Positions 1-64,000 of a stretch of DNA of 64,000 nt are shown here, piece by piece. A program made the translations under genes and the position numbers. The notes under the pieces were generated by a model. The model saw only the letters and a list, made by a program, of their open reading frames with translations, had not been told where the DNA came from and ran no database searches. Where the stretch lies: the NCBI GenBank assembly GCA_937922045.1, contig CAKZXA010000032.1:71710-135709 (forward strand), given 5' to 3'. Source of the DNA: an uncultured Acidimicrobiales bacterium. GTDB lineage: Bacteria > Actinomycetota > Acidimicrobiia > Acidimicrobiales > SZUA-35. Numbering within the stretch: the first letter of the stretch is position 1; the number at the start of each line of letters is the position of its first letter.

Positions 1-2
1 GG

Positions 3-731
3 GTCGCCGAGATGTTGGGGCTGGTCGGTCTCGAAGACTTCGGGTCTCGGCCGGTTCAGGGACTCTCTGGTGGCGAGGCGCAGAGGGTTGCTCTGGCCCG
101 CGCTTTAGCTCCCGAACCCGGTTTGCTTATGCTCGACGAACCGCTCGGATCGCTCGATCGTGCCTTGCGAGAAGAGTTGACAATCGAGCTGCGGTCTCTC
201 TTGAATGAGCTTGGCCAAACAGCGGTACATGTGACCCACGATCAAGGCGAGGCCTTCGCTATCGCAGATCGGGTAGCGGTTCTGATCGGGGGTTCGCTTC
301 GCCGGGTTGGCCCTCCCGAGAAGGTTTGGCTCGAGCCCGGCTCGGTTGAGGTTGCGCAGTTTCTCGGCCACAGAAACATCTGGTCGGTCTCGGTCGAATC
401 GGGCCAGGACGCCACGATTCTGCGCTGGGGTCATCGAACCTTGGGCGAGGTAGGACCTGCGACCAAGGCTGGACGCTACATCGCTGTGGTGCCAGAGCAG
501 TCGCTGACCCTGGCTCGTGGACGAGCGGCCGCGATCGAGGTTGTCGTCGATCGGGTTGCCTTCACGCGGCAGGGGTTCGAGGTCGAATGTCATAGTGAAG
601 GCGACGATGACCATGCTCGGGGTGCCGCTGGGCCTCGCCCTGTGTGGTTTCTCGCTGAGGAACGGCTCCACCCTGGTGATCGGGTAGGGCTCTCGCTCGA
701 TTTGAATCGGTTGCATTTGCTCCAAACCTGA
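3..731 (+). CDS. ABC transporter ATP-binding protein, 5'-truncated by the window edge
   Basis: This is the C-terminal part of an ABC-type ATPase that energises an import or export permease at the inner face of the membrane. The reading frame is open to the window edge, so the Walker A region lies outside. Visible are the signature LSGGE, Walker B LLMLDEP, the D-loop (GSLD) and the H-loop THD, all within the first 80 residues after the first ATG. About 150 residues follow, resembling the regulatory/TOBE-like tail of importers for iron, thiamine, molybdate or sulfate (FbpC/ThiQ/PotA type). The substrate cannot be told because the permease and binding protein are not in the window. The ATG at 12 is internal and not the real start. 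Family call is solid; subfamily is inference. Confidence 0.9.
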   Translation, partial: VAEMLGLVGLEDFGSRPVQGLSGGEAQRVALARALAPEPGLLMLDEPLGSLDRALREELTIELRSLLNELGQTAVHVTHDQGEAFAIADRVAVLIGGSLRRVGPPEKVWLEPGSVEVAQFLGHRNIWSVSVESGQDATILRWGHRTLGEVGPATKAGRYIAVVPEQSLTLARGRAAAIEVVVDRVAFTRQGFEVECHSEGDDDHARGAAGPRPVWFLAEERLHPGDRVGLSLDLNRLHLLQT

Positions 732-785
732 GCGCTTTCTCCCCCTAGCCTGAGCCGGTCGAAATCCTGCTCAAGCGTGGATCGA

Positions 786-805
786 TAGAGGCCCGATAGC
801 CTCTA
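786..805 (+). promoter_or_regulatory. Perfect inverted repeat immediately before a start codon
   Basis: TAGAGGC, six bases, then GCCTCTA form a perfect 7-bp inverted repeat whose right arm ends one base before the ATG at 807. It could be an operator, or an RNA hairpin that limits initiation of the DUF1996 gene. The geometry is seen directly; the function is a guess. Confidence 0.4.
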
Positions 806-806
806 C

Positions 807-3002
807 ATGCAGACCGATGGGCCGCCGCCCAATGGTCGCCCGGCGCCGAAACCGTCGTCGGTCGGCTACATCGTTTGCCAGGTCATGTTGGCCATGGCAC
901 TGGTAGGAATGCTGAGCACCGACGCTTCTCGCTACTCTTCTGGCGCCGATGAAAGCGTTGCCGAAGACCGTTCGGTCGACCGTCGCCGGTCTGATGGCTG
1001 GACAGCCGAGGATGGGTCGGCCGCCTTCCTCGCCGAGGTGCGCAAGTCTGAGGAGGAACGGCTGCAAGGCGGCATCGTCGGGGCTGATGAGCTTGCCTTT
1101 GTCGACGACGCCGATGACGCCACCTACCCCGAAGCAGACGTCAACGTCGACGACGTCGAGCGGTCGACAACGGCCGGAGGCGAGGACGAGATGAGCCAAG
1201 CCTCGGCCTCGCGGTCGAGCGCTCTAGCGAACGAGCTGTCATCGACAACCTCCTCAACACCATCCCCAGACTCTGATCAATCCTCGACCGTTGTCGACCG
1301 CTCGACGACCTCCGTGCCGCCGGAACCCACGCCGACATCTGGAGCTGCGCCAACAACGGCCACCCCGACATCCACCTCGGGACCGACGTCTGAACCGACG
1401 TCAACCACCGGTGGGAGCGAAAAGTTCTACGCGCCTCGCAAGCCGTCGACCGATACATCACGCTCGACCGATGCATCGGTTCCTACGGATACATCTGCGT
1501 CGACCGATCTGCCATCGCCAGTGCCGCCGTCGTCGACCGATCTGCCATCGCCGGTGCCGCCGTCGTCGACCGAGACGGTGCGAAACTCCGATCGGCCGAA
1601 GCGTCAGGGCAAGGGGACCGGTCGGACGAAGAAGGCGTCCCGCCTAGGCCCGAAACAGCCCCAAACGACGAGGCCGACGTCGAGGGTGCCATCGGCCGTG
1701 ACGCCCGGCCGGCCATCATCGACGAAGACGAAACCGTCGCCGTCGTCAACAACGCCGCCGTCGGTGACTCGCCCATCTCCCACGTCGAGCCCGCACCCGA
1801 CGACCCCGGCACCATCGACGTCGCTAAGCTCCTCGACCGCGGCACCGACCTCGGTGCCGACGACGAACCCGCATCCGACCACGGTTCCAGCCACCGTGCC
1901 GGTGTCGACCACGAACCCGCACCCCTCGACCCATCCGACGACCACCTCAACGCAGACGACCAGCCCGCCGGCTACGTCGACCACGTCCACCCACCCGACG
2001 ACGTCCACCTCCTCGTCGACGGATCCCGGTGGATCGTCTACCTACGACTCCATACGCAACACCGATCCGAAGTTCCGTCAGTTCGCCTCGACACGGTCCG
2101 AAGATTTGCCGGTCGACGCCCTGACCTTCGGCGTGTCGCAGTACGACAACGGGACTGTTGGAGACGGTCAGTTCCGGGTCGCCTGCCAGTACTCTCACTT
2201 CGCTGAGGACGATCCGATCGTTTACCCAGGGCAACCCGGAGCCGCCCATCTTCATATGTTCTTTGGCAATACGGGAATCCATGCGGGAAGCACCACGGAT
2301 TCGATCGTGAACTCGGGTGGCGGGACCTGCAATGGCTTCGAGCTGAACCGATCAGGCTACTGGACGCCCGCCCTCCTCGATGGACGGGGCAACACCGTCG
2401 TGCCGGACACGATCATCGTCTACTACAAGACCAAGTGGCCGAACATCGTTCAACGCATGCCACAGGGCCTCAAGATGGTTTCGGGTAATGCGAGCCATGA
2501 GGCATTCACCGCCTCGCAGGATCTCAACTGGTCCTGTGGCGACAACGGGTTTGCCTACAACAAGACGAACCGCATCCCCGATTGTGGGGGAGACACAATC
2601 AACGCCAGCATCGCCTTTCCCCAGTGCTGGGATGGCGTAAACCTTGATGCCGATGATCACCGATCCCACATGCGGCTCGTTTCGATCTCATCACCCTGTC
2701 CTTCCAGTCACCCGGTTCGGCTTCCACAGATCAGCGTCCTGCTCTACTACCCAGGTCAGGGCTCGGTCGACGGCTGGTACCTATCCTCAGACCGCCACGG
2801 GGGCCATTCGGCCCTGCCGGGCACAAATCTCCACGCCGACTGGTGGGGAGGCTGGCACGACAACACGATGGACCGCTGGATCGACGGCTGTATGAAGGCG
2901 GCCCGAAATTGCTCTCTTGGCCAAACTGGAACAGATCGACAGCTGGCCAAAATCAGCAACCTCCAGACCTATGACGGTCCCAATGTGCTCCCCTTGCCGT
3001 AG
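807..3002 (+). CDS. DUF1996 domain protein with long Ser/Thr/Pro linker
   Basis: A 731-residue protein. Residues about 20-35 (IVCQVMLAMALVGML) form one hydrophobic segment that could be a signal anchor, so most of the chain is probably outside the membrane. Residues about 130-415 are extremely rich in Thr, Ser and Pro, with a duplicated block STDLPSPVPPS from a 33-bp tandem repeat near 1500-1565; this resembles mucin-like wall-spanning linkers. The C-terminal 310 residues match DUF1996 as I know it (FRVACQYSHFAEDDPIVYPG, HLHMFFGNTG, DHRSHM). The family has no agreed function, although it appears in secreted proteins of fungi and actinobacteria. Several conserved His, Asp and Cys residues suggest a folded, possibly enzymatic, extracellular domain. 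It is followed 7 bp later by the acyltransferase gene. Confidence 0.85.
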   Translation: MQTDGPPPNGRPAPKPSSVGYIVCQVMLAMALVGMLSTDASRYSSGADESVAEDRSVDRRRSDGWTAEDGSAAFLAEVRKSEEERLQGGIVGADELAFVDDADDATYPEADVNVDDVERSTTAGGEDEMSQASASRSSALANELSSTTSSTPSPDSDQSSTVVDRSTTSVPPEPTPTSGAAPTTATPTSTSGPTSEPTSTTGGSEKFYAPRKPSTDTSRSTDASVPTDTSASTDLPSPVPPSSTDLPSPVPPSSTETVRNSDRPKRQGKGTGRTKKASRLGPKQPQTTRPTSRVPSAVTPGRPSSTKTKPSPSSTTPPSVTRPSPTSSPHPTTPAPSTSLSSSTAAPTSVPTTNPHPTTVPATVPVSTTNPHPSTHPTTTSTQTTSPPATSTTSTHPTTSTSSSTDPGGSSTYDSIRNTDPKFRQFASTRSEDLPVDALTFGVSQYDNGTVGDGQFRVACQYSHFAEDDPIVYPGQPGAAHLHMFFGNTGIHAGSTTDSIVNSGGGTCNGFELNRSGYWTPALLDGRGNTVVPDTIIVYYKTKWPNIVQRMPQGLKMVSGNASHEAFTASQDLNWSCGDNGFAYNKTNRIPDCGGDTINASIAFPQCWDGVNLDADDHRSHMRLVSISSPCPSSHPVRLPQISVLLYYPGQGSVDGWYLSSDRHGGHSALPGTNLHADWWGGWHDNTMDRWIDGCMKAARNCSLGQTGTDRQLAKISNLQTYDGPNVLPLP

Positions 3003-3008
3003 GGTCTA

Positions 3009-3665
3009 GTGGTGCAGCCAGGTCTCCAGCCCACTGAGTTCCATGAGCGATTTCTTACAACGGGGCGATGGTGTGAAACCGTTTCCAAGCCTTTGGCCAG
3101 GCTCGACCTGCCAGAGATGTTGACCTTGCCGACAAATCGGCCCGTGCTCCTCGCGGGGAACCATCGCAGCCTCTTCGATTTCATGGTGACGATGATCATC
3201 TTCACCCGCTTTGGCTTGTCGAGCCGGATCATGATCAGGGCCGACCTCGTCGAGAGTGGTGTTTCCGGCCGGCTGCTCCAGGGCATTGGCGCCATCGCCA
3301 CATCTCGACATACTCGCCAAGACGCTGAGGATGCGGCGGTCGAGGCTCTTCTTCGGGGTGAGGTGGTTTCGATGATGCCCGAGGGCCGACTGATTCCAAG
3401 CAGTGAGTTAGGCCCCGATGGGGTTGGCCCGGCTCGACCTGGGCTTTCCCGGATCGCTCGCCGCTCTGGCGCCGCTGTAGTTCCGGTCGCTTTCGGTGGT
3501 ACGAACCAGGTTTGGCCTCGGGGTGGTTCGCCACGGCTGAAGCTGAAGCGACCCAACGTGGCGCTTCGGCTAGGCGACGCGTTTGAACTGACCGGCGATG
3601 ATGACCAGGCCAACACCGATGCCTTCATGCGTCATCTCGGGGCCCTCGTTCGCTCCTTGGGCTAG
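3009..3665 (+). CDS. PlsC-type 1-acylglycerol-3-phosphate acyltransferase
   Basis: A 218-residue member of the lysophospholipid acyltransferase (PlsC/LPLAT) superfamily, which moves an acyl chain onto lysophosphatidate or a related lipid acceptor at the membrane. The catalytic NHxxxxD box is present as NHRSLFD near residue 50, and the acceptor-binding EGR motif as MPEGRL near residue 120. A third motif, VVPVAFGGT, follows near 155. The start is GTG at 3009 (an in-frame GTG at 3012 is an alternative), 7 bp after the DUF1996 stop, so the two are probably cotranscribed. Which lipid is made (phosphatidate, or a mannosylated or ornithine lipid) cannot be read from the sequence. Confidence 0.85.
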   Translation: MVQPGLQPTEFHERFLTTGRWCETVSKPLARLDLPEMLTLPTNRPVLLAGNHRSLFDFMVTMIIFTRFGLSSRIMIRADLVESGVSGRLLQGIGAIATSRHTRQDAEDAAVEALLRGEVVSMMPEGRLIPSSELGPDGVGPARPGLSRIARRSGAAVVPVAFGGTNQVWPRGGSPRLKLKRPNVALRLGDAFELTGDDDQANTDAFMRHLGALVRSLG

Positions 3666-3695
3666 CCATTCCCTAGCCATTCCCTAGCCATTCCA
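3663..3695. repeat. Three tandem copies of an 11-bp unit
   Basis: TAGCCATTCCC occurs three times in a row (the last copy ends in A), beginning exactly at the stop codon of the PlsC gene. Each copy carries TAG. It belongs to a wider pattern of short tandem duplications in this window. Confidence 0.9.
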
Positions 3696-3751
3696 AGCGT
3701 TGGCCCCGAAGCAGGCCGTGGTGCATTGCCGATGAGCAGGTGGCCCGGTAC

Positions 3752-3779
3752 TTGCGCGTTGGTAAACGCTTGCTATAGT
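3752..3779 (+). promoter_or_regulatory. Candidate sigma-70-like promoter for the acyl-CoA dehydrogenase gene
   Basis: TTGCGC (3752-3757), a 16-bp spacer and TATAGT (3774-3779) preceded by TGC, which is an extended -10. It lies 136 bp upstream of the ATG at 3915 and would give a long untranslated leader. Read from sequence only. Confidence 0.5.
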
Positions 3780-3914
3780 TCAGGTTACCCACAAGTAACT
3801 TAGGCTCGGCGCCACAAGGCTCGATAGTGAGGTAGGGCCTGTCGCCATGATTGCCACCTTGCGGCTACACCAACCGGCGTCGCCCCAACCGATGCGTAGA
3901 GACAGGATCAGACC

Positions 3915-5129
3915 ATGAGCGAATTTTCTCTTGAGCTTTCCGAAGATCAGCTGCAACTCCAGAAATGGGTGCACGACTTCGCCGAGAAGATCATCAGGCC
4001 AGCGGGCGAGGAGTGGGACCGGCGCGAAGAAACGCCATGGCCCATCATCGAAGAGGCGGCCAAGATTGGGCTCTACAGCTGGGAGTTCATGGCCGAGATG
4101 ATGATGAACGATCCATCGGGCCTCTCCATGCCGATCGCCTTGGAAGAGATGTTTTGGGGCGATGCAGGTATCGGTATGGCGATGATGGGCTCAGGTCTAG
4201 CCGCCGCAGGTATCGCGGCCTCTGGCACCTCCGAACAGGTAATGGAATGGGTACCTCTTTGCTATGGCGACGCCAGCGACGTCAAACTTGGGGCCTTCGC
4301 TGCCTCCGAGCCCGATGCTGGTTCCGACGTGTCGGCCTACCGCACTCGCGCCGTCTATGACGAGGGAACCGACGAATGGGTGTTGAACGGAACCAAGACA
4401 TGGATCACCAATGGTGGAATCGCCGCCATTCACGTCGTCGTTGCTGTTGTCGACCCCGACCTTGGGGTCAAGGGCCAAGCTAGTTTCGTCGTCCCACCGA
4501 ACACACCGGGCCTGTCCCAAGGCCAGAAGTTCTCGAAGCATGGCATCCGAGCCAGCCACACCGCCGAGGTCGTACTCGACGATGTACGTGTCCCCGGTCG
4601 ATGCCTGCTCGGCGGCAAGGAAAAACTCGACGAACGCCTCGCGCGTGTGCGTGAGGGTGCGCCAAGCAATTCACAGGCCGCCATGCAGACCTTCGAAGCC
4701 ACCCGCCCGGCCGTAGCGGCCCAAGCTGTTGGTATCGCCCGCGCTGCCTATGAATATTCGCTGGATTATGCCAAGGAACGTCGGGCCTTCGGCAAGGCCA
4801 TTATCGAGAACCAATCGATCGCCTTCATGCTGGCCGACATGGCAACCGAGATCGACGCCGCTCGTCTACTAACCCACCGCGCCGCCTGGTTGGGCAAGCA
4901 GCGCAAGTTCAAGAACGCTGAGGGCTCCATGGCCAAGCTGAAAGCTGGTCGGGTCGCTGTTTGGTCCACCGAGAGGGCAATGCAAATTCTTGGCGGCTAC
5001 GGCTATGTAAGCGAGTACCCGGTCGAGCGCTGGCACCGAGATTCAAAGATCTACGACATCTTCGAAGGCACCGAACAGATCCAGCAGCTCGTCATCGCCC
5101 GCTCAATTAGTGGTCTGCGTATCGAGTAG
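3915..5129 (+). CDS. Acyl-CoA dehydrogenase, 3' end rebuilt by the integrated island
   Basis: A 404-residue FAD-dependent acyl-CoA dehydrogenase that introduces the alpha-beta double bond in an acyl-CoA and passes electrons to electron-transfer flavoprotein; etfBA are encoded at 44.4-46.2 kb. The family's three parts are visible: an N-terminal helical domain (1-120), a middle beta domain with NGTKTWITNGG (about 160), and a C-terminal helical domain with RRAFGKAI and LGGYGYVSEYPVERWHRD. The catalytic Glu is probably that of IFEGTEQIQ near residue 382, by analogy with the EGT motif of the family. The last 24 codons lie inside a 76-bp sequence repeated at 8046-8121, so this 3' end comes from an insertion event. 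The stop is TAG here but TAA in the distal copy. The chain substrate is unknown; the adjacent acyl-CoA synthetase suggests a shared pathway. Confidence 0.92.
   Translation: MSEFSLELSEDQLQLQKWVHDFAEKIIRPAGEEWDRREETPWPIIEEAAKIGLYSWEFMAEMMMNDPSGLSMPIALEEMFWGDAGIGMAMMGSGLAAAGIAASGTSEQVMEWVPLCYGDASDVKLGAFAASEPDAGSDVSAYRTRAVYDEGTDEWVLNGTKTWITNGGIAAIHVVVAVVDPDLGVKGQASFVVPPNTPGLSQGQKFSKHGIRASHTAEVVLDDVRVPGRCLLGGKEKLDERLARVREGAPSNSQAAMQTFEATRPAVAAQAVGIARAAYEYSLDYAKERRAFGKAIIENQSIAFMLADMATEIDAARLLTHRAAWLGKQRKFKNAEGSMAKLKAGRVAVWSTERAMQILGGYGYVSEYPVERWHRDSKIYDIFEGTEQIQQLVIARSISGLRIE
5053..5128 (+). repeat. attL-like core, left 76-bp direct repeat
   Basis: Identical over 76 bp to 8046-8121. It encodes the last 24 residues of the dehydrogenase and the first two bases of its stop codon. 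The base after it is G here (TAG) and G after an extra A in the right copy (TAA). Confidence 0.9.
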
Positions 5130-5149
5130 GTAAACAAAGTTATTTTGGC

Positions 5150-5177
5150 CCCTTTGGTCACATCGGAGACCAAAGGG
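5150..5177. terminator. Strong hairpin just inside the island
   Basis: CCCTTTGGTC, eight bases, GACCAAAGGG is a perfect 10-bp stem starting 21 bp after the dehydrogenase stop. There is no T run behind it. It may terminate the dehydrogenase transcript, or serve as a protein site in the left attachment region. Confidence 0.55.
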
Positions 5178-5210
5178 CAGCAGCGGTCACATTCTGTGGA
5201 AAACTGATCG

Positions 5211-5231
5211 ATCCCTACTGTCATCCCTACT
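5211..5231 (+). other. Paired ATCCCTACT motifs, candidate left arm-type integrase sites
   Basis: ATCCCTACT occurs at 5211-5219 and 5223-5231, with starts 12 bp apart. The same pair with the same 12-bp spacing occurs at 7907-7927. The location between core and integrase gene on one side, and between cargo and core on the other, is what arm-type sites of tyrosine recombinases look like. Confidence 0.6.
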
Positions 5232-5265
5232 CTTGTAGTCATGACAGCGCCTATGGTGGGTGTTC

Positions 5266-5515
5266 ATGGCCACCATTCGAGAGCGACGCACCGGTTGTAT
5301 TGGAGGTGCGCGGCTACACGGGTCGTGACCCGTAAGGGAACCCGACGCAGGTCTCGCGTACGGTCCACGGCACCAAGCGCAACGCTCAGCGAGTCGCGGC
5401 CGGACTGACGGTGAAGCCGTCCCGCAAGGGCATCAGTCGGCGACCTCCCGCGGCCGTTTCGATTCGTCCGAAAAATCCGCAGACACAACTGCAGGTCCTG
5501 GGGGGCCAGCCGTAG
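5266..5515 (+). pseudogene. Tyrosine integrase, N-terminal remnant (frameshift and stop)
   Basis: The first frame reads MATIRERRTG from the ATG at 5266. A one-base shift near 5296 then gives VLEVRGYTGRDP, an in-frame TAA at 5333, and GNPTQVSRTVHGTKR followed by NAQRVAAGL, ending at the TAG at 5513. This pattern (xIRxRxxGxWEVRxYxGRDPxTGxxxxxSRTVxGTKRxAQ) is the arm-binding N-terminal domain of many actinobacterial phage and ICE integrases. The core-binding and catalytic domains (Arg, HxxR, Tyr) are not present. At least one frameshift, one nonsense codon and a large deletion show it is dead. The first motif pair (5211-5231) lies just upstream, where an integrase gene and its attachment site usually meet. 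The ORF track misses it because the frames are too short. Confidence 0.8.
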
Positions 5516-5833
5516 GAGATTCGAGGAAGATCACCAAGAGCGATCTCCCACCACGGATCGCGGTCGGGGGTTTCCTTGGTCAGCGGCGCCATGATTTCGT
5601 CCCCGACGAAAGGCCCAGTGACCCGTGACAACGCCCAATCAGCAGTTCAACGATCTGCTCGAACTAATGAAGATCTTGACCTCGGCGAACCAGGAGGCAC
5701 CGGGCTGGATCGAGACCGGACTTCGCAAGATTCGCGTCCGGTCTGGTTCGACCGATCGGCCACAGAACCCGACACAGTAGGCGGCTGCCGACCGCATCCA
5801 GGGAGATGTCGACAACCTGTTCGCGGAGGGATC
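5516..5833. other. Degenerate stretch within the island
   Basis: Nothing in these 318 bases is clearly a functional gene. A frame from GTG 5625 to TAG 5780 (51 codons) has a protein-like composition (NDLLELMKILTSANQEAPGW), and its frame stays open past the TAG with plausible residues, which suggests a broken gene. A minus-strand frame (5386-5592) has an unusual Trp content but overlaps the integrase remnant. I take the stretch as eroded element DNA. Confidence 0.5.
5625..5780 (+). CDS. Possible 51-residue protein in the island
   Basis: GTG start, TAG stop, too short for the ORF track. The product is predicted to be helical in its first 30 residues and shows no family I recognise. Downstream codons in the same frame (AAADRIQGDVDNLFAEG) also look coding, so this may be the front part of a gene interrupted by a TAG. 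Weak call. Confidence 0.25.
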   Translation: MTTPNQQFNDLLELMKILTSANQEAPGWIETGLRKIRVRSGSTDRPQNPTQ

Positions 5834-6208
5834 ATGTTCGTCTACTACTTCGCTCTCTTCGAACACCAGCTCCCGCTTGACGACTGGGACAAGCTTCTCG
5901 ACCCCGATGTGGTTGAGCATCCACGGGCATATCGGCACGCGAGGCATACGTTCGCTCCCGGGGTCAACGGAATTCGCTCCACCAACAAGAATGATCAGGT
6001 GGCCTTCGACACCGTTATGGCGTCGCCCAATCCGCTCCCTGGTGTGACATTCGACGCCACCCATATTCGCGAGGTCCGCGGGGCGTTTCGTGGCGGCCTG
6101 ATCTCCCTGCTCGACCGGGCTGCGAAGCAAGCAGTCGTGGCTGCCGCGAGAAGGGAGCATCACGCGCACCGGACGGAACAGAGTCTCCCGCCGGCCTCCC
6201 AAAGCTGA
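5834..6208 (+). CDS. Hypothetical protein of the island
   Basis: 124 residues from the ATG at 5834, which is preceded at short range by GGAGGG. The ORF track extends it to 5576, but the extra N-terminus (Arg, Ser and Gly rich) does not look like protein. The segment MFVYYFALFEHQLPLDDWDKLLD has the hydrophobic and acidic pattern of a folded protein, with no recognised domain. After the stop, a +1 frame continues with coding-like sequence to 6362, so a frameshift may have cut off the real C-terminus. Function unknown; it lies between the dead integrase and the abiE operon. Confidence 0.4.
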   Translation: MFVYYFALFEHQLPLDDWDKLLDPDVVEHPRAYRHARHTFAPGVNGIRSTNKNDQVAFDTVMASPNPLPGVTFDATHIREVRGAFRGGLISLLDRAAKQAVVAAARREHHAHRTEQSLPPASQS

Positions 6209-6392
6209 TCCCCAGGACCTGCAGTTGTGTCTCAGGTATTTCCGTCAGATGATCAACGCCTGGGCCTCGTTTCGGACCGGGTGCTGGGAGAGGTCGGGAC
6301 GACGAGCATTCGAACGGGCCAAGGAATCTGGCGAGTTCGTAGGTGCCGAAGTCGAACTATAGTCAAAGTGCCTTAACGCCCATTGGGTGGGC
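6209..6392. other. Likely frameshifted 3' coding remnant upstream of abiEi
   Basis: In the +1 frame relative to the previous ORF, codons read ADPQDLQLCLRYFRQMINAW and on to EFVGAEVEL, stopping at TAG 6360-6362. There is no good start codon of its own. It is best explained as the displaced tail of the 5834 gene. The last 30 bases before the abiEi -10 box hold no further gene. Confidence 0.4.
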
Positions 6393-6398
6393 TATATT
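6393..6398 (+). promoter_or_regulatory. -10 box for leaderless abiEi transcription
   Basis: TATATT is followed by six bases and the ATG at 6405. This spacing places transcription start at or next to the A of ATG and argues for that ATG over the GTG at 6387 used in the ORF track, which would lie upstream of the -10 box. Confidence 0.6.
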
Positions 6399-6404
6399 GC
6401 GCTG

Positions 6405-7217
6405 ATGGTAGAACCCGCTGGGATTTCTCAACGTAACCGCCGTGTCGTCGAGGACCTCAACCGCGCCTTTACTGAACCATTCACGGTCGACGACGCCGCC
6501 GATCTCCTAGGAATCGACCGAGAGAGGGCTAGCCGGTTAACTCGCTACCTCGTTGAACGCGGGTGGCTCGATCGCGTTCGGCGCGGCTTCTACCTTCCCG
6601 TGCCTCTCGATGCTTATCATTCAGGCTCAGCCCACAAGGATCCGTGGATCGTCGGCAGTGTCCTATTCGCTCCCGCCTACGTGTCCGGGTGGAGCGCAGC
6701 CGAGCACTGGGACCTCACCGAGCAGATCTTCCGCAGCGTTCAGATGGTGACCGCGCGCCGCCCCCGAAATCGTCGACCGTCGATTGGAGGTACGGACTAC
6801 GTCCTTCATTCTGTTCCCCTAGAAAAGCACGTTGGGCTGGCCAATGTTTGGCGGGAAGGCAAGCGTGTGGCCGTGACCGACCCATCGAAGACGATGGTGG
6901 ACGTCTTGGCGGATCCAAGTTGGGGCGGTGGAATGCGCTCCGTCGTGGACATACTCGACGAGTACTTGGTGGGCGAGCATCGCAACGACACGCAACTGCT
7001 CCAATATGCGGAGGCCCTGCACAACGGGGCAGTGTTCAAGCGTCTGGGGTACGTCATGGAAACGTGTGGATTTGAGCGGGCTGACCTCGTAGACGAGTGC
7101 CTGAGGCGTCGCAGCGCTGGCATCAACGACCTAGACCCATCCGTCAGCACACCTGGACCGATTTCGACGAGATGGGGAATTCGAGCCAACGTTCTCCTCG
7201 GAGATGGTGCTAGATGA
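6405..7217 (+). CDS. abiEi: AbiEi-type antitoxin/transcriptional repressor of a type IV toxin-antitoxin pair
   Basis: 270 residues. The N-terminal 70 residues form a winged helix (TVDDAADLLGIDRERASRL, then YLVERGWLDRVRRGFYLPVP), the signature of AbiEi antitoxins, followed by the C-terminal antitoxin domain (APAYVSGWSAAEHWDL, DPSKTMVDVL). In characterised systems the protein represses its own operon by binding repeats in the promoter and neutralises the AbiEii nucleotidyltransferase without stable complex formation (type IV). The gene overlaps abiEii by four bases (ATGA), so the two are translationally coupled. It seems intact, in contrast to its partner. Lying inside an inserted element, it probably acted as an addiction or phage-defence module. 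Confidence 0.88.
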   Translation: MVEPAGISQRNRRVVEDLNRAFTEPFTVDDAADLLGIDRERASRLTRYLVERGWLDRVRRGFYLPVPLDAYHSGSAHKDPWIVGSVLFAPAYVSGWSAAEHWDLTEQIFRSVQMVTARRPRNRRPSIGGTDYVLHSVPLEKHVGLANVWREGKRVAVTDPSKTMVDVLADPSWGGGMRSVVDILDEYLVGEHRNDTQLLQYAEALHNGAVFKRLGYVMETCGFERADLVDECLRRRSAGINDLDPSVSTPGPISTRWGIRANVLLGDGAR

Positions 7218-7894
7218 TCACAACGCGAGACCTTCGAGATCGCGTCGCCGAGTGGGCGCTCCGCGACGACGTCGTCGAGAAGGACTACGTCCTGGGGTGG
7301 GTCTTGTCCGGGGTGGGATCAGAACCCGCCCTCCGTGACGGCTGGGTGTTCAAGGGCGGAACCTGCCTCAAGAAGTGCTATCTCCAGACGTTTCGCTTCT
7401 CAGAGGATCTTGATTTCACGGTCCTTCCGGACGGACCTATCGAAGAGGCGGAGGTGCTTGCTCTTCTCACGCCTCTCGAACCGGTTCGGTTCGCCGCGGC
7501 GAACCGAATATGTGTTGACCTTGGGTACAACGGAAGCGTCCGGCGTGTCGAGCCGCTGTCCTTGCGGATCGCGAGCACCGGTGCTTTGCTCCTGTACGCC
7601 ACAAAGCAGGCCACCAGAGAGATCCGGTCCTATCGGGTCGACCGGATCCAGTCGATACAGGTTACGACTGTCCCGTTCAGCTCGACTCGGCCCGTTGAGT
7701 TCTCCCCGAGAGGCCAGCTGTACGCGCCGCCGGTAGCGCGTCGATCCAGCAGTAGTAGTTCGAGCACGCCGTACAGAGTTGAGTGTCCTCAATGCGGGAA
7801 GGTCTTCCGGCGCAAGAAGCGAGGCACCAAGCTGAACGCTCACAACGACCAATCCGGATACCCCTGCCGGGCGCGGCGCGGACACCAGCCGTAG
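7214..7894 (+). CDS. abiEii: AbiEii-family nucleotidyltransferase toxin, internally shortened, with WYL-like and Cys-rich tail
   Basis: 226 residues. The N-terminus carries the family's motif I, FKGGTCLKK with RFSEDLDF (residues about 40-72), the GG and DxD elements of a nucleotidyltransferase active site. Near residue 88 the chain passes into a different segment, NRICVDLGYNGSVRRVEPLS and IRSYRVDRIQ, resembling a WYL-type ligand or nucleic-acid binding fold. It ends with a Ser run and ECPQCGKVFRRKK through HNDQSGYPC, a possible zinc knuckle. From memory, full-length actinobacterial relatives have a much longer nucleotidyltransferase (whole protein about 400 residues), including the catalytic Lys and Asp motifs that are absent here. 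An in-frame internal deletion is therefore likely, and toxicity is doubtful. The tail may retain a binding role. Confidence 0.75.
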   Translation: MITTRDLRDRVAEWALRDDVVEKDYVLGWVLSGVGSEPALRDGWVFKGGTCLKKCYLQTFRFSEDLDFTVLPDGPIEEAEVLALLTPLEPVRFAAANRICVDLGYNGSVRRVEPLSLRIASTGALLLYATKQATREIRSYRVDRIQSIQVTTVPFSSTRPVEFSPRGQLYAPPVARRSSSSSSSTPYRVECPQCGKVFRRKKRGTKLNAHNDQSGYPCRARRGHQP

Positions 7895-7906
7895 TCGTCG
7901 CTCGTC

Positions 7907-7946
7907 ATCCCTACTCTTATCCCTACTTTCGGCTCGGAGTAGGGAT
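7907..7946. other. Right-end ATCCCTACT motif cluster and hairpin
   Basis: ATCCCTACT at 7907-7915 and 7919-7927, starts 12 bp apart as at the left end, then AGTAGGGAT inverted at 7938-7946. The second and third copies form a perfect 9-bp inverted repeat with a 10-base loop, placed 24 bp after the abiEii stop. It may double as arm-type integrase site and terminator of the abiE operon. Confidence 0.6.
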
Positions 7947-8045
7947 GATCAGAGGTCAGTAACGGACAATAACATTCGGCGTTCCCCTGCTCACGCAGTA
8001 TGCAGGACGCCACCTGTCACCAGTGGATAAGTCTCGGAGAGACCC

Positions 8046-8121
8046 ACGACATCTTCGAAGGCACCGAACAGATCCAGCAGCTCGTCATCGCCCGCTCAAT
8101 TAGTGGTCTGCGTATCGAGTA
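8046..8121 (+). repeat. attR-like core, right 76-bp direct repeat (orphan 3' end of the dehydrogenase gene)
   Basis: A perfect copy of 5053-5128, encoding DIFEGTEQIQQLV onwards to the C-terminus and followed by AAG, which makes a TAA stop. It has no start or gene body of its own. It marks the original 3' end of the dehydrogenase gene, so the uninterrupted gene should have ended in TAA. Confidence 0.9.
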
Positions 8122-8251
8122 AGACCGCTGGGGTCGACCGAGCCGTGGGTGCCGGTTGGACCTTTCCATGGACCTCACGTAGCCTCTCGGGTGGAGCGCT
8201 TGCCCGCGAGCACTCCACGGATATCCGACGAGACGAGAGGCTTGCGAACGT

Positions 8252-9799
8252 ATGGTCTACCCCGGACGACACGCAGCAACGAACCCGGACCGGCCCGCCG
8301 TTGTCATGGCGGCAACCGGGGAGGTCCAGACCTTCGCCGATCTTGACCGCGCCGCTAACCAGCTGTCGCAAGTGTTTGCCTCCGCCGGCCTCAAGCCAGG
8401 CGATCACATCGCCTTCTGTTTGGAGAACCACGCCCGCTACCTGGAGATCTGTTGGGGTGCCCGCTATGCCGGGCTGATCTACACCGCAATGTCGTCGCGC
8501 CTCACCACCGAAGAGATGAGCTACATCATCGACAACTGTGAAGCCCAAGCCTTCATAACGTCGAACCACAAACGAGAGCAGGCCGAGGAGCTTTCAGGCC
8601 AGATGCCGAGGGTGAAACTGCGGCTGATGCTCGACGGCACGATCGACGGCTACGGATCGTATGAGGACGAGGTGGCCGCAGCCAGCCCCGAACCTCTGGA
8701 GAATCGGGTCGCCGGAACCGACATGCTGTACTCCTCGGGCACGACCGGCCGCCCAAAGGGCGTCATGCAGGCCTGGGAACCCGAACCGCTCGACGCGGCC
8801 GAGGGGCCGGTGAACAACCTGCTCACCCTTCTCTTCGGCATGGGACCCGAGTCGATCTATCTCTCGCCTGCCCCTCTCTACCATGCGGCCCCGCTGAGGT
8901 TCTGCATGTCGACCCACGCACTCGGCGCCACGGTTGTGGTGATGGAACGCTTCGACGCTCAGGAGTACCTCGAGGCGATCGAGCGCTACAAGGCCACCAC
9001 CAGCCAGGTGGTGCCCACAATGTTTGTGCGCATGCTGAAACTCGACCAGGCCGTCCGCGACCGCTATGACGTCTCAAGTATCAACACCGTGGTTCACGCC
9101 GCCGCGCCGTGCCCGGTTGCGGTCAAGGAGCAGATGATCGACTGGTGGGGTCCGGTGCTTCACGAGTACTACGCGGGCACCGAAGGAAACGGTTTCGTCT
9201 ACTGCAACTCAGAGATGTGGCTAAGCCATAAGGGAACCGTTGGTCAACCCATCAACTGCAGTGTTCGCATCTGCGACCCGGAAGGCAACGAGGTTCCGGT
9301 AGGGGAGACCGGCACGATCTTTTTCGAGGGTGGCGGCAGTTTCGAATACCACGACGACCCAGAAAAGACAGCAAGTTCCCGCCACCCCAGCGGCTGGTCG
9401 ACGCTCGGCGACATTGGAAAACTCGACGAAGACGGCTTCCTCTACCTCACCGACCGCAAGGCGCACATGATCATCTCGGGCGGCGTCAACATCTATCCTC
9501 AGGAAGCCGAAAACGTCCTGACCATGCACGACAAGGTCTTCGATGTGGCCGTCATCGGGGTGCCCAATGACGATTTCGGTGAAGAGGTCAAGGCGGTTGT
9601 TCAGCCTGCGCCCGACGTGGTGGCGGATGCCGCCCTCGAACGTGAACTCATCGACTACTGCCGTCAGCATTTGGCCGACGTGAAATGCCCACGCTCGATT
9701 GATTTTCGAGACGAGCTACCACGCCACCCGACCGGCAAGCTCTACAAGCGCTTGTTGAAGGACGAGTACTGGCAAGGACATGATTCCCGCATCATCTAG
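8252..9799 (+). CDS. Acyl-CoA synthetase (AMP-forming, ANL superfamily)
   Basis: 515 residues. The enzyme activates a carboxylate with ATP to an acyl-adenylate and then an acyl-CoA. Diagnostic motifs are all visible: P-loop YSSGTTGRPKG near 156, the A5 motif YYAGTEGNG near 310, the hinge region GDIGKLDEDGFLYLTDRKAHMI near 390-410, GGVNIYPQEAEN, and the catalytic Lys in RHPTGKLYKR near 495. It resembles FadD-like medium or long-chain ligases. The start is ATG 8252 with GAGAGG about 10 bases upstream. Before insertion of the island it would have lain about 130 bp after the acyl-CoA dehydrogenase, which suggests one fatty-acid, aromatic-acid or sterol side-chain degradation unit. Substrate not determinable. 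Confidence 0.92.
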   Translation: MVYPGRHAATNPDRPAVVMAATGEVQTFADLDRAANQLSQVFASAGLKPGDHIAFCLENHARYLEICWGARYAGLIYTAMSSRLTTEEMSYIIDNCEAQAFITSNHKREQAEELSGQMPRVKLRLMLDGTIDGYGSYEDEVAAASPEPLENRVAGTDMLYSSGTTGRPKGVMQAWEPEPLDAAEGPVNNLLTLLFGMGPESIYLSPAPLYHAAPLRFCMSTHALGATVVVMERFDAQEYLEAIERYKATTSQVVPTMFVRMLKLDQAVRDRYDVSSINTVVHAAAPCPVAVKEQMIDWWGPVLHEYYAGTEGNGFVYCNSEMWLSHKGTVGQPINCSVRICDPEGNEVPVGETGTIFFEGGGSFEYHDDPEKTASSRHPSGWSTLGDIGKLDEDGFLYLTDRKAHMIISGGVNIYPQEAENVLTMHDKVFDVAVIGVPNDDFGEEVKAVVQPAPDVVADAALERELIDYCRQHLADVKCPRSIDFRDELPRHPTGKLYKRLLKDEYWQGHDSRII

Positions 9800-9810
9800 C
9801 CTGGGCGGCA

Positions 9811-11334
9811 ATGGATTACTTCTCAGCCGATCTGGCCGCCCGCATTGACGAGGCCCGGGTCTATGCCGCTGCAGCTCGTACGTCGCTGAGCCCAGCACCT
9901 CTGCTTTCGAGCCGGCTAAAGAACACGATCCTGCTCAAGCGAGAGGATCAGCAGCCATCGTTCTCCTTCAAAATCCGAGGCGCAACCAACAAGATCCTCA
10001 ATCTGACCGACGAGCAGATCGTCAATGGCGTCATCTGCTCGTCGGCTGGAAACCATGCCCAAGGGGTAGCGGCAGCAGCAGCCCGCCGTGGGGTGCCAGC
10101 CATCATTGTGATGCCCGAGTCCACGCCCAGAATCAAGGTTGACGCTGTCGAGGCCTTGGGCGGGCAGGTCATTCTGCACGGAGCGGCCTACGACGATGCT
10201 CAGAAGCTGGCGTTGGCAAGGGCTGACGAGGATGATCTGTGTTTTGTTCATCCGTTTGACGACATCGATGTCATCGCTGGTCAAGGCACCATCGGCCGCG
10301 AGATACTCGACCAGGTAGCCGGTCCGCTCGATGCCATCTTCATACCCATTGGTGGGGGTGGCCTCGCCGCAGGGATCGCCACCTATATCAAGGTGAAGCG
10401 TCCGTCGGTTGCCGTCTACGGGGTCGAACCCGTAGACGCCGCCAGCATGAAGGCCGCATTGGAAGCCGGTGGTCCTGTCGCCCTCGAACACGTCGGCACC
10501 TTTGCCGACGGCGTAGCGGTGAGGAGGGTCGGGGAGATCACGTTCCAGCAGTGCGAAAAGCACCTCGATGGCATCATCACGGTTACCACCGACGAGCTCT
10601 GTGCCTCGATCAGAGACATCTTCGACGAGACCCGCACCGTGGTGGAGCCAGCTGGCGCGCTCGCTGTCGCCGGACTCCACAAACACGTGGAAGAAACCGG
10701 CGCAGCTGGCGAGTGCTATGTCGCCATCAACTGTGGCGCCAACATGAACTTCGACCGACTCGGCCATGTGGCTGAACGGACGGCGCTCGGCGACAAGCGA
10801 GAGATGCTGTTGGCGGTTGAGATCCCCGAACGCAAGGGAAGCTTCCTCGAGTTCTGCACCTGGGTCGGCGACCGGCATATCACCGAATTCAACTATCGCC
10901 GGAACAGTGCAGAGCTGGCCCGCATCTTTGTTGGCGTCGAGCTGAGGCATGGCTCGGGCGATCGGCAGTTGCTCGTCGAGCAGCTGGGCCAGGCCGGCTA
11001 TGGCTTGAGCGACTTGTCGGATAATGAGATGGCCAAGCTCCATGTTCGTCATCTCGCCGGGGGCACGGTCGGCGATTTGCCCAATGAACGGATCTATCGG
11101 TTTGAGTTCCCTGAGCGCAGGGGCGCCCTCCTGCGCTTCCTGAAGTCGGTCGGCGTGGCCTGGGACATCAGCTTGTTTCACTACCGTAATCACGGCTCTG
11201 ACTACGGGCGAGTTCTCGTTGGCGTCGACGTGCCTCCTTCAACCCGCGGCGATCTAGAGCTGCACCTCGATCGACTTGGCTATCGCTACTGGGATGAGAC
11301 CGACAATGAGGCCTGCACGCTGTTCCTGAAGTAG
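9811..11334 (+). CDS. ilvA: Threonine ammonia-lyase, biosynthetic type
   Basis: 507 residues. PLP enzyme that deaminates L-threonine to 2-oxobutanoate, the first step of isoleucine synthesis. The PLP-lysine motif PSFSFKIRGATNK is near residue 50, the phosphate-binding loop GGGGLAAG near 175, and two C-terminal ACT-like regulatory domains follow (about 330-415 and 425-505, each opening with an ExxGxxxxF-type strand: EIPERKGSFLEF and EFPERRGALLRF). Two ACT domains are typical of the long, isoleucine-inhibited form. The ATG is 12 bp after the synthetase stop. A TAGCCT box spanning that stop lies eight bases before the ATG, so it may have its own leaderless start. Confidence 0.94.
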   Translation: MDYFSADLAARIDEARVYAAAARTSLSPAPLLSSRLKNTILLKREDQQPSFSFKIRGATNKILNLTDEQIVNGVICSSAGNHAQGVAAAAARRGVPAIIVMPESTPRIKVDAVEALGGQVILHGAAYDDAQKLALARADEDDLCFVHPFDDIDVIAGQGTIGREILDQVAGPLDAIFIPIGGGGLAAGIATYIKVKRPSVAVYGVEPVDAASMKAALEAGGPVALEHVGTFADGVAVRRVGEITFQQCEKHLDGIITVTTDELCASIRDIFDETRTVVEPAGALAVAGLHKHVEETGAAGECYVAINCGANMNFDRLGHVAERTALGDKREMLLAVEIPERKGSFLEFCTWVGDRHITEFNYRRNSAELARIFVGVELRHGSGDRQLLVEQLGQAGYGLSDLSDNEMAKLHVRHLAGGTVGDLPNERIYRFEFPERRGALLRFLKSVGVAWDISLFHYRNHGSDYGRVLVGVDVPPSTRGDLELHLDRLGYRYWDETDNEACTLFLK

Positions 11335-11344
11335 ATCTCTACAT

Positions 11345-12763
11345 CTAGACCTCGGCCAGAGCCTTGGAGATGTCCTCAACCGCGGCCTTGCCATCGCCGA
11401 ACAACATCAACGTGTTGTCGGCGGCAAACAGTGGATTGGGAATGCCAGCGAAGCCAGGACTAAGCGAGCGCTTGATCACCACAACCGTCGTGGCGTAGTC
11501 AACATCAAGGATTGGCATGCCAGCGATTGGGCTTTGCGGATTCTCCCGAGCGTCGGGATTGACCACATCGTTGGCGCCGATGATGATGGCGGCATCGGTT
11601 CGCTCAAAGGTGGGATTGATCTGATCCATCTCGATGAGCTGGTCATAGCCGATCTCAGCCTCGGCGAGCAGTACATTCATGTGCCCGGGCATGCGCCCTG
11701 CTACCGGATGGATGGCGAACACCACCTCGGCCCCACGAGCCTCCAGCGAGCGCATGAGATCACGGACTGCGAACTGAGCCTGGGCCACCGCCATGCCGTA
11801 GCCGGGCACGATGACGACGCGCTGGGCCGAGTCGATGATCATGGCCACCTCGTCGGCTGACGTCGAGGTGATCCGCCCCCCGTAGACGTCGTCGGCATCG
11901 GCCACGACGCCGCCGGATGCCATTGAACCAAACAGAACGTTCGGCAGGCTTCGGTTCATGGCCTTGCACATGATCTGAGTCAGGAGAAGGCCGCTGGCGC
12001 CCACCAGGGCACCAGCGATGATGAGGAGTGGGTTCAACAACACGAAACCGGCGGCGGAGGCAGCCAGGCCGGAAAACGAGTTGAGTAGAGCGATCACGAC
12101 TGGCATATCGGCACCGCCGATCGGGGTGACGACAAACACGCCGGTGAGAAGTGACGCGGCCACGACGAGCCAAAGCCACACGGGGGAGGGGCTGAGGACG
12201 AGGACGAGACTGGTGGCGACGATGGCGGTCGTTGACGCCAAAGCGAAACTGCGCAAACCTGCGAGTCCACGATCGCCCATCAGCTCCTGCAGTTTGGCAA
12301 AGGCGACAACGCTGCCGCTGAACGTGATAGCACCGATCACGAGCGTCAGCGCACCGAGGGCGAGGAAGGTCTTGTCGACGAACATTGCGTCGTCGACGTC
12401 GGTCACCTTCAGATCGAGGGCCATGAGCACCGTGGCCGTGCCGACCAGCAACGAGGCCAGCCCGCCGAACCCATTGAAGAGGGCTACGAGTTGGGGCATG
12501 CCGGTCATCGCTATGCGCGAGGCCAGAACAGCGCCGATTGCTGCGCCGATGGCGAGAGCGATCCCTACGAGTCGAAGATCGAGGATTTGGCGATCGGCGA
12601 GGGTGACGATGACAGCGAAGAGCATGCCGATGCTGGCGAGCCTGTTGCCCTCGACGGCGGTCTTTGGTCGAGCGAGGCGTTTCAGGCCGAGGATGAAAAG
12701 GCAGGCCGAGAGCAGATAGCCAATGTTGATCAAGTTCTCGACGTTGAAGGAATCCGAATTCAT
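11345..12763 (-). CDS. pntB: NAD(P) transhydrogenase subunit beta
   Basis: 472 residues from the ATG at 12763. The ORF track's longer start adds non-protein-like sequence and overlaps pntAb. It is the NADP(H)-binding and membrane subunit of the proton-translocating transhydrogenase, which reduces NADP+ with NADH using the proton gradient. The N-terminal half is made of many hydrophobic helices (NIGYLLSACLFILGL onward). The C-terminal third is the dIII domain with the NADP fingerprint VPGYGMAVAQAQ and GANDVVNP. It lies four bases after pntAb and is last in the pntAa-pntAb-pntB operon. The convergent ilvA ends 10 bp away. Confidence 0.95.
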   Translation of the reverse strand: MNSDSFNVENLINIGYLLSACLFILGLKRLARPKTAVEGNRLASIGMLFAVIVTLADRQILDLRLVGIALAIGAAIGAVLASRIAMTGMPQLVALFNGFGGLASLLVGTATVLMALDLKVTDVDDAMFVDKTFLALGALTLVIGAITFSGSVVAFAKLQELMGDRGLAGLRSFALASTTAIVATSLVLVLSPSPVWLWLVVAASLLTGVFVVTPIGGADMPVVIALLNSFSGLAASAAGFVLLNPLLIIAGALVGASGLLLTQIMCKAMNRSLPNVLFGSMASGGVVADADDVYGGRITSTSADEVAMIIDSAQRVVIVPGYGMAVAQAQFAVRDLMRSLEARGAEVVFAIHPVAGRMPGHMNVLLAEAEIGYDQLIEMDQINPTFERTDAAIIIGANDVVNPDARENPQSPIAGMPILDVDYATTVVVIKRSLSPGFAGIPNPLFAADNTLMLFGDGKAAVEDISKALAEV

Positions 12764-12767
12764 AGGT

Positions 12768-13046
12768 TCAGCGCTTCCGATTGAACATCGACAACATGCG
12801 CCCGGTGACCATAAAGCCACCGACGACGTTGATGGTGGCAAGGACGACGGCCACAAACCCTAAGACCGTGGTGAGGTTTGAATGCTCGGATCCGGCCGAG
12901 ACGACAGCACCGATCAAGGTGATGCCGCTGATGGCATTGGAGCCAGACATCAAGGGGGTGTGCAGTGTCGGAGGAACCTTGCTGATCAGTTCGACGCCGA
13001 GAAAGACGGCGAGGGCAAAGAGCGTGAGGGCTACCAGCAGGGTCAT
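12768..13046 (-). CDS. pntAb: NAD(P) transhydrogenase subunit alpha, membrane part
   Basis: 92 residues with three hydrophobic helices (LLVALTLFALAVFLGVELI, AISGITLIGAVV, VLGFVAVVLATINVVGGF). It corresponds to the membrane portion of the alpha subunit when, as in many bacteria, alpha is split into PntAa and PntAb. The ATG overlaps the pntAa stop by four bases (ATGA), and pntB follows after four bases, so stoichiometric coupled translation is likely. Confidence 0.95.
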   Translation of the reverse strand: MTLLVALTLFALAVFLGVELISKVPPTLHTPLMSGSNAISGITLIGAVVSAGSEHSNLTTVLGFVAVVLATINVVGGFMVTGRMLSMFNRKR

Positions 13047-14245
13047 GGTGTTGTTCCCGTATCGGTTGATTCAGCAGAACTGTCCGTTTCGAGCGGTCGC
13101 AGCCCGAGGCGTTCCCGTACCCGTGGGTGGCAGACATCACCGTCGGTGGCGACGACGGTCCCGGCCATGATCTCGTCGCCCAGGTCGATCATGAAGTCTC
13201 CCTCGTCACTCGAAAAGTGTTTGAGAAGAGCAACCACGTTGTTGGAGAACATGAGGCTGGCGCTATCGGCGGCCTTGGCCGCCAGATCTGTTGGTCCCAG
13301 CAGGATGACGCCTTCGTGGATTACCTCACTATCGGCATCGGTGAGGCGACAGTTGCCGCCGCGCTCGGCGGCCAGGTCGACGATCACAGATCCCGGAACC
13401 ATGGCTTCAACCATTTCGGTTGTGAGCAGTTCAGGGCTCTCCGCTCCGGGTATGGCGGCTGTCGTGATGACGACGTCGGCTTCGGCCACGAATGGTGTGA
13501 GTTGTTCTTGCTGCCGCCGGCCGGCATCGTCGCTCTGCTTCTTGGCATAGCCGCCAGCGTCTTCACTATCGTTGGACTCGAGGTCGAACTCGACCGCCTT
13601 TGCGCCCAGCGATCGAATTTGCTCCACGGCCGCTGGTCGGATGTCGTAGCCGGAGACGATGGCGCCGAGCCTTCGAGCCGTGGCGATGGCCTGGAGGCCC
13701 GCTACCCCGGCGCCGAGCACGAGAACCTTGGTCGCAGGCACCGTGCCGGCGGCGGTCATGAGCATCGGAAACATCTTGGCTGATCGAGATGCGGCGAGAA
13801 GGACGGCCTGGTAGCCAGCCACGGTTGCCATCGACGAAAGCACATCCATCGACTGGGCTCGGGTGATACGGGGTACCAGTTCAAGCGAGACGATCGTGGC
13901 CCCGGTTGCCGCCAGTTTGGCCGCATCCTCTGGTCGCCACAGCGGATCGTGGAGCCCGACGAGCACATGATTGTCGCCGAGCGAGGCCCATTCGGGCTGG
14001 GGTAGGTCTCCTGGGGAAGGCCCGGTGATCTGTACCACCACCTGGCTGTCGGCCAGCACCTGAGATCGCTGGGCAACCGAGGCTCCGGCTGAACGGTAGG
14101 CAGCATCGTCAATGCCTGACCTGAGGCCAGCACCCACTTCGACGATAATTGTATGGCCGTCAGCTGTGAGCTTGACGACACCGGTTGGAGTCAGCGCGAC
14201 GCGCCGTTCCTTTGCCCCGGTTTCTCTCAGCACACCGATCCGCAT
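13043..14245 (-). CDS. pntAa: NAD(P) transhydrogenase subunit alpha, NAD-binding part
   Basis: 400 residues, soluble dI domain that binds NAD(H). The N-terminus (MRIGVLRETGAKERRVALTP) is shared with alanine dehydrogenase. The Rossmann fingerprint VLVLGAGVAGLQAIATARRLGA is near 170, and YDIRP follows at the end of the second strand. It is the first gene of the operon. The enzyme supplies NADPH for biosynthesis and redox defence at the expense of proton-motive force. Confidence 0.95.
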   Translation of the reverse strand: MRIGVLRETGAKERRVALTPTGVVKLTADGHTIIVEVGAGLRSGIDDAAYRSAGASVAQRSQVLADSQVVVQITGPSPGDLPQPEWASLGDNHVLVGLHDPLWRPEDAAKLAATGATIVSLELVPRITRAQSMDVLSSMATVAGYQAVLLAASRSAKMFPMLMTAAGTVPATKVLVLGAGVAGLQAIATARRLGAIVSGYDIRPAAVEQIRSLGAKAVEFDLESNDSEDAGGYAKKQSDDAGRRQQEQLTPFVAEADVVITTAAIPGAESPELLTTEMVEAMVPGSVIVDLAAERGGNCRLTDADSEVIHEGVILLGPTDLAAKAADSASLMFSNNVVALLKHFSSDEGDFMIDLGDEIMAGTVVATDGDVCHPRVRERLGLRPLETDSSAESTDTGTTP

Positions 14246-14349
14246 ATGTGGTCAACCCCCGTCAGGCCCGCACTTGTCGGCGTTTGAAGCTGCCGATAGC
14301 CAATGGCAGCATAGACGGGTTTCGGCGTTAGGCGGGCCAGTGCGCTCGC

Positions 14350-15297
14350 TTAGGGAGTGAGTGCGCCAGCGCCGATAGCGGCGAAGGCGAGTACGCCGAT
14401 GGCAACGCGGTAGTAGCCGAAGACGTTGAGCCCGCGATCTTGGAGCCAGGTAACCATCCACTTGATAGAGGCCACAGCGGCAATAAAGCCGACGATGAGA
14501 CCGACAAGTGGGTTGAACCAGCCGAAGAGCTCCACCAATTGTGAGCCGTCGGTGATGGCCGTTAGAACGGTGGCCGCGGTGAGGGTGATGAGCCCGAGCA
14601 GAAAGGAGAACTCGACTGCAGCGGCCAACGAGAGCCCGACGAGCACACCAGCCACGATCGTGACCAGGCTGCGGCTCACGCCAGGCCAGAGAGCGATCGA
14701 CTGGGCTAAGCCGATGATCAGGGCATGACGAACGGTGATGTCGCCCAATGCAAGACCCGGACGCTGCATGATGCCGCTGCGGGTGAGAGCGAGGATGCCG
14801 ATGCCCCCGATGAGCCAGGCAACGGCAACGGGTCCAACGCCGAAAAGGTTGTCGCGGACGAGGTCTTTGAGGGCGTAGCCGATGATGGCGGTCGGAATGA
14901 AAGCGGCAATCACGCCGAGCAGCACGCGTCGTCCCTCGGCGCTCCGACCGAGGAGCCCATCGACCATCTGCCAGACCCTCTCTCGGTACAAGAGGAGAAC
15001 GGCAGCGATCGCGCCCACCTGGATGCAGATGGCGTAGGTGTCGAGCGCATCTTTGGCCGCTGGACTATCGGCGAGGCCGAGTAGTTCGGTGACAACGAGC
15101 AGGTGGCCGGTGGAACTCACGGGGAGGTACTCGGTGAAACCCTCGACCAGCCCGAGCACGATGGCTCCCCATAAGGGAAGATCGACGACCGTTTCACCGG
15201 TTGCCGAGCCGAGAGCTCCACTTGCGGTCGCCAGGAGCGTTAGGGCCGCCAGCGCAAGCGCTGCTAGGGCCAAAAGGCGGGTGAGAGTGCGAGACAT
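14350..15297 (-). CDS. uppP: Undecaprenyl-diphosphatase (bacitracin resistance protein)
   Basis: 315 residues from ATG 15297; the 30 residues upstream in the ORF track are Arg-rich and unlikely. The membrane enzyme dephosphorylates undecaprenyl diphosphate to recycle the lipid carrier for peptidoglycan and polymer export. Motif 1, VEGFTEYLPVSSTGHL, and motif 2, WPGVSRSLVTI, hold the catalytic Glu, Ser, His and Arg. About eight membrane helices are evident. Before motif 1 there is an additional hydrophobic N-terminal stretch (LTRLLALAALALAALTLLA) not found in the E. coli protein, possibly one more helix. Transcribed away from the small ORF at 15406. Confidence 0.93.
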   Translation of the reverse strand: MSRTLTRLLALAALALAALTLLATASGALGSATGETVVDLPLWGAIVLGLVEGFTEYLPVSSTGHLLVVTELLGLADSPAAKDALDTYAICIQVGAIAAVLLLYRERVWQMVDGLLGRSAEGRRVLLGVIAAFIPTAIIGYALKDLVRDNLFGVGPVAVAWLIGGIGILALTRSGIMQRPGLALGDITVRHALIIGLAQSIALWPGVSRSLVTIVAGVLVGLSLAAAVEFSFLLGLITLTAATVLTAITDGSQLVELFGWFNPLVGLIVGFIAAVASIKWMVTWLQDRGLNVFGYYRVAIGVLAFAAIGAGALTP

Positions 15298-15405
15298 GAA
15301 GCTCAACCCTAGACGCAGCGAGACTCTCTTCGACGGACACACCACCACGATTTCGGTGACGAACGCACGTTCGATTTTGTGAGCCATCTCACGTAGACTG
15401 GAAGC

Positions 15406-15582
15406 ATGCAGCCATCAGGAGCCGAGCGGCCGGAAGTCGACACCGTAGAAGAGTGGGAACAGGTGCGGCGGTCGGTGGCGATGTTGCCGCCGGGGTCGTG
15501 GGCCATGCGAAGGGAACAGGCGCTCGGAGCCCTTGAGGCGCTCTTGCGGCAACTGCGCCTGCGAGACAACGACCAGGACTGA
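15406..15582 (+). CDS. Small hypothetical protein (58 residues)
   Basis: Missed by the ORF track because of length. The ATG at 15406 follows TAGACT (15394-15399) by six bases, matching the leaderless pattern seen elsewhere here. The product is hydrophilic and probably helical (DTVEEWEQVRRSVAML, then REQALGALEALLRQLRLRD). It lies in the divergent region between uppP and the inositol-phosphatase-family gene. No family recognised. The coding frame, stop (TGA 15580) and promoter spacing support a real gene, but there is no homology evidence. Confidence 0.5.
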   Translation: MQPSGAERPEVDTVEEWEQVRRSVAMLPPGSWAMRREQALGALEALLRQLRLRDNDQD

Positions 15583-15638
15583 CGATCGCTCACCGAGATC
15601 AAGAGCCGTAGATGCGGGTGCCAGTAGACTCGTGGCCT

Positions 15639-16526
15639 GTGGACTTCAACCTGGAACCCCATCGCGATGCCGTGACCCTCATGGTCAGAGAGGCGAGCGA
15701 TCGAGCGCTCGGCTGGTATCGCACCCTCGATCGTTCGACAAACCCAGCGGCGAAGCACGCCAGCACCACGGGTAGTGAGTACAAGGGTAGTGAGTATAAG
15801 GGTATTGAGAAAAAGGGTATTGAGAACAAGGCATCGGCAGGGTTCGATCCTGTAACCGAGGCCGATCGGGCGGTCGAGACCGAGCTGCGTCGACGGCTCA
15901 TCGAGCTCTTTCCCGACCATGCCGTGCTCGGTGAAGAGTTCGGGATCACGGGCGATAGTCCCTACGTGTGGACGATTGATCCAATCGATGGGACGAGAGC
16001 GTTCATCACCGGCCAGCCGATGTGGGGAACCTTGCTCGGGCTTCAGTTCGAAGGAAAGCCGATTGCCGGTTGGATGCACGCTCCTGTTCTGGGCGAGACC
16101 TACTACTCAACCGGCGATGCAGCGACGATGCAGCTCGCCGACGGGAGCACTCGGCCGCTGGTTTGTAGCGGGATCGAGCAGCTTGAGGCGGCCACGATGA
16201 CCTGTACCGATCCCAACGGTATGTTCGCGGCTGGTCCAGAGGCCGACCGGTTCGGCCAGCTGGTCGAGGCGACGCGCCTCTGCCGGTACTCCGGCGATTG
16301 CGTCAACTATTCACTGCTGGCTATGGGCCTCGTCGACCTCGTGGTTGAGAACGGCCTCGCCATCTACGACATCGTGCCCCTCATCCCAATTGTCGAAGGT
16401 GCGGGTGGCACGATCACCGACCTCGACGGGGCATCGCCGCTTGAAGGTGGCTATGTGGTCGCCGCTGCGAACCCCACGCTCCATGCCAGGGCGTTAGAGA
16501 TTCTGACCGCTCCTGCCGGCGGTTAA
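15639..16526 (+). CDS. Inositol-monophosphatase-family phosphatase, probably histidinol-phosphatase
   Basis: 295 residues from GTG 15639, chosen because TAGACT lies eight bases before it. The ORF track's ATG at 15612 adds nine residues and is the alternative. The Mg-dependent phosphatase motifs are present: PVTEADRAVE, GEEFG, DPIDGTRAFITG (metal ligands Asp, Asp), GDCVNYSLLAMG and YDIVPLIPIVEGAGG. The motif DGTRAF with this spacing is typical of HisN-type histidinol-phosphate phosphatases, which complete a step of histidine synthesis, but inositol phosphatase is possible. Just before PVTEAD is a pentapeptide repeat G-[SI]-E-x-K, four copies, from a 15-bp tandem duplication. Most relatives have a short loop there. 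Confidence 0.85.
   Translation: MDFNLEPHRDAVTLMVREASDRALGWYRTLDRSTNPAAKHASTTGSEYKGSEYKGIEKKGIENKASAGFDPVTEADRAVETELRRRLIELFPDHAVLGEEFGITGDSPYVWTIDPIDGTRAFITGQPMWGTLLGLQFEGKPIAGWMHAPVLGETYYSTGDAATMQLADGSTRPLVCSGIEQLEAATMTCTDPNGMFAAGPEADRFGQLVEATRLCRYSGDCVNYSLLAMGLVDLVVENGLAIYDIVPLIPIVEGAGGTITDLDGASPLEGGYVVAAANPTLHARALEILTAPAGG
15771..15830 (+). repeat. Four tandem 15-bp units inside the phosphatase gene
   Basis: GGTAGTGAGTACAAG and three variants run in frame, encoding GSEYK GSEYK GIEKK GIENK. Copies 1 and 2 differ at one base, as do copies 3 and 4 nearly, which suggests two rounds of duplication. Confidence 0.95.
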
Positions 16527-16543
16527 GCCTGCCAGCGGCTAAG
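16512..16543. repeat. 16-bp imperfect tandem pair across a stop codon
   Basis: CCTGCCGGCGGTTAAG is followed directly by CCTGCCAGCGGCTAAG (two mismatches). The first copy contains the TAA stop of the phosphatase; the second overlaps the 3' end of the convergent TetR gene. Confidence 0.85.
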
Positions 16544-17165
16544 CGCTCGTCCGCTGTTCATCATCGAGGGCTTCCTGATCTGTGCCGATAGAGCGAACGC
16601 CACCCCAGACCATGTTGATGATGTCGTTGGTCAGCGTTGCTTTGGCGATCGGTAGATCTTGATCGAACCAGGTGTAACGCACCGTGGCCTCGGCCAAACC
16701 GATGATGCCTCTGGCCACAACTCGTCGACGCTCGATCGGCAAGGTGGCGACATCGATGAGAGCGACGATGGCGTTGCAGAGCGATTCCTCGACATCTCTC
16801 ATAATCACGGCCCAAACATCGTCGGTTCGGTTGATGCCGGAAAAGAAGATGGTGAAGCCGTCGCGTTCCTCCTCGACATAGTCGACGAAGGCGGTGATGC
16901 CAGCGGTGACCCGCTCGCGAGGGCTGGTGGTGGCTGCAGCCGCACCGACCACTCGGCTCTGGAGCTCGCTCCCGATGTCTTGCAGAAGGTTCTCGTACAG
17001 ATCGTGCTTCGATGCGAAGTGTTGATAGAGAACAGGCTTCGTGACGCCAGCCGCAGCGGCGATATCAGCCATCGTCGTGGCGTGGTAGCCGTCTGCGGCG
17101 ACCACCGAGCGGGCTACGTCGAGGAGCTGGCGGCGTCGCTGCGGTCGTGGTAGTCGTACGCTCAC
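16539..17165 (-). CDS. TetR-family transcriptional regulator
   Basis: 208 residues from GTG 17165, which overlaps the upstream stop by GTGA. The much longer start in the ORF track is an artefact. The N-terminal helix-turn-helix is clear: LLDVARSVVAADGYHATTMADIAAAAGVTKPVLYQHFASK. The rest is the helical ligand-binding and dimerisation domain, including FVDYVEEERDGFTIFFSG, similar to regulators of lipid metabolism genes. It is the last of three overlapping genes (glycosyltransferase, small membrane protein, TetR). The effector is unknown; target genes could include its own operon or the adjacent phosphatase. Confidence 0.9.
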   Translation of the reverse strand: MSVRLPRPQRRRQLLDVARSVVAADGYHATTMADIAAAAGVTKPVLYQHFASKHDLYENLLQDIGSELQSRVVGAAAATTSPRERVTAGITAFVDYVEEERDGFTIFFSGINRTDDVWAVIMRDVEESLCNAIVALIDVATLPIERRRVVARGIIGLAEATVRYTWFDQDLPIAKATLTNDIINMVWGGVRSIGTDQEALDDEQRTSA

Positions 17166-17422
17166 CAGGAGTCCTCCCGATCGGCGCGGTCGGCCGCCTT
17201 GATCGTGTACTTCAGCACCATGGCTGGAGCCAGAAGGACGGAGCCAGCGAGGAGACAGAAGGCGGCACCGTTGGCCAGCGCTGGTGTGAAGCGATTGGCG
17301 ACGGCCCAGAAGAACAAAACACTGGCTAGCAAGAACAGTCCCATACCAACCCTGATCCCAAGCTTGGAGAAGCGACGCATGCGCTCGCGTTTCACAAGCA
17401 CTGGATCGACGACAGGAGTCAT
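17162..17422 (-). CDS. Small two-helix membrane protein
   Basis: 86 residues with two hydrophobic segments (VGMGLFLLASVLFFWAVA, and GAAFCLLAGSVLLAPAMVLKY) between basic ends. Its ATG overlaps the glycosyltransferase stop (ATGA) and its stop overlaps the TetR start, so it is translated as part of that operon. I do not recognise the family. The size and topology resemble small accessory membrane proteins found in many actinobacteria. Confidence 0.75.
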   Translation of the reverse strand: MTPVVDPVLVKRERMRRFSKLGIRVGMGLFLLASVLFFWAVANRFTPALANGAAFCLLAGSVLLAPAMVLKYTIKAADRADREDSW

Positions 17423-18462
17423 ACCGTCCAGCCTGCCTCGTCGAGGAAGGTTTCGATGCTCTTTTGGAGGATTTCCAACGACAGGTAATGCTCAACGACC
17501 GACCGGTTTTGCTTCAATGATGCGGTGGATGGCTGGGTGAGCGCCTGTCCGATACGGTCATGATCTTCGGTCCGGAGCCAGTCGAAGCCAAGAGAGCGGA
17601 GCTCGTCGGCGATCGGGTAGTCGCCAACCACCACCGGGCGCATGGCCAGGGCGGCTTCGATCGGGGGGTTGCCGAACCCCTCCCAGGTCGAGGGGAAAAG
17701 GACCAGGTCGGAGGCGGCATAGGCGTCGGCCATGTTCAATCCGCTTCCAGCATTGATCGGCTGGGTAAGCACCCGGCAGGTCGCAGCGTCGAGAAGGACG
17801 TTGAGCTCGTCTTCGTAGCCGTCTTCTGCCGGGCCTGGCAGCCAATAGGTAGCGTCGAACCGCTCGGCGATGGCGATGGCTTCTGGGACGTTCTTGCGTT
17901 CGATCGCTCGCACCGGGTGAAGGAGAAGCTTCTCGTCAGCTGAAACCCCTAGGTTCCGTCGTGTTGAATCGCGGTCGCCAGCCGGTTGCGAGGTGTCGAA
18001 GCCGTTGTAGATCGTCGTTGCGGTGAGGCCGCGTTCGGCGAACTCCGCCTGGGTCCGCTGGTTGATCGTGACGTGACGCCACTGAGGATCGTCGGGCGGT
18101 AACTCGGTGATGTGGCTGAATCGCTTGCGTTGCCATGGAGGGTCGTGATGGTGGAGCAGGGCTGGGCGTCCTGCCAGTTCGGCCGCAACCATTCTGCTGG
18201 CGGTCAGATTCATTGGAATAGTGAGCAGATTCTCGACCAGCACGAGATCGGCGTCGATCAAGGCCGACGAGAGATCGGATCGATCCGGTGCCCTGTCGGC
18301 ACCGAGCTCCAAGCCAGCTACGAGCCGATCTACCGGACCCTCGCCAGCTACCGTAACCACCTGCCATCCGAGCTGGTCGAGCACACGAGCCCATGTCTCG
18401 GCTACAACCGAGACTCCGTCGGTCAGACCCAGGCGGAAGGAGAGAATCGCACACACCGGCAT
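17419..18462 (-). CDS. Glycosyltransferase, GT4-like
   Basis: 347 residues from ATG 18462; the ORF track start at 19257 would run through the opposite-strand hydrolase and is rejected. Two Rossmann halves are visible: the acceptor half begins with FRLGLTDGVSVVAETWARVL, the sugar-nucleotide half has LHPVRAIERKNVPEAIAIAE, and the donor-binding ExxxxxxxE motif is within PSTWEGFGNPPIEAALAMRPVV. It is a retaining transferase of GT-B fold. Sugar and acceptor are unknown. Its start lies 63 bp from a divergent glycoside hydrolase that resembles glucosylglycerate hydrolases, so a role in a glycosylated compatible solute is a reasonable but unproven idea. Confidence 0.85.
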   Translation of the reverse strand: MPVCAILSFRLGLTDGVSVVAETWARVLDQLGWQVVTVAGEGPVDRLVAGLELGADRAPDRSDLSSALIDADLVLVENLLTIPMNLTASRMVAAELAGRPALLHHHDPPWQRKRFSHITELPPDDPQWRHVTINQRTQAEFAERGLTATTIYNGFDTSQPAGDRDSTRRNLGVSADEKLLLHPVRAIERKNVPEAIAIAERFDATYWLPGPAEDGYEDELNVLLDAATCRVLTQPINAGSGLNMADAYAASDLVLFPSTWEGFGNPPIEAALAMRPVVVGDYPIADELRSLGFDWLRTEDHDRIGQALTQPSTASLKQNRSVVEHYLSLEILQKSIETFLDEAGWTV

Positions 18463-18513
18463 TCCGTCGACTGTAACGCGACCGCCGGGGCGCCCTGTGC
18501 CACTGCGGAGGTC

Positions 18514-18519
18514 TAGGGT
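18514..18519 (+). promoter_or_regulatory. -10 box for leaderless transcription of the glycoside hydrolase
   Basis: TAGGGT followed by six bases and ATG 18526. It lies in the 63-bp divergent region shared with the glycosyltransferase. Confidence 0.5.
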
Positions 18520-18525
18520 GATCCG

Positions 18526-19722
18526 ATGCAGGACCAAGCCGGACGCGACCTGGAACCGAAGGTTCTCGCCATGATGGAGGCAGCGTGGCGCGAGCCTGGC
18601 TTCTGTGTGCCGAACCCATCTACCTATCCCCACCAGTGGTTGTGGGATTCGTGCTTCCACACCCTCGTCTGGTTGCGGTTGGCGCGGCCTGATGAGGCGT
18701 TGACCGAGTTGGCGTCGGCGATGTCGGCCTGCACAGCCAATGGGTTCGTGCCCCACATGATCTACTGGCACGCCCCGGACGTTCATCGCGACCTGTGGTC
18801 TTGGTCGGGTCGCTCCACCATCACGCAACCGCCGATGTACGGCCATGCGGTGGCCGAGCTGGTTCGCGCCGATGTCGATGTTGGCGCCGACCTTGTCGAG
18901 CGTTGCCGTCGAGCGTTCACCCACCTCATGAGTGGGCGAACCCGAACACCGCAAGGCCTTGTGCCTGTACTGCATCCGTGGGAGAGCGGATGTGATGACA
19001 GCGCTCGTTGGGACGACTGGCGCAGTGATGATCGCACTATCGACGAGTGGAGAGAGCGCAAGATCGACCTGGTGGGTTCTCTTGAGCTGAACGAGGGCGT
19101 TCCCGTTGCCAATAACGCCTTTACTGTGGGCTCGATCGGTTTCAACGCCCTCGTTGCCTGGAACGCCCTTGAGTTCTGCAGCGTTGTCGATGCGCCGGAG
19201 CTTCTCTCGCAGGCCAACGACTTGGCCGATGCTGTGGCCAAGCGATGGTCCAGCCACAACGACTCATGGCATGACGACACATGGCATAACGACACATGGC
19301 ATGACGACGAGATGCCGGTGAGCGAGGCTTCGCCACCATCGTCGACGGTGCGGACCGTCGATGCCCTGCTCGCCCTCCTGATCGACCCCCGGCAAGCTGC
19401 ATTCGATCAGCTGATCGATCCTGGCGCCTATGGAGCACCTTGCGGGCCGTGCGGCGTCCATCGGACCGAGCCGACCTTCGACCCGACAACCTATTGGCGG
19501 GGCCCCAGCTGGCCTCAGCTCACCTACTTGCTGATGGTGGCGGCTGAGCGTCACGGGCGTACGGATGTGGAGTCCGATCTCGCCGTCAGTCTTTGGCGAG
19601 GAGCCGTGTCCTCACGTCTGGCCGAGTACTGGAATCCAGACACCGGGGCTGGCCTTGGAGCTCGTCCCCAGTCATGGGCCGGGTTAGGTCTGCTTGGAAG
19701 GCCGACTTCTGAAAGGCTCTGA
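18526..19722 (+). CDS. Glycoside hydrolase, GH63/glucosylglycerate-hydrolase-like
   Basis: 398 residues. An (alpha/alpha)6-barrel hydrolase of the GH63 or mannosyl/glucosylglycerate hydrolase type is indicated by YPHQWLWDSCFHTL near 25-40, VPHMIYWHAPD near 75, TYWRGPSWPQLTYLL near 320 and YWNPDTGAGLGARPQSWAGL near the C-terminus. Asp of WLWD and Glu or Asp residues near LELNEG are candidate catalytic groups. Such enzymes release glucose or mannose from glycerate glycosides used as osmolytes. An in-frame 15-bp duplication has produced the motif [ND]D[ST]WH three times (residues about 245-262), giving a His/Trp/Asp-rich loop. Divergent from the glycosyltransferase. Substrate is inferred, not shown. 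Confidence 0.75.
   Translation: MQDQAGRDLEPKVLAMMEAAWREPGFCVPNPSTYPHQWLWDSCFHTLVWLRLARPDEALTELASAMSACTANGFVPHMIYWHAPDVHRDLWSWSGRSTITQPPMYGHAVAELVRADVDVGADLVERCRRAFTHLMSGRTRTPQGLVPVLHPWESGCDDSARWDDWRSDDRTIDEWRERKIDLVGSLELNEGVPVANNAFTVGSIGFNALVAWNALEFCSVVDAPELLSQANDLADAVAKRWSSHNDSWHDDTWHNDTWHDDEMPVSEASPPSSTVRTVDALLALLIDPRQAAFDQLIDPGAYGAPCGPCGVHRTEPTFDPTTYWRGPSWPQLTYLLMVAAERHGRTDVESDLAVSLWRGAVSSRLAEYWNPDTGAGLGARPQSWAGLGLLGRPTSERL
19263..19307 (+). repeat. Three tandem 15-bp units in the hydrolase gene
   Basis: Variants of TCATGGCATGACGAC / ACATGGCATAACGAC / ACATGGCATGACGAC run in frame and encode a His-, Trp- and Asp-rich repeat (SWHDD TWHND TWHDD). Confidence 0.85.
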
Positions 19723-19742
19723 CCTCGTGGGCCGGCCAAGCG

Positions 19743-21041
19743 CTACACGGCAGGCAGGAGCCGGTCGAGATTGCTGAAGCAGACGAAGAGGCAGGGCAGG
19801 AACAGGAGCCCGGTAGTGGCGTAGAAGAGCAGGCGCTTGGTGCGACCGTTCTGGCGACGTCCGACGAGCCAGCCGAGGGTGGCGACGAGAGCAGCGAAGG
19901 CGGCCCAGGCGAAGGTTGGGGTCAGATAGTCGGTGTTCCAGCTGAGAGATTCTTCGAAGTCAGAGGCGGCGTTGTCTTCAGACTCGGCGGCCGGGGCTGA
20001 GGTCGTCGCCTGTGGGGATTCGGCGCTGGTGGGTGTCACCGTTGTAGGTGTCACTGTTGTTGGGGTCGGGGCTGCTGTTGTCGCCGGCGCTGATGTTGGA
20101 GCCGTCGTTTCCGACGCTGGTTCGGTGCTCGTCGCACCTGCTGTAGTCACCGTGGTCTGCTCGATCTGTTCGTTGGCCAGCTCGGCGAAAGCTCCTTCGA
20201 CGGGGACAGGGCTGGCTGGCGCCGGCTCGCTGACAAGAATTGCGGTGACGATGATGCGCTGGGCGGCCGAGTACTTAGGCTCGCAAGCGGTAAGCGTCAG
20301 CCGGTTGTCGCCGTAGTCGCTCAGGACATGAGATTCGCTCGGCGCCACGATGAAGTAGCCCCGCTCACTGCCACCTACGGCATGGCCTTCGACCTCGTAG
20401 ACGAAGTTGCCCTGCAGGGTTTCCACAAGGATCTGATCGCCGGGCACCAGCTTGTCGAGATCGAAGAAGGGTGCGCCGTTCGTCGTTCGGTGACCGGCGA
20501 TGGCAGCGTTGCCAGGCTGGCCGGGCAGGGGAGTGGAAGGGTAGTGACCTGGCCCGCTTCGGAGATCGTCTCGTGAGATCCCTTCGAGGAAGGTCTTCTC
20601 CACACCAATCGATGGAATGGTGAGACGCCCGATGGCGTCGCCAGCTACCGGCAATTGTTCAGGAGTGAGAGCTGGCAGGGTGTCGGCTGCGGCCGGAAGT
20701 GGAGGCTCGACGATGGTTTCTGTCGGCGTCTCGGTCGTTGATCCCGCCTGAGCTTCGGTGGTCTCCGGCTCGCTTGCTGGCGGTTGAACGGTCGTTGGCG
20801 TCGTCTGCGATCGGAGAGTGGCGATGCGGTCTTCGAACTCGCTTTCGAGATCGTCCTGAGCTCGAGCCTCAGCCAATCCTGTGCCCCAGAGCTGAAAGCC
20901 GGCGAAGGCGAGCAGAAGCAGCCCCGAGATAATGCAGAATCTACCGAGCGCGCCAATGACGGTGGCGACGCGTCCACCCCTGGCGGTTCTGAGGTTGTGG
21001 CCATCGGCATTTGGGTTGGCCGACGCATGTTGAAGGGTCAT
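19743..21041 (-). CDS. Class E-type sortase with C-terminal membrane helices
   Basis: 432 residues from ATG 21041. N-terminal helix (FCIISGLLLLAFAGFQLW), a Thr/Glu/Pro-rich stalk, then the sortase domain (about 155-300): IGRLTIPSIGVEKTFLEG, catalytic His in AGHRTTNGAPFFDLDKL, catalytic Cys in RLTLTACEP and the Arg of AQRIIVTAIL. TLTxC is the usual sortase motif and the overall arrangement fits class E sortases of actinobacteria, which anchor LAXTG-type proteins to peptidoglycan. A second Thr/Pro/Ala-rich linker follows (PTTVTPTTVTPTS is a short repeat), and two more membrane helices end the protein. Double anchoring at both ends is less usual. No obvious sortase substrate is adjacent. Confidence 0.9.
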   Translation of the reverse strand: MTLQHASANPNADGHNLRTARGGRVATVIGALGRFCIISGLLLLAFAGFQLWGTGLAEARAQDDLESEFEDRIATLRSQTTPTTVQPPASEPETTEAQAGSTTETPTETIVEPPLPAAADTLPALTPEQLPVAGDAIGRLTIPSIGVEKTFLEGISRDDLRSGPGHYPSTPLPGQPGNAAIAGHRTTNGAPFFDLDKLVPGDQILVETLQGNFVYEVEGHAVGGSERGYFIVAPSESHVLSDYGDNRLTLTACEPKYSAAQRIIVTAILVSEPAPASPVPVEGAFAELANEQIEQTTVTTAGATSTEPASETTAPTSAPATTAAPTPTTVTPTTVTPTSAESPQATTSAPAAESEDNAASDFEESLSWNTDYLTPTFAWAAFAALVATLGWLVGRRQNGRTKRLLFYATTGLLFLPCLFVCFSNLDRLLPAV

Positions 21042-21150
21042 GGCAGTTTCACCGTCGAACAGGTCGGTTCGTCTTGGCAAGGTGCTTGTCGTGCTATCGG
21101 CAGAAGCGCATGTTCTGTGAATCCCGCCTTTGCGCTCGTATCGTAGAGGC

Positions 21151-21858
21151 GTGAGCGATCGAGCCGACACCGGGGTGCCGTCGACGGTTGTTCAACTCGA
21201 TGGCGTTATAAGCGTGATCAATGGCTTCCCTGCATTGTCAGGTATCGACCTTGAGATCGAGGAAGGTGAGATCGTTCTGGTCCGCGGTCCGAACGGGGCG
21301 GGCAAGAGCACCCTTCTTCGGCTCTGTGCTGGCTTGGCCTCCATCGACGGTGGAAGCGGTGAAGTGCTCGGGTTCGATCTTGGTGATCGACGACAGCGGC
21401 GCTCCCTACGGCGAGAGGCGGGTCTCCTAGCCCATCAGACGTTCCTCTACGACGATTTGACCGTCGATGAGAACGTAGCGTTCTGGGCTGCGGCCAATCG
21501 GGTCGAACCGGACACGGTCGATCCTGTGCTCGACCGTCTCGGCCTAGCTGGACGCCTTCGCTCGGTCAGAGCCAGCAGCCTTTCGGCCGGGCAGCGTCGC
21601 CGCGCCTCGTTGGCTGTCCTTGTGTGCCGCCGACCTCGGCTCTGGCTGCTGGATGAGCCTCACGCTGGTCTTGACGCCGATGGCCAGCGTGTCGTCGACC
21701 AGCTGGTTCGCCATGCTGTCGGTTTCGGAGCGACGGTGTTGATCTCCTCCCATGATGTCGACCGGGTGGCCGAGGTCGCCGACCGCAGCGTCACCCTCGT
21801 CGGTGGGCGTCTAGATAGCCAAGCGTCGGCATCGAATCGAGTGCGCCGTGCTTCGTGA
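21151..21858 (+). CDS. ccmA: Heme exporter ABC ATPase CcmA
   Basis: 235 residues from GTG 21151, preceded at six bases by TATCGT; the ATG-like start in the ORF track (21130) lies inside the promoter. Walker A RGPNGAGKSTLLRL, signature LSAGQRRRASLA, Walker B LWLLDEPHAG and the H-loop SSHD are all present. CcmA powers the CcmABCD complex that frees heme-loaded CcmE for transfer to cytochrome c. It is the first gene of a nine-gene ccm operon, and it overlaps ccmB by 11 bases. Confidence 0.92.
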   Translation: MSDRADTGVPSTVVQLDGVISVINGFPALSGIDLEIEEGEIVLVRGPNGAGKSTLLRLCAGLASIDGGSGEVLGFDLGDRRQRRSLRREAGLLAHQTFLYDDLTVDENVAFWAAANRVEPDTVDPVLDRLGLAGRLRSVRASSLSAGQRRRASLAVLVCRRPRLWLLDEPHAGLDADGQRVVDQLVRHAVGFGATVLISSHDVDRVAEVADRSVTLVGGRLDSQASASNRVRRAS

Positions 21859-22537
21859 CGCTCGGTTGGTCGCCCGGAAAGACCTTCGCATCGAGCTTGT
21901 TTCAAAGGTGATCGCTGGCCAGATCGTGCCTTTCGGTCTCATCGTGTTGTTGCTTTTCGGGTTGGCCGTATCTCCTGATCTAGCCGTGCTCGGCCGCGAC
22001 GGGCGGTCGGTCCTGGCCCAGGTTGCCCCTGGATTGTTCTGGGTGGCCGTCGTGTTGTCAGCTCTGTTGGCGGTCGGTCGGTCGTTTGCGGTCGAAGCCC
22101 AAGACGGAAACCTCGATGCTTTGAAGATGACCGGGCTAGATCCTGCTGGTGTCTTTCTTGGCAAGGCGGCGGCGGTTGCGGTCGAGCTGTTCATTCTCGA
22201 GCTCATTCTCGGTATCGGTGCCTTTATCCTCTACGGAACACCGATCGCCAGCTGGGCCCTCCTCGCAGCAACCATCGTGCTGACGACGGCAGGAATTACA
22301 GCGGCTGGAACGGTCTACGCCGCCTTGGCCGCCGGACTTCGGGTTCGAGACACTCTGGTTCCGCTCCTGCTACTCCCCGTGCTAACCCCGGTACTCTTGG
22401 GAGCGAGTATCGCCACCGAAGCAGCCCTCTTCGGTCCGCCTTCCGATGGCTGGTCATGGGTCCTGCTACTAGGCGCTTTTGCTCTGCTTTATGTCGGTGT
22501 TGGCATCGTGGCCTTCGGGTCAATAATGGAGGAGTGA
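21848..22537 (+). CDS. ccmB: Heme exporter permease CcmB
   Basis: 229 residues starting at GTG 21848. Six membrane helices, with the family-typical opening RDARLVARKDLRIELVSK, then FALLAVGRSFAVEAQDGNLDALKMTGLDPAGVFLGKA-like text (read as ALLAVGRSFAVEAQDGNLDA). It partners CcmA in the membrane. The stop overlaps the ccmC start (TGATG). Confidence 0.92.
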   Translation: MLRDARLVARKDLRIELVSKVIAGQIVPFGLIVLLLFGLAVSPDLAVLGRDGRSVLAQVAPGLFWVAVVLSALLAVGRSFAVEAQDGNLDALKMTGLDPAGVFLGKAAAVAVELFILELILGIGAFILYGTPIASWALLAATIVLTTAGITAAGTVYAALAAGLRVRDTLVPLLLLPVLTPVLLGASIATEAALFGPPSDGWSWVLLLGAFALLYVGVGIVAFGSIMEE

Positions 22538-23382
22538 TGGGTCGAGCCCAATCAAGTTCAGAGGCTGACGTTTCGCCGTCGGCATCGGCGTCGGCCGATG
22601 CGGCGACCCCGGCCTCCCGAGCGCAACGATTGAGTACCAGCTCCCGCCTCACTCGAGTCCTCGGGATCGCCGGACTGCTGTTGCTTGGCATCATGCTCGC
22701 TTTCGGTCTTTGGTTCTCCGGGCCCGAGATCGCCATGCGCGACTCTGTTCGACTGCTCTATATTCACGTCCCTTCGGTTTTTGTCGCCTACCTCTGTTTC
22801 GGCGTGACCTTCCTCGGCAGTGTCCAGTATCTTCGCAACCAGTCCTCGTTCTGGGACCTGATGGCCCATGCCGCGGCTGAGATCGGCGTACTCTTCGTTG
22901 TTTTTGTTCTCGTCACCGGTTCGCTGTGGGGCAAGCCCACGTGGGGAACCTATTGGCAATGGGACCCCCGCCTCACCAGTACCTCGATGATGCTGCTGAT
23001 GTATGTCGGCTACCTCGCTTTGCGACGTCTCGACCTGCCCGGCGAGGTTCGTTCTCAGCGGGCAGCCGTGCTGGGCATCGTGAGCATTCTCAACGTGATC
23101 GTTGTGCACTATTCGGTGAAGTGGTGGCGCAGTCTGCACCAGTCCCAAACATTCGGGATCGATACCCAGATGGATGGGCTGATGCTCTTTTCCTTCTTCC
23201 TCGGCGTCATTGCCTTTCTCGCGATCGGTGCCTGGCTTCTGGTTCACAGATTCCGCGTGGGATGGATGGAATCGCAGCTCGATGAGATCAGGTTGGAGCA
23301 TGCTCTCGTCGAACGACGCAATGAGGGTCGGGCCTATCCCCGTGAAGACGACCTGCTCCAGGTCCGGCCGGGAGAGTCGTAA
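22537..23382 (+). CDS. ccmC: Cytochrome c biogenesis heme-handling protein CcmC
   Basis: 281 residues from ATG 22537. After a Ser/Ala-rich N-terminus of about 45 residues, six helices follow. The tryptophan-rich heme-binding motif is present as WGTYWQWDPRLTS, and the two flanking His ligands are in YIHVPSVFVAY and VVHYSVKWW. CcmC loads heme onto CcmE. The hydrophilic N-terminal extension is longer than in proteobacterial CcmC. The gene overlaps ccmB and ccmD by one base or a few. Confidence 0.93.
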   Translation: MGRAQSSSEADVSPSASASADAATPASRAQRLSTSSRLTRVLGIAGLLLLGIMLAFGLWFSGPEIAMRDSVRLLYIHVPSVFVAYLCFGVTFLGSVQYLRNQSSFWDLMAHAAAEIGVLFVVFVLVTGSLWGKPTWGTYWQWDPRLTSTSMMLLMYVGYLALRRLDLPGEVRSQRAAVLGIVSILNVIVVHYSVKWWRSLHQSQTFGIDTQMDGLMLFSFFLGVIAFLAIGAWLLVHRFRVGWMESQLDEIRLEHALVERRNEGRAYPREDDLLQVRPGES

Positions 23383-23516
23383 TGCATTGGGAATTCGTGA
23401 TACCTGGCTACATCATCGTGCTCGGTGGAATCGCTTTGTACGGTGGCCTGCTCATCCGGCGAGGTCGTCGATTAGCGGAGCAGCTACCGCCTGAGAGGAG
23501 ACGTTTCCTTGACTGA
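23382..23516 (+). CDS. ccmD: CcmD-like small membrane protein
   Basis: 44 residues, too short for the ORF track. ATG 23382 overlaps the last A of the ccmC stop. One hydrophobic helix (VIPGYIIVLGGIALYGGLLI) is followed by a basic tail (RRGRRLAEQ). Size, topology and position between ccmC and ccmE match CcmD, which stabilises the CcmC-CcmE heme complex. Confidence 0.8.
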   Translation: MHWEFVIPGYIIVLGGIALYGGLLIRRGRRLAEQLPPERRRFLD

Positions 23517-24036
23517 CGCAAACTCTGGGCTTCCTGACCCCAACGCTGATGATCTCGATCTTGATCTGACCCCAGCCTCTCGACCCGGCGGCGACTCGAC
23601 CGGTGGCATCAACCTCCGCAACTGGCTGATCGTCGGCGCCCTGGTGCTCATAGGTGGTGCCGTCATGTTTCAGGCGCTTACCAATGCCCGCGTCTTCTTC
23701 TATAACGTCGATGAGGCGGTCGATCAGCAGGCCGAACTCGACGATCGCACCTTCCGTATGCAGGGCACGGTTGTCACCGAGCCGGCCAAGGCGAATGACG
23801 GCACCATGACCTTCGCCATGAGCTTCAATGGGGTTGAGGCCGATGTCCGACACGTTGGAGCTGAACCATCGGACCTCTTCCGGGTCGGTGAGCGCGTCGT
23901 GGCCGAAGGAAGCTGGGACGACGACGGCGCCTTCCGTTCCTCGCAACTCCTGGTGAAGCATTCGGAGCAGTATGTGGAGGACAACCCAGATCGGCTCGAA
24001 ACCGACCCTGGCTATGAGCCAAGCGAAGATCGGTAG
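23509..24036 (+). CDS. ccmE: Heme chaperone CcmE
   Basis: 175 residues from TTG 23509, with GAGAGGAG upstream; it overlaps ccmD by eight bases. An N-terminal acidic extension is followed by one membrane helix (NWLIVGALVLIGGAVMF) and an OB-fold domain. The covalent heme-binding site HxxxY is present as LVKHSEQYVED near residue 150 (HDENY in proteobacteria). It carries heme to CcmF and CcmH. Confidence 0.92.
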   Translation: MTDANSGLPDPNADDLDLDLTPASRPGGDSTGGINLRNWLIVGALVLIGGAVMFQALTNARVFFYNVDEAVDQQAELDDRTFRMQGTVVTEPAKANDGTMTFAMSFNGVEADVRHVGAEPSDLFRVGERVVAEGSWDDDGAFRSSQLLVKHSEQYVEDNPDRLETDPGYEPSEDR

Positions 24037-24048
24037 GCCGCCAAAGCT

Positions 24049-26071
<2,023 letters not shown>

Positions 26072-26079
<8 letters not shown>

Positions 26080-26665
26080 CGAGAGAGACTCAGCGTCGCC
26101 CGACGAGACTGCTGCCACGGTCTCGGAACTCTCGTCGAACCGGCCAAAGACGGCGCGTTTCACCGCCCTGGCAGTGGGCGCTGTGGTCTTTGGATTGATT
26201 GGCGTTTTGGCCCTGGCCAACCCGGGCGGTGACAAGGGGGGCTCTACATCACTTCTTCTCGGACGCGTCGCTCCTCGCACCGTTGGGCCGACGCTCGATG
26301 GTGGCAGTTTCGACCTGGATGACCACCGAGGTTCGTGGGTTGCGGTCAACTTCTTCGCCACATGGTGCCCGGGGTGCGTCAACGAGCACGACGACCTTGT
26401 GGCCCTCGAACGGTGGGGGCGAACCGAGGGAGACCTGCAGCTCGTCTCCGTGGTCTTTCAAGACCCGCCTGATCAGGTCGTCGAGTTCTTTGCCGAGCGG
26501 GGTGGTTCGTGGCCGGTCCTCGACAACCCTTCGGTTCCCATCGATTTCGGTGTCGCCCAGATCCCCGAGACCTTCCTGGTCGCTCCGTCCGGTCAGGTCG
26601 TTCATCACTTTCAAGGCGAGGTGACGGCCGACCAAGTCGTTGCCTTGATCGCCGAGCTTTCATGA
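26072..26665 (+). CDS. Thiol-disulfide oxidoreductase, CcmG/TlpA-like
   Basis: 197 residues from ATG 26072. A membrane anchor (LAVGAVVFGLIGVLALA) precedes a thioredoxin fold with the redox site TWCPGC near residue 98 and the cis-Pro region QIPETFLVAP. In System I, CcmG keeps the cytochrome CXXCH cysteines reduced; position between ccmF and ccmH supports this role. The start overlaps ccmF, and the stop overlaps ccmH (ATGA). Confidence 0.88.
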
Positions 26666-27138
26666 GCGCGGTCAATCCACAATCGTGGCGGCCACTGGCC
26701 TATGCCGGTTTGATGGCCGCCGCCCTAGGCCTCCTCCTCGTCGCTTCCTTCGGCGGAGGCGGTCACGAGAGCGAGTTGGAACGCGTTCAGCGTCTCAACG
26801 ATTCGTTCGCCTGCCCCGTGTGCGACGGAGAGAGCGTGGCTGCCTCGAACACGGCGGTGTCGGCCAACATCCGACAGTTCATCGATGAGCAGGTTCAAGC
26901 TGGCAGCACTGATCAGGAAATCAGGGATGCTCTGCTCGCGGCCTACAAGGTTGATATTCTCCTCAATCCTCCGGCCGACGGTTTCGCTGGCCTGGTATGG
27001 ATCCTGCCGGTGGTGATGGGCTCGCTCGGTGCGGTAGCGGCGGCGGCGGCGATGACACGAGCCAGACGAGCGGGTCGTAAGGCCACCGACGACGATCGTC
27101 GGTTGGTAGAAGAGGCCCGCCAGGTCGTGGTCGAATGA
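26662..27138 (+). CDS. ccmH: Cytochrome c maturation protein CcmH
   Basis: 158 residues from ATG 26662. N-terminal helix (GLMAAALGLLLVASF), then the redox motif FACPVCDGESVAASNT (LRCPVCQN in proteobacteria) near residue 50, a three-helix bundle (IRQFIDEQVQAGSTDQEI) and a second membrane helix. It handles the disulfide of apocytochrome c and works with CcmF. Overlaps the next gene by four bases. Confidence 0.9.
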   Translation: MSAVNPQSWRPLAYAGLMAAALGLLLVASFGGGGHESELERVQRLNDSFACPVCDGESVAASNTAVSANIRQFIDEQVQAGSTDQEIRDALLAAYKVDILLNPPADGFAGLVWILPVVMGSLGAVAAAAAMTRARRAGRKATDDDRRLVEEARQVVVE

Positions 27139-27869
27139 GCAAACGATCAGTACAAGCCACCCGGCAAGTCGACGAGCTCGATCATCTGCTGCGTTCGTTA
27201 GATGATCTCGACGACGAGTTCGCGGCCGGCGACCTCGATCGTTCGGATTACGACACCCTGCGCAACGACTACACCGTTCGTATCGCTGATGAGATGCGAC
27301 GGGTCAAGGGCGAGCAGATCTCGGCAGCGACCGATGACGTTGGTCGAACTCGACGTTGGCTCCTCGTCACCGCTGTCGTTGGTCTCTTCGCCGTTGGCGC
27401 CGGGGTGCTGGTGGCCTACACAGCGGGGGAGCGTGGTGTGAATGATGGCCTCACGGGAACGATCGACGAGAACCCGCGGCAGAAGACGCTGAGATGCCAA
27501 CAGTTGGGGACGACAGGCCAGATGCTCGAGTCGTTGGAGTGTTTCGACGAGGTGCTGCTCGAAGATCCACAGAATGTTGAGGCAATGACGTACCGCGGTT
27601 GGTACCTGATGCTTACCACATCATCGGCTGAGCAGGCGGGGAACACCGAGGAAGCAATCGAACTGATGGCCTCGGCCATCTCCTATCTCGACCGGGCCGT
27701 TGCTCTAGACCCGGGATATGCCGACGCTCGAGCCTTCCGCTCGGTCGTCTATGACCGGCTCGGACAATCGGAGGCGGCCTGCGATGAGATCGAGGACTTG
27801 TTGGCGCTGGACCCGCCTGACTTCTTCGTGCAGCAGACAGAGGCGCTGGCCGATCGGAATGGTTGCTAG
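27135..27869 (+). CDS. CcmI-like protein with TPR region
   Basis: 244 residues. An N-terminal coiled segment (DHLLRSLDDLDDEFAAGDLDR) precedes one membrane helix (WLLVTAVVGLFAVGAGVLVAY). Two to three TPR-like helical pairs follow (SLECFDEVLLEDPQNVEAM, YLDRAVALDPGYADARAF). CcmI proteins bind the C-terminus of apocytochrome c for the CcmFH lyase. Assignment comes from topology and position at the end of the ccm operon; sequence identity to known CcmI is not evident. Confidence 0.75.
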   Translation: MSKRSVQATRQVDELDHLLRSLDDLDDEFAAGDLDRSDYDTLRNDYTVRIADEMRRVKGEQISAATDDVGRTRRWLLVTAVVGLFAVGAGVLVAYTAGERGVNDGLTGTIDENPRQKTLRCQQLGTTGQMLESLECFDEVLLEDPQNVEAMTYRGWYLMLTTSSAEQAGNTEEAIELMASAISYLDRAVALDPGYADARAFRSVVYDRLGQSEAACDEIEDLLALDPPDFFVQQTEALADRNGC

Positions 27870-27880
27870 ACAAGGCTTGA

Positions 27881-27899
27881 AGCCCGCCTGATGTGGGCT
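27881..27899. terminator. Weak hairpin between convergent genes
   Basis: AGCCC, nine bases, GGGCT between the ccmI-like gene and the convergent phosphatase gene. The stem is only 5 bp, preceded by another short inverted repeat (GGCTTGAAGCC). It may act on both transcripts. Confidence 0.3.
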
Positions 27900-28386
27900 A
27901 GGCGTCGGCGCCGAGACCGAGGTAGGTGGCCGATGTCCACCGGTCGCCGTCGCGCTCAAGCGCCCAGGTCGATCCCAGCTCACAGCCGCTGCCCTCAACG
28001 GGAACCCGTTGAAGAGCGAGATGATCAATCATTTCCGGAATCAGGTTGCCATGACTCGCTATCACGAGGTCGTGTGGCTCCTGGTCCGCTTGTCGATGAC
28101 TCTCGAAGAAGGTATCGATGAGGTCGAAGCCTTCGGCCAAGGGAGACGTTTCCCAGAGTTCGTCGAATGCCGCCACTTCGAGGCCGATCGCCTCAGCCAA
28201 AGGTTCGACAGTTTGCACACAGCGGGTTGCTGTGCTCGACCAGATGGCGGCGATCTGTCTGTCGCCGAAGTTCTTGACCAGATCCTTGGCCTGGAGCTGG
28301 CCGCGATCGCTGAGCTGGCGATACTTGTCGCGCTCGTCGGGTGAGCGCGTACCGGCATGGGCGTGCCGAACGAGAAAGACCGTCAT
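27898..28386 (-). CDS. SixA-like histidine phosphatase
   Basis: 162 residues. The branch-1 histidine phosphatase catalytic core is complete: VRHAHAG (phospho-accepting His), the second Arg in SSTATRCVQT, Glu in FDELWET, and the second His in IASHGNLI. The short length and the RHAxAG version of the RHG motif are those of SixA phosphohistidine phosphatases. The target is unknown. Convergent with the ccm operon. Confidence 0.87.
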   Translation of the reverse strand: MTVFLVRHAHAGTRSPDERDKYRQLSDRGQLQAKDLVKNFGDRQIAAIWSSTATRCVQTVEPLAEAIGLEVAAFDELWETSPLAEGFDLIDTFFESHRQADQEPHDLVIASHGNLIPEMIDHLALQRVPVEGSGCELGSTWALERDGDRWTSATYLGLGADA

Positions 28387-28478
28387 GAAGACGAGACTCT
28401 ACAGGATGGATCAGCCTTGTTGGCCGATGACCACCGCGCTTTGTAGTCAACGGGTGTCGTTAGCGGGCACTGCCGATG

Positions 28479-29285
28479 TCAGATCGCCGACCAGCCGCCA
28501 TCGACGAACAGCACCTGCCCGGTCACGTAGCTCGAGGCGTCGGAGCACAGATACAACAGGCCGCCGTCCAATTCCCCCGACTCGCCCGGTCTGCCCATCG
28601 GAGCGTTGGCCGTGATGTAGTTCTGACCGCTATCACTCCGAAACATGTCACTGGTCATCTCGCTGCTAAACCAGCCGGGCGCGAGCGCATTGACCCGTAT
28701 GTTCTTGCGAGCCCACTGGGAGGCGAGCTCTCGGGTCAGGTTGTGCAGCCCGCCTTTGGCCGCCGCATAGCCGGGAACCTTGAGCCGCCCACCGCCGCCT
28801 GCTCCCAGCACCGAACCGATATTGACGATGACGCCTGGTCGTTCGGCTTCGATCATGTGGGCGGCCGCCTTCCGGCTGAGTTCGTAGGGTGCCATCAAGT
28901 TGATGCGGAGTTCGGCCTCGAAGCCATCGCTGGTGTCATCGATGGCGGCAAGAACACGCGAGATTCCGGCATTGTTGACCACGATGTCGAGCTGGCCGAA
29001 GTGCTCGGCAGCGGTTGCAACAAGGTGTTCGGCACTCCCCGGCTCGGTGATGTCACAGGCGACGGGAACGATGACATCATTGGGCGAACGACCTGTTTCG
29101 GCCGCGATCGAGTCGCGAAGCTCGGTGAGTCTGGCCTCCCGTCGAGCTGCAACGACCACCGAGGCGCCGGCTCCAGCGAGCACAGCAGCGAAGCGGGCGC
29201 CGAGGCCCGAGCTAGCGCCGGTGAGGATGGCGACCTTGCCATCGAGTCGGAACGCTTGCGTTGGATCGTGAGTCATGGCAGACAT
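28479..29285 (-). CDS. Short-chain dehydrogenase/reductase
   Basis: 268 residues from ATG 29285 (another ATG nine bases downstream). Classical SDR: TGASSGLGARF cofactor loop near 24, NNAGISRV, the catalytic Ser in NIGSVLG, and YAAAKGG with the active Tyr and Lys. RR at the end of the second strand (AARREAR) suggests NADPH. The C-terminus LFVDGGWSAI is typical of FabG-like quaternary packing. Substrate unknown. Its start region overlaps the upstream part of the opposite-strand ORF, but not the chosen DUF1028 start. Confidence 0.88.
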   Translation of the reverse strand: MSAMTHDPTQAFRLDGKVAILTGASSGLGARFAAVLAGAGASVVVAARREARLTELRDSIAAETGRSPNDVIVPVACDITEPGSAEHLVATAAEHFGQLDIVVNNAGISRVLAAIDDTSDGFEAELRINLMAPYELSRKAAAHMIEAERPGVIVNIGSVLGAGGGGRLKVPGYAAAKGGLHNLTRELASQWARKNIRVNALAPGWFSSEMTSDMFRSDSGQNYITANAPMGRPGESGELDGGLLYLCSDASSYVTGQVLFVDGGWSAI

Positions 29286-29433
29286 GGTGCCACCTGGTGT
29301 GTGGAATCTCACATTCCGAGGAACATCTCGAGCTGGCATTGTTTCACAGTTGGCGTTCGTTTCGACAATGTTGGCCGGTGCATGGGGGTTTGGCGCCCGA
29401 GATCGTTCCGGCCTCGACTGGATTGGAAGCTGG

Positions 29434-29439
29434 TAGGTT
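29434..29439 (+). promoter_or_regulatory. -10 box for leaderless DUF1028 gene
   Basis: TAGGTT, seven bases, then GTG 29447. It fixes a start that gives a signal peptide; the ORF-track start at 29261 runs antisense to the SDR gene. Confidence 0.5.
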
Positions 29440-29446
29440 TCTGGCT

Positions 29447-30415
29447 GTGGGAGCTGTGAACCGTGTCGCTTGGCGAGGACCAACCGAACGAGGTCGACGA
29501 CTCGCGATGGCCGTCATTTTGGCCCTGTTCGTCGTGCTGGTTTTGGCGGCGCCTTCGTCGGCAACTTGGTCGATCGTCGCCGTCGACGAGGACACCGGCG
29601 AGGTTGGGGTAGCGATGGCTTCGTGCGTGCCGGCCTCGGTGCTCGGCAACGAGGGCCAGGTTCTGGTTCCGGTTTTGCTGGCGCCTGGCGTGGCCGTCGG
29701 AGCGGTGCAGGGAATCGCTGACCCATCCCTGATCGAGCTGGCTGGTGCAGAGCTGCTCGATCGTAGCGATCCGCAGGTGATTGTGGAAACGCTCCTCGAA
29801 CAGGATGACTTGGCATCTGCTCGCCAGTATGGCTTCGTCTCGCTGGTTCACCGAAACACCGCCACCGCCGACGCGTCATCCTCGGTTCCTGGCGTCGTCC
29901 AGTACACGGGTCCTGATGTCGAACCGAGCGCAGGACAGCGAGCCGAGGAAGGGGTTGCTGTCCAAGGTGGGTTGCTGAGCTCGACGGAGGTTCTCGACGC
30001 CTCGATGATGGCGTTCACTCGCTCCCGTGAGGCTGGATCAGATCTAGCGACCGCCTTGGCGGAAGGTTTGAGCGGTGGGGCTCGAGTCGGTGGCGATCGC
30101 CGGTGCGGGGCCCAGTCCGCTCTCTTCGCTCAATTGGTGGTTGCCCGCGCCTTCGACGATGGGGCTGCGCCCGAGACGCTGCTCACCGTCATCGTCGACG
30201 AGGGCGACGGGCAGAACCCCGTCTTCCTGCTCGAGGAGGCGTTGGTCGAAGGTCAGACAGGATGGTTGCGGCTCGGCCAAAGCCCCCAGCGCGGGGTGCC
30301 AAAACGCGGTGTCTTGGCCGTCGGCATCGGACTCGGTCTCGCTTCGATGCTCGTTCTCTGGCGAGGAATGGGTTCGCCGTCGGCCCGGCGCTCCCCCCAA
30401 GACTCGCTTTCTTAG
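29447..30415 (+). CDS. Secreted DUF1028 protein (Ntn-hydrolase-like)
   Basis: 322 residues from GTG 29447. The first 35 residues form a signal peptide (RRLAMAVILALFVVLVLAAPSSA) and the mature chain begins at ATWSIVAVDEDTGEVGVAMASC, which is the DUF1028 opening. Further family segments are GAVQGIADPSL, AVQGGLLSS and CGAQSALFAQLVVA. DUF1028 proteins resemble N-terminal-nucleophile hydrolases, and the role is unknown. A second hydrophobic segment near the C-terminus (RGVLAVGIGLGLASMLVLW) may anchor it. Export and C-terminal anchoring are unusual for what I recall of this mostly cytosolic family. Confidence 0.8.
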   Translation: MGAVNRVAWRGPTERGRRLAMAVILALFVVLVLAAPSSATWSIVAVDEDTGEVGVAMASCVPASVLGNEGQVLVPVLLAPGVAVGAVQGIADPSLIELAGAELLDRSDPQVIVETLLEQDDLASARQYGFVSLVHRNTATADASSSVPGVVQYTGPDVEPSAGQRAEEGVAVQGGLLSSTEVLDASMMAFTRSREAGSDLATALAEGLSGGARVGGDRRCGAQSALFAQLVVARAFDDGAAPETLLTVIVDEGDGQNPVFLLEEALVEGQTGWLRLGQSPQRGVPKRGVLAVGIGLGLASMLVLWRGMGSPSARRSPQDSLS

Positions 30416-30699
30416 AGGCATCTGGCTGTCGAAGAGAGCTCCGAGCAGCGATTGTTCGCTCCCTCGCTTACACTAACGAAGTGTCCTGTTGCAGGCTCAA
30501 CATTGCGCACTGCGGCGCTTGCGATGGCTTGCGGCGCGGTAAAAGGCGCGACTTTTACAGGTAGTTAACAGTCATATCTAACTGTGGGAGTTGTTGTGGT
30601 TCGACAGGCGACGAAGTGTGGCGACCGACGTGCGGGCTTCGGTGGTACTTACGTGATGACGATTCGCTCAAGGAATGCGTGTAAACCAAGGACGAAATC
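30416..30699. other. 284-bp intergenic region before the kinase gene
   Basis: It holds the candidate 27-codon ORF (30481-30564), an AT-richer stretch TTAACAGTCATATCTAACTGTGG with ACAGT/ACTGT arms, and no other gene. The kinase promoter could lie at or near the TATCTA box about 120 bp before the GTG. Confidence 0.4.
30481..30564 (+). CDS. Possible 27-residue Cys-rich leader peptide
   Basis: GTG 30481 follows TACACT (30469-30474) by six bases. The frame encodes VSCCRLNIAHCGACDG and then a basic tail (LRRGKRRDFYR). Four cysteines in the first 14 residues and a strong basic end are non-random looking. It could be a leader peptide, a tiny metal-binding protein or chance. Not in the ORF track as such. 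Confidence 0.3.
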   Translation: MSCCRLNIAHCGACDGLRRGKRRDFYR

Positions 30700-32913
30700 G
30701 TGAGCGAGAGCAAGATTGACCTGGGAATTCCCGGTCTTGAACAAATCCAGGTGATTGGTTCAGGCGGATCTGCCGTCGTCTATCGGGGTGTCCGCTCGCT
30801 GGACGCCGCCAGCTCGAGTGATGATGCACAGGCGCCGGCCCCCGTAGCGGTCAAGGTTCTGAAGTCTTCCTGGGATCCCAATGCGATTCGACGCTTCGAA
30901 CGTGAGCAGCGGGCGATGCGTAAGCTCGCTGGCTACCCAGGATTCGTGCCGATTTTGGAAACCGGAACCACATCGAATGGTGCGCCCTATTTCGTGATGC
31001 CGTTCTTCGAAGGCGGCTCGCTCCACGAGCGGATATCACGAGAGGGTCCGGTCGCTTGGCCGCGTGCCCTTCGACTTATCGAGCAGGTCACCGAGACGGT
31101 CGGGATCGCCCATGAACACGACGTCTTCCACCGCGATCTGAAGCCGGGCAATATTCTGCTCGACACCGACGGAAACGCCCATGTCACCGATTTCGGGATC
31201 TCGCTCATCGCGTCGGAACTGGCCGATGGTTTTCCGACCACATCGACCGCCTTCACCCCGGCTTACAGTCCACCCGAATCGTTCACCAATGCGACGAAGC
31301 CATCGGCAGCCACCGACATCTATGGGTTGGCGGCCACGCTGTGGGCCCTGTTGGCCGGCCACGCCCCGTTTAAGGCGCCAGGTGAGCAGGCTGCGCCCGC
31401 CACCGTCTTCGGTCGTGTCGCTATGCAGCAAGTCGGCGATCTCCGCGACCGCATCCCGAGTCCGATCTGTCGGTTCATCGAGGAGTCGATGGCCAAGGAG
31501 CCCGAGGATCGCCCTCAAACCGTCGTCGCCTTTCACGAGGGGTTGCGCTCGGCTCGAGAAGACGCCTTTCGAGGTGTCGAGGCGCCAAGGCTTGAACTCA
31601 ATACACCAACACCGCTCGACCCTGCGCCTGAGCCCAACCTCGATCGCGTTCGCAAGGCTCCAGCTCCCGTCCGTGCCTTCGACCCGATAGGCGCCGACTC
31701 CAACGCCCGTTCCGACGGGAGTTCCGCTGACGATTCGACCGCCCCGTATTCGGTGATACTGCCACCCGAGCCGGGATCGACGCTAACCGCCGATCGACCG
31801 AAGACCATTTCGTTGGACGGTGAGGCTTCGTTGGACGGTGAGGCCGAAACGCGAGCTGAGCTTCCTCCTCTAGAGGCCGACCTAACCCGGCCGATGCCCG
31901 CCGGTTTCGCCGCCCCGCCCCCGCCCCCAGCGGTCTTGAAGGACGCGAGCGACCACCGCGATCCGCTGGACGACGGCATCCAGATTCTCGAAGATGATGA
32001 CGAGAATGCTGTTGCTTTGCAGCCGAGCGCTCCGGCGCGTCTCGATAGCCCGTTCACCTCGAGGCGTCCTTCGTGGCCCTGGCCTGCCCTTGTTACGGCG
32101 GTGGCTATTCCGCTCATCGGCCTCTTGCTCTGGCGCCTGCTTGGCGGTGCTGGTGGCGATGATCTCGAAGGCGCACGAGTCGAGGTCTCCACCGAGCAGA
32201 GTGTGGTCGGGGAAATCCCCGCTTCCCGTGAGGTCGGAGCCGCTGGCGCTCAGGCCGCTTCAGGGTCACAGGCCGAGGACCGGGGCGGCGCCACGGTTCG
32301 CCAGCCGGCCGACGACCCGTCTGTGACCAATCCGAGCGTTGACACGCCGGTTGTTACAACTCGTCCCGGCGGTGCCACGGATCTCACCACCATCGTCTCA
32401 GCAGAAACAGGGTCGGCATCCTCGGTTACCTCTGTGGCGTCATCGCTTCTGACCGTGCCGACCACGCCGACAACAAGTCAGGGCGGGTCGACGGTGACGA
32501 GCATTGGCGCTACAACATCCTCAGGACTTTCATCGACGACGGAGACCAGGCTGGTGACGACCTCGACGACCGCAGCCGTCGAGGTGCCCGTTCAGATCGT
32601 GTCCGGTCCGACTCTTGTCAGCGCAAGCCCGAGTCTGGTCGTCTTCACCTATCAAACAAACCAGGCGTGCTCAACCGGTAGTTTCGTGATCAGGGAATCC
32701 GATACCGGTACCGAGGCAGGCCGCTGGATTGGCGATCGTGGCTGCTTTGGCCCGGTCCATGAGGGAAGAACGAGCTGGAGCAACTTCGACATCCAGCCAC
32801 AAGTTGAATACACAGTGAGTGTCACGATCGAAGGCCAACCGGCATCGGCAACCGACACGCTGCCCTCCGGTAGTGGCACAGACACGTCTGTGTTCAGCTT
32901 CATCATTCCCTAA
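30700..32913 (+). CDS. Transmembrane Ser/Thr protein kinase (PknB-like)
   Basis: 737 residues from GTG 30700. Kinase domain about 10-280: glycine loop IGSGGSAVVYRG, VK lysine in VAVKVLK, catalytic loop FHRDLKPGNILLD, DFG in VTDFGIS, APE-like SPPES, and the final Arg helix. The juxtamembrane region is long and Pro/Asp rich and includes an 18-bp tandem duplication (SLDGEA twice). One membrane helix (PWPALVTAVAIPLIGLLLWRLL) lies near 465. The outside part has a Thr/Ser-rich stretch and a final Cys-containing domain of about 110 residues (CSTGSFVIRESDTG, DRGCFGPVHEG, YTVSVTIEG) that looks fibronectin III-like. PASTA domains are absent, so the sensed signal is probably not muropeptides. Confidence 0.9.
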   Translation: MSESKIDLGIPGLEQIQVIGSGGSAVVYRGVRSLDAASSSDDAQAPAPVAVKVLKSSWDPNAIRRFEREQRAMRKLAGYPGFVPILETGTTSNGAPYFVMPFFEGGSLHERISREGPVAWPRALRLIEQVTETVGIAHEHDVFHRDLKPGNILLDTDGNAHVTDFGISLIASELADGFPTTSTAFTPAYSPPESFTNATKPSAATDIYGLAATLWALLAGHAPFKAPGEQAAPATVFGRVAMQQVGDLRDRIPSPICRFIEESMAKEPEDRPQTVVAFHEGLRSAREDAFRGVEAPRLELNTPTPLDPAPEPNLDRVRKAPAPVRAFDPIGADSNARSDGSSADDSTAPYSVILPPEPGSTLTADRPKTISLDGEASLDGEAETRAELPPLEADLTRPMPAGFAAPPPPPAVLKDASDHRDPLDDGIQILEDDDENAVALQPSAPARLDSPFTSRRPSWPWPALVTAVAIPLIGLLLWRLLGGAGGDDLEGARVEVSTEQSVVGEIPASREVGAAGAQAASGSQAEDRGGATVRQPADDPSVTNPSVDTPVVTTRPGGATDLTTIVSAETGSASSVTSVASSLLTVPTTPTTSQGGSTVTSIGATTSSGLSSTTETRLVTTSTTAAVEVPVQIVSGPTLVSASPSLVVFTYQTNQACSTGSFVIRESDTGTEAGRWIGDRGCFGPVHEGRTSWSNFDIQPQVEYTVSVTIEGQPASATDTLPSGSGTDTSVFSFIIP
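31810..31845 (+). repeat. Two tandem 18-bp units in the kinase gene
   Basis: TCGTTGGACGGTGAGGCT followed by TCGTTGGACGGTGAGGCC, in frame, encoding SLDGEA twice in the juxtamembrane linker. Confidence 0.9.
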
Positions 32914-32942
32914 GATCATCCCTGGCGGTAGCGTTGGCGGTG

Positions 32943-34049
32943 ATGACGCTTCGCTATGGAATAATCGGAACCGGCATGATGGGCATCGAGCACATCGAGA
33001 ACATCAAGGCCATACCTGACGCGTCGGTGGTCGCGATTAGCGACCCCGATGAGGGCTCGTTGCAAACAGGTCGTGATGCCTGCGCCGGGCAGAATATCGA
33101 GGTGGCGGCCTTTGAGGATCACCGAGATCTGTTGGCCGAGGGGTCGGTCGATGCGGTCGTGATCGTGTCGCCGAACCATACCCACAGAGCGGTCCTCGAT
33201 GATGTGCTCGTCAGCGGTGTCCATGTCTTGATTGAAAAGCCTCTATGCACCACGATTGAGGACTGTCTGGAGGTCGAGCGCCGCATTGCTGACACGGCTT
33301 CGACGTTTCCCGATCGTGTCGTTCAGGTCGGGCTTGAGTATCGCTACATGCCGCCGGTGGCCGAGCTTGTCGGCGAGGTTCATGCCGGTGCGGTTGGCAA
33401 GCCTCGAATGGTGGCGATTCGTGAGCACCGATTCCCCTTTCTGACGAAGGTTGGTGACTGGAATCGGTTCTCACAGAACACCGGGGGAACCCTGGTCGAG
33501 AAGTGTTGCCACTTCTTTGATCTCATGAACCTGATCCTTGAGGAGAAGCCGGTCCAGGTCATGGCCTCGGGAGCCCAAGACGTCAACCATCTCGACGAAA
33601 TCTATGATGGCCAGCGTTCAGACATTCTCGACAACGCCTACGTCATTGTTGATTACCCCAGCGGGGCACGAGCCATGCTGGATCTCTGCATGTTCGCCGA
33701 AGCCACCCACAACCAGGAGGAGCTCTCCGTCGTTGGTGATAGAGGCAAGATCGAGGCGCTCATTCCTGAAGGGGTGCTGCGTCGGGGTCGTCGAGGTGAG
33801 CATGAGATTGGCCGCGTTGAGCAGGCCGTCGTCGATACCTCACATGTCGCCTACGATGGCCTCCACCACGGGTCGAGTTATCTCGAACACCTAGACTTTC
33901 TGGCCGCGGCCCGAGGCGAAGGCCCGGTTGCGGTGAGCATCGAAGATGGGCTCTGGTCGGTTGCCATGGGCGTTGCCGCTCATCGCTCGATCGAGGAGGG
34001 CCGTCCGGTGGCCTTGGCAGAACTTCTCGGCGATCGGGTCTCGTCTTAG
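32943..34049 (+). CDS. Gfo/Idh/MocA-family oxidoreductase
   Basis: 368 residues from ATG 32943 (GTG 32940 and TTG 32934 are in-frame alternatives; a TAGCGT box ends at 32934, eight bases before the ATG). N-terminal Rossmann fold with YGIIGTGMMGIEHIENI and the conserved EKP motif in VLIEKPLCTT near residue 100. The C-terminal alpha/beta domain carries GGTLVEKCCHFFDLMNLI, where the family's active-site His is found. Such enzymes oxidise or reduce sugars, inositols or related polyols with NAD(P). The substrate is unknown. It is followed 45 bp later by an LLM flavin enzyme. Confidence 0.88.
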   Translation: MTLRYGIIGTGMMGIEHIENIKAIPDASVVAISDPDEGSLQTGRDACAGQNIEVAAFEDHRDLLAEGSVDAVVIVSPNHTHRAVLDDVLVSGVHVLIEKPLCTTIEDCLEVERRIADTASTFPDRVVQVGLEYRYMPPVAELVGEVHAGAVGKPRMVAIREHRFPFLTKVGDWNRFSQNTGGTLVEKCCHFFDLMNLILEEKPVQVMASGAQDVNHLDEIYDGQRSDILDNAYVIVDYPSGARAMLDLCMFAEATHNQEELSVVGDRGKIEALIPEGVLRRGRRGEHEIGRVEQAVVDTSHVAYDGLHHGSSYLEHLDFLAAARGEGPVAVSIEDGLWSVAMGVAAHRSIEEGRPVALAELLGDRVSS

Positions 34050-34094
34050 TACGTTGGTTCCGACCGGCAAGATGTGATGACGAAAGGTAGGGCA

Positions 34095-35174
34095 ATGCCC
34101 TCAGAAGTGAGTTGGTTCTCGGCGCTATGCGACGATGACTATGAGTTCCTCGGCAGCCCTGATCCTGAGCTTCACAGCTCTTGGGAGCACTGCCGAAATA
34201 TCGTTTTGACCGCCGACCGGTATGGATTCGACAATGTGCTTCTGCCATCCGGCTACGCCCTCGGCATCGACAACGTCGCTTTCGCAGCCGGGATTGCCCC
34301 CATGCTGGCGACGTCGCGGCTGCTCCTCGCTGTGCGCTGTGGTGAGCTGGTCGCGCCCCAGATGGCCCGACAACTCGCGACCATCGATCAGATGCTTCAG
34401 GGGCGCCTCACGATCAACATCATTTCGTCTGACATCCCGGGTCAGCAGCTGGAAAGCGAACCCCGGTATCGCCGTTCTACCGAGATCATGTTCGTTCTAC
34501 GCGAGCTGCTCAACGGCAATGGGGTCGACTTCCAAGGAGACTTCGTCAACCTACAGATCGATCCACCTCGGATCCGAACGGTGAGCGGACGCAGCCCCTT
34601 GTTCTATTTCGGTGGTCTGTCGCCTGCGGCGAGAGACTGTGCGGCCGCCGGTGCCGACGTCTTCCTGATGTGGCCGGATCGAACCGAACGTGTGCTTGAG
34701 GTCAAGCAAGACATGGACCAGCGGGCGGCGGCCAAAGGGCGGAAGTTGCGCTACGGGTGGCGGTCACATGTGATCGTGCGAGAAACCGAGACCGAGGCGC
34801 GGGCGGCGGCCAGTCGCCTTCTTTCCAAGCTTGACGACGTCACGGGCCAAGAGATCCGTCAACGCTCGCTGGATTCCGCCTCAGCCGGTGTCGCTCGCCA
34901 AGCCGAACTCAGAGAAGGTTCGGACGATGATGGCTATGTCGAACGACACCTCTGGACAGGTGTTGGTCGTGCCCGATCCGGTGCTGGTGCCGCCATCGTT
35001 GGAGACCCCGATCAGGTAGCGGCCAAGATTCGAGAGCTGGAAGCCTCCGGGATCGAAGCCTTCATCCTGTCGGGCTACCCTCACCAGGCTGAATGCGACC
35101 TCTTTGCCCGCCATGTCCTTCCTCAGCTCGACCATGGCCCGCTGATGTTCGAACCGGACCCAGTGGTCGTCTAG
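34095..35174 (+). CDS. LLM-class flavin-dependent monooxygenase, SsuD-like
   Basis: 359 residues from ATG 34095, preceded by AAAGG; the ATG at 34074 in the ORF track is less likely. Luciferase-like TIM barrel with HSSWEHCRNIVLTADRYGFDNVLLPSG, the strand VRCGELVAPQMARQLATIDQ and NIISSDIPGQQ, all close in pattern to alkanesulfonate monooxygenase SsuD. It probably uses FMNH2 (or F420 in actinobacteria) with oxygen to cleave an organosulfur or similar compound. No flavin reductase or sulfonate transporter is next to it. The region 205-250 has long helical Arg-rich inserts as in SsuD. Confidence 0.85.
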   Translation: MPSEVSWFSALCDDDYEFLGSPDPELHSSWEHCRNIVLTADRYGFDNVLLPSGYALGIDNVAFAAGIAPMLATSRLLLAVRCGELVAPQMARQLATIDQMLQGRLTINIISSDIPGQQLESEPRYRRSTEIMFVLRELLNGNGVDFQGDFVNLQIDPPRIRTVSGRSPLFYFGGLSPAARDCAAAGADVFLMWPDRTERVLEVKQDMDQRAAAKGRKLRYGWRSHVIVRETETEARAAASRLLSKLDDVTGQEIRQRSLDSASAGVARQAELREGSDDDGYVERHLWTGVGRARSGAGAAIVGDPDQVAAKIRELEASGIEAFILSGYPHQAECDLFARHVLPQLDHGPLMFEPDPVVV

Positions 35175-35208
35175 CGGTTGGCTGGGCTCGTCAGAGGCGT
35201 GAGGTCGG

Positions 35209-36078
35209 TCAGCCGACGATGTCGACTGGTGTGCCCAGCGGGATCTCGGCCAGTGCTGCTATCTGGTCGTTGGTGATACGGACGCAGCCCTTGCTTCGCT
35301 GTTCACCGATCAGCGATGGGTTGTTGGTGCCATGGATCGCAATTGCGGGCAGGCCGCCGTTGAAGGTGTCCATCACCTCGGAGAACCCAGACAGGGCGAC
35401 GATATGGGACCCATACACGCCGGTGGGGTCGGCCTGCTCGATGACGTCTCGAATGTAGAACCGCCCGAGGGGTGTCGGCGTTTGGTCTGTACCGATGACG
35501 GCGGTCGTCGACAGCACCTCAGTGTCTCCGCGCCACAATCGCACCGACCGTTCGCTCAAATCGACCTCCACCCGATGCTCGACGTTGCTGAGCTCGACAA
35601 ACCGCCGTTCGATCCAGCCTGTTTGTCCGTTGGGCATCACCGGCATCGACACCTCAACCCAGTCGGTATCGCTGTCGGCGTCGGTCACCAGGAAGACGCG
35701 GTCGCCTCCGAACTGGGTGGGATTGGGAAACCATTGAAGCGGTGTTTGGCCGTCTGGTCGAGCGTAGGCGTAGACGCCTTCGGTGGTGACGGTGGCCACG
35801 ATTGCTTGAGTCGCCAGACCTGGCTCGGTGAAGGCGAGGTCGGCCTCGGAGGCGTCGTCGACGCGGTCGGGTGTGGTGGGCGTCGGTTCAGCCAACCCGC
35901 CCTCACCCACTACAGCTCCATCCAGCACTTCGCTAGCGAGGGCTGTCGTCGATCCTGCGGTGTCGCCGTCGATGTTTGCGCCGGTCAACACAGCGGCAAG
36001 CCCACCAACCACGACCGCGGTCAGCATGAGGTAGGCCAGAAGGCCGATTCGTCGAAGACGGGGATGGGGGAGAGCCAC
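35209..36078 (-). CDS. L,D-transpeptidase (YkuD domain)
   Basis: 289 residues from GTG 36078. A signal anchor (RIGLLAYLMLTAVVVGGLAAVL) is followed by a Thr/Ala-rich linker and a beta-rich domain about 85-155 that may be SH3-like. The catalytic YkuD domain has HGTNNPSLIGEQRSKGCVRI near 255, with His and the nucleophilic Cys in the SxGCxR motif. These enzymes form 3-3 crosslinks in peptidoglycan or attach proteins to it, outside the membrane. Convergent with the SsuD-like gene. Confidence 0.9.
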   Translation of the reverse strand: MALPHPRLRRIGLLAYLMLTAVVVGGLAAVLTGANIDGDTAGSTTALASEVLDGAVVGEGGLAEPTPTTPDRVDDASEADLAFTEPGLATQAIVATVTTEGVYAYARPDGQTPLQWFPNPTQFGGDRVFLVTDADSDTDWVEVSMPVMPNGQTGWIERRFVELSNVEHRVEVDLSERSVRLWRGDTEVLSTTAVIGTDQTPTPLGRFYIRDVIEQADPTGVYGSHIVALSGFSEVMDTFNGGLPAIAIHGTNNPSLIGEQRSKGCVRITNDQIAALAEIPLGTPVDIVG

Positions 36079-36108
36079 GTGTGCCTTTCGGCAGCACGAA
36101 GCCCGTGT

Positions 36109-36870
36109 TTAGCTCCCGGTCGGAACCTCGATGGTGCTGACCTCGGCCACGCAAGCACTGTCGCCCTGGGCCATGCTCGAGTTGAGCTGGACAGCAGTGG
36201 CACCGTAGAGCGAGCCGAGTAAACCCTTGACCATGCCTCGGTCGACCGCACAGATCACCGGATGATCGATGGCCACCTCCCCAAAGGGGCAGTGATCGGT
36301 AGCTAGGTGTACGTTTTCCGCATCCGGACCGGAGCCGGCTGAGCCTTGGTGACGCTCGGTATGGGCGGCAAAGCCGTGGGCCGATAAGGCATCGGCCACG
36401 ACATGGAGAGCCGAACGAAATGAGCGCTGCGATGCACCTGAGTCGCCGAGGGTGGCAGCCATCTTGCGACCGAACTCCTCGCCCACCTCTTCGGCCAGTT
36501 CCTCCGCCTCGGAACGTGGGAGTTTCGAAAGAGCACGACCGAGGAGGGTGATGAGGATGTCGTCGTGGCCAACATCGAACTCAAGATGTAGCTCGGGCAC
36601 CGTAACTTGGTAGGTCTTAGCTGGGCGGCCAGCTCCGGTTCGTTCACGGTAGCCGACCTCGAGATAGCCGCCGTTCGCCAATTTTTCGAGGTGGTGGCGA
36701 GCGACATTTGTATGAAGGCCTGTGGCTTCCGCCACATCCTTGGTGGTCAGACCGTCGTCATGATCGCGAACCATCAGGTAAATCTTGCGGCGGGTGGGGT
36801 CGCCGAAAGCTGAAGTGATCGCGTTCACCAGGCTGGCGAATTCGGTCGGCTTGAGTGCTCGGGTTGCCAC
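36109..36870 (-). CDS. SufR-like Fe-S-sensing transcriptional regulator
   Basis: 253 residues. A winged helix at about 15-85 (FGDPTRRKIYLMV, TTKDVAEATGLHTNVARHHLEKLANGGYLEV) is followed by an alpha/beta regulatory domain. Near the C-terminus are Cys194, Cys207 and Cys240, with exactly 12 residues between the first two (DHCPFGEVAIDHPVICAVD) and GDSAC for the third. C-x12-C and a GDxxC motif match SufR of mycobacteria (Rv1460), a [4Fe-4S] repressor of the suf operon. Here the neighbour, 93 bp away and divergent, is an Mrp/ApbC Fe-S carrier instead of sufBCD, so it probably couples that carrier to cluster status. Confidence 0.8.
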   Translation of the reverse strand: MATRALKPTEFASLVNAITSAFGDPTRRKIYLMVRDHDDGLTTKDVAEATGLHTNVARHHLEKLANGGYLEVGYRERTGAGRPAKTYQVTVPELHLEFDVGHDDILITLLGRALSKLPRSEAEELAEEVGEEFGRKMAATLGDSGASQRSFRSALHVVADALSAHGFAAHTERHQGSAGSGPDAENVHLATDHCPFGEVAIDHPVICAVDRGMVKGLLGSLYGATAVQLNSSMAQGDSACVAEVSTIEVPTGS

Positions 36871-36963
36871 CTCGGTAGTCTACCCAACGAGGCGGTCCGC
36901 ATGAGGCCCGACCGATTCAGACGCCCAGAACGGCTCTCTGGGCACCTATGAGGAGCAGTTCAC

Positions 36964-38112
36964 GTGACCAACCAGTCGGTAACCGAAGACGTCGTACGAG
37001 AAGCTCTTCGGCCGGTTCAAGACCCCGAACTCAACCGGAGCATCGTGGATCTTGGCATGGTGCGCTCGATCGGGATTGCGCTACCTCACGTTACGGTCGC
37101 CATCGATTTGACGATCGCCGGGTGCCCCCTACGAGCCGAAATCGATCGTCGAGTGCGAGATGCGGTGGTCGCCCTCGATGGCGTCGATGACATGACGCTC
37201 GAATTCGGCGTCATGACCGACGAACAGCGTGAAACCTTGCGTCGGCAACTCCACGGTGATCCTGGCGCCACCGCCGGATCTCAGCCGGGTCACGGCCACG
37301 CCGAAGGGCGGGCCATCCCGTTCGCCGATGCCGACAATCGCACACGTGTCCTGCTGGTGGCTTCCGGCAAGGGCGGCGTTGGCAAAAGCTCGGTGACCAC
37401 CAACCTCGCCGTCGCTCTGGCGGCCAGAGGCAAGAAGGTGGCGGTTGTCGATGCCGATGTGTGGGGATTCTCGATTCCGCGAATGCTCGGTGTCAACCGC
37501 CCGCCGGTCGTGATCGATGAGATGATCGTTCCCCCCGAATCGCATGGTGTTCGCTGCATCTCGATGGGTTTCTTTGTCGACGAGAACCAGCCCGTAATCT
37601 GGCGTGGTCCGATGTTGCACAAGGCCCTCGAACAGTTCTTGACCGACGTCTATTGGGATGAGCCCGACTTCTTGATCGTGGATCTCCCTCCGGGCACAGG
37701 CGACATCGCTCTATCCCTCAGCCAGTTCCTTCCCCGCTCCGAACTGCTCGTCGTGACGACACCGCAGCCGGCAGCCCAGAAGGTGGCGCAGCGCGCCGCC
37801 TACATGGCCCACAAGGTGCACATCACCGTCTCAGGCGTTATCGAGAACATGAGCTGGTTTACCGGCGACGACGGCAAGCGCTACGAGCTCTTCGGAGCCG
37901 GCGGCGGGCAAACCCTAGCCGACGAGCTTGAGGTTCCGCTTCTGGCCCAGATCCCTCTGGTCGCTAAGTTGCGCGAAGGCGGCGACACCGGAATGCCTAT
38001 CGCGATCGACACCGAGTCTGAAGCAGGCGCCGTGTTCGCTGCTTTGGCCGAGACGGTCGACGTGGACCTGGCCCCCAAGAAGCGCTATCGATCTGAACTG
38101 AAAATCAACTGA
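36964..38112 (+). CDS. Mrp/ApbC-type iron-sulfur carrier ATPase
   Basis: 382 residues from GTG 36964, with GAGGAG nine bases upstream. An N-terminal MIP18/DUF59 domain (VQDPELNRSIVDLGMV) is followed by a MinD-like P-loop ATPase: LLVASGKGGVGKSSVTTNLA near 130, VVDADVWGFSIPRMLG and DLPPGTGD. The protein carries or assembles Fe-S clusters onto apo-targets. The CxxC pair that binds the shared cluster in E. coli ApbC is absent around NMSWFTGDDGKRYELFG, which I believe is usual for actinobacterial members. Divergent from the SufR-like regulator. Confidence 0.92.
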   Translation: MTNQSVTEDVVREALRPVQDPELNRSIVDLGMVRSIGIALPHVTVAIDLTIAGCPLRAEIDRRVRDAVVALDGVDDMTLEFGVMTDEQRETLRRQLHGDPGATAGSQPGHGHAEGRAIPFADADNRTRVLLVASGKGGVGKSSVTTNLAVALAARGKKVAVVDADVWGFSIPRMLGVNRPPVVIDEMIVPPESHGVRCISMGFFVDENQPVIWRGPMLHKALEQFLTDVYWDEPDFLIVDLPPGTGDIALSLSQFLPRSELLVVTTPQPAAQKVAQRAAYMAHKVHITVSGVIENMSWFTGDDGKRYELFGAGGGQTLADELEVPLLAQIPLVAKLREGGDTGMPIAIDTESEAGAVFAALAETVDVDLAPKKRYRSELKIN

Positions 38113-38190
38113 CGCAGCCAGCGTGGCGCCGCCTTGGCACCTCTCACGAACTTTCCAGGCTGAAGTAACCGTAGAAGGCTTCGCGAAGGC

Positions 38191-38196
38191 TAGGTT
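38191..38196 (+). promoter_or_regulatory. -10 box for leaderless DUF3107 gene
   Basis: TAGGTT, seven bases, ATG 38204. The same hexamer and spacing as for the DUF1028 gene. It rules out the ORF-track start at 38123. Confidence 0.55.
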
Positions 38197-38203
38197 TGGG
38201 TAC

Positions 38204-38437
38204 ATGGAGATCCGCATCGGGATTGCTGAGACGTCGCAGGTCATTGAGATCGAGATGGACGACGGCACTGACCTTAAAGACGTGAAGGCCAAGATTGAGG
38301 CCGCCCTGGGCGGCAAGGTTGACGTGGTCTGGTTCGAAGATCGCAAGCAACGTCAGATAGCGGTGCCTGCACCTCGGATCTCTTTCGTCGAGGTCAACCC
38401 GAGCGAGGCTGAACGCAAGATAGGGTTCGGCGCCTAG
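38204..38437 (+). CDS. DUF3107 protein
   Basis: 77 residues. MEIRIGIAETSQVIEIEMDD and the final AERKIGFGA are hallmarks of DUF3107, an actinobacteria-specific small protein (Rv3208A/TB9.4 in Mycobacterium). Function not established. The compact beta-alpha pattern (ALGGKVDVVWFEDRKQRQIAVP) suggests a single small domain. It precedes the Get3-like pair by 18 bp and may be cotranscribed. Confidence 0.9.
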   Translation: MEIRIGIAETSQVIEIEMDDGTDLKDVKAKIEAALGGKVDVVWFEDRKQRQIAVPAPRISFVEVNPSEAERKIGFGA

Positions 38438-38442
38438 TCGGC

Positions 38443-38460
38443 GCCACGCCACAGCGTGGC
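38443..38460 (+). promoter_or_regulatory. Hairpin that encloses the next start codon
   Basis: GCCACG, six bases, CGTGGC. The GTG start of the following gene (38456-38458) lies inside the right arm; the arms can extend outward to GTCGG/CCGAC with a two-base bulge. In mRNA this would hide the start codon unless ribosomes from DUF3107, whose stop ends five bases before the hairpin, open it. Confidence 0.4.
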
Positions 38461-39307
38461 CGACCGAGCCCGCCTCCGATTCATTGCTGGCAAGGGCGGA
38501 GTTGGCCGGACGGCCGTCGCCCGAGCGCTGGCGGCCAAGGCTGCGGCCGGAGGAGCTCGTACGCTCCTCATCGACGCCGGCCCCACAGCGGTTGGCTCAA
38601 AGGCCGCCGATAGGGGCGCAGCTGAAGAAGGCGCGTCGTCCGACTATTCGTTCCTTCGACTCTCCGCTCAAGACTCTGTCGACGAGTATCTCAAACGCTC
38701 TCTGCGCCTGCCGGTTCGCCCTGCCAGGCTTAAGCCGATGGCGGCGATCTTCAACTATGTCGCCATCGCCGCTCCCGGTGTTCGCGAGATTCTGACGATA
38801 GGCAAGATCGGTGAAGAGGTGCGCAGCGGTGGATGGGACGAGGTGATCGTCGATGCGCCGGCCTCTGGCCACCTCGTCGAGCTCTTGAACGCTCCTGACG
38901 AGTTGCTGACCCTGGTCGGCGGCGCTGGCCCACTTGCAGCCGAATCGCGATGGTTGGGCGAGCTGCTGGCTGAAGAAATGACCTCGATCTGGGTTGTTGC
39001 TCTGCCCGAACCGATCGTGGTCGCTGAGACGATTGATTTGATGAATCGGCTCGGCGATAGTGATGTCGCGGTCGAGGCTGTCGTGATCAATCGTATGCCG
39101 CCATCCGTCGGCGCTGCCGGTCGGGTCGAGGTGGAACAGAGCCGAAGAAGCGGTGACGACTCCGCTGTACTGGCTCGGCTTGCCATCGACATGGACGATT
39201 GGGCCAGACCTTGTGCTGCTGCTCTCGAAGCGATGGACACCGACATCGACATCTACCGATTGCCGTGGGCGATCGATGTGGCCGCCGAGCTTGAGGCGGT
39301 GCTTTGA
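38456..39307 (+). CDS. ArsA/Get3-like ATPase, first subunit (BagA-like)
   Basis: 283 residues from GTG 38456. The deviant P-loop reads FIAGKGGVGRTAVARALA: the signature Lys (GK) is present but the second, phosphate-binding Lys is replaced by Arg. Switch-II-like VIVDAPASGHLVELLNAP follows near 140. The gene overlaps its partner at 39304 (TTGA). In Mycobacterium the equivalent pair is Rv3679/Rv3680 (described as the Get3-like BagA/BagB complex). Its role is not settled; ArsA/Get3 relatives move arsenite or tail-anchored proteins. The nearby WhiB gene also matches the mycobacterial locus. Family is clear; the lysine loss suggests dependence on the partner for ATP hydrolysis. Confidence 0.85.
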   Translation: MADRARLRFIAGKGGVGRTAVARALAAKAAAGGARTLLIDAGPTAVGSKAADRGAAEEGASSDYSFLRLSAQDSVDEYLKRSLRLPVRPARLKPMAAIFNYVAIAAPGVREILTIGKIGEEVRSGGWDEVIVDAPASGHLVELLNAPDELLTLVGGAGPLAAESRWLGELLAEEMTSIWVVALPEPIVVAETIDLMNRLGDSDVAVEAVVINRMPPSVGAAGRVEVEQSRRSGDDSAVLARLAIDMDDWARPCAAALEAMDTDIDIYRLPWAIDVAAELEAVL

Positions 39308-40368
39308 ACCCGAGCCAGGATCGAGCGGTCGATGATCTCTTGGCCACCTCTCGTCTTATCGTAGCCGTCGGTACCGGCGGCGTCGGAAAGACGACGACCG
39401 CAGCCGCTCTGGCGGTGCGAGCCGCCTACGCCGGTCGTCGTGTCCTCGTCTTTACGGTCGACCCTGCTCGTCGGCTGGCCGATGCGCTCGCCGTGTCATC
39501 GCTCCCGGCCGATCCTGCCCTGGTTTCGCTCGAGGGCGCCTCGGGACGCCTGTGGGCGATGATGGCAGACACAAGCCTTAGTTGGGACCGGCTGGTTGAA
39601 CGCTGTTCGCCTGATCGCGATCTCGCCGATGAGCTCCTGGCGAACCCCCTCTATCGTTCACTAACCAAGAACTTTGTCCAGAGCCACGACTACATCGCTC
39701 TGGATCATCTGTGTGAATTTTCAGCCGATGACCGATTCGACCTCGTCATCGTTGACACCCCGCCGTCGGGCCACGTGCTCGACTTACTCGATGCGCCTGG
39801 CCGAATGGTCGAGTTCTTCAACAGCCGTCTACTCGATGTTCTGACCGGAGGACGGCTCGGGCGCAGCGTTGGCCAGTTTGCGGCACAACCCTTCCTTCAG
39901 CTTGCGCGCCGGATCCTAGGAACCGACTTTCTGGCCCAGGTTTCCCGTCTCTTTACCCTGCTCCGAGGGTTGGGTCCGGCGTTCGGCGATCGCGCCGCCC
40001 TGGTCGAAGATATTCTGGCCCGGCCAGAGACCTCGTTTGTAGCGGTCACCACCACCTCGCCCCGGCAGCGAATCGAACATGACGACCTGGTGGGCGAGCT
40101 GGCCAAACGGTCAATCGAGCTCGACCTCCTGGTTTTGAACCGGTCGCTGCGAGCGGTTCTCGACCCGACGGATTCACCCGGCGTGCCCGGTTCGGCCGAT
40201 GGTTCGAACCTTGATTTCGTCGACGGTGAGTTGGCCGCCGCTGTGCGGCGATGGCGTCAACTTGTCGACAACGAGGTTCCGATCAGTACGGAGCAGCCGT
40301 CGGTCGCCGTGGCGTTGAATCCGGCTGGTTTCGACGGGATCGATGGTCTCCGCTCGTTCTTCGTTTGA
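39304..40368 (+). CDS. ArsA/Get3-like ATPase, second subunit (BagB-like)
   Basis: 354 residues from TTG 39304, overlapping the previous stop. The P-loop reads AVGTGGVGKTTTAAALA: the phosphate-binding Lys is present but the signature Lys is Thr, the mirror image of the first subunit. The switch-I-like TVDPARRLADAL and switch-II-like VDTPPSGHVLDLLDAP are well kept. A central helical region (LQLARRILGTDFLAQVSRLF) could be a client-binding part. In Rv3680 the signature Lys is also missing, by my recollection. With the first subunit it is predicted to form a heterodimer holding one complete nucleotide site. Confidence 0.87.
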   Translation: MNPSQDRAVDDLLATSRLIVAVGTGGVGKTTTAAALAVRAAYAGRRVLVFTVDPARRLADALAVSSLPADPALVSLEGASGRLWAMMADTSLSWDRLVERCSPDRDLADELLANPLYRSLTKNFVQSHDYIALDHLCEFSADDRFDLVIVDTPPSGHVLDLLDAPGRMVEFFNSRLLDVLTGGRLGRSVGQFAAQPFLQLARRILGTDFLAQVSRLFTLLRGLGPAFGDRAALVEDILARPETSFVAVTTTSPRQRIEHDDLVGELAKRSIELDLLVLNRSLRAVLDPTDSPGVPGSADGSNLDFVDGELAAAVRRWRQLVDNEVPISTEQPSVAVALNPAGFDGIDGLRSFFV

Positions 40369-40377
40369 TCCCACCGC

Positions 40378-40383
40378 TACTGT
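40378..40383 (+). promoter_or_regulatory. -10 box for leaderless histidine kinase gene
   Basis: TACTGT, six bases, ATG 40390, located 10-15 bp after the second ATPase stop. Confidence 0.45.
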
Positions 40384-40389
40384 TCAGGC

Positions 40390-41865
40390 ATGGCCTCGAC
40401 CAACGATCTCGCACGGCTCTACCTTGATGTCGATACAGCGGGCCGACACCACCTACGGCGGCTCGTCGGGTCGTGGGCGCCTCTCGCTGATCTCAGCTTT
40501 TCCGACCTCCTGTTGTGGGGAGCGGTGAAGGACGATTCCAACGAGTTGATCGTGATTGGCCAGATACGTCCAACGACGGCCCAGACCCTCTACCTCGATG
40601 ACCAGGTTGGCCAACGTCACACGATGGACGATCAGCGACTCGTGGCCAAGGTGCTGGCCACCGGGGAACCCCACCAAGACGAGGTTGATCGCCATCGACG
40701 TTCGGTGCCGGTCCGGGTCCGGATTCAGGCTATCCCGGTTCGTCACGACGGTCAGCTGATAGCCGTGCTCACCGGCGACACCTCGGTCAAGGAAGAGTCG
40801 CAGACCAGTGAGCTTGAGCTCGCCTACCTGGGGGTCTTTCGGCGCCTCGCGGTGATGCTGGCCGAAGGCATGTTTCCCTTCCCCTTCGAGGACGCGGTGA
40901 CTGAAGAGTCGCCCCGGGTCGGCGATGGTGCCCTAATCCTGGATGGCAATGGCCGCGTGGTTTACTCGTCGCCCAATGCTGTTTCGGCGCTTCACCGCCT
41001 CGGGTACCACGGCCGAATCAACGATCATCTGCTCAGCGACATCGGGTTCGACCCTGACGTGGTGGAGAGTTCGTATCGCTTGAAGGTCCCCGTCGTCGAC
41101 GAGCTGGAACGAGGAGAGCGAGCCACGATCCTGTCTCGCATCGTGCCCTTGATCGAGCAGCAGAACGTAACCGGCGCACTCGTGCTCCTACGCGACGTGT
41201 CGGATGTGCGCCGTCGAGACCGGATGCTGGTGTCGATGGATACGACGATGAGAGAGATCCACCATCGGGTCAAGAACAATCTGCAAACCGTTTCGTCCTT
41301 GCTTCGTATTCAGGGACGCAGGCTCGAATCACCGGAGGCCAAACTGGCGATCGACGAGTCGGTACGCCGCATCGCCTCAATCGCCGTGGTCCACGAGATG
41401 TTGGCCAACAGTGGCGGTGACGAGGTGCAGTTTCGAGATGTGCTACAGCCGATCGTGACGATGGCGGCCACCACCTTGGTGTCGGCCGACAGGCCGGTGG
41501 AGTTTCGACTTGTGGGGGACGGGCCAACCCTTATCTCGTCGAAGGCGTCGTCACTGGCCGTTGTCGTCTCTGAACTTCTCCAGAACGCCGTTGAGCATGG
41601 CTATCCCACGGGAGGCGGTGGCGGAACGGTGACCGTTGAGCTGTTCACGTCTTCCACCGAGCTACAAGTGCGCGTGCACGATGACGGCGTTGGTGTTGAG
41701 CCTGGGTTCGACGCGTCGGCGTCGCCCGGTCTCGGGTTGACGATCATCTCATCGCTCGTATCCGGCGAGTTGGGAGGAGAACTCAAGATCCGGCCAGCCA
41801 CACCACCTCAACGAGGCACGCTGGCCCAGGTGACCGTGCAGCTGGGCGCGCTCGACAATGACTAG
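40390..41865 (+). CDS. Sensor histidine kinase, PdtaS-like (HisKA_2)
   Basis: 491 residues, no membrane helix, so cytosolic. The N-terminal 270 residues contain a GAF-like region and a PAS-like region (VGDGALILDGNGRVVYSSPNAVSAL near 180). The phospho-accepting HisKA_2 box is MREIHHRVKNNLQTVSSLL near 282, and the ATPase domain has ELLQNAVEHGYP, HDDGVGVEPGF and PGLGLTIISSLV. This is the architecture of mycobacterial PdtaS, which signals to the ANTAR-domain regulator PdtaR to control antitermination. No PdtaR gene is adjacent, so an orphan partnership is likely. Confidence 0.88.
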   Translation: MASTNDLARLYLDVDTAGRHHLRRLVGSWAPLADLSFSDLLLWGAVKDDSNELIVIGQIRPTTAQTLYLDDQVGQRHTMDDQRLVAKVLATGEPHQDEVDRHRRSVPVRVRIQAIPVRHDGQLIAVLTGDTSVKEESQTSELELAYLGVFRRLAVMLAEGMFPFPFEDAVTEESPRVGDGALILDGNGRVVYSSPNAVSALHRLGYHGRINDHLLSDIGFDPDVVESSYRLKVPVVDELERGERATILSRIVPLIEQQNVTGALVLLRDVSDVRRRDRMLVSMDTTMREIHHRVKNNLQTVSSLLRIQGRRLESPEAKLAIDESVRRIASIAVVHEMLANSGGDEVQFRDVLQPIVTMAATTLVSADRPVEFRLVGDGPTLISSKASSLAVVVSELLQNAVEHGYPTGGGGGTVTVELFTSSTELQVRVHDDGVGVEPGFDASASPGLGLTIISSLVSGELGGELKIRPATPPQRGTLAQVTVQLGALDND

Positions 41866-41919
41866 CGTCGCGATGGTTTGGCGTATGGTCTAGCTGGCCT
41901 GGGCGGCAGGCTGCGGCGG

Positions 41920-42300
41920 CTAGCGCCGAAGATAGTTCCGGCGCAACGTTCGGCGTTCCTCTTCAGAGGTTGCTCCCCAGACACCGGAGTCCTGATTGGT
42001 CAGGAGGGCGAACTCAAGGCAAGGCTCCTGGGCGGGGCATTGCCGGCACACATCCTTTGCATCGGCGATCTGATCAACCGCAAGACCTGTCGTCCCCACG
42101 GGGAAGAAGAGTTCTGGGCTGGTGCCGCGGCACGAAGCCGTGGCTCGCCATGACAGATCAGGCTCGTAACTACCGCGTTTCGCGGCGGCCTGTTGAGCGA
42201 CTTGTTCGAAGTAGGCGAATTCTGCTGATGGTGACGGTGCACTAGCATCCAAGATGCTGCCGTCTACAACCGAATCCGTCGGTAAACCTGTGACTTTCAC
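41920..42300 (-). CDS. WhiB-family Fe-S transcription factor
   Basis: 126 residues from GTG 42300, with GGGAGG five bases before it. The four cluster cysteines are ATASCRGT, and VCRQCPAQEPC with C-x2-C-x5-C spacing; the turn GVWGATSEEER and basic tail RRTLRRNYLRR follow. WhiB proteins bind a redox- and NO-sensitive [4Fe-4S] cluster and act with the main sigma factor. An N-terminal extension of 45 residues (FAYFEQVAQQAAAKRG) is present. Position after the BagA/BagB-like pair suggests a WhiB4-type protein by synteny; sequence alone does not settle the subfamily. Confidence 0.92.
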   Translation of the reverse strand: MKVTGLPTDSVVDGSILDASAPSPSAEFAYFEQVAQQAAAKRGSYEPDLSWRATASCRGTSPELFFPVGTTGLAVDQIADAKDVCRQCPAQEPCLEFALLTNQDSGVWGATSEEERRTLRRNYLRR

Positions 42301-42330
42301 GATTCCTCCCTACAAAAGCGTGAGTGCCAT

Positions 42331-42353
42331 GCAAGTGGACTACGTCCACTTGC
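42331..42353. promoter_or_regulatory. Perfect 10-bp palindrome upstream of the whiB gene
   Basis: GCAAGTGGAC TAC GTCCACTTGC. It lies 31 bp before the whiB start codon. It is a candidate operator for a dimeric regulator (possibly WhiB's own partner) or a hairpin in the 5' leader. No other copy was seen in the window. Confidence 0.6.
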
Positions 42354-42573
42354 TGTGTTTGCCGGTCTTTTCACTGTGAACGGGGCTTCGGCGTAACATG
42401 GTGTGCCACACAGCACGTCGCAGATGTCCGTTGGTTAACAAGACTAGTCGAATAGTTAGAAGTTCGTAAAGTGTGAGAGTCAAATAATCTACACACAGCG
42501 ACCAGCAGGGCGGTGGAGCGTTGTATGTGACGGGTTTGAAGTACCGGTCAGATCTACGAGGAGAGGAAATGGC

Positions 42574-43314
42574 GTGACGCAGATCGTCGCACACCGGGGT
42601 GCTTCAGCAACGCACCCCGAGAACACATTGGCAGCCTTTGAGGCCGCTCGACACCAGGGAGCCTCCGGGGTCGAGCTCGACGTTCGACGTACCGCCAACG
42701 AGGTGCTCGTCGTTCACCACGATGCTCATCTGGCTGACGGTCGTTTGATTCTTGAACTTGAACCGGAGACAACCCCGGAGTGGCTACCGACACTTGGCGA
42801 GGTGCTCGATGTCTGTGCCGGGATGTGGGTCAATGTCGAGATCAAGAACCCGCCCGAAGACCCGGATTATGACGCTGAGAATGCTATATCGCTGGCTGTG
42901 GCCGGCCTTCTTACCGCCCACATCCTGGGTGAGTCAGGCCTCGATGAGACCATGTCGGATGCCGACAAGTTCGCCGAGCGCGTGGTCGTTTCGTCGTTCA
43001 ACGTTTCCAGCGTTCTACGAATCAAGGAGATCAATCCTGCGATTCCCACCGGCTTGCTGGTCTGGGGCCAGATCGACCCTCCGTCGCTGATTGCTCGCGC
43101 TGTTGACAATGACTTTGATGCGATCCATCCTCACGACATTCTGGTCGACGCGGCCTTTGTCGCCCGAGCCCGCGATGCTGGCTTGGCCATCAACGTCTGG
43201 ACGGTCGACGATCCAGCCCGCATCGTTGAACTCGCCACCCTCGGCGTCGACGGCATCATTACCAATGCGCCGGATCGAGCCTGCGCCGCCCTGAAAAAGG
43301 CCGGGCTGGCCTAG
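42574..43314 (+). CDS. Glycerophosphodiester phosphodiesterase
   Basis: 246 residues from GTG 42574, with GAGGAGAGG upstream. The GDPD catalytic motifs are clear: AHRGASATHPENT (HR and EN), GVELDVRRTANEVLVVHHD (E-x-D and HD), and NVEIKNP. It splits glycerophosphodiesters into glycerol-3-phosphate and an alcohol. It looks cytosolic, since no signal peptide is seen. The 270 bp upstream contain the whiB palindrome and AT-rich promoter-like DNA. The stop TAG shares bases with the stop of the convergent diacylglycerol kinase gene (CTAG). Confidence 0.92.
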   Translation: MTQIVAHRGASATHPENTLAAFEAARHQGASGVELDVRRTANEVLVVHHDAHLADGRLILELEPETTPEWLPTLGEVLDVCAGMWVNVEIKNPPEDPDYDAENAISLAVAGLLTAHILGESGLDETMSDADKFAERVVVSSFNVSSVLRIKEINPAIPTGLLVWGQIDPPSLIARAVDNDFDAIHPHDILVDAAFVARARDAGLAINVWTVDDPARIVELATLGVDGIITNAPDRACAALKKAGLA

Positions 43315-44372
43315 TCGACGTTGGTTCTGCTGGTTGGCGTGTCGCCGGCTGGACCGACGGCGGTCGCGGCATCGGTGGTTGGAACGACGAGGCGGATGGC
43401 GTCGGGCAGATGGCCAACCCGGAGCGAGTCGACCGGCGCAAAGTACTCACCGTCGAGCTGATACGGGAACGGTCGGTAGCCACGCAAGGTGGCGAGATGA
43501 ATCCCGGACCGGTGGAAGGCGTTTCCTCCATCGGCGACACCGGAACTCGAAAGCATTGTCCCGATAGCGGTGGGAAGGAGCTCGTGCAGGCGGAGCGATC
43601 GTAGGCCGACGATCGACAGTGGCGAGGTGAGCGATGCCTCTGGAGCCACAGTGAGGGCACGGTTGCCGAGGTAGGTGTAGGGATCACAGTTGAGCGCTAT
43701 GCAGAAGTGAGCGTCGAACGATTCCGCGCCGGATTCCGCGCTGGATGCAACGCTGGATTCCGCGCTGGACTGATCGAGAGCGACCGAGAACCAGGGTTGG
43801 CGATGATCGAGGTCGCTCAGCCAGGTGGCGAGCGTGGCCGCCACGAAGAGTGGATGCCCCGCATAGCGTTTCAATGCTCCCCGGCGCTCGACCCGCCCGA
43901 CTACTGCGGCGTCAAAGCCAGCGCCAAGGTTGAACAGGAACGCTCGATCGTTGGCCATACCGACCCCGGCCAGAACCGTTGAGTCGGATTCCAGCGCATC
44001 GAGCAGGACGTGGCTGGCGTCGACCGGATCGTTTGGGTAGCCGAGTGACCGGGCGAAGACGTTGGTCGATCCGCCGGGCAGGGGAGCGATCAGCGTCGAT
44101 GAACCGAGGAGTCCGTTCACCGTTTCGTTGATGGTGCCGTCGCCTCCGAGGGCGACAACGACATCGGCCGCTCCCGGGCTCTCGACCGACGACGCGGCTG
44201 CGGGTGTTGTGTCTCGCCGACCAACGCCATGGGCCAGCCGTATGGCGTGGCCGCCCTTCGTCGTCTCGATGACGGTGAGTTCGTGGTCGGCCGCCAGAAC
44301 ACGCTGTATCTGGACCCGACGACGCGAGTCAACCGATGAGGCGAAGGGGTTGACGATGAGAGCGATCCTCAC
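43311..44372 (-). CDS. Diacylglycerol/lipid kinase (DAGK catalytic domain)
   Basis: 353 residues from GTG 44372. The NTP-binding site is VVALGGDGTINETVNGLLG, with the upstream ALIVNPFAS and the later APLPGGSTNVFARSLGYP, all typical of DgkB/YegS-type kinases that phosphorylate diacylglycerol or related lipids. The final third has FPYQLDGEYF, corresponding to the conserved DGE of the family. A Ser/Glu/Ala insert (SSAESSVASSAESGAES, residues about 200-217) is produced by four tandem 12-bp units and is not expected in the family. Antisense-convergent overlap with the phosphodiesterase stop. Confidence 0.9.
   Translation of the reverse strand: MRIALIVNPFASSVDSRRRVQIQRVLAADHELTVIETTKGGHAIRLAHGVGRRDTTPAAASSVESPGAADVVVALGGDGTINETVNGLLGSSTLIAPLPGGSTNVFARSLGYPNDPVDASHVLLDALESDSTVLAGVGMANDRAFLFNLGAGFDAAVVGRVERRGALKRYAGHPLFVAATLATWLSDLDHRQPWFSVALDQSSAESSVASSAESGAESFDAHFCIALNCDPYTYLGNRALTVAPEASLTSPLSIVGLRSLRLHELLPTAIGTMLSSSGVADGGNAFHRSGIHLATLRGYRPFPYQLDGEYFAPVDSLRVGHLPDAIRLVVPTTDAATAVGPAGDTPTSRTNVD
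43720..43767 (-). repeat. Four tandem 12-bp units in the lipid kinase gene
   Basis: On the plus strand GATTCCGCGCCG, GATTCCGCGCTG, GATGCAACGCTG, GATTCCGCGCTG. In frame, coding Ser/Ala/Glu-rich insert. Confidence 0.9.
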
Positions 44373-44445
44373 CCCACCAGTGTGCCGGAAGAAGGAGGTG
44401 TAAATATTGCCAAGCCCGATTGACCGCGACGTTGGCGTTATGCCC

Positions 44446-44451
44446 TACCAT
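44446..44451 (+). promoter_or_regulatory. -10 box for leaderless etfB
   Basis: TACCAT, seven bases, ATG 44459. The same hexamer and spacing recur before the M20 peptidase gene (46289). Confidence 0.55.
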
Positions 44452-44458
44452 CCAGAAC

Positions 44459-45238
44459 ATGAAAGTCGTTGTTTGTGTTAAGCAGATCCCCGACCCTGCA
44501 GATCCGGGCGCTCTCGACCCCGAGACCAAGACCCTCAAGCGGGATATGAAACTGATCCTGGACGAGTCTGACTCCTACGGTGTCGAGATGGCCCTCCAGC
44601 TCGTCGATGCAGCTGGTGAAGGCGAGGTGACTCTCGTCTCGATGGCTCCAAACAATGAGCGATCTGGCTTATCGACCGCCTTGGCTATGGGAGCGGCCTC
44701 CGCCACCCTGGTCTCCGACCCGGCGCTCCAAGGATCCGACAGCCTCACAACGGCGAAGGTTCTGGCCGCCGCCATCAAGGACCAGAGCCCCGATCTCGTT
44801 ATCGCCGGCTCGGAGAGTTCCGATGGATACACCGGCACGGTGCCCGAACAGATTGCTGGTGTGCTCGACCTGCCGTCGGTAACCGCGGCCAAGTCCATCA
44901 CCGTCGACGGTTCATCGATCAAGGTTCAGCGTCAAACCGACGCTGGCCACGATGATGTCGAATGCCCGATGCCCTGTGTTGTCTCGGTGACCGCCGGTGT
45001 TGTCGAGCCTCGCTACCCCTCGTTTAAGGGCATCATGGCCGCCAAGTCGAAGCCGGTCGACGAAAAGACCGCCGCTGACCTTGGTTTCGATGCGGATGCG
45101 GTCGGTTGGGCTGGCGCCGGACAGGAGATCGTCGATGTCGCCGAAGCTCCCCAGCGCGAGGCCGGAGAAATAGTAGAAGACGACGGAGAGGCCTACACCC
45201 GAATCGTTGGCTTCCTTGAAGAACTCAAGATCATCTGA
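44459..45238 (+). CDS. etfB: Electron transfer flavoprotein subunit beta
   Basis: 259 residues from ATG 44459; 13 upstream codons in the ORF track lie across the promoter. MKVVVCVKQIPDPADPG and LDESDSYGVEMALQL open the protein, and SESSDGYTGTVPEQIAG near 120 and the signature VEPRYPSFKGIMAAKSKPV near 195 identify EtfB. With EtfA it accepts electrons from acyl-CoA dehydrogenases such as the one at 3.9 kb. EtfA follows 12 bp later. Confidence 0.95.
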   Translation: MKVVVCVKQIPDPADPGALDPETKTLKRDMKLILDESDSYGVEMALQLVDAAGEGEVTLVSMAPNNERSGLSTALAMGAASATLVSDPALQGSDSLTTAKVLAAAIKDQSPDLVIAGSESSDGYTGTVPEQIAGVLDLPSVTAAKSITVDGSSIKVQRQTDAGHDDVECPMPCVVSVTAGVVEPRYPSFKGIMAAKSKPVDEKTAADLGFDADAVGWAGAGQEIVDVAEAPQREAGEIVEDDGEAYTRIVGFLEELKII

Positions 45239-45250
45239 GGAGGCTGAACA

Positions 45251-46219
45251 ATGACGCTCTCAACCCTGTGGGTTTACGCTGAAGTGAGCGACGGCGAGGT
45301 CTCCTCGACCACGCTTGAACTCTTGACCAAGGCCCGTGACCTGGCCGATACCGTTGCCTGCGTTTACGCCGGCGACGACGCCGACGACGTAGCCGATGTG
45401 CTCGGCGAGTACGGTGCCGAAACCATCTACCAAACCGGCGACCTCGACGGCGCCCTGGTCGGCGTCCCGCTGGCCGCCGCCATCGCTGCCGCCGTCGAAG
45501 CTGGCGATGGACCTGATGCTGTCCTCCTCGGCACGTCCTACGACGGCCGCGATGTGGCTGCTCGGCTGTCGGTCAAACTCGATCGACCCGTCATCACCAA
45601 TGTGGTCGACGTCGAGGTCGACGGCGACAGCCTCGTCGGCACCGAGCCCATCTTTGGTGGTGCCACCGATGTGAAGACGAGCTTCACCGGCGACGGTCCG
45701 TTCATCATGTTGGTACGCCCGAAGTCGTTTACCGCTGAATCTTCCGGTGGCGGATCGGCCGAGGTCGAAGACCTCGACGGCGGCGACCTTGGCGGCTCGG
45801 CTGGCGCTGTTGTGACCGAGCGTCACGCAGAGGAATCCGAAGGTCCCAAGCTTGACGAGGCCGCCATCGTGGTCTCGGGTGGCCGTGGACTCGGCGAGCC
45901 AGAGAAGTACGAGATGGTTAGCGATCTGGCCAAGCTGGTCGGCGGTGCTGCTGGCGCCTCCCGCGCCATCGTCGATGCCGGTTGGGTTCCCTATTCGATG
46001 CAGGTTGGGCAGACGGGCAAGGTTGTGAAGCCCGACGTCTACATCGCCGCTGGCATTTCCGGTGCGACTCAGCACCTCGTCGGCATGAAGGGCTCGAAGC
46101 ACATTATCGCGATCAACAAGGATCCCGAAGCGCCGATCTTTGGCGTGGCCGATCTTGGCATCGTCGGTGACGTGCACAAGGTGATGCCTCAGCTCATCGA
46201 AGCGCTCAAGGCCCGCTAG
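45251..46219 (+). CDS. etfA: Electron transfer flavoprotein subunit alpha
   Basis: 322 residues, ATG preceded by GAGGAGG. The N-terminal domain parallels EtfB. The C-terminal FAD domain carries [50 protein letters not shown] (EtfA signature) and [19 protein letters not shown]. The carrier passes electrons to ETF:quinone oxidoreductase. A strong hairpin follows the gene, which suggests the etfBA transcript ends there. Confidence 0.95.
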
Positions 46220-46249
46220 GCCGCGAGACAACCGAAAACAGTACGTGAG

Positions 46250-46279
46250 ACGGGCATCGCCGGTTCTGGCGGTGCCCGT
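46250..46279 (+). terminator. Strong hairpin after etfA
   Basis: ACGGGCATCGCC, six bases, GGCGGTGCCCGT: a 12-bp stem with a single G-T pair, no T tract, as is common in high-GC actinobacteria. It lies 31 bp after the etfA stop and just before the next promoter. Confidence 0.65.
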
Positions 46280-46301
46280 TGCGCGCGCTACCATCCGTCC
46301 C

Positions 46302-47648
46302 ATGAACGACTCCGTTTTGACCCGGTTGACCAACGAAACCGTCGAACTCCTTCAGGCGATGATCCGGAATCAATGCGTCAACGATGGCACCCCCGAGTCA
46401 GGCAACGAGGACCGTTCGGCTCGCTTGCTGCGCGATGAGTTGGAATCCACGGGCGTCGACATGCAGCTCTACGAGCCGTTGCCGGGCCGCACATCACTGA
46501 TCGCCCGTTGGGCCGGTACCGATCCGAATGCGCCAGCCCTCTGCTTCATGGGCCACACCGACGTGGTTCCGGTCTCGCCTGATGGCTGGCAGCACGATCC
46601 CTTTGGCGGCGAGCTCATCGATGGTGAGGTGTGGGGTCGGGGCGCCGTCGACATGCTCAACCTCACGTCGTCGCAAGCTGTCGCCTTCCGACACCTCGTT
46701 TCCAGCGGCAAACGGTATCCCGGCGACATCATCTACTTCGCCGTCGCTGATGAGGAAGCGGGAGGCGAACACGGAGCTGAGACGCTGCTCAACTCAAACT
46801 GGGATGAACTCCGTTGTGAGTATGTCTTGACCGAGTTCGGCGGTATTCCCCTCCATTCCGACAAGGGCACCAGCCTGCTCATCACCACCGCTGAAAAGGG
46901 GTTGGGCTGGCGTCGGTTGACCGTCGACGGCTCTCCTGGTCATGGGTCGCGTCCCTACGGCGCCGACAACGCCCTGTTGAAAGCAGCTGAGGTTGTCCGC
47001 CGACTGAGTGCGTACCTTCCCTCGCCCCAGCTCGATGAACTGTGGGCCGCTCGCGTCACCGGTATGGGATTGGACGACGACCTCACCCGCAAATTGCTCG
47101 ATCCGGCCGCCTTGAGCGAAGCGCTGAGCGAGCTACCGCCGCTCATCGCCGGCAATCTGCATGCCTGCAGCCACACCACATTCAGCCCAAACGTCATCCA
47201 CGGTGGGGTGAAGACCAACGTGATCCCCGACAAGGTTGAGATCGAAGTCGACATCCGGACGATGCCCGGTGAAACCGACGAAGACGTCGAAGCCCATCTC
47301 CGAGAGGCCTTAGGAGACATGTTCGACGAGGTTGCCGTTGAAGCGATTCGGACAAGCGAAGCCACAGCTTCACCGACCGGGAACCCCCTTTGGGCGGCCC
47401 TAGAGCGCTCGGTGGCCAGCGCCTATCCCGATGCTCGTGTGGTGCCGAGCTTGGTCACCGGTGGCACCGACGCTCGATTCTTTCGCCAGAAGGGAGCGAT
47501 CGCCTACGGTGCCGGGCTGCTCAGCCCACAGATCGACGTCGGTGAGTTCGCTCGCCGTTTCCATGGCCACGACGAGCGAATCGATGTCGACTCGCTGCGC
47601 ATGACGGTCGGGTTATGGCTCGACGTTGTCGAACACCTGTGGGACTGA
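46302..47648 (+). CDS. M20-family metallopeptidase/deacylase
   Basis: 448 residues from ATG 46302, chosen because TACCAT lies seven bases upstream. The zinc ligands and catalytic residues are in FMGHTDVVP (His, Asp), WGRGAVDMLN, DEEAGGEHGAE (Glu, Glu) and near the C-terminus FRQKGAIAYG with a later His in RRFHGHDERI. A lid/dimerisation domain (GVKTNVIPDKVEIEVDIRTMPG) sits in the middle. The family includes carboxypeptidase G2-like, DapE and ArgE enzymes. The substrate is not predictable; a dipeptidase or aminoacylase role is most likely. Confidence 0.9.
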   Translation: MNDSVLTRLTNETVELLQAMIRNQCVNDGTPESGNEDRSARLLRDELESTGVDMQLYEPLPGRTSLIARWAGTDPNAPALCFMGHTDVVPVSPDGWQHDPFGGELIDGEVWGRGAVDMLNLTSSQAVAFRHLVSSGKRYPGDIIYFAVADEEAGGEHGAETLLNSNWDELRCEYVLTEFGGIPLHSDKGTSLLITTAEKGLGWRRLTVDGSPGHGSRPYGADNALLKAAEVVRRLSAYLPSPQLDELWAARVTGMGLDDDLTRKLLDPAALSEALSELPPLIAGNLHACSHTTFSPNVIHGGVKTNVIPDKVEIEVDIRTMPGETDEDVEAHLREALGDMFDEVAVEAIRTSEATASPTGNPLWAALERSVASAYPDARVVPSLVTGGTDARFFRQKGAIAYGAGLLSPQIDVGEFARRFHGHDERIDVDSLRMTVGLWLDVVEHLWD

Positions 47649-47677
47649 TCAGCAGTACCTTTCGACAACACCACCGA

Positions 47678-47719
47678 TTCGTCGCCAGCACCGCACAGTT
47701 CGTCGCCAGCACCGCACAG
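47678..47719. repeat. Tandem 21-bp pair, intergenic
   Basis: TTCGTCGCCAGCACCGCACAG twice without mismatch, between the M20 peptidase and addB-like genes. Confidence 0.95.
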
Positions 47720-47773
47720 TTCAAGGTGTTCATGCGTCCCGGGATGGGTTCGAGTAACTAGCCTGGTGATGAC

Positions 47774-50767
47774 ATGGTCTCCGTTGTTACCACCTCGGCG
47801 GGATCGGCTGCCGTCGATCGGCTGGCCGAGCGACTCGACGAGCTCCGACCCTCTTCACCCCTAGACCCGGCTCTCGTTCTTTGCGCGAGTCCGATAATCG
47901 CCGTCCAACTCCGTCGAGGACTCGGGCGCCGCAGCCGAGGAATTGCCGGAGTGCGAACGTTGACCCTCTCAACCTTCGTGGAGCGCCTACTACGCACCGG
48001 CCTGGCCGCGTCAGGCCAACGCCTGGCGTCGAAGGCTGAGCTTCTCGTCGCCCTCCGCGCCGAGCTGGCGCGAGAACCCGGCATGTTCGGGTCGGTAGCG
48101 AACCACCGAACGACCGACGAACGGCTGCTGGCGGTGCAACAAGAATTGCTGGGGGTTACGCCAGCGGCAATGAACCTGATGGAGCGAGAGGCCAGAGGGC
48201 TCTCGACCGATGCGCTACGCGTCGTTCGCGAAGCAATGGAGAACCCTTCCATCGGCCTTACTGGCCACCGCGTTGTTGAGATGGCGACCGAGGAGCTGAA
48301 TCGGCTGCCTGCTGGTGCGCTAGGGCCGATCATCCTCTACCAGCCGGAGCCGCTGCGGCCCTACGAAGGCAGGCTTGTCCAGGCCATCGCTCAACGGACC
48401 GACGCCGAGGTTCACCTCGCTTTCACCGGCCACCGGCCCAGTGACGACTCCTACATGACCCGGATGGCCGGGTGGGGGCTGCGCGCTGAAGAACGGCCTG
48501 CTGGAGAGGTTGCTGATCGAGCGATCGCTCTCGATGTCGCCGACCCAGAAAATGAGGTCAGCGCTGCGGTGCGGATCCTGTCGGCCCAGGCCGCGGTCGG
48601 TGCCTCGCTCGCCGATTCGGCCATCGTGTACGGCCACGCCGACCCCTACGCAGGGATCATTGCCGAACAGCTGGAGGCTGCCGGCCTGCCCTATGGCGGG
48701 CCCGGGCATCGTTCACTGGCGAAGTCTCTGAGTGGGCGAACCCTCCGTCGCATCCTCGACCTCGCTCTTGAGGGCCTCGATCGAGGCTCGTTCATCACCT
48801 TTGTGGCCGCGGCCCCTATCGATGACGGTCACGGTAGAGAGGCGCCGGCTTCGCTCTGGGACCGCCTTTCGCGTCAGGCTGGTGTCGTTGATGATGAACA
48901 TTGGGAAGATCGCATAGCGAACATCGTCACCCACGCTGGCGAAGACACCGACCGCACCGACTTCGACCGGTTGGCGTTGTTTGTGGCCGATCTCAAGGAG
49001 GCATTGAAGCTGCCCCAGTCGGGCCCCTGGTCCGGGTTTTCGGCATGGGCACTCGACACCCTTGATCGCTATCTGCTGGTCGATGAACGCTGGCCGGAGG
49101 CTGAACGTTTGAGCCACGATCGCGTTCGAAAGATCGTGGCCGACCTGGCGCTGCTCGATGCTTTGGATGAGCCCACGGATCCCGATTCCTTTGAGGCGAC
49201 GGTTGCCAGTGAACTGTCGTCGGCCAGAATGCCCGGGTTCCCGCTAGGACAGGGCATCTATGTCGGCCCTGTCAGCTCGATAGCGGGGCTGGCCTTCGAG
49301 CGGGTATGTGTGGTCGGTCTGGTCGAGGGGCAGTTTCCTCGATCGCCTCGCGAAGATTCGCTGCTGACCGATCAGCTACGTTCGAAGGCTGGGCTCCTGG
49401 AAAAGGTCCAGGTTGCCGACGTCGACATACGTTCGGTTTCGCTGGCCGCCGCGGCCTCACGGCACCCTGCGGTGCTTCTGACCTCGAGAGGCGATCTGCG
49501 CAGCAATCGCTCCCGGTCGTGGCCCCGATCGCTCGATCCGCTTGTCGAGACACACCGATCGCTCGATTCTCACTACGCAGGTCTCGCGGGGCACGGTCGT
49601 CCAGCCTCGCTAGAAGATCTTGGCCTCCGCTCACTCATCGAACATGTTGAGGCCGACGAACCGGTGTTCACCCACGAACTGGCGACTTCCGACAATGTGC
49701 TCGCCGTTGGGCTTCGACGGGTGCTCGATCGTTCGCGCTCTGAGCTTGGGCCTTTCACCGGTCGTGTCGGTCGCGGCCGTATTAACCCGGTTGAACGAAC
49801 CCTTTCGCCTACCGCTCTGGAAACCTACGCTCGCTGTCCGCGCCGATACCTGCTGGCTCGAGTTCTGCGGATACGGGAGTCGGAGCGGCCGGAGCGGATA
49901 GCGGAGATAACCCCTATGCAGCGAGGCACGCTCGTCCATATGGTTCTCGAACGTTTTCTGCGTGACATGATCGACCAAGATGACGTGCCGCGCCCAGACG
50001 AGCGGTGGTCGCCAGATCAGCAGGCCTTCTTAATGGACATCCTGGCCCAGGAGGTGAAAGCGGCTGAAGCCCTTGGCTTCACCGGCGGACAGGTGAAGAC
50101 GGCCCTGCTCCATCGCCAGCTCATCGCCTGGATGGACACCTTCATCGAGACCGACAATGCGCTCCGAGCTCGGTATCAGGCCACGCCGATCCACGCAGAG
50201 TTTGAATTCGGCATGGATGACGAACCGGCCTTGAGCGAATGGGCTGGCAGATCGATGAGGCTCCGTGGTTCGGTGGACCGCGTCGACGAAACGGCTGACG
50301 GCGGGCTGGTCATCATCGACTACAAGACCGGCCGCATGAGAGAATTCAAAGACTTCGCCGAAAACCCTTTGAAGGAAGGCACCCGACTCCAGCTTCCTCT
50401 CTATGCCAACGATGTGGCTGCGCGCCTCGGCCGTGATGGCCCCCGTGTCGGTGTGTACTGGCTTCTGGCCGAGAACGAGCTGAAGGCGATCGAGGTCGAC
50501 GACGAGTTGGAACAAGACCTTGAGCGAGCAGTGGGAGCCATTCTTGAGGGTGTTTCCGATGGGCTGTTCCCTGGTATCCCGGGCGACACCGATACGTGGA
50601 AGAACTCCTTCCAGAACTGCCGCTTCTGCGAGTTTGATCGGGTGTGCCCGACCGACCGGCAGGCCGAGTGGGCTCATGTGCGTCACGATGTTGCCCTCAC
50701 CCCCATCTCGGCGCTCGTCGAAGCCCTCGATCCCGATCCGCTACAACTGCCTGGGGCGACGCAATGA
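47774..50767 (+). CDS. AddB-like Fe-S nuclease subunit of a helicase-nuclease
   Basis: 997 residues. The N-terminal two thirds follow the UvrD-like fold of AddB but without a Walker A motif, so this subunit should not hydrolyse ATP. The C-terminal PD-(D/E)XK nuclease has GTLVHMVLERFLRD, the metal site LRGSVDRVDETADGGLVIIDYKTG (Asp, DYK). Four cysteines that would bind an Fe-S staple are present: YARCPRRYLL near 687, and NCRFCEFDRVC near 950. AddAB complexes resect double-strand breaks for RecA loading. The stop overlaps addA (ATGA). Confidence 0.88.
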   Translation: MVSVVTTSAGSAAVDRLAERLDELRPSSPLDPALVLCASPIIAVQLRRGLGRRSRGIAGVRTLTLSTFVERLLRTGLAASGQRLASKAELLVALRAELAREPGMFGSVANHRTTDERLLAVQQELLGVTPAAMNLMEREARGLSTDALRVVREAMENPSIGLTGHRVVEMATEELNRLPAGALGPIILYQPEPLRPYEGRLVQAIAQRTDAEVHLAFTGHRPSDDSYMTRMAGWGLRAEERPAGEVADRAIALDVADPENEVSAAVRILSAQAAVGASLADSAIVYGHADPYAGIIAEQLEAAGLPYGGPGHRSLAKSLSGRTLRRILDLALEGLDRGSFITFVAAAPIDDGHGREAPASLWDRLSRQAGVVDDEHWEDRIANIVTHAGEDTDRTDFDRLALFVADLKEALKLPQSGPWSGFSAWALDTLDRYLLVDERWPEAERLSHDRVRKIVADLALLDALDEPTDPDSFEATVASELSSARMPGFPLGQGIYVGPVSSIAGLAFERVCVVGLVEGQFPRSPREDSLLTDQLRSKAGLLEKVQVADVDIRSVSLAAAASRHPAVLLTSRGDLRSNRSRSWPRSLDPLVETHRSLDSHYAGLAGHGRPASLEDLGLRSLIEHVEADEPVFTHELATSDNVLAVGLRRVLDRSRSELGPFTGRVGRGRINPVERTLSPTALETYARCPRRYLLARVLRIRESERPERIAEITPMQRGTLVHMVLERFLRDMIDQDDVPRPDERWSPDQQAFLMDILAQEVKAAEALGFTGGQVKTALLHRQLIAWMDTFIETDNALRARYQATPIHAEFEFGMDDEPALSEWAGRSMRLRGSVDRVDETADGGLVIIDYKTGRMREFKDFAENPLKEGTRLQLPLYANDVAARLGRDGPRVGVYWLLAENELKAIEVDDELEQDLERAVGAILEGVSDGLFPGIPGDTDTWKNSFQNCRFCEFDRVCPTDRQAEWAHVRHDVALTPISALVEALDPDPLQLPGATQ

Positions 50768-53700
50768 TCTCGCCGCTAAGCGACGCCGAAGACCGCGCTG
50801 CCATAACCGGTGACCTAGCCACCAACCTGTTCGTCGAAGCGGGGGCCGGGACCGGCAAGACTCGGTCGATCGTCGAACGTATCGTCAACATGGTCGAGCA
50901 GGGCGAGGTCGATATCGCTCGAGTTGCCGCCATCACCTTCACCGAAGCCGCTGCCCGTGAACTGAGGACGAGGGTTCGCGACGCTCTGCTCGCCCGTTCG
51001 GTCGAGATCGATAGCCGATCGCTGCTGCAGGCAGCTGGCCAGGTTGAGACTGCGGCCTTCACGACCTTGCATGGATTCGCCCTTCGGATTCTGTCGGACC
51101 ACCCGGTCGAGGCTGGGCTTCCGCCCGGGTTCGGCATCGTTGATGAGATGGCAAGCATCATGGACTTCGACGACCTGTGGAATGTCTTTCTTGGTCGCAT
51201 CGGCGACGAGATGGCGCTCTATGAGCTCCAGGAGCGAGCGGCCGCGCTGAATGTGCGGTTGACGTCGTTTGCCGCCATCGCTCGTCGATTCGACGACAAC
51301 TGGGACCTCCTCGACCATGAATCCGGCCTCCCCATCGACGAGTCGCCATCGCTGAGTTCGATTGACGTCGAGGATCTTCTGGACGAACTCGACGCTCTCG
51401 CTGGAATGGCGGAACTTTCGATCACTCGGGACGATCCCTTGTACCGCTCGCTTGTCGACCTTGGCGCCCAGGTTGCCATCCTCCGGCGTTCAGCACCCAT
51501 CGACCAGCTCCAAGGACTGCAACTGCTCGACAAGATCCCGAGCAACCGGGGTAGGGCTAGCGACTGGCGGGCCGTGCCTGGGCTGAAGGCGGTCAAGGAG
51601 CAGGCTCGACAGGCCAACGAGCATGTGGCGGCCTGCGCCGAACGCTACAAGGCTGAGGTCGCTGAAGTGTTCACCCGCATGGTGGTGAACTTCGTGCTGC
51701 GAAGGGTCGAGCGTCGCCAGGCCAGGGGAGAGCTGTCCTTTCACGACGTTCTGGTGCTGTGCCGGCGTCTGCTTCGTTCAAACGAAGAGGTTCGCTTCGG
51801 ACTTCACCAGCGGTACACCAGGATTCTGCTCGACGAGTTCCAAGACACCGACCCGATCCAGATCGAGTTGGCGGTGTTGCTCGCTGTGTCGTCTCCTGTT
51901 GGTCAACGTTCATGGCAATCCCTGGCCTCGGAGGTTCCTCCTGGGCGGCTTGTCGTTGTCGGTGACCCCAAGCAATCGATCTATCGGTTCCGTCGAGCCG
52001 ACATCGCCCTCTACGCCGAGACGGAGGATCATCTCGCCAGTGTGCCGGTGTCACTCTCGACGAACTTCCGATCTGTTCCCGGCGTCGTGGCTTGGGTCAA
52101 TGATGTCTTCGGTGCGGCAATGGGCAACGGCGAACCTGGTGTTCAGCCGGCCTACCGCCCACTCGTGCCCCACCGGTCCGAACTCAGCGCCGATCACCTC
52201 CCCGTCCATATCGTCGGGGGCCCCGTCGAGGCGTCGGCCGGCCAGATACGAGCAATGGAGGCTCGGGATATCGCCACCAGCGTTTGTCGCATCGTGCAGG
52301 AGGAGTGGCCTATCGAGGACGGGTCGGTGATACGCCCGGCACGTCTCAGCGATATTGCGGTGCTGATCCCATCGCGTCTTTCGCTTCCTGCTCTTGAGTC
52401 AGCCATGGCGGCGGCCGGACTGCCCTTCCGACCCGAGACGAATTCATTGGTCTACTCGACGCAGGAGGTGCGCGATGTGCTGGCTGCAATCAGGGCCATT
52501 GTCGACCCATCGAACGCCGTCGATGTGGCGGCTGCGCTCCGGTCTTCATTGTTTGCGGTCACCGATGAAGAGATGGTTGATTGGTTCGAGGCTGACGGAA
52601 CATGGGATTTCCGCCTCGATCATGCCACCGTTGGCCAGGTTGCCCCGTCGGTCAAGGATGCCTTCACCGTCTTGCTCGAATGGCACCGTCGCCGGTGGTG
52701 GACCGACCCGGCAACCATGATTGAATTGATCGTCCGCCAGCGTCGTCTGCGAGAAGCCGCCTTGGCTGAAAACCGGCCACGGGATCGGTGGCGTCGGTAC
52801 CGCTTTCTCGCCGAACAGGCGCGCGAGTTTTCCGAGACGCAGGGCGGAGATCTGCACGACTTCGTCCGATGGGCCGAGATCCAGTCGAGTGAGCTGGCCA
52901 GGGTGATCGAGCCGATCCCGGCTGAGCCAGACGACGATGCCGTCCGACTGCTGACCATCCACGGCTCCAAAGGTCTTGAATTTCCGGTCACGATTCTGGC
53001 GGGAGCATCAACCGTTGAGCGGGCGAACGTCTCCGGACCACAGGTGGCTTTTTCCGAGCGCGGTCCTGAGGTTAAGTTAGGAAAGGGAACCGAAACGACC
53101 GGCTACAGCATCCAGGCGTCGATCGAGGACATGATGGACGGCTTCGAACGGGTGCGGTTGCATTATGTGGCAGCGACCCGGGCCCGGGACTATCTGATTG
53201 CAAGCGCCTACCACAAGGTTGTGAAGTCAGGGCGGTCCACGAGCATGGGGCGTCGGACGTGGGAGGCGTGCGAACGGATGGATGCGGAGGCGCCCGGTCG
53301 GTGGCAGCTGATCGAAACGATCGACCCACCCCGGTACCTCACGCAGGCTCCGACCCAGCTGAGGTTTGGCAGCGGGGCCTACCCGGAGCAGGCGGCGCGC
53401 TGGCAGCGGGAACAGGACGTAATTCTCGACGAACTCAACCGTTCACGCCAGCTGTCGCCAACGGCGCTCTCCCAGATCCACCGCGGGGTGCGGCCGCTTT
53501 CGGTCGAGATTGTTGGGGATGGAGCGACGACGCTGGTCGCTGGCCGAGAAGTGGGCGGAGCAGGCTTGGGGTCGGCCGTCCATGACGTGCTCGAACACGT
53601 CGACTTTGACGATCCGTCGACGGTGGATGCGTTGACGCGGGCTGCCGCTCGAGCCAACGGCGTCGAGGAGGCGACCGACGAGATCGCCCGGAGGGTTAAA

Positions 53701-54084
53701 CGAGCCTTGGCCACCGAGACGATGGCTGAAGCCTCGCTCCTGCCCCACTGGAGGGAACTCTATGTTTCCATCCCGTCGTTCGATGGTGGCGTCGAGGGCT
53801 TTATCGACCTTTGTTTCGAAACCGATGAAGGTCTAGTGATCGTTGACTACAAGACTGATGCTGTCGATCAAGCAGACCTCGAACAGTCATTGATGTCCAA
53901 GCTTGCCGAGTACCGGATTCAACTAGCGACCTACGCGGTAGCGCTGGAGCAGGTGGTTGATAAGCCAGTCGTCGACTGCCGCCTGCTCTTCATCACCGAC
54001 AAGGACACCTACGCCCGGTCGTTGAGCGACCTGGATCAGGCAAAACGTGACGTCACCGAGTTGCTCGCCGCTGAACTGGCGTGA
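50764..54084 (+). CDS. AddA-like UvrD helicase-nuclease subunit
   Basis: 1106 residues from ATG 50764; the ORF track start 50644 lies within addB. SF1A helicase motifs: Walker A EAGAGTGKTRSIVERI near 25, Ia AAITFTEAAARELRTRV, II ILLDEFQDTDPIQ near 358, III VVGDPKQSIYRFRRAD, V LTIHGSKGLEFPV near 735, VI RLHYVAATRARDYL near 800. A C-terminal PD-(D/E)XK nuclease has EGFIDLCFETDEGLVIVDYKTDA near 1015. Together with the upstream subunit it makes a two-nuclease, one-motor machine of AddAB type. It differs from mycobacterial AdnAB, in which both subunits have motors. Confidence 0.92.
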   Translation: MISPLSDAEDRAAITGDLATNLFVEAGAGTGKTRSIVERIVNMVEQGEVDIARVAAITFTEAAARELRTRVRDALLARSVEIDSRSLLQAAGQVETAAFTTLHGFALRILSDHPVEAGLPPGFGIVDEMASIMDFDDLWNVFLGRIGDEMALYELQERAAALNVRLTSFAAIARRFDDNWDLLDHESGLPIDESPSLSSIDVEDLLDELDALAGMAELSITRDDPLYRSLVDLGAQVAILRRSAPIDQLQGLQLLDKIPSNRGRASDWRAVPGLKAVKEQARQANEHVAACAERYKAEVAEVFTRMVVNFVLRRVERRQARGELSFHDVLVLCRRLLRSNEEVRFGLHQRYTRILLDEFQDTDPIQIELAVLLAVSSPVGQRSWQSLASEVPPGRLVVVGDPKQSIYRFRRADIALYAETEDHLASVPVSLSTNFRSVPGVVAWVNDVFGAAMGNGEPGVQPAYRPLVPHRSELSADHLPVHIVGGPVEASAGQIRAMEARDIATSVCRIVQEEWPIEDGSVIRPARLSDIAVLIPSRLSLPALESAMAAAGLPFRPETNSLVYSTQEVRDVLAAIRAIVDPSNAVDVAAALRSSLFAVTDEEMVDWFEADGTWDFRLDHATVGQVAPSVKDAFTVLLEWHRRRWWTDPATMIELIVRQRRLREAALAENRPRDRWRRYRFLAEQAREFSETQGGDLHDFVRWAEIQSSELARVIEPIPAEPDDDAVRLLTIHGSKGLEFPVTILAGASTVERANVSGPQVAFSERGPEVKLGKGTETTGYSIQASIEDMMDGFERVRLHYVAATRARDYLIASAYHKVVKSGRSTSMGRRTWEACERMDAEAPGRWQLIETIDPPRYLTQAPTQLRFGSGAYPEQAARWQREQDVILDELNRSRQLSPTALSQIHRGVRPLSVEIVGDGATTLVAGREVGGAGLGSAVHDVLEHVDFDDPSTVDALTRAAARANGVEEATDEIARRVKRALATETMAEASLLPHWRELYVSIPSFDGGVEGFIDLCFETDEGLVIVDYKTDAVDQADLEQSLMSKLAEYRIQLATYAVALEQVVDKPVVDCRLLFITDKDTYARSLSDLDQAKRDVTELLAAELA

Positions 54085-54090
54085 CCAGAG

Positions 54091-54270
54091 TCAGGCGACG
54101 AAGTCGCCAGAGCGCCCTGGAGCGCACCTCTCACACGGCGCTGGGCCGTAATGGATCACATGCTCGGTCCACGTGTTGCCATCGAAGTAGCGCATTTTGT
54201 GCAGCTCCTCCGGGTCGGGGAACCAGCCTTCGCTGACTAGATCTTGAATCGGTTGCTCTATGAGTGCCAT
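54091..54270 (-). CDS. DUF2510-domain mini-protein
   Basis: 59 residues, too short for the ORF track. ATG 54270 to TGA 54091. The middle segment GWFPDPEELHKMRYFDGNTWTEHV matches DUF2510 (GWYxDPxxxxxxRYWDGxxWT), a short actinobacterial motif usually found in front of membrane domains. Here it stands alone, followed by a CERC pair and a short tail. Convergent with addA, whose stop lies six bases away; a hairpin GGCGACGAAGTCGCC covers its last codons and may end both transcripts. Confidence 0.7.
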   Translation of the reverse strand: MALIEQPIQDLVSEGWFPDPEELHKMRYFDGNTWTEHVIHYGPAPCERCAPGRSGDFVA

Positions 54271-54436
54271 GTGTCTCTACTCGTGTGCGGTGTCCCGAAT
54301 GCCATCGGCAGCAAGAACCCGTTCCTTGAACGCTCGTCGTTGAACGTCTACTGGTACGACGTTGAAGACTGTACAGGAGTCGCGAGTGTGGAGTAGGTAT
54401 TCACCGAAAGGCGGCCTAGGTCGGATGACCTACGTG

Positions 54437-54454
54437 TTTCGCATGGGTGCGAAA
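54437..54454. terminator. Hairpin downstream of the Cas4/RecB-like gene
   Basis: TTTCGCA, TGGG, TGCGAAA, a perfect 7-bp stem 12 bp past the stop of the minus-strand nuclease gene. A second inverted repeat, TAGGTC GGAT GACCTA, lies 14 bp beyond it. Probably transcription termination. Confidence 0.5.
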
Positions 54455-54465
54455 GGAGTGCCTGC

Positions 54466-55290
54466 CTACGAAACGAGCGCGGCGGCGGGGGCATGGGCCG
54501 GTAGAGATCCGGCCTCGGCTCGAATCGCCAACTCGGCTTGTCCCTCGGGGCAGCTTGCGACGAAGGGACACCAACCGCAGAGAACGGTTGGGTTCGGCTC
54601 GAACTGTTCGGCTGAGCAGGCTGTCTGGACCCGGTTCCAGACCGTGCCGAGTTCGTCGATGGCTTCTTCGACTCGCCGCTCGGTGACGTGAACATCAAGG
54701 ATTTGTTGACCGAGATAGAGAAGGCGAACTCGATCTGGAAGCTCGCCCATGGCGGCTTCGAGTGCAGCTCCATACAACATAACCTGCTGGATCTTCTCGC
54801 CTCGCCAGCGATGCCCGGGCAAGGTGCCTGACTTGTAGTCGCTGACGACGAGCTTGTCATCGACTCGATCGACACGGTCGATGATGCCAAGGAAGGGCAC
54901 CTCACCAAGCTCGGTTTTTACTCTTTGCTCGGTGCTTACGACCTCGATCGTCGACGGGTCTTCGATATCCCACAGCCCGGCGATGGCCAGCCAGGCTTGC
55001 CACCGAAAGGCGCGAGCCTCATCATCGGCTAGACCAAGCTCAAGGTAGTCTTCGTCGGTCGCGAATTCGGGCCACGCTTCAGCGGCCAGCCTTTTGGCCA
55101 CATCGAGGTTCCGCTCTGGAGCATCGAGGCCGCAGAGATGTTCGAGCACCAGGTGAGCGAACGTGCCGACGAGAGCAGCACGGCCCGAAGGATCGTGGAT
55201 ACGGTCGACATACTTGAAACGCCAGCGCCGGGGGCATCCTACGAAAACAGCGGCTGAAGAGGGCGAAAGATATGGTGGCAGTTCAACCAT
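54466..55290 (-). CDS. RecB-family/Cas4-like PD-(D/E)XK Fe-S nuclease
   Basis: 274 residues. It has the nuclease core GTFAHLVLEHLCGL (His), GIIDRVDRVDDKLVVSDYKSG (Asp, DYK near 150) and the Fe-S cysteines FVGCPRRWRFKYV at the front and LCGWCPFVASC at the back (C-x2-C-x5-C). This layout is shared by Cas4 and by stand-alone RecB-like exonucleases of actinobacteria. No CRISPR array or cas gene is in the window, so a DNA-repair role next to the AddAB-like pair is more likely. Confidence 0.88.
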   Translation of the reverse strand: MVELPPYLSPSSAAVFVGCPRRWRFKYVDRIHDPSGRAALVGTFAHLVLEHLCGLDAPERNLDVAKRLAAEAWPEFATDEDYLELGLADDEARAFRWQAWLAIAGLWDIEDPSTIEVVSTEQRVKTELGEVPFLGIIDRVDRVDDKLVVSDYKSGTLPGHRWRGEKIQQVMLYGAALEAAMGELPDRVRLLYLGQQILDVHVTERRVEEAIDELGTVWNRVQTACSAEQFEPNPTVLCGWCPFVASCPEGQAELAIRAEAGSLPAHAPAAALVS

Positions 55291-55355
55291 GTGTCTCCAT
55301 CCTGCCCTGTGGGTGTGACAATGTGGCGGATGGGATGATCGGCCGACGCTGGCTG

Positions 55356-56669
55356 CTAGAAACCGCGTCCGCTGCCGCCGCCCCGCGAGCCGCCACCGAA
55401 GCCGCGACCGCCGCCCCCCGACCCACCGCGTGGACGCAGCACGCCTCCACCTAAACCGCCGCCCCCAAATCCTCCGCCGCCGCGGCGTTGTTGGGTACGA
55501 CGGGAGCCGCGACCGCCCATCTGGCCCAGAATGATGCTGCCGAGCATGCCGCCAAGCCCTCCGCCCATACTCCCGTAGCCGCCGCGGCGTCGTGGCATCG
55601 GGGCGTAGCCGCGGGGATTCCGCTGCTGATAGCGCTGTTGCGAGCTTCGTTGATTGCCCCCGAGAACAGACTCGTTAGCGCCGAGGGCTGGCTTGTCTCG
55701 ATCGCGACGTTTTGCCTCCTCGACCTCAGCTTTGGCCTGAGCCACCTGTTCCTCAACCTCGACCGGAGAGGGTGGCGGTGTTCGGCCGGCGAGACGAGCT
55801 TCGATAACTTCAAACTGCCATTCGGCTTCATCGATCTGATCGTCGAGTCGATCGATGTCGTCTGGATTGTCCGCACCGTCGATTGCGTGACTGACATCAC
55901 GATACGTGTGCGAGGCCTTCTCATAGAGCGAAATGAGCTCGTGATTCCCGGACTCGATGACACGATCGCCGAGCGAGATAACCCGGTCGGCGTTATCTCG
56001 TAGCTGTTCCTTGATCTCAGCCCGATCGGCCTCCATATCGGCGATCTCTTCCCGCTTGACCGTCTTCGACTTCCGCCAGTTGCGCACGATCCAATAGCCG
56101 CCGCCGAGCAGGGCCGCAGGCATGAGCAGCCCTGTTAGACCGAAGCCCGATGATGGCTCAGAATTCGTTGTTCCCCCCGATGACCCGGTGGTTGTTGCGG
56201 TTGTGACGAGGTTGGCCAGATCGTCGCTGAAGGAGTCGATGCCAGCGCCTACCGAGCCAGCGTCAAATTGATCGAAGCCAGCATCGATCGCCGCGTCTAC
56301 CCGAGCCTTGTTTTCGCTGGCAGAACCAAAACGGAACGAATGCCCAGCGACACCACCATTCGTAAGCAAGAGCACGGTGTTGTACTGCGAGCCGGAGCTG
56401 TTTAGCTGCTCAGCGAGGTCTTCGGCCCACTGCTCGATCTCGGGGGGCCCGGCCTCGTCGTCTAGCCATGCGAAGGCGATGCCCTGGGCATTGGCTCGAT
56501 CGATTGAACTCACCATCGTTGCGTTGGCCGAGAACTCGATGTAGCTACCTCCGGCCGAGAGCTCAGCGCCGATTTGATCGAGATCTCCCTGGGCGGATGC
56601 AGGGGCGGCTAGCAACATCACGCCGAGAGCAGCCAGAACGTAAGACAAGATTGTGCGTAACGGATTCAC
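55356..56669 (-). CDS. TPM-domain membrane protein with coiled coil and Gly-rich tail
   Basis: 437 residues. Signal peptide (ILSYVLAALGVMLLAAPASAQ), then an extracellular TPM-type domain about 25-155 (YNTVLLLTNGGVAGHSF), one membrane helix (GLLMPAALLGGGYWIV), a long charged coiled coil about 200-330 (REEIADMEADRAEIKEQL, VEEQVAQAKAEVEEAKRRD), and a Gly/Arg-rich end with many GGG and RGG units. TPM proteins are linked to photosystem II repair in plants and to membrane protein quality control, but bacterial roles are unclear. The RGG-like tail could bind nucleic acid or self-associate under the membrane. Confidence 0.8.
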   Translation of the reverse strand: MNPLRTILSYVLAALGVMLLAAPASAQGDLDQIGAELSAGGSYIEFSANATMVSSIDRANAQGIAFAWLDDEAGPPEIEQWAEDLAEQLNSSGSQYNTVLLLTNGGVAGHSFRFGSASENKARVDAAIDAGFDQFDAGSVGAGIDSFSDDLANLVTTATTTGSSGGTTNSEPSSGFGLTGLLMPAALLGGGYWIVRNWRKSKTVKREEIADMEADRAEIKEQLRDNADRVISLGDRVIESGNHELISLYEKASHTYRDVSHAIDGADNPDDIDRLDDQIDEAEWQFEVIEARLAGRTPPPSPVEVEEQVAQAKAEVEEAKRRDRDKPALGANESVLGGNQRSSQQRYQQRNPRGYAPMPRRRGGYGSMGGGLGGMLGSIILGQMGGRGSRRTQQRRGGGGFGGGGLGGGVLRPRGGSGGGGRGFGGGSRGGGSGRGF

Positions 56670-56941
56670 GCCTAAAGTCTATCGCTGAAGGCGTTAGGAG
56701 CTGGTCGAACGACCTATGTGGCAGGCTTGGCCTCGGTCCCGACGGCGGCTACCGTCTATAGTGGAAAGGCGTGTAGATTTTCCGCAGATGGCGTAGATGC
56801 AGCAACATAATCAAGTTTCCATCGAGGAAATCGACAACGAATGACGGTTGGCAGCGACGAGCAAGAGGCAGTTTGATGATCACCGGCTGATGCCTGGTGG
56901 TCTACGGCGAAGTGTGTAGAAACGTGATCGGTTGGGGCACT
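56670..56941. other. 272-bp intergenic region before the RHS locus
   Basis: It contains a TATAGT box at 56756-56761 without a matching -35 at standard spacing, and no gene longer than about 15 codons. It is probably the promoter region of the two-gene RHS unit and of the divergent TPM-like gene. Confidence 0.4.
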
Positions 56942-57304
56942 GTGGAGGCCGCAAACATACAACTTCAAGGCTCGAACGCGCCGACGAAGGTCTCGGCTCG
57001 TAGCGCCGCGCCTGAGGATGCTGCGGCGACGTTCAACGTTGCTGATTTGCTTGAACTGGCACGCTCGTTGTGGCGAGCCGCCGATGCGGTTGATGAGCTG
57101 GCTGAACGACGAGTGGGCGATTCGAGTCTTTTCGAGATGTCGACAGGCCCTCTCGTCCAGGCCGCAGCAGACCGTCTCAGCGATGAGGTCGCTAGCGCTG
57201 GATCCGTATCGGCAGCGCTGCGCCGCGAAGCTCGCCATTGGGCCGAGATCTGGTCTGACTCCATGGACCGAATCGACGACGCCCCCGTCGACCTGCGGCC
57301 GTGA
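56942..57304 (+). CDS. Small helical protein preceding the RHS gene
   Basis: 120 residues from GTG 56942 (GTGs at 56897, 56912 and 56924 are also possible; none has a clear ribosome site). The product is helical, about 35-110: FNVADLLELARSLWRAADAVDELAERR and VSAALRREARHWAEIWSDSMDRI. Length and Trp-containing helices recall WXG100/ESX-type partner proteins, although a strict WXG turn is lacking. It ends eight bases before the RHS start. It may be a chaperone or co-secreted partner; no immunity domain is recognised. Confidence 0.6.
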   Translation: MEAANIQLQGSNAPTKVSARSAAPEDAAATFNVADLLELARSLWRAADAVDELAERRVGDSSLFEMSTGPLVQAAADRLSDEVASAGSVSAALRREARHWAEIWSDSMDRIDDAPVDLRP

Positions 57305-57311
57305 GCGTCTG

Positions 57312-60300
57312 ATGGCCGCCACCGACCCGACGATCGATTCACGGGTAGCCGTCGACCCGCTCCACGACTTGATTCGAGCAGGAGACGACGCTTTTGGAGC
57401 GCTCTCTGCGAACCACGCGTCGATCCTTCAGCACCTCGAGACCGGCGCCAGGCGTCGTCGACCTGGCCTTTCGGCTGTCGATGGCCTGCGGAAGCTGATC
57501 GCCCAAGTCGGAGCCAATCAGCATTTCCTGGCCGATCTGGCGGCTGTAGCCGATCGATATGCCGACAGTGCACGAAGCCAAGGCTTGGACGGTTCCGAGG
57601 TTACGTTGGGCGCTGCGGTCGCCCAACGCCTCATCGACTCACCCGACCTGATCGCTCCGGCCGTGATCGATGCATCGGCGGAGAACCATTGTGGAGAGGT
57701 TCCGTTCTGGCGGGCCTTCGAGGCAACGCCGCAGCGTTGGATCGACCTGCATAGCGGTAACTTCGGCGTGGCCGATTCCGACCTACCGGTCCAGGGTGGT
57801 TCGTTGGTCCACGCCGCTCGGCGCTTCTACAACTCGCGGGCGAGCAGTCGGCGAGGCCTCTTCGGTTTCGGCTGGAGCAGTCTGCTCGACATGGCGGTGG
57901 AATCGGCCGGCCCGGGGCGCAAGGCCATCATCTTCGAGGACGGACGACGAGTGGTATGCCACTCGATTGATACGACAAACACCACTTTTGTCGGTCGGCT
58001 GAACTCACCCTCGGCACCCGCTGGAGCGGAACAGATCACGCTCAGCTCAAACAACGGAGACGGCTGGACGCTCGTGGCCGAAGGTCGCCGGAGCTGGACG
58101 TTCTCGGATCAAGGAAAACTTCTGGCTCACCGTCGGTCTGGCTATGGGCTCTCGATCGAGCGGTCTGACGACCTAATCGAGGTGTCGGCCCAGGAGGGCA
58201 CGGCGTCGCTCACTTTTGTTCTCGACGGCGGGCTCATCCAGTCGGTCCGGGACCATCGGGATCGTCGCGCCGAGTATCGCTACAGCGTTGCCAACGACCT
58301 GTTGGGTGTAAACCGCCCGGATGGTCGCTGTTCCTATGTTGTGCAATCGGGCCTCGTGGTGGCCATCGTGGCCGCTGGCGGCGACGTTCAGATCAAGAAC
58401 CGTTACGACGCCCTAGGCCGCGTCGACGAGCAGACGGCGGAGGGCCGAACGCTTCGGTTTCTTCGAGCCACGGTGCCGACTCTCGCATCAGCGACCGCCA
58501 CCATCGTCGTCGAGCAGGACGCTGGTGTCGCCTCCCCGTCGACCGATGGAGGCGAAACGGTGCGGCTCGCTGTCGTGGCTGATCGGCACGGCCGGCTCGT
58601 CGCCCGTATCGACGGGGCACAGCTGAGGCATGCCGGAACCGATCTCGGCCGGCTTCTGGCCGAACCTGCAGTTCAGAACGCCCTCGACCGCGCCACCCAG
58701 CCGCTCGGCGAGACCGCCGTACCCATCGAAGGAGCTGACCGGCGGTTGGTGATATGCGACGCTGAGGGCGAGCACGAGGTCTACTGGTTCGATGACGGCG
58801 ACCGCTTGGTAGCCATCAGTCGAGCCGAGGGTCCTCCGTCGACCTGGCTCTGGACCGACGGCGATCTGGCCGAGACCCGTAGCGGAGAGCGATTGCTTCA
58901 GGCCACGACGACACACCGGGAGCAAGAAACGGGTGAACGTTCGGTAACGATACTCGACGCTTCAGGTTCTCCCCTCGACGTCGAGTTCGATCGCTACTCG
59001 AATCCGGTTCGCGTCGTCGATGCCGACGGGGTCGGGCTCGATGTTGAATGGGACGATGAGTCCATCACCAGGATTCGTAACGGTGTGGATGAGGTCTCGC
59101 TCGGCTATGACGCAACCGGTGCTGTCGTTTCGTTTATGGCAGGGGAGCGTAGCGTCGTCGAGGTTGAGGCTGACAGCGCTGGGCGCCCGCTGGTGGTTCG
59201 AACCCCGCTTGGGCAGGAGACATTGAGCTATGGCACGTCGGGCTCGGTTGACGCAGGCGCCTGTGCTGATGGCTCCCAGTGGCGTCTGACCACGAACCCC
59301 GCAGGCCAGGTTGAAACCATCGAACGAACCTGGGCCAACGGAACCAAGGTTTCTGTTCGACACCGCTGGGATGAACGCGGCGTGCTTACCGAGCGTCGAA
59401 CCACCCTGGCCGAGGGCCATGTTTTGGTTTACCGATGGTTGTATGACCAGTCGCTGAGGGCGACGAGCCTGACCATCGAACGTGAATCTGTGAGCCCGGA
59501 GTCAGGTGCGATCGTCGAGCATCTGGCCGTGATCATCTATGGCTACGACCGAGATGGTGAACTCGGCACCGTCACGACAACGTTTGATGGCGCTGAGCCC
59601 AGAGCGTGGACGCGGCGCCGCATCGATCGCCAGATCGATGTCGTCGGCCCCGGCGACCGAGCCTCTGACACGCGATCGGTAGTGATCGACACGGTGGGTA
59701 GGCCGGTTCACCTCGTCGTCGCTGAAGCATCGCTCGACTTCGCATGCGATGAACACGATCGTCTGGTGCGAGGCTCCTCCGCTTCGGCGGAACGAGATCT
59801 GATCGAGGTGTGGTATTCCCCCGCAGGCCGCCTCGGCGCTGTCCGCTCGGGTTCGGGTCCCACCGGCGCTATGTCATGGTCGTGGGCTTACGACCGTCAA
59901 GGCGCGGTCACGAGGATGACCGGCGAGGCTGACGCGCGCATCGTAGCTCGACGCAGTGTCGCCTCCCGTGGCACCAGCAATGCCGACGGATTCGGCAAGG
60001 AGCAGGCCGAGCACGATGCCGTTCAACCTTGGGAGCTCATCGACATCGATTGTGATGGCCAACGCTCCGTTCTCGCACTCGACTGGAAGGGGTCGACTAT
60101 TTCGCCTGAACCCGGTTCGTTGCGCTGGCATGTCCCTGGACGAGAGCGTCCAGCCGGTTGGGTTGAATCATGGCTAGGTGATGTCGATCGTCACCTCGTC
60201 GATCCCAAGGGGCCCCTGGTACTCACGTCTCCGTCGGGCCAGACAGAGTCTCTCATCGGACGCACCGATCGGGTACACGTCTGGCGAGATGGACTGGGCC

Positions 60301-61667
60301 AGGTCGTCGAGACCGCTTCAGTCAATGCCGCAGGCAGCTACCACCGCCGCTACTGGCGAGACGAACTCGGTCGTATCCAGCAGGTCGATGGATGCGTAGC
60401 GGGCGATGATCCTCACTTCGAGGTCGCCTACCGGTACGACCAAGAGGGCAGGCTTGGAGCCCTCCACTACGGCGATGACCTCATGGTAGAGATCCTGTAT
60501 GACCACACCCGGGAGATCGGGGCCTATCGCATCGGGGGGATTGAGGTTGCGCCGCCAAGTCAGTGGGATTGGGGCAATGACACAGCAAGCCGGGACACAG
60601 CAAGCCGGCAGTTTGTCGATGATCAAGGTCGCATCTCCCGCTACGACGAACAAGGCCGAGTTGTAGATGTCTTTGGGATGGACGGAGCATCTCGGGTGTT
60701 CACCTATCGAGACGCATCCTCAGCCCAGATCGCTCAGGCCATCACGCCGGCTGGTCGTTTCGACCTCGACTACGACCAGGGTCGGGTTGTCCGGGTCGAA
60801 GATCCGCAGCGCGGATCGGTGTGGTTTCAAACCGACGATGCCGGGCATCGCCGCGAAGATCGGGCCTCCGACGGGTCGGCAACAGCCTTCTACTGGAATG
60901 AGTTTGGCTGGTTGACCGACATCGTGGTCAACACGACGAACAACAGTGATCGCCACTATCACTTCCGTAATGATGCCGATGGACGTCCGATCCTGGTCGT
61001 GTCGCACGCAGAGGGGGCGAGTCGGCATAGTTCCATTCGGTGGGACGTCCACACCGATGCTGTTCTTGGCATAGCTGGGCAACGATACCTTCGTCATCAT
61101 GACGGCCAAGACGAGTGGGTCGCTGTGCTTGAAGGGCTTGACCGCTCAGACGAACGGCTCGGACTCGACTGGACGATTGGTTTCCGAGACGATCCTTGGG
61201 GTTTTGAGTACGTCACCGGCGTGCACCTCGGGCTCGGTGGTCGACTGGCCGTCGACCAGTTCATCTTCATCGAAGGCGGCCATATCTTCGACACGCGTAC
61301 CAGGAGCTATATCACGCCAGCCCACCCTGGCCTGCCGGATGGCGTACCGCCGTTGATGAGAGTTGGAACACCGACGAGCCGAGCTGAAATCTGGCGATTC
61401 CCCGAGCTGTACCTCCCTGATCTGGAGCAGCCAGACACCAGTCTGCAACTTCCCGGGTTGGGCTGGGGATGGCGGCGCTGGCACCAAACTGCGGCCGCCA
61501 TCGAGCCCTGGCTCGACCCCAAACCTTCCGTCGACGCTGACCGGCTCGTGAGCGACCAGGTTCCGGTCGAACTCCTTGAGGGGTGCGGGGCCAGAATAGA
61601 GCCCTGGTCGAGCGGAATTACCCTGCTCCGCAGTGCGAGGCCCGGATATCCTCGGATTCGAGCCTAA
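57312..61667 (+). CDS. RHS/YD-repeat protein
   Basis: 1451 residues from ATG 57312; the ORF track's 57018 start overlaps the upstream gene. Residues 1-110 form a helical domain (HDLIRAGDDAFGALSANHASILQHL) resembling LXG/WXG-type export signals. A DUF6531-like opening follows (GGSLVHAARRFYNSRASSRR, then GLFGFGWSSLLDM), then about 20 degenerate YD repeats (YDALGRVDE, YDATGAVVSF, YDRDGELGTV, YDQEGRLGAL, YDEQGRVVDV). The RHS core end is recognisable but changed: FDTRTRSYITPAHPGLPDG in place of YDxxxGRFxxxDP. About 110 residues follow with no toxin family I recognise. No signal peptide. Likely a wall-exposed or secreted polymorphic-toxin-like giant, possibly a non-toxic version. Confidence 0.85.
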   Translation: MAATDPTIDSRVAVDPLHDLIRAGDDAFGALSANHASILQHLETGARRRRPGLSAVDGLRKLIAQVGANQHFLADLAAVADRYADSARSQGLDGSEVTLGAAVAQRLIDSPDLIAPAVIDASAENHCGEVPFWRAFEATPQRWIDLHSGNFGVADSDLPVQGGSLVHAARRFYNSRASSRRGLFGFGWSSLLDMAVESAGPGRKAIIFEDGRRVVCHSIDTTNTTFVGRLNSPSAPAGAEQITLSSNNGDGWTLVAEGRRSWTFSDQGKLLAHRRSGYGLSIERSDDLIEVSAQEGTASLTFVLDGGLIQSVRDHRDRRAEYRYSVANDLLGVNRPDGRCSYVVQSGLVVAIVAAGGDVQIKNRYDALGRVDEQTAEGRTLRFLRATVPTLASATATIVVEQDAGVASPSTDGGETVRLAVVADRHGRLVARIDGAQLRHAGTDLGRLLAEPAVQNALDRATQPLGETAVPIEGADRRLVICDAEGEHEVYWFDDGDRLVAISRAEGPPSTWLWTDGDLAETRSGERLLQATTTHREQETGERSVTILDASGSPLDVEFDRYSNPVRVVDADGVGLDVEWDDESITRIRNGVDEVSLGYDATGAVVSFMAGERSVVEVEADSAGRPLVVRTPLGQETLSYGTSGSVDAGACADGSQWRLTTNPAGQVETIERTWANGTKVSVRHRWDERGVLTERRTTLAEGHVLVYRWLYDQSLRATSLTIERESVSPESGAIVEHLAVIIYGYDRDGELGTVTTTFDGAEPRAWTRRRIDRQIDVVGPGDRASDTRSVVIDTVGRPVHLVVAEASLDFACDEHDRLVRGSSASAERDLIEVWYSPAGRLGAVRSGSGPTGAMSWSWAYDRQGAVTRMTGEADARIVARRSVASRGTSNADGFGKEQAEHDAVQPWELIDIDCDGQRSVLALDWKGSTISPEPGSLRWHVPGRERPAGWVESWLGDVDRHLVDPKGPLVLTSPSGQTESLIGRTDRVHVWRDGLGQVVETASVNAAGSYHRRYWRDELGRIQQVDGCVAGDDPHFEVAYRYDQEGRLGALHYGDDLMVEILYDHTREIGAYRIGGIEVAPPSQWDWGNDTASRDTASRQFVDDQGRISRYDEQGRVVDVFGMDGASRVFTYRDASSAQIAQAITPAGRFDLDYDQGRVVRVEDPQRGSVWFQTDDAGHRREDRASDGSATAFYWNEFGWLTDIVVNTTNNSDRHYHFRNDADGRPILVVSHAEGASRHSSIRWDVHTDAVLGIAGQRYLRHHDGQDEWVAVLEGLDRSDERLGLDWTIGFRDDPWGFEYVTGVHLGLGGRLAVDQFIFIEGGHIFDTRTRSYITPAHPGLPDGVPPLMRVGTPTSRAEIWRFPELYLPDLEQPDTSLQLPGLGWGWRRWHQTAAAIEPWLDPKPSVDADRLVSDQVPVELLEGCGARIEPWSSGITLLRSARPGYPRIRA
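60579..60608 (+). repeat. Tandem 15-bp pair in the RHS gene
   Basis: GACACAGCAAGCCGG twice, in frame, encoding DTASR twice between two YD repeats. Confidence 0.95.
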
Positions 61668-61697
61668 GAAGCAACAACATCATCTACCATGCAGCTC

Positions 61698-61727
61698 GGC
61701 CGTGTGGCGACCTTGGTCGTCACGGCC
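61698..61727 (+). terminator. Hairpin after the RHS gene
   Basis: GGCCGTG ... CACGGCC outer stem (7 bp) with an inner GCGACC/GGTCGT stem and a two-base bulge; 31 bp after the RHS stop. No T tract. Confidence 0.55.
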
Positions 61728-61779
61728 ACGACCGGCGACAGGTCGAATCAGCAGGGTAGCTGAGTGGAGAGTGCGACCA

Positions 61780-62700
61780 ATGAAATCGACCATGACATGT
61801 GCAAAGCTGGTTTTCGCTGCCGGGCTGGCGGTGGCCATTGCGGGTTGTAGCGACGCGACATCGACCGAGACAACCGGCGACGGGGTCGACGCCTCTCAGA
61901 GCGAGACCCAGAACGAATCGTCCAACGGCGCAGCCGACGACACCAACTCTGTGGCCGCAGGCTCGGCCGACGATGCAACCGACGATGCCGGCCAGCAAGC
62001 TGCTGTTTCGACAACGCTGGCTCCGAGCACCACTGGGTCGTCCACCGCCCATGGTGGCGAAGCAACGGACGGCGGCACTGAGGGCGACGCTGACTATTCG
62101 AACGCCGGCGCCACCGGTGGCGACGCTGCTGGAGGCGAGGGATCGAGTGGGACAGCCGACTCGGGTCAAAGCCCCGTCGATCCGGCAATCTTGACCAACA
62201 CCGGTGAAGGTCTTGAAGGCGAAGCCTTGAAGTCGTATCTTGCCGATCGGTATGAGGCGTTCTGGACCGCCTATGACGCGGCGAGGGCCGCCCCCAAGAG
62301 CGACAATCTCACAGGGCACTCAGCCTTGAGCGAGCTGGCGTCAGGCGAGCAGCTCGACGCTACCTTCAGCGCTCTCGACGACCTTCGTTCCACCGGTCAG
62401 GTTGTCCGTGAGTCTGATACCCCGGCGATTGCTGGCACCGATACCGATTCTGAGCACCGAGTGGCGGTCGAGCTCGTGGACGACGGACTGGCCGAAATCA
62501 CGGCCTGTCTGGTAAACGATGATGTGCGTGTCGTCTCAGCGACTGGTGATGTCGCCTCGGCCAACACGGTCACCGTGAAATCCCGCAGCACGATGGTTCG
62601 TGCGGACGGAACGTGGAAGCTGATCCGGAGCCAGGCTGTCGACATTGTGCAGGGTGTCGGTGGCTGCTGGGACGAAGGCGACGAGAACTACCCCTACTAG
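61780..62700 (+). CDS. Lipoprotein with NTF2-like C-terminal domain
   Basis: 306 residues from ATG 61780. Lipoprotein signal peptide with lipobox LAVAIAGC (Cys about residue 23). About 110 residues of low-complexity Ser/Asp/Gly/Thr linker follow, then a domain from about 145: LKSYLADRYEAFWTAYDAARA, HRVAVELVDDGLAEITACLVNDD and TVTVKSRSTMVRADGTWKLI. Its helix-then-strands order and final W-K-L strand resemble NTF2-like/SnoaL-type folds, which is inference. Function unknown. It sits after the RHS gene but has a terminator in between. Confidence 0.75.
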   Translation: MKSTMTCAKLVFAAGLAVAIAGCSDATSTETTGDGVDASQSETQNESSNGAADDTNSVAAGSADDATDDAGQQAAVSTTLAPSTTGSSTAHGGEATDGGTEGDADYSNAGATGGDAAGGEGSSGTADSGQSPVDPAILTNTGEGLEGEALKSYLADRYEAFWTAYDAARAAPKSDNLTGHSALSELASGEQLDATFSALDDLRSTGQVVRESDTPAIAGTDTDSEHRVAVELVDDGLAEITACLVNDDVRVVSATGDVASANTVTVKSRSTMVRADGTWKLIRSQAVDIVQGVGGCWDEGDENYPY

Positions 62701-62716
62701 GTGCGGTTGAGTCGCG

Positions 62717-62736
62717 GGGCCTGGAGAGCGAGGCCC
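62717..62736. terminator. Hairpin between convergent genes
   Basis: GGGCCT, eight bases, AGGCCC, between the lipoprotein gene and the convergent metallopeptidase gene. Confidence 0.5.
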
Positions 62737-62743
62737 ATCTCGC

Positions 62744-63190
62744 CTACTCCTGGTTATCGTCGGCGGCTTGGCGACCAAACTGCAGGTGTCGGCGAAGCCA
62801 GGCTTCGGTGGCCAACCTGGCTTCCACCTCAGCCCCGATCTGGCTGTAGGCGGCTTTCCATCTGCGGTTGGCCTGCAGGCCTCGACCGAAATCGCTCACG
62901 TAGCCCATCGAGAAGCCGACGATCCCAAGCTCGTGCCATTGCCGAACGTGGACGAGCTCATGAGCCAATAAGGGGCTCTTCCCGTCGGGTGCTACATCGG
63001 TGGCGAGAAAGATTCGGTGCCCAAGCGTGATGCCAAGATAATCGCTAGGTAGCCACCGGATACGGAAGATTCGTGCCCGCTTGGCGAGCTCGGGTGAAAG
63101 CACGTCGTACGCATCGAGCTCGGTGTCGGTGAGACGCCGTCCTCGAAGTTCAGTCTTGACCGTGGTGATGAGGGAACGGGCGAGCGGCAC
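62744..63190 (-). CDS. Putative zinc metallopeptidase-like protein (HELVH, DUF4157-type)
   Basis: 148 residues from GTG 63190, chosen because TAAGGT (63198-63203, minus strand) lies seven bases before it; TTG 63208 in the ORF track is the alternative. The motif LLAHELVHVRQWHELG is HExxH-containing and close to DUF4157 domains (typically LxHExxHxxQ). The downstream ANRRWKAAYSQIGAEVEARL offers a third ligand Glu. A hydrolytic role is possible, but many such small DUF4157 proteins are untested and may be structural. No signal peptide. Divergent from the UbiB-like gene. Confidence 0.75.
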   Translation of the reverse strand: MPLARSLITTVKTELRGRRLTDTELDAYDVLSPELAKRARIFRIRWLPSDYLGITLGHRIFLATDVAPDGKSPLLAHELVHVRQWHELGIVGFSMGYVSDFGRGLQANRRWKAAYSQIGAEVEARLATEAWLRRHLQFGRQAADDNQE

Positions 63191-63306
63191 GTACCTAACC
63201 TTAGCCAATCGGAGCGAAGGACTCGACGTCAGGGTCGAGCCTGAGCCGCCACGGCAAGGAGGGAACCGCTACCCTTACATTCTCATCGTCGATGAGATCG
63301 GGAGCC

Positions 63307-64000
63307 ATGGCCAAAGCGTCAGATCTGCAATCCAAGCGAAGCACGAGCCTGACGCCGTTGCTGAAACTGGCCGGGGTGGCCGGTCTTGGCGCAACGGTCA
63401 TCGAAGCGGTGCGGAGGCGTCGAGGATTGGCGGACTCGTCCCGCTCTTCTTCGTCGATGAAGAGTGGCGGTTCGCTGCGACAGCTCTTGCAGCGCGATCT
63501 GAAGTTGGTAAGGCTCGGGCTCCGTGGTGGACGACGCTACACCACCTACCGGGCTCGCCAGACCTTTGCTTCAGCCGGCCGCAAGGAGGAGTTGGTAACC
63601 CAATTCCAGATGGAGACCGCCGAAGACGTCACCCGAGAGCTCGGCAATATGAAGGGTGCGATGATGAAGCTCGGCCAGATGGCCAGCTATATCGACACCG
63701 GCCTGCCCGACAATGTGCGTTCCACGCTTGCCGCGCTCCAACGAGATGCACCGCCGATGTCTCCCGAGCTCGCCGCCGAGCAGATCGAGAATGAGCTCGG
63801 CGCACCCCCTGAAAAAATCTTCCTCGAGTGGGATCGGGTGCCGATCGCAGCGGCCTCGATCGGACAGGTGCATCGGGCCCTAACCCACGAGGGGCAGGCG
63901 GTAGCGGTCAAGGTGCAGTATCCCGGAGTGGCCGAGGCGGTGGCCGCCGATCTTCGTAATGCCAACTGGCTCTTTGCCGGGCTGTCCAACCTCTTTCCCG
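63307..64000 (+). CDS. UbiB/ABC1-family atypical kinase, 3'-truncated by the window edge
   Basis: At least 231 residues from ATG 63307 (GGGAG upstream), open to the window end, which is why the ORF track lacks it. After a basic Ser-rich N-terminus, the ABC1 hallmarks appear: the KxGQ motif in GAMMKLGQMASYIDTGLP near 125, the Ala-rich loop IAAASIGQVHRAL near 185 and the ATP-site Lys in VAVKVQYPGVAEAV near 205. UbiB proteins are ATPases needed for quinone synthesis or lipid homeostasis; in actinobacteria, which use menaquinone, the role is unclear. No membrane helix in the visible part, although the family often has two at the C-terminus. Confidence 0.9.
   Translation, partial: MAKASDLQSKRSTSLTPLLKLAGVAGLGATVIEAVRRRRGLADSSRSSSSMKSGGSLRQLLQRDLKLVRLGLRGGRRYTTYRARQTFASAGRKEELVTQFQMETAEDVTRELGNMKGAMMKLGQMASYIDTGLPDNVRSTLAALQRDAPPMSPELAAEQIENELGAPPEKIFLEWDRVPIAAASIGQVHRALTHEGQAVAVKVQYPGVAEAVAADLRNANWLFAGLSNLFP

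Follow-up and report, generated by a model that had tools for sequence, protein, structure and literature searches.

Organization of the locus

The window, i.e. the whole stretch of 64 000 nucleotides that was analysed, contains two adjacent genes, here called A and B, that encode Get3-like subunits (Table 1). The stop of A and the start of B share four bases, an arrangement consistent with coupled translation of the two subunits. The original prediction was built on the P-loop motifs GKGGVGRT in A and GTGGVGKT in B, and both are confirmed in the sequence: A has kept the signature lysine and has an arginine at the position of the Walker lysine, and B shows the reverse.

Assignment to the Get3 fold is supported at several levels. 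Both subunits score above the gathering cut-off (24.3 bits) of the Pfam family ArsA_ATPase (PF02374), with 67.7 bits for A and 80.8 bits for B. Their closest solved relatives by sequence are the two chains of PDB entry 6bs3, namely 6bs3_A (Rv3679) for A (6.5e-18) and 6bs3_B (Rv3680) for B (3.8e-44). AlphaFold2 monomer models (pLDDT 83 for A and 81 for B) have a Get3-like fold in both cases, and the best Foldseek matches are again 6bs3_A for A (TMq 0.80) and 6bs3_B for B (TMq 0.72), followed by Get3/TRC40 structures. Since the Pfam, sequence and fold matches agree, the resemblance of the motifs to those of the Get3 fold is not due to chance. In A, the catalytic-acid position of switch I is occupied by a glycine, in what is the weakest part of both the alignment and the model (pLDDT <50 at residues 45–60). 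The stretch from the Mrp-type ATPase through DUF3107, the ATPase pair and the PdtaS-type kinase to WhiB (36964–42300) is a block that is for the most part conserved throughout the order.

Table 1. Genes and sequence features of the A–B locus (coordinates of the window)
Feature	Coordinates	Strand	Description and basis
Mrp/ApbC-type Fe–S carrier ATPase (upstream neighbour)	36964..38112	+	Both lysines; Pfam/NCBIfam; conserved synteny
DUF3107 protein, directly upstream of A	38123..38437	+	PF11305; synteny, adjoins type I pairs in compared loci
Gene A, Get3-like subunit A	38456..39307	+	ORF, GTG start, 283 aa; coding 38456–39304, stop reaching 39307; candidate pseudo-ATPase donating the signature Lys
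A, P-loop GKGGVGRT	38489..38512	+	Gly12 to Thr19; sequence, column counts in relatives
A, signature lysine	38492..38494	+	Lys13, kept
A, Walker lysine position	38507..38509	+	Arg18, codon CGG
A, switch I region	38573..38581	+	Asp40-Ala41-Gly42; catalytic-acid position = Gly42, no acid; alignment with relatives
A, switch II DAPASGH	38852..38872	+	Asp133 to His139, kept; Asp133 and His139 in 24/24 Arg rows
A, Asn212	39089..39091	+	Kept; corresponds to the Asn in strand β7 of Get3 that selects adenine; 23/24 Arg rows; PMC10248533
A stop/B start overlap	39304..39307	+	4 bases, TTGA; sequence
Gene B, Get3-like subunit B	39304..40368	+	ORF, TTG start, 354 aa; candidate catalytic subunit
B, P-loop GTGGVGKT	39370..39393	+	Starts at Gly23; Thr24 replaces the signature Lys, Walker Lys29 kept, then Thr30; sequence
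B, switch I DPARR	39460..39474	+	Asp53 = catalytic aspartate position; invariant Asp in a 19-sequence alignment, Asp in 229/229 pairs
B, switch II DTPP	39754..39765	+	Asp151; invariant in alignment
PdtaS-type histidine kinase (downstream)	40390..41865	+	PF12282, HisKA_2; synteny
WhiB-type regulator (downstream)	41920..42300	-	PF02467; synteny

The one-site layout of A–B pairs

The Walker lysine is the main phosphate ligand of P-loop NTPases. In Get3-type dimers it points to the β-phosphate of its own subunit, the signature (intradimeric) lysine crosses to the nucleotide of the partner, the switch I Asp holds the attacking water in place and an Asn in strand β7 selects adenine (PMC10248533). 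Following this logic, the site of B would be complete, with Walker Lys29, Asp53 and Asp151 of its own and Lys13 supplied by A, and that of A would be incomplete.

To place the window pair among its relatives, A–B loci were taken from relatives of the window's genome, from the wider phylum and from named genomes of other phyla. This gave 229 adjacent A–B pairs from several phyla, found by profile HMMs and not by motif; the profiles were built from pairs first chosen by motif, and strongly aberrant pairs could thus be missed. In these pairs, B always has the Walker lysine (229/229), never the signature lysine (0/229) and always the switch I Asp, recognized by pattern in 228 pairs and read as VAVDPAR in the last one (L276). 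Conversely, the signature lysine of A is present in all 228 readable pairs, and the Walker position of A is occupied by Lys in 196, Arg in 30 and Ser in 2 of them. Short matches to the B profile that bear a signature lysine were discarded, as they proved to be pieces of A ORFs or to come from the single-gene homologue L093.

The one-complete-site layout is on these sequences a property of the whole A–B class, Lys-bearing A subunits included, because all pairs with Lys in A, among them Rv3679–Rv3680 of Mycobacterium tuberculosis, show it. This lopsided two-subunit design is old, widespread and already known in bacteria. Partnership in a 1:1 ratio is supported by natural head-to-tail fusions of A and B in a single ORF, of which eight were found in three groups: L056, L060, L061, L064 and L068 in the window's family, all belonging to a second type of pair (type II, see below), L264 and L277, and L281. 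The fused ORFs measure ∼670–770 aa from stop to stop.

Some loci depart from the simple A–B order. Two A genes, both with Lys, precede one B in a tandem A–A–B arrangement (L282/L175, G108:C33). Lone A genes without an adjoining B occur in L242 (G333:C24) and L237 (G183:C1), in genomes that also have a full A–B pair, and might provide alternative partners for the same B; the lone A of L242, from another actinobacterial family, bears Arg. In an uncultured Myxococcales genome (L084), an Arg-bearing A lies at 4001–4942, and the ∼4 kb flanking it in each direction contain no B-like gene.

Distribution and history of the arginine in A

The search within the window's family covered 39 genomes, of which 29 have the orthologous pair, designated type I. 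In the remaining 10, the type I pair was not found at a threshold of E 1e-25, where gaps in draft genomes may play a part; these are G004, G006, G008, G019, G022, G034, G061 and three genomes of g5, several of them having type II only. Among the 29 orthologues, the Walker position of A is Arg in 24 and Lys in five, the latter all from the window's own genus. Lys- and Arg-bearing orthologues share the gene block Mrp – DUF3107 – A – B – PdtaS kinase – WhiB – GDPD – DAG kinase – EtfB, and are therefore the same gene.

In all, five or more lineages have Arg at this position, in each case in A and in no case in B. Outside the family, it is found in families f31, f101 and f104 of the same class as the window's family, in two genomes of which one belongs to Bdellovibrionales and one to an uncultured proteobacterium (L083, L092), and in the Myxococcales genome and the lone A mentioned above. 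The Arg residues are encoded by CGN, AGA and AGG codons, and on the A tree the Walker position must have changed eight times or more. A search of the literature for KGGVGR gave no relevant result. The notion that the Arg results from a sequencing or assembly error, or from a change in one strain, deserves practically no credence and is already refuted by the relatives, given the same Arg in 24 family genomes and in other phyla with this variety of codons. A strain-specific Arg had been named in the original prediction as an outcome that would overturn it, and the family alignment excludes it.

Serine replaces the Walker lysine in two A subunits, L065 (G042) and L167 (G175), in the form GKGGVGSS with the switch I Asp kept; this is a different route of change from that of the Arg cases.

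The order of events within the type I family was examined on a tree of A plus B, built with the Walker column left out. By parsimony, two changes on this tree are enough, namely a gain of Arg at the root of the family and a return to Lys within the window's genus. Reversion from Arg to Lys within the genus is thus the simplest reading and a likely one; it is not certain, because forcing all Arg rows into one group costs 16 log units with an AU p of 0.06, which does not firmly reject a single Arg group. Overall, Arg in A is a recurrent and apparently reversible variation, exchangeable with Lys, and not the decisive step.

State of the nucleotide pocket in A

The switch I acid is absent in all 29 type I A subunits, Lys- and Arg-bearing alike. 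More broadly, Asp or Glu stands at this position in 162 of 198 Lys rows. By raw counts, the acid is missing in 29 of 31 Arg rows versus 36 of 198 Lys rows, an association that is not significant after tree correction. A link between Arg and the missing acid is accordingly not claimed, as the tree-corrected test does not establish it, and two Arg rows (L083 and L092) keep a Glu. Given that B offers no lysine in trans and that the switch I acid is lacking throughout the type I family, the site of A is on paper non-hydrolytic whatever the residue at position 18.

Whether such a site still holds a nucleotide is a separate question, on which the rest of the pocket is informative. Arg rows have retained the P-loop glycines, Asp133, His139 and Thr/Ser19 in 24 of 24 cases and Asn212 in 23 of 24. 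Further, a Get3d protein from Nostoc with Arg at the Walker position hydrolyses ATP with a kcat of 0.28/min, compared with 1.10 per min for its Lys-bearing homologue AtGet3d, the two having equal KM (PMC10248533). Because the pocket residues are conserved and the Nostoc enzyme is active, Arg is no proof of lost nucleotide binding, and the most likely state appears to be an A pocket that does not hydrolyse ATP but keeps a bound nucleotide.

In its strong form, the original prediction implies that Arg abolishes nucleotide binding by A, with one nucleotide per complex and an A pocket that either stays empty or is filled by the Arg side chain. The role of the Walker lysine as phosphate ligand and the fixation of Arg in 24 of 29 family members speak for this view, but Arg preserves the charge, the Nostoc enzyme has a KM like that of AtGet3d, Asp133, Thr/Ser19 and Asn212 are conserved in Arg rows, and Lys and Arg orthologues alternate within one genus; it is considered unlikely. 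The same low weight is given to neutral drift, according to which the A pocket is unused and the P-loop glycines and Lys13 are kept only to present the trans lysine. Repeated K/R exchange and the two Ser cases would fit such drift, yet Asn212, Asp133 and the Mg-ligand Ser/Thr, all expected to face the nucleotide of A, are almost invariant, and the rate of evolution of A is only a little above that of B (distance ratio of 1.13 in the family and 1.08 outside). At the opposite extreme, both sites might work, with Arg18 substituting for the Walker lysine and A hydrolysing slowly in the absence of the trans lysine. Nostoc Get3d, which combines Arg with a switch I Glu, provides a precedent (PMC10248533), but that protein keeps the signature lysine as well as the Glu, whereas type I A subunits have no switch I acid and are never offered a signature lysine by B, which makes activity at both sites very improbable.

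Proposed mechanism and implications

The preferred explanation is that A and B would form an asymmetric heterodimer of Get3/ArsA fold, of the Rv3679–Rv3680 (BagA–BagB) design. ATP would be bound and hydrolysed in the pocket of B through Lys29, Thr30, switch I Asp53 and switch II Asp151, the site being completed in trans by Lys13 of A. Without a signature lysine from B and without a switch I acid, the pocket of A would be unable to hydrolyse ATP, a state in which the Walker lysine may be exchanged for arginine. This exchange would have taken place close to the root of the window's family as well as in several further lineages, and part of the genus would, on the simplest reading, have regained Lys later. 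Conservation of the rest of the pocket makes it most likely that A continues to bind a nucleotide, whose phosphates Arg18 would contact and whose role would be structural or regulatory. As a whole, i.e. hydrolysis by B only, Lys13 of A acting in trans and an A pocket that is non-hydrolytic but holds a nucleotide, this explanation is judged probable.

Its parts differ in standing. The motif pattern, its conservation, the fusions and the synteny belong to the sequences themselves; for the window pair, heterodimerization, the choice of the hydrolysing site and the nucleotide in A are what we infer. A single hydrolytic site located on B is supported, and an obligate heterodimer of A and B is likely. 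Of the single complete site originally predicted, the combination of the B P-loop with the signature lysine of A is upheld by the pattern of the 229 pairs and by the eight fusions, but Arg as the cause of the arrangement is not supported. The single-site layout exists in Lys pairs too, Rv3679–Rv3680 among them, and five orthologues of the same genus and the same block have Lys. Moreover, type I A subunits have no switch I acid whether they bear Lys or Arg, and Nostoc Get3d is active with Arg (PMC10248533).

On a wider scale, A–B pairs can tentatively be regarded as a widespread kind of one-site machine whose A pocket was converted repeatedly into a non-hydrolytic site that holds a nucleotide or serves regulation, K-to-R being one visible step. 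In some genomes, an extra lone A (e.g. that of L242, also with Arg) may exchange with the usual A. Get3 and ArsA have two ATP sites. Bacteria provide many natural heterodimers in which one site is seemingly disabled, and syntenic Lys and Arg orthologues within one genus offer a ready comparison of what a second site is for, be it a structural nucleotide, regulation or nothing. From the present analysis it also follows that Arg in place of the Walker lysine should not be equated with a dead pocket.

Comparison with known systems

Eukaryotic and archaeal Get3 (TRC40) shares the fold and the intradimeric Walker A motif with the window pair, but it is a homodimer with both lysines and a CXXC zinc motif at the dimer interface. 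Scores against the Get3/TRC40 model TIGR00345 are 58.7 bits for A and 75.8 for B, below the threshold of 135. Neither A (one Cys) nor B (two Cys) has a CXXC motif, so the targeting role of Get3 cannot be assumed. In the arsenite-pump ATPase ArsA, two Get3-fold halves act as a pair within a single protein, as in the fused type II proteins; in ArsA, however, both halves have both lysines and a DPA switch I, whereas the window pair consists of separate genes, B having no signature lysine and A no Walker lysine. Scores against the ArsA model TIGR04291 are 37.1 for A and 57.1 for B, out of 650 required.

Nostoc Get3d (All4481; PDB 3igf and 8egk) resembles the A subunit of the window in its Arg at the Walker position and its Get3 fold, but it is encoded by one gene, has a signature lysine and a switch I Glu, and is an active ATPase (PMC10248533). 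A further comparison is the second A–B pair in the window's genome, the type II pair (G000:C103), with GKGGVGKT in A and GSGGVGKT in B and with orthologues order-wide. It has the same two-subunit design, but differs in that the Walker lysine is kept, the switch I acid is usually kept, the pair forms a separate clade and several family genomes encode it as a single fused ORF.

The closest solved relatives are the subunits of Rv3679–Rv3680 (BagA–BagB), for which the background is drawn from PDB titles (6bs3, 'ADP-bound bacterial Get3-like A and B', with the related entries 6bs4 and 6bs5) and a citing paper (PMC10597346). The lysine pattern given for the mycobacterial proteins in the original prediction is correct, Rv3679 having GKGGTGKS with both lysines and Rv3680 GAGGVGKT without the signature lysine. 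Rv3679 differs from the A subunit of the window in keeping the Walker lysine and in having a Glu at the switch I position. Scores against the BagA and BagB equivalog models (NCBIfam NF053622 and NF053621) are below the cut-offs (97.5 of 400 bits for A and 212.7 of 521 for B); in the A tree, Rv3679 best matches the clade L249–L270 and the A of the window lies in a DUF3107-linked clade; and the neighbours of the window pair (Mrp, DUF3107, PdtaS and WhiB) differ from those of BagA–BagB. On account of these scores, clades and neighbours, the window pair is to be seen as BagA–BagB-like but a different equivalog. In both systems A is directly followed by B, the signature lysine is present in A and not in B, B has the Walker lysine and the switch I Asp, and each subunit of the window has the corresponding mycobacterial chain as its best match in sequence and in fold.
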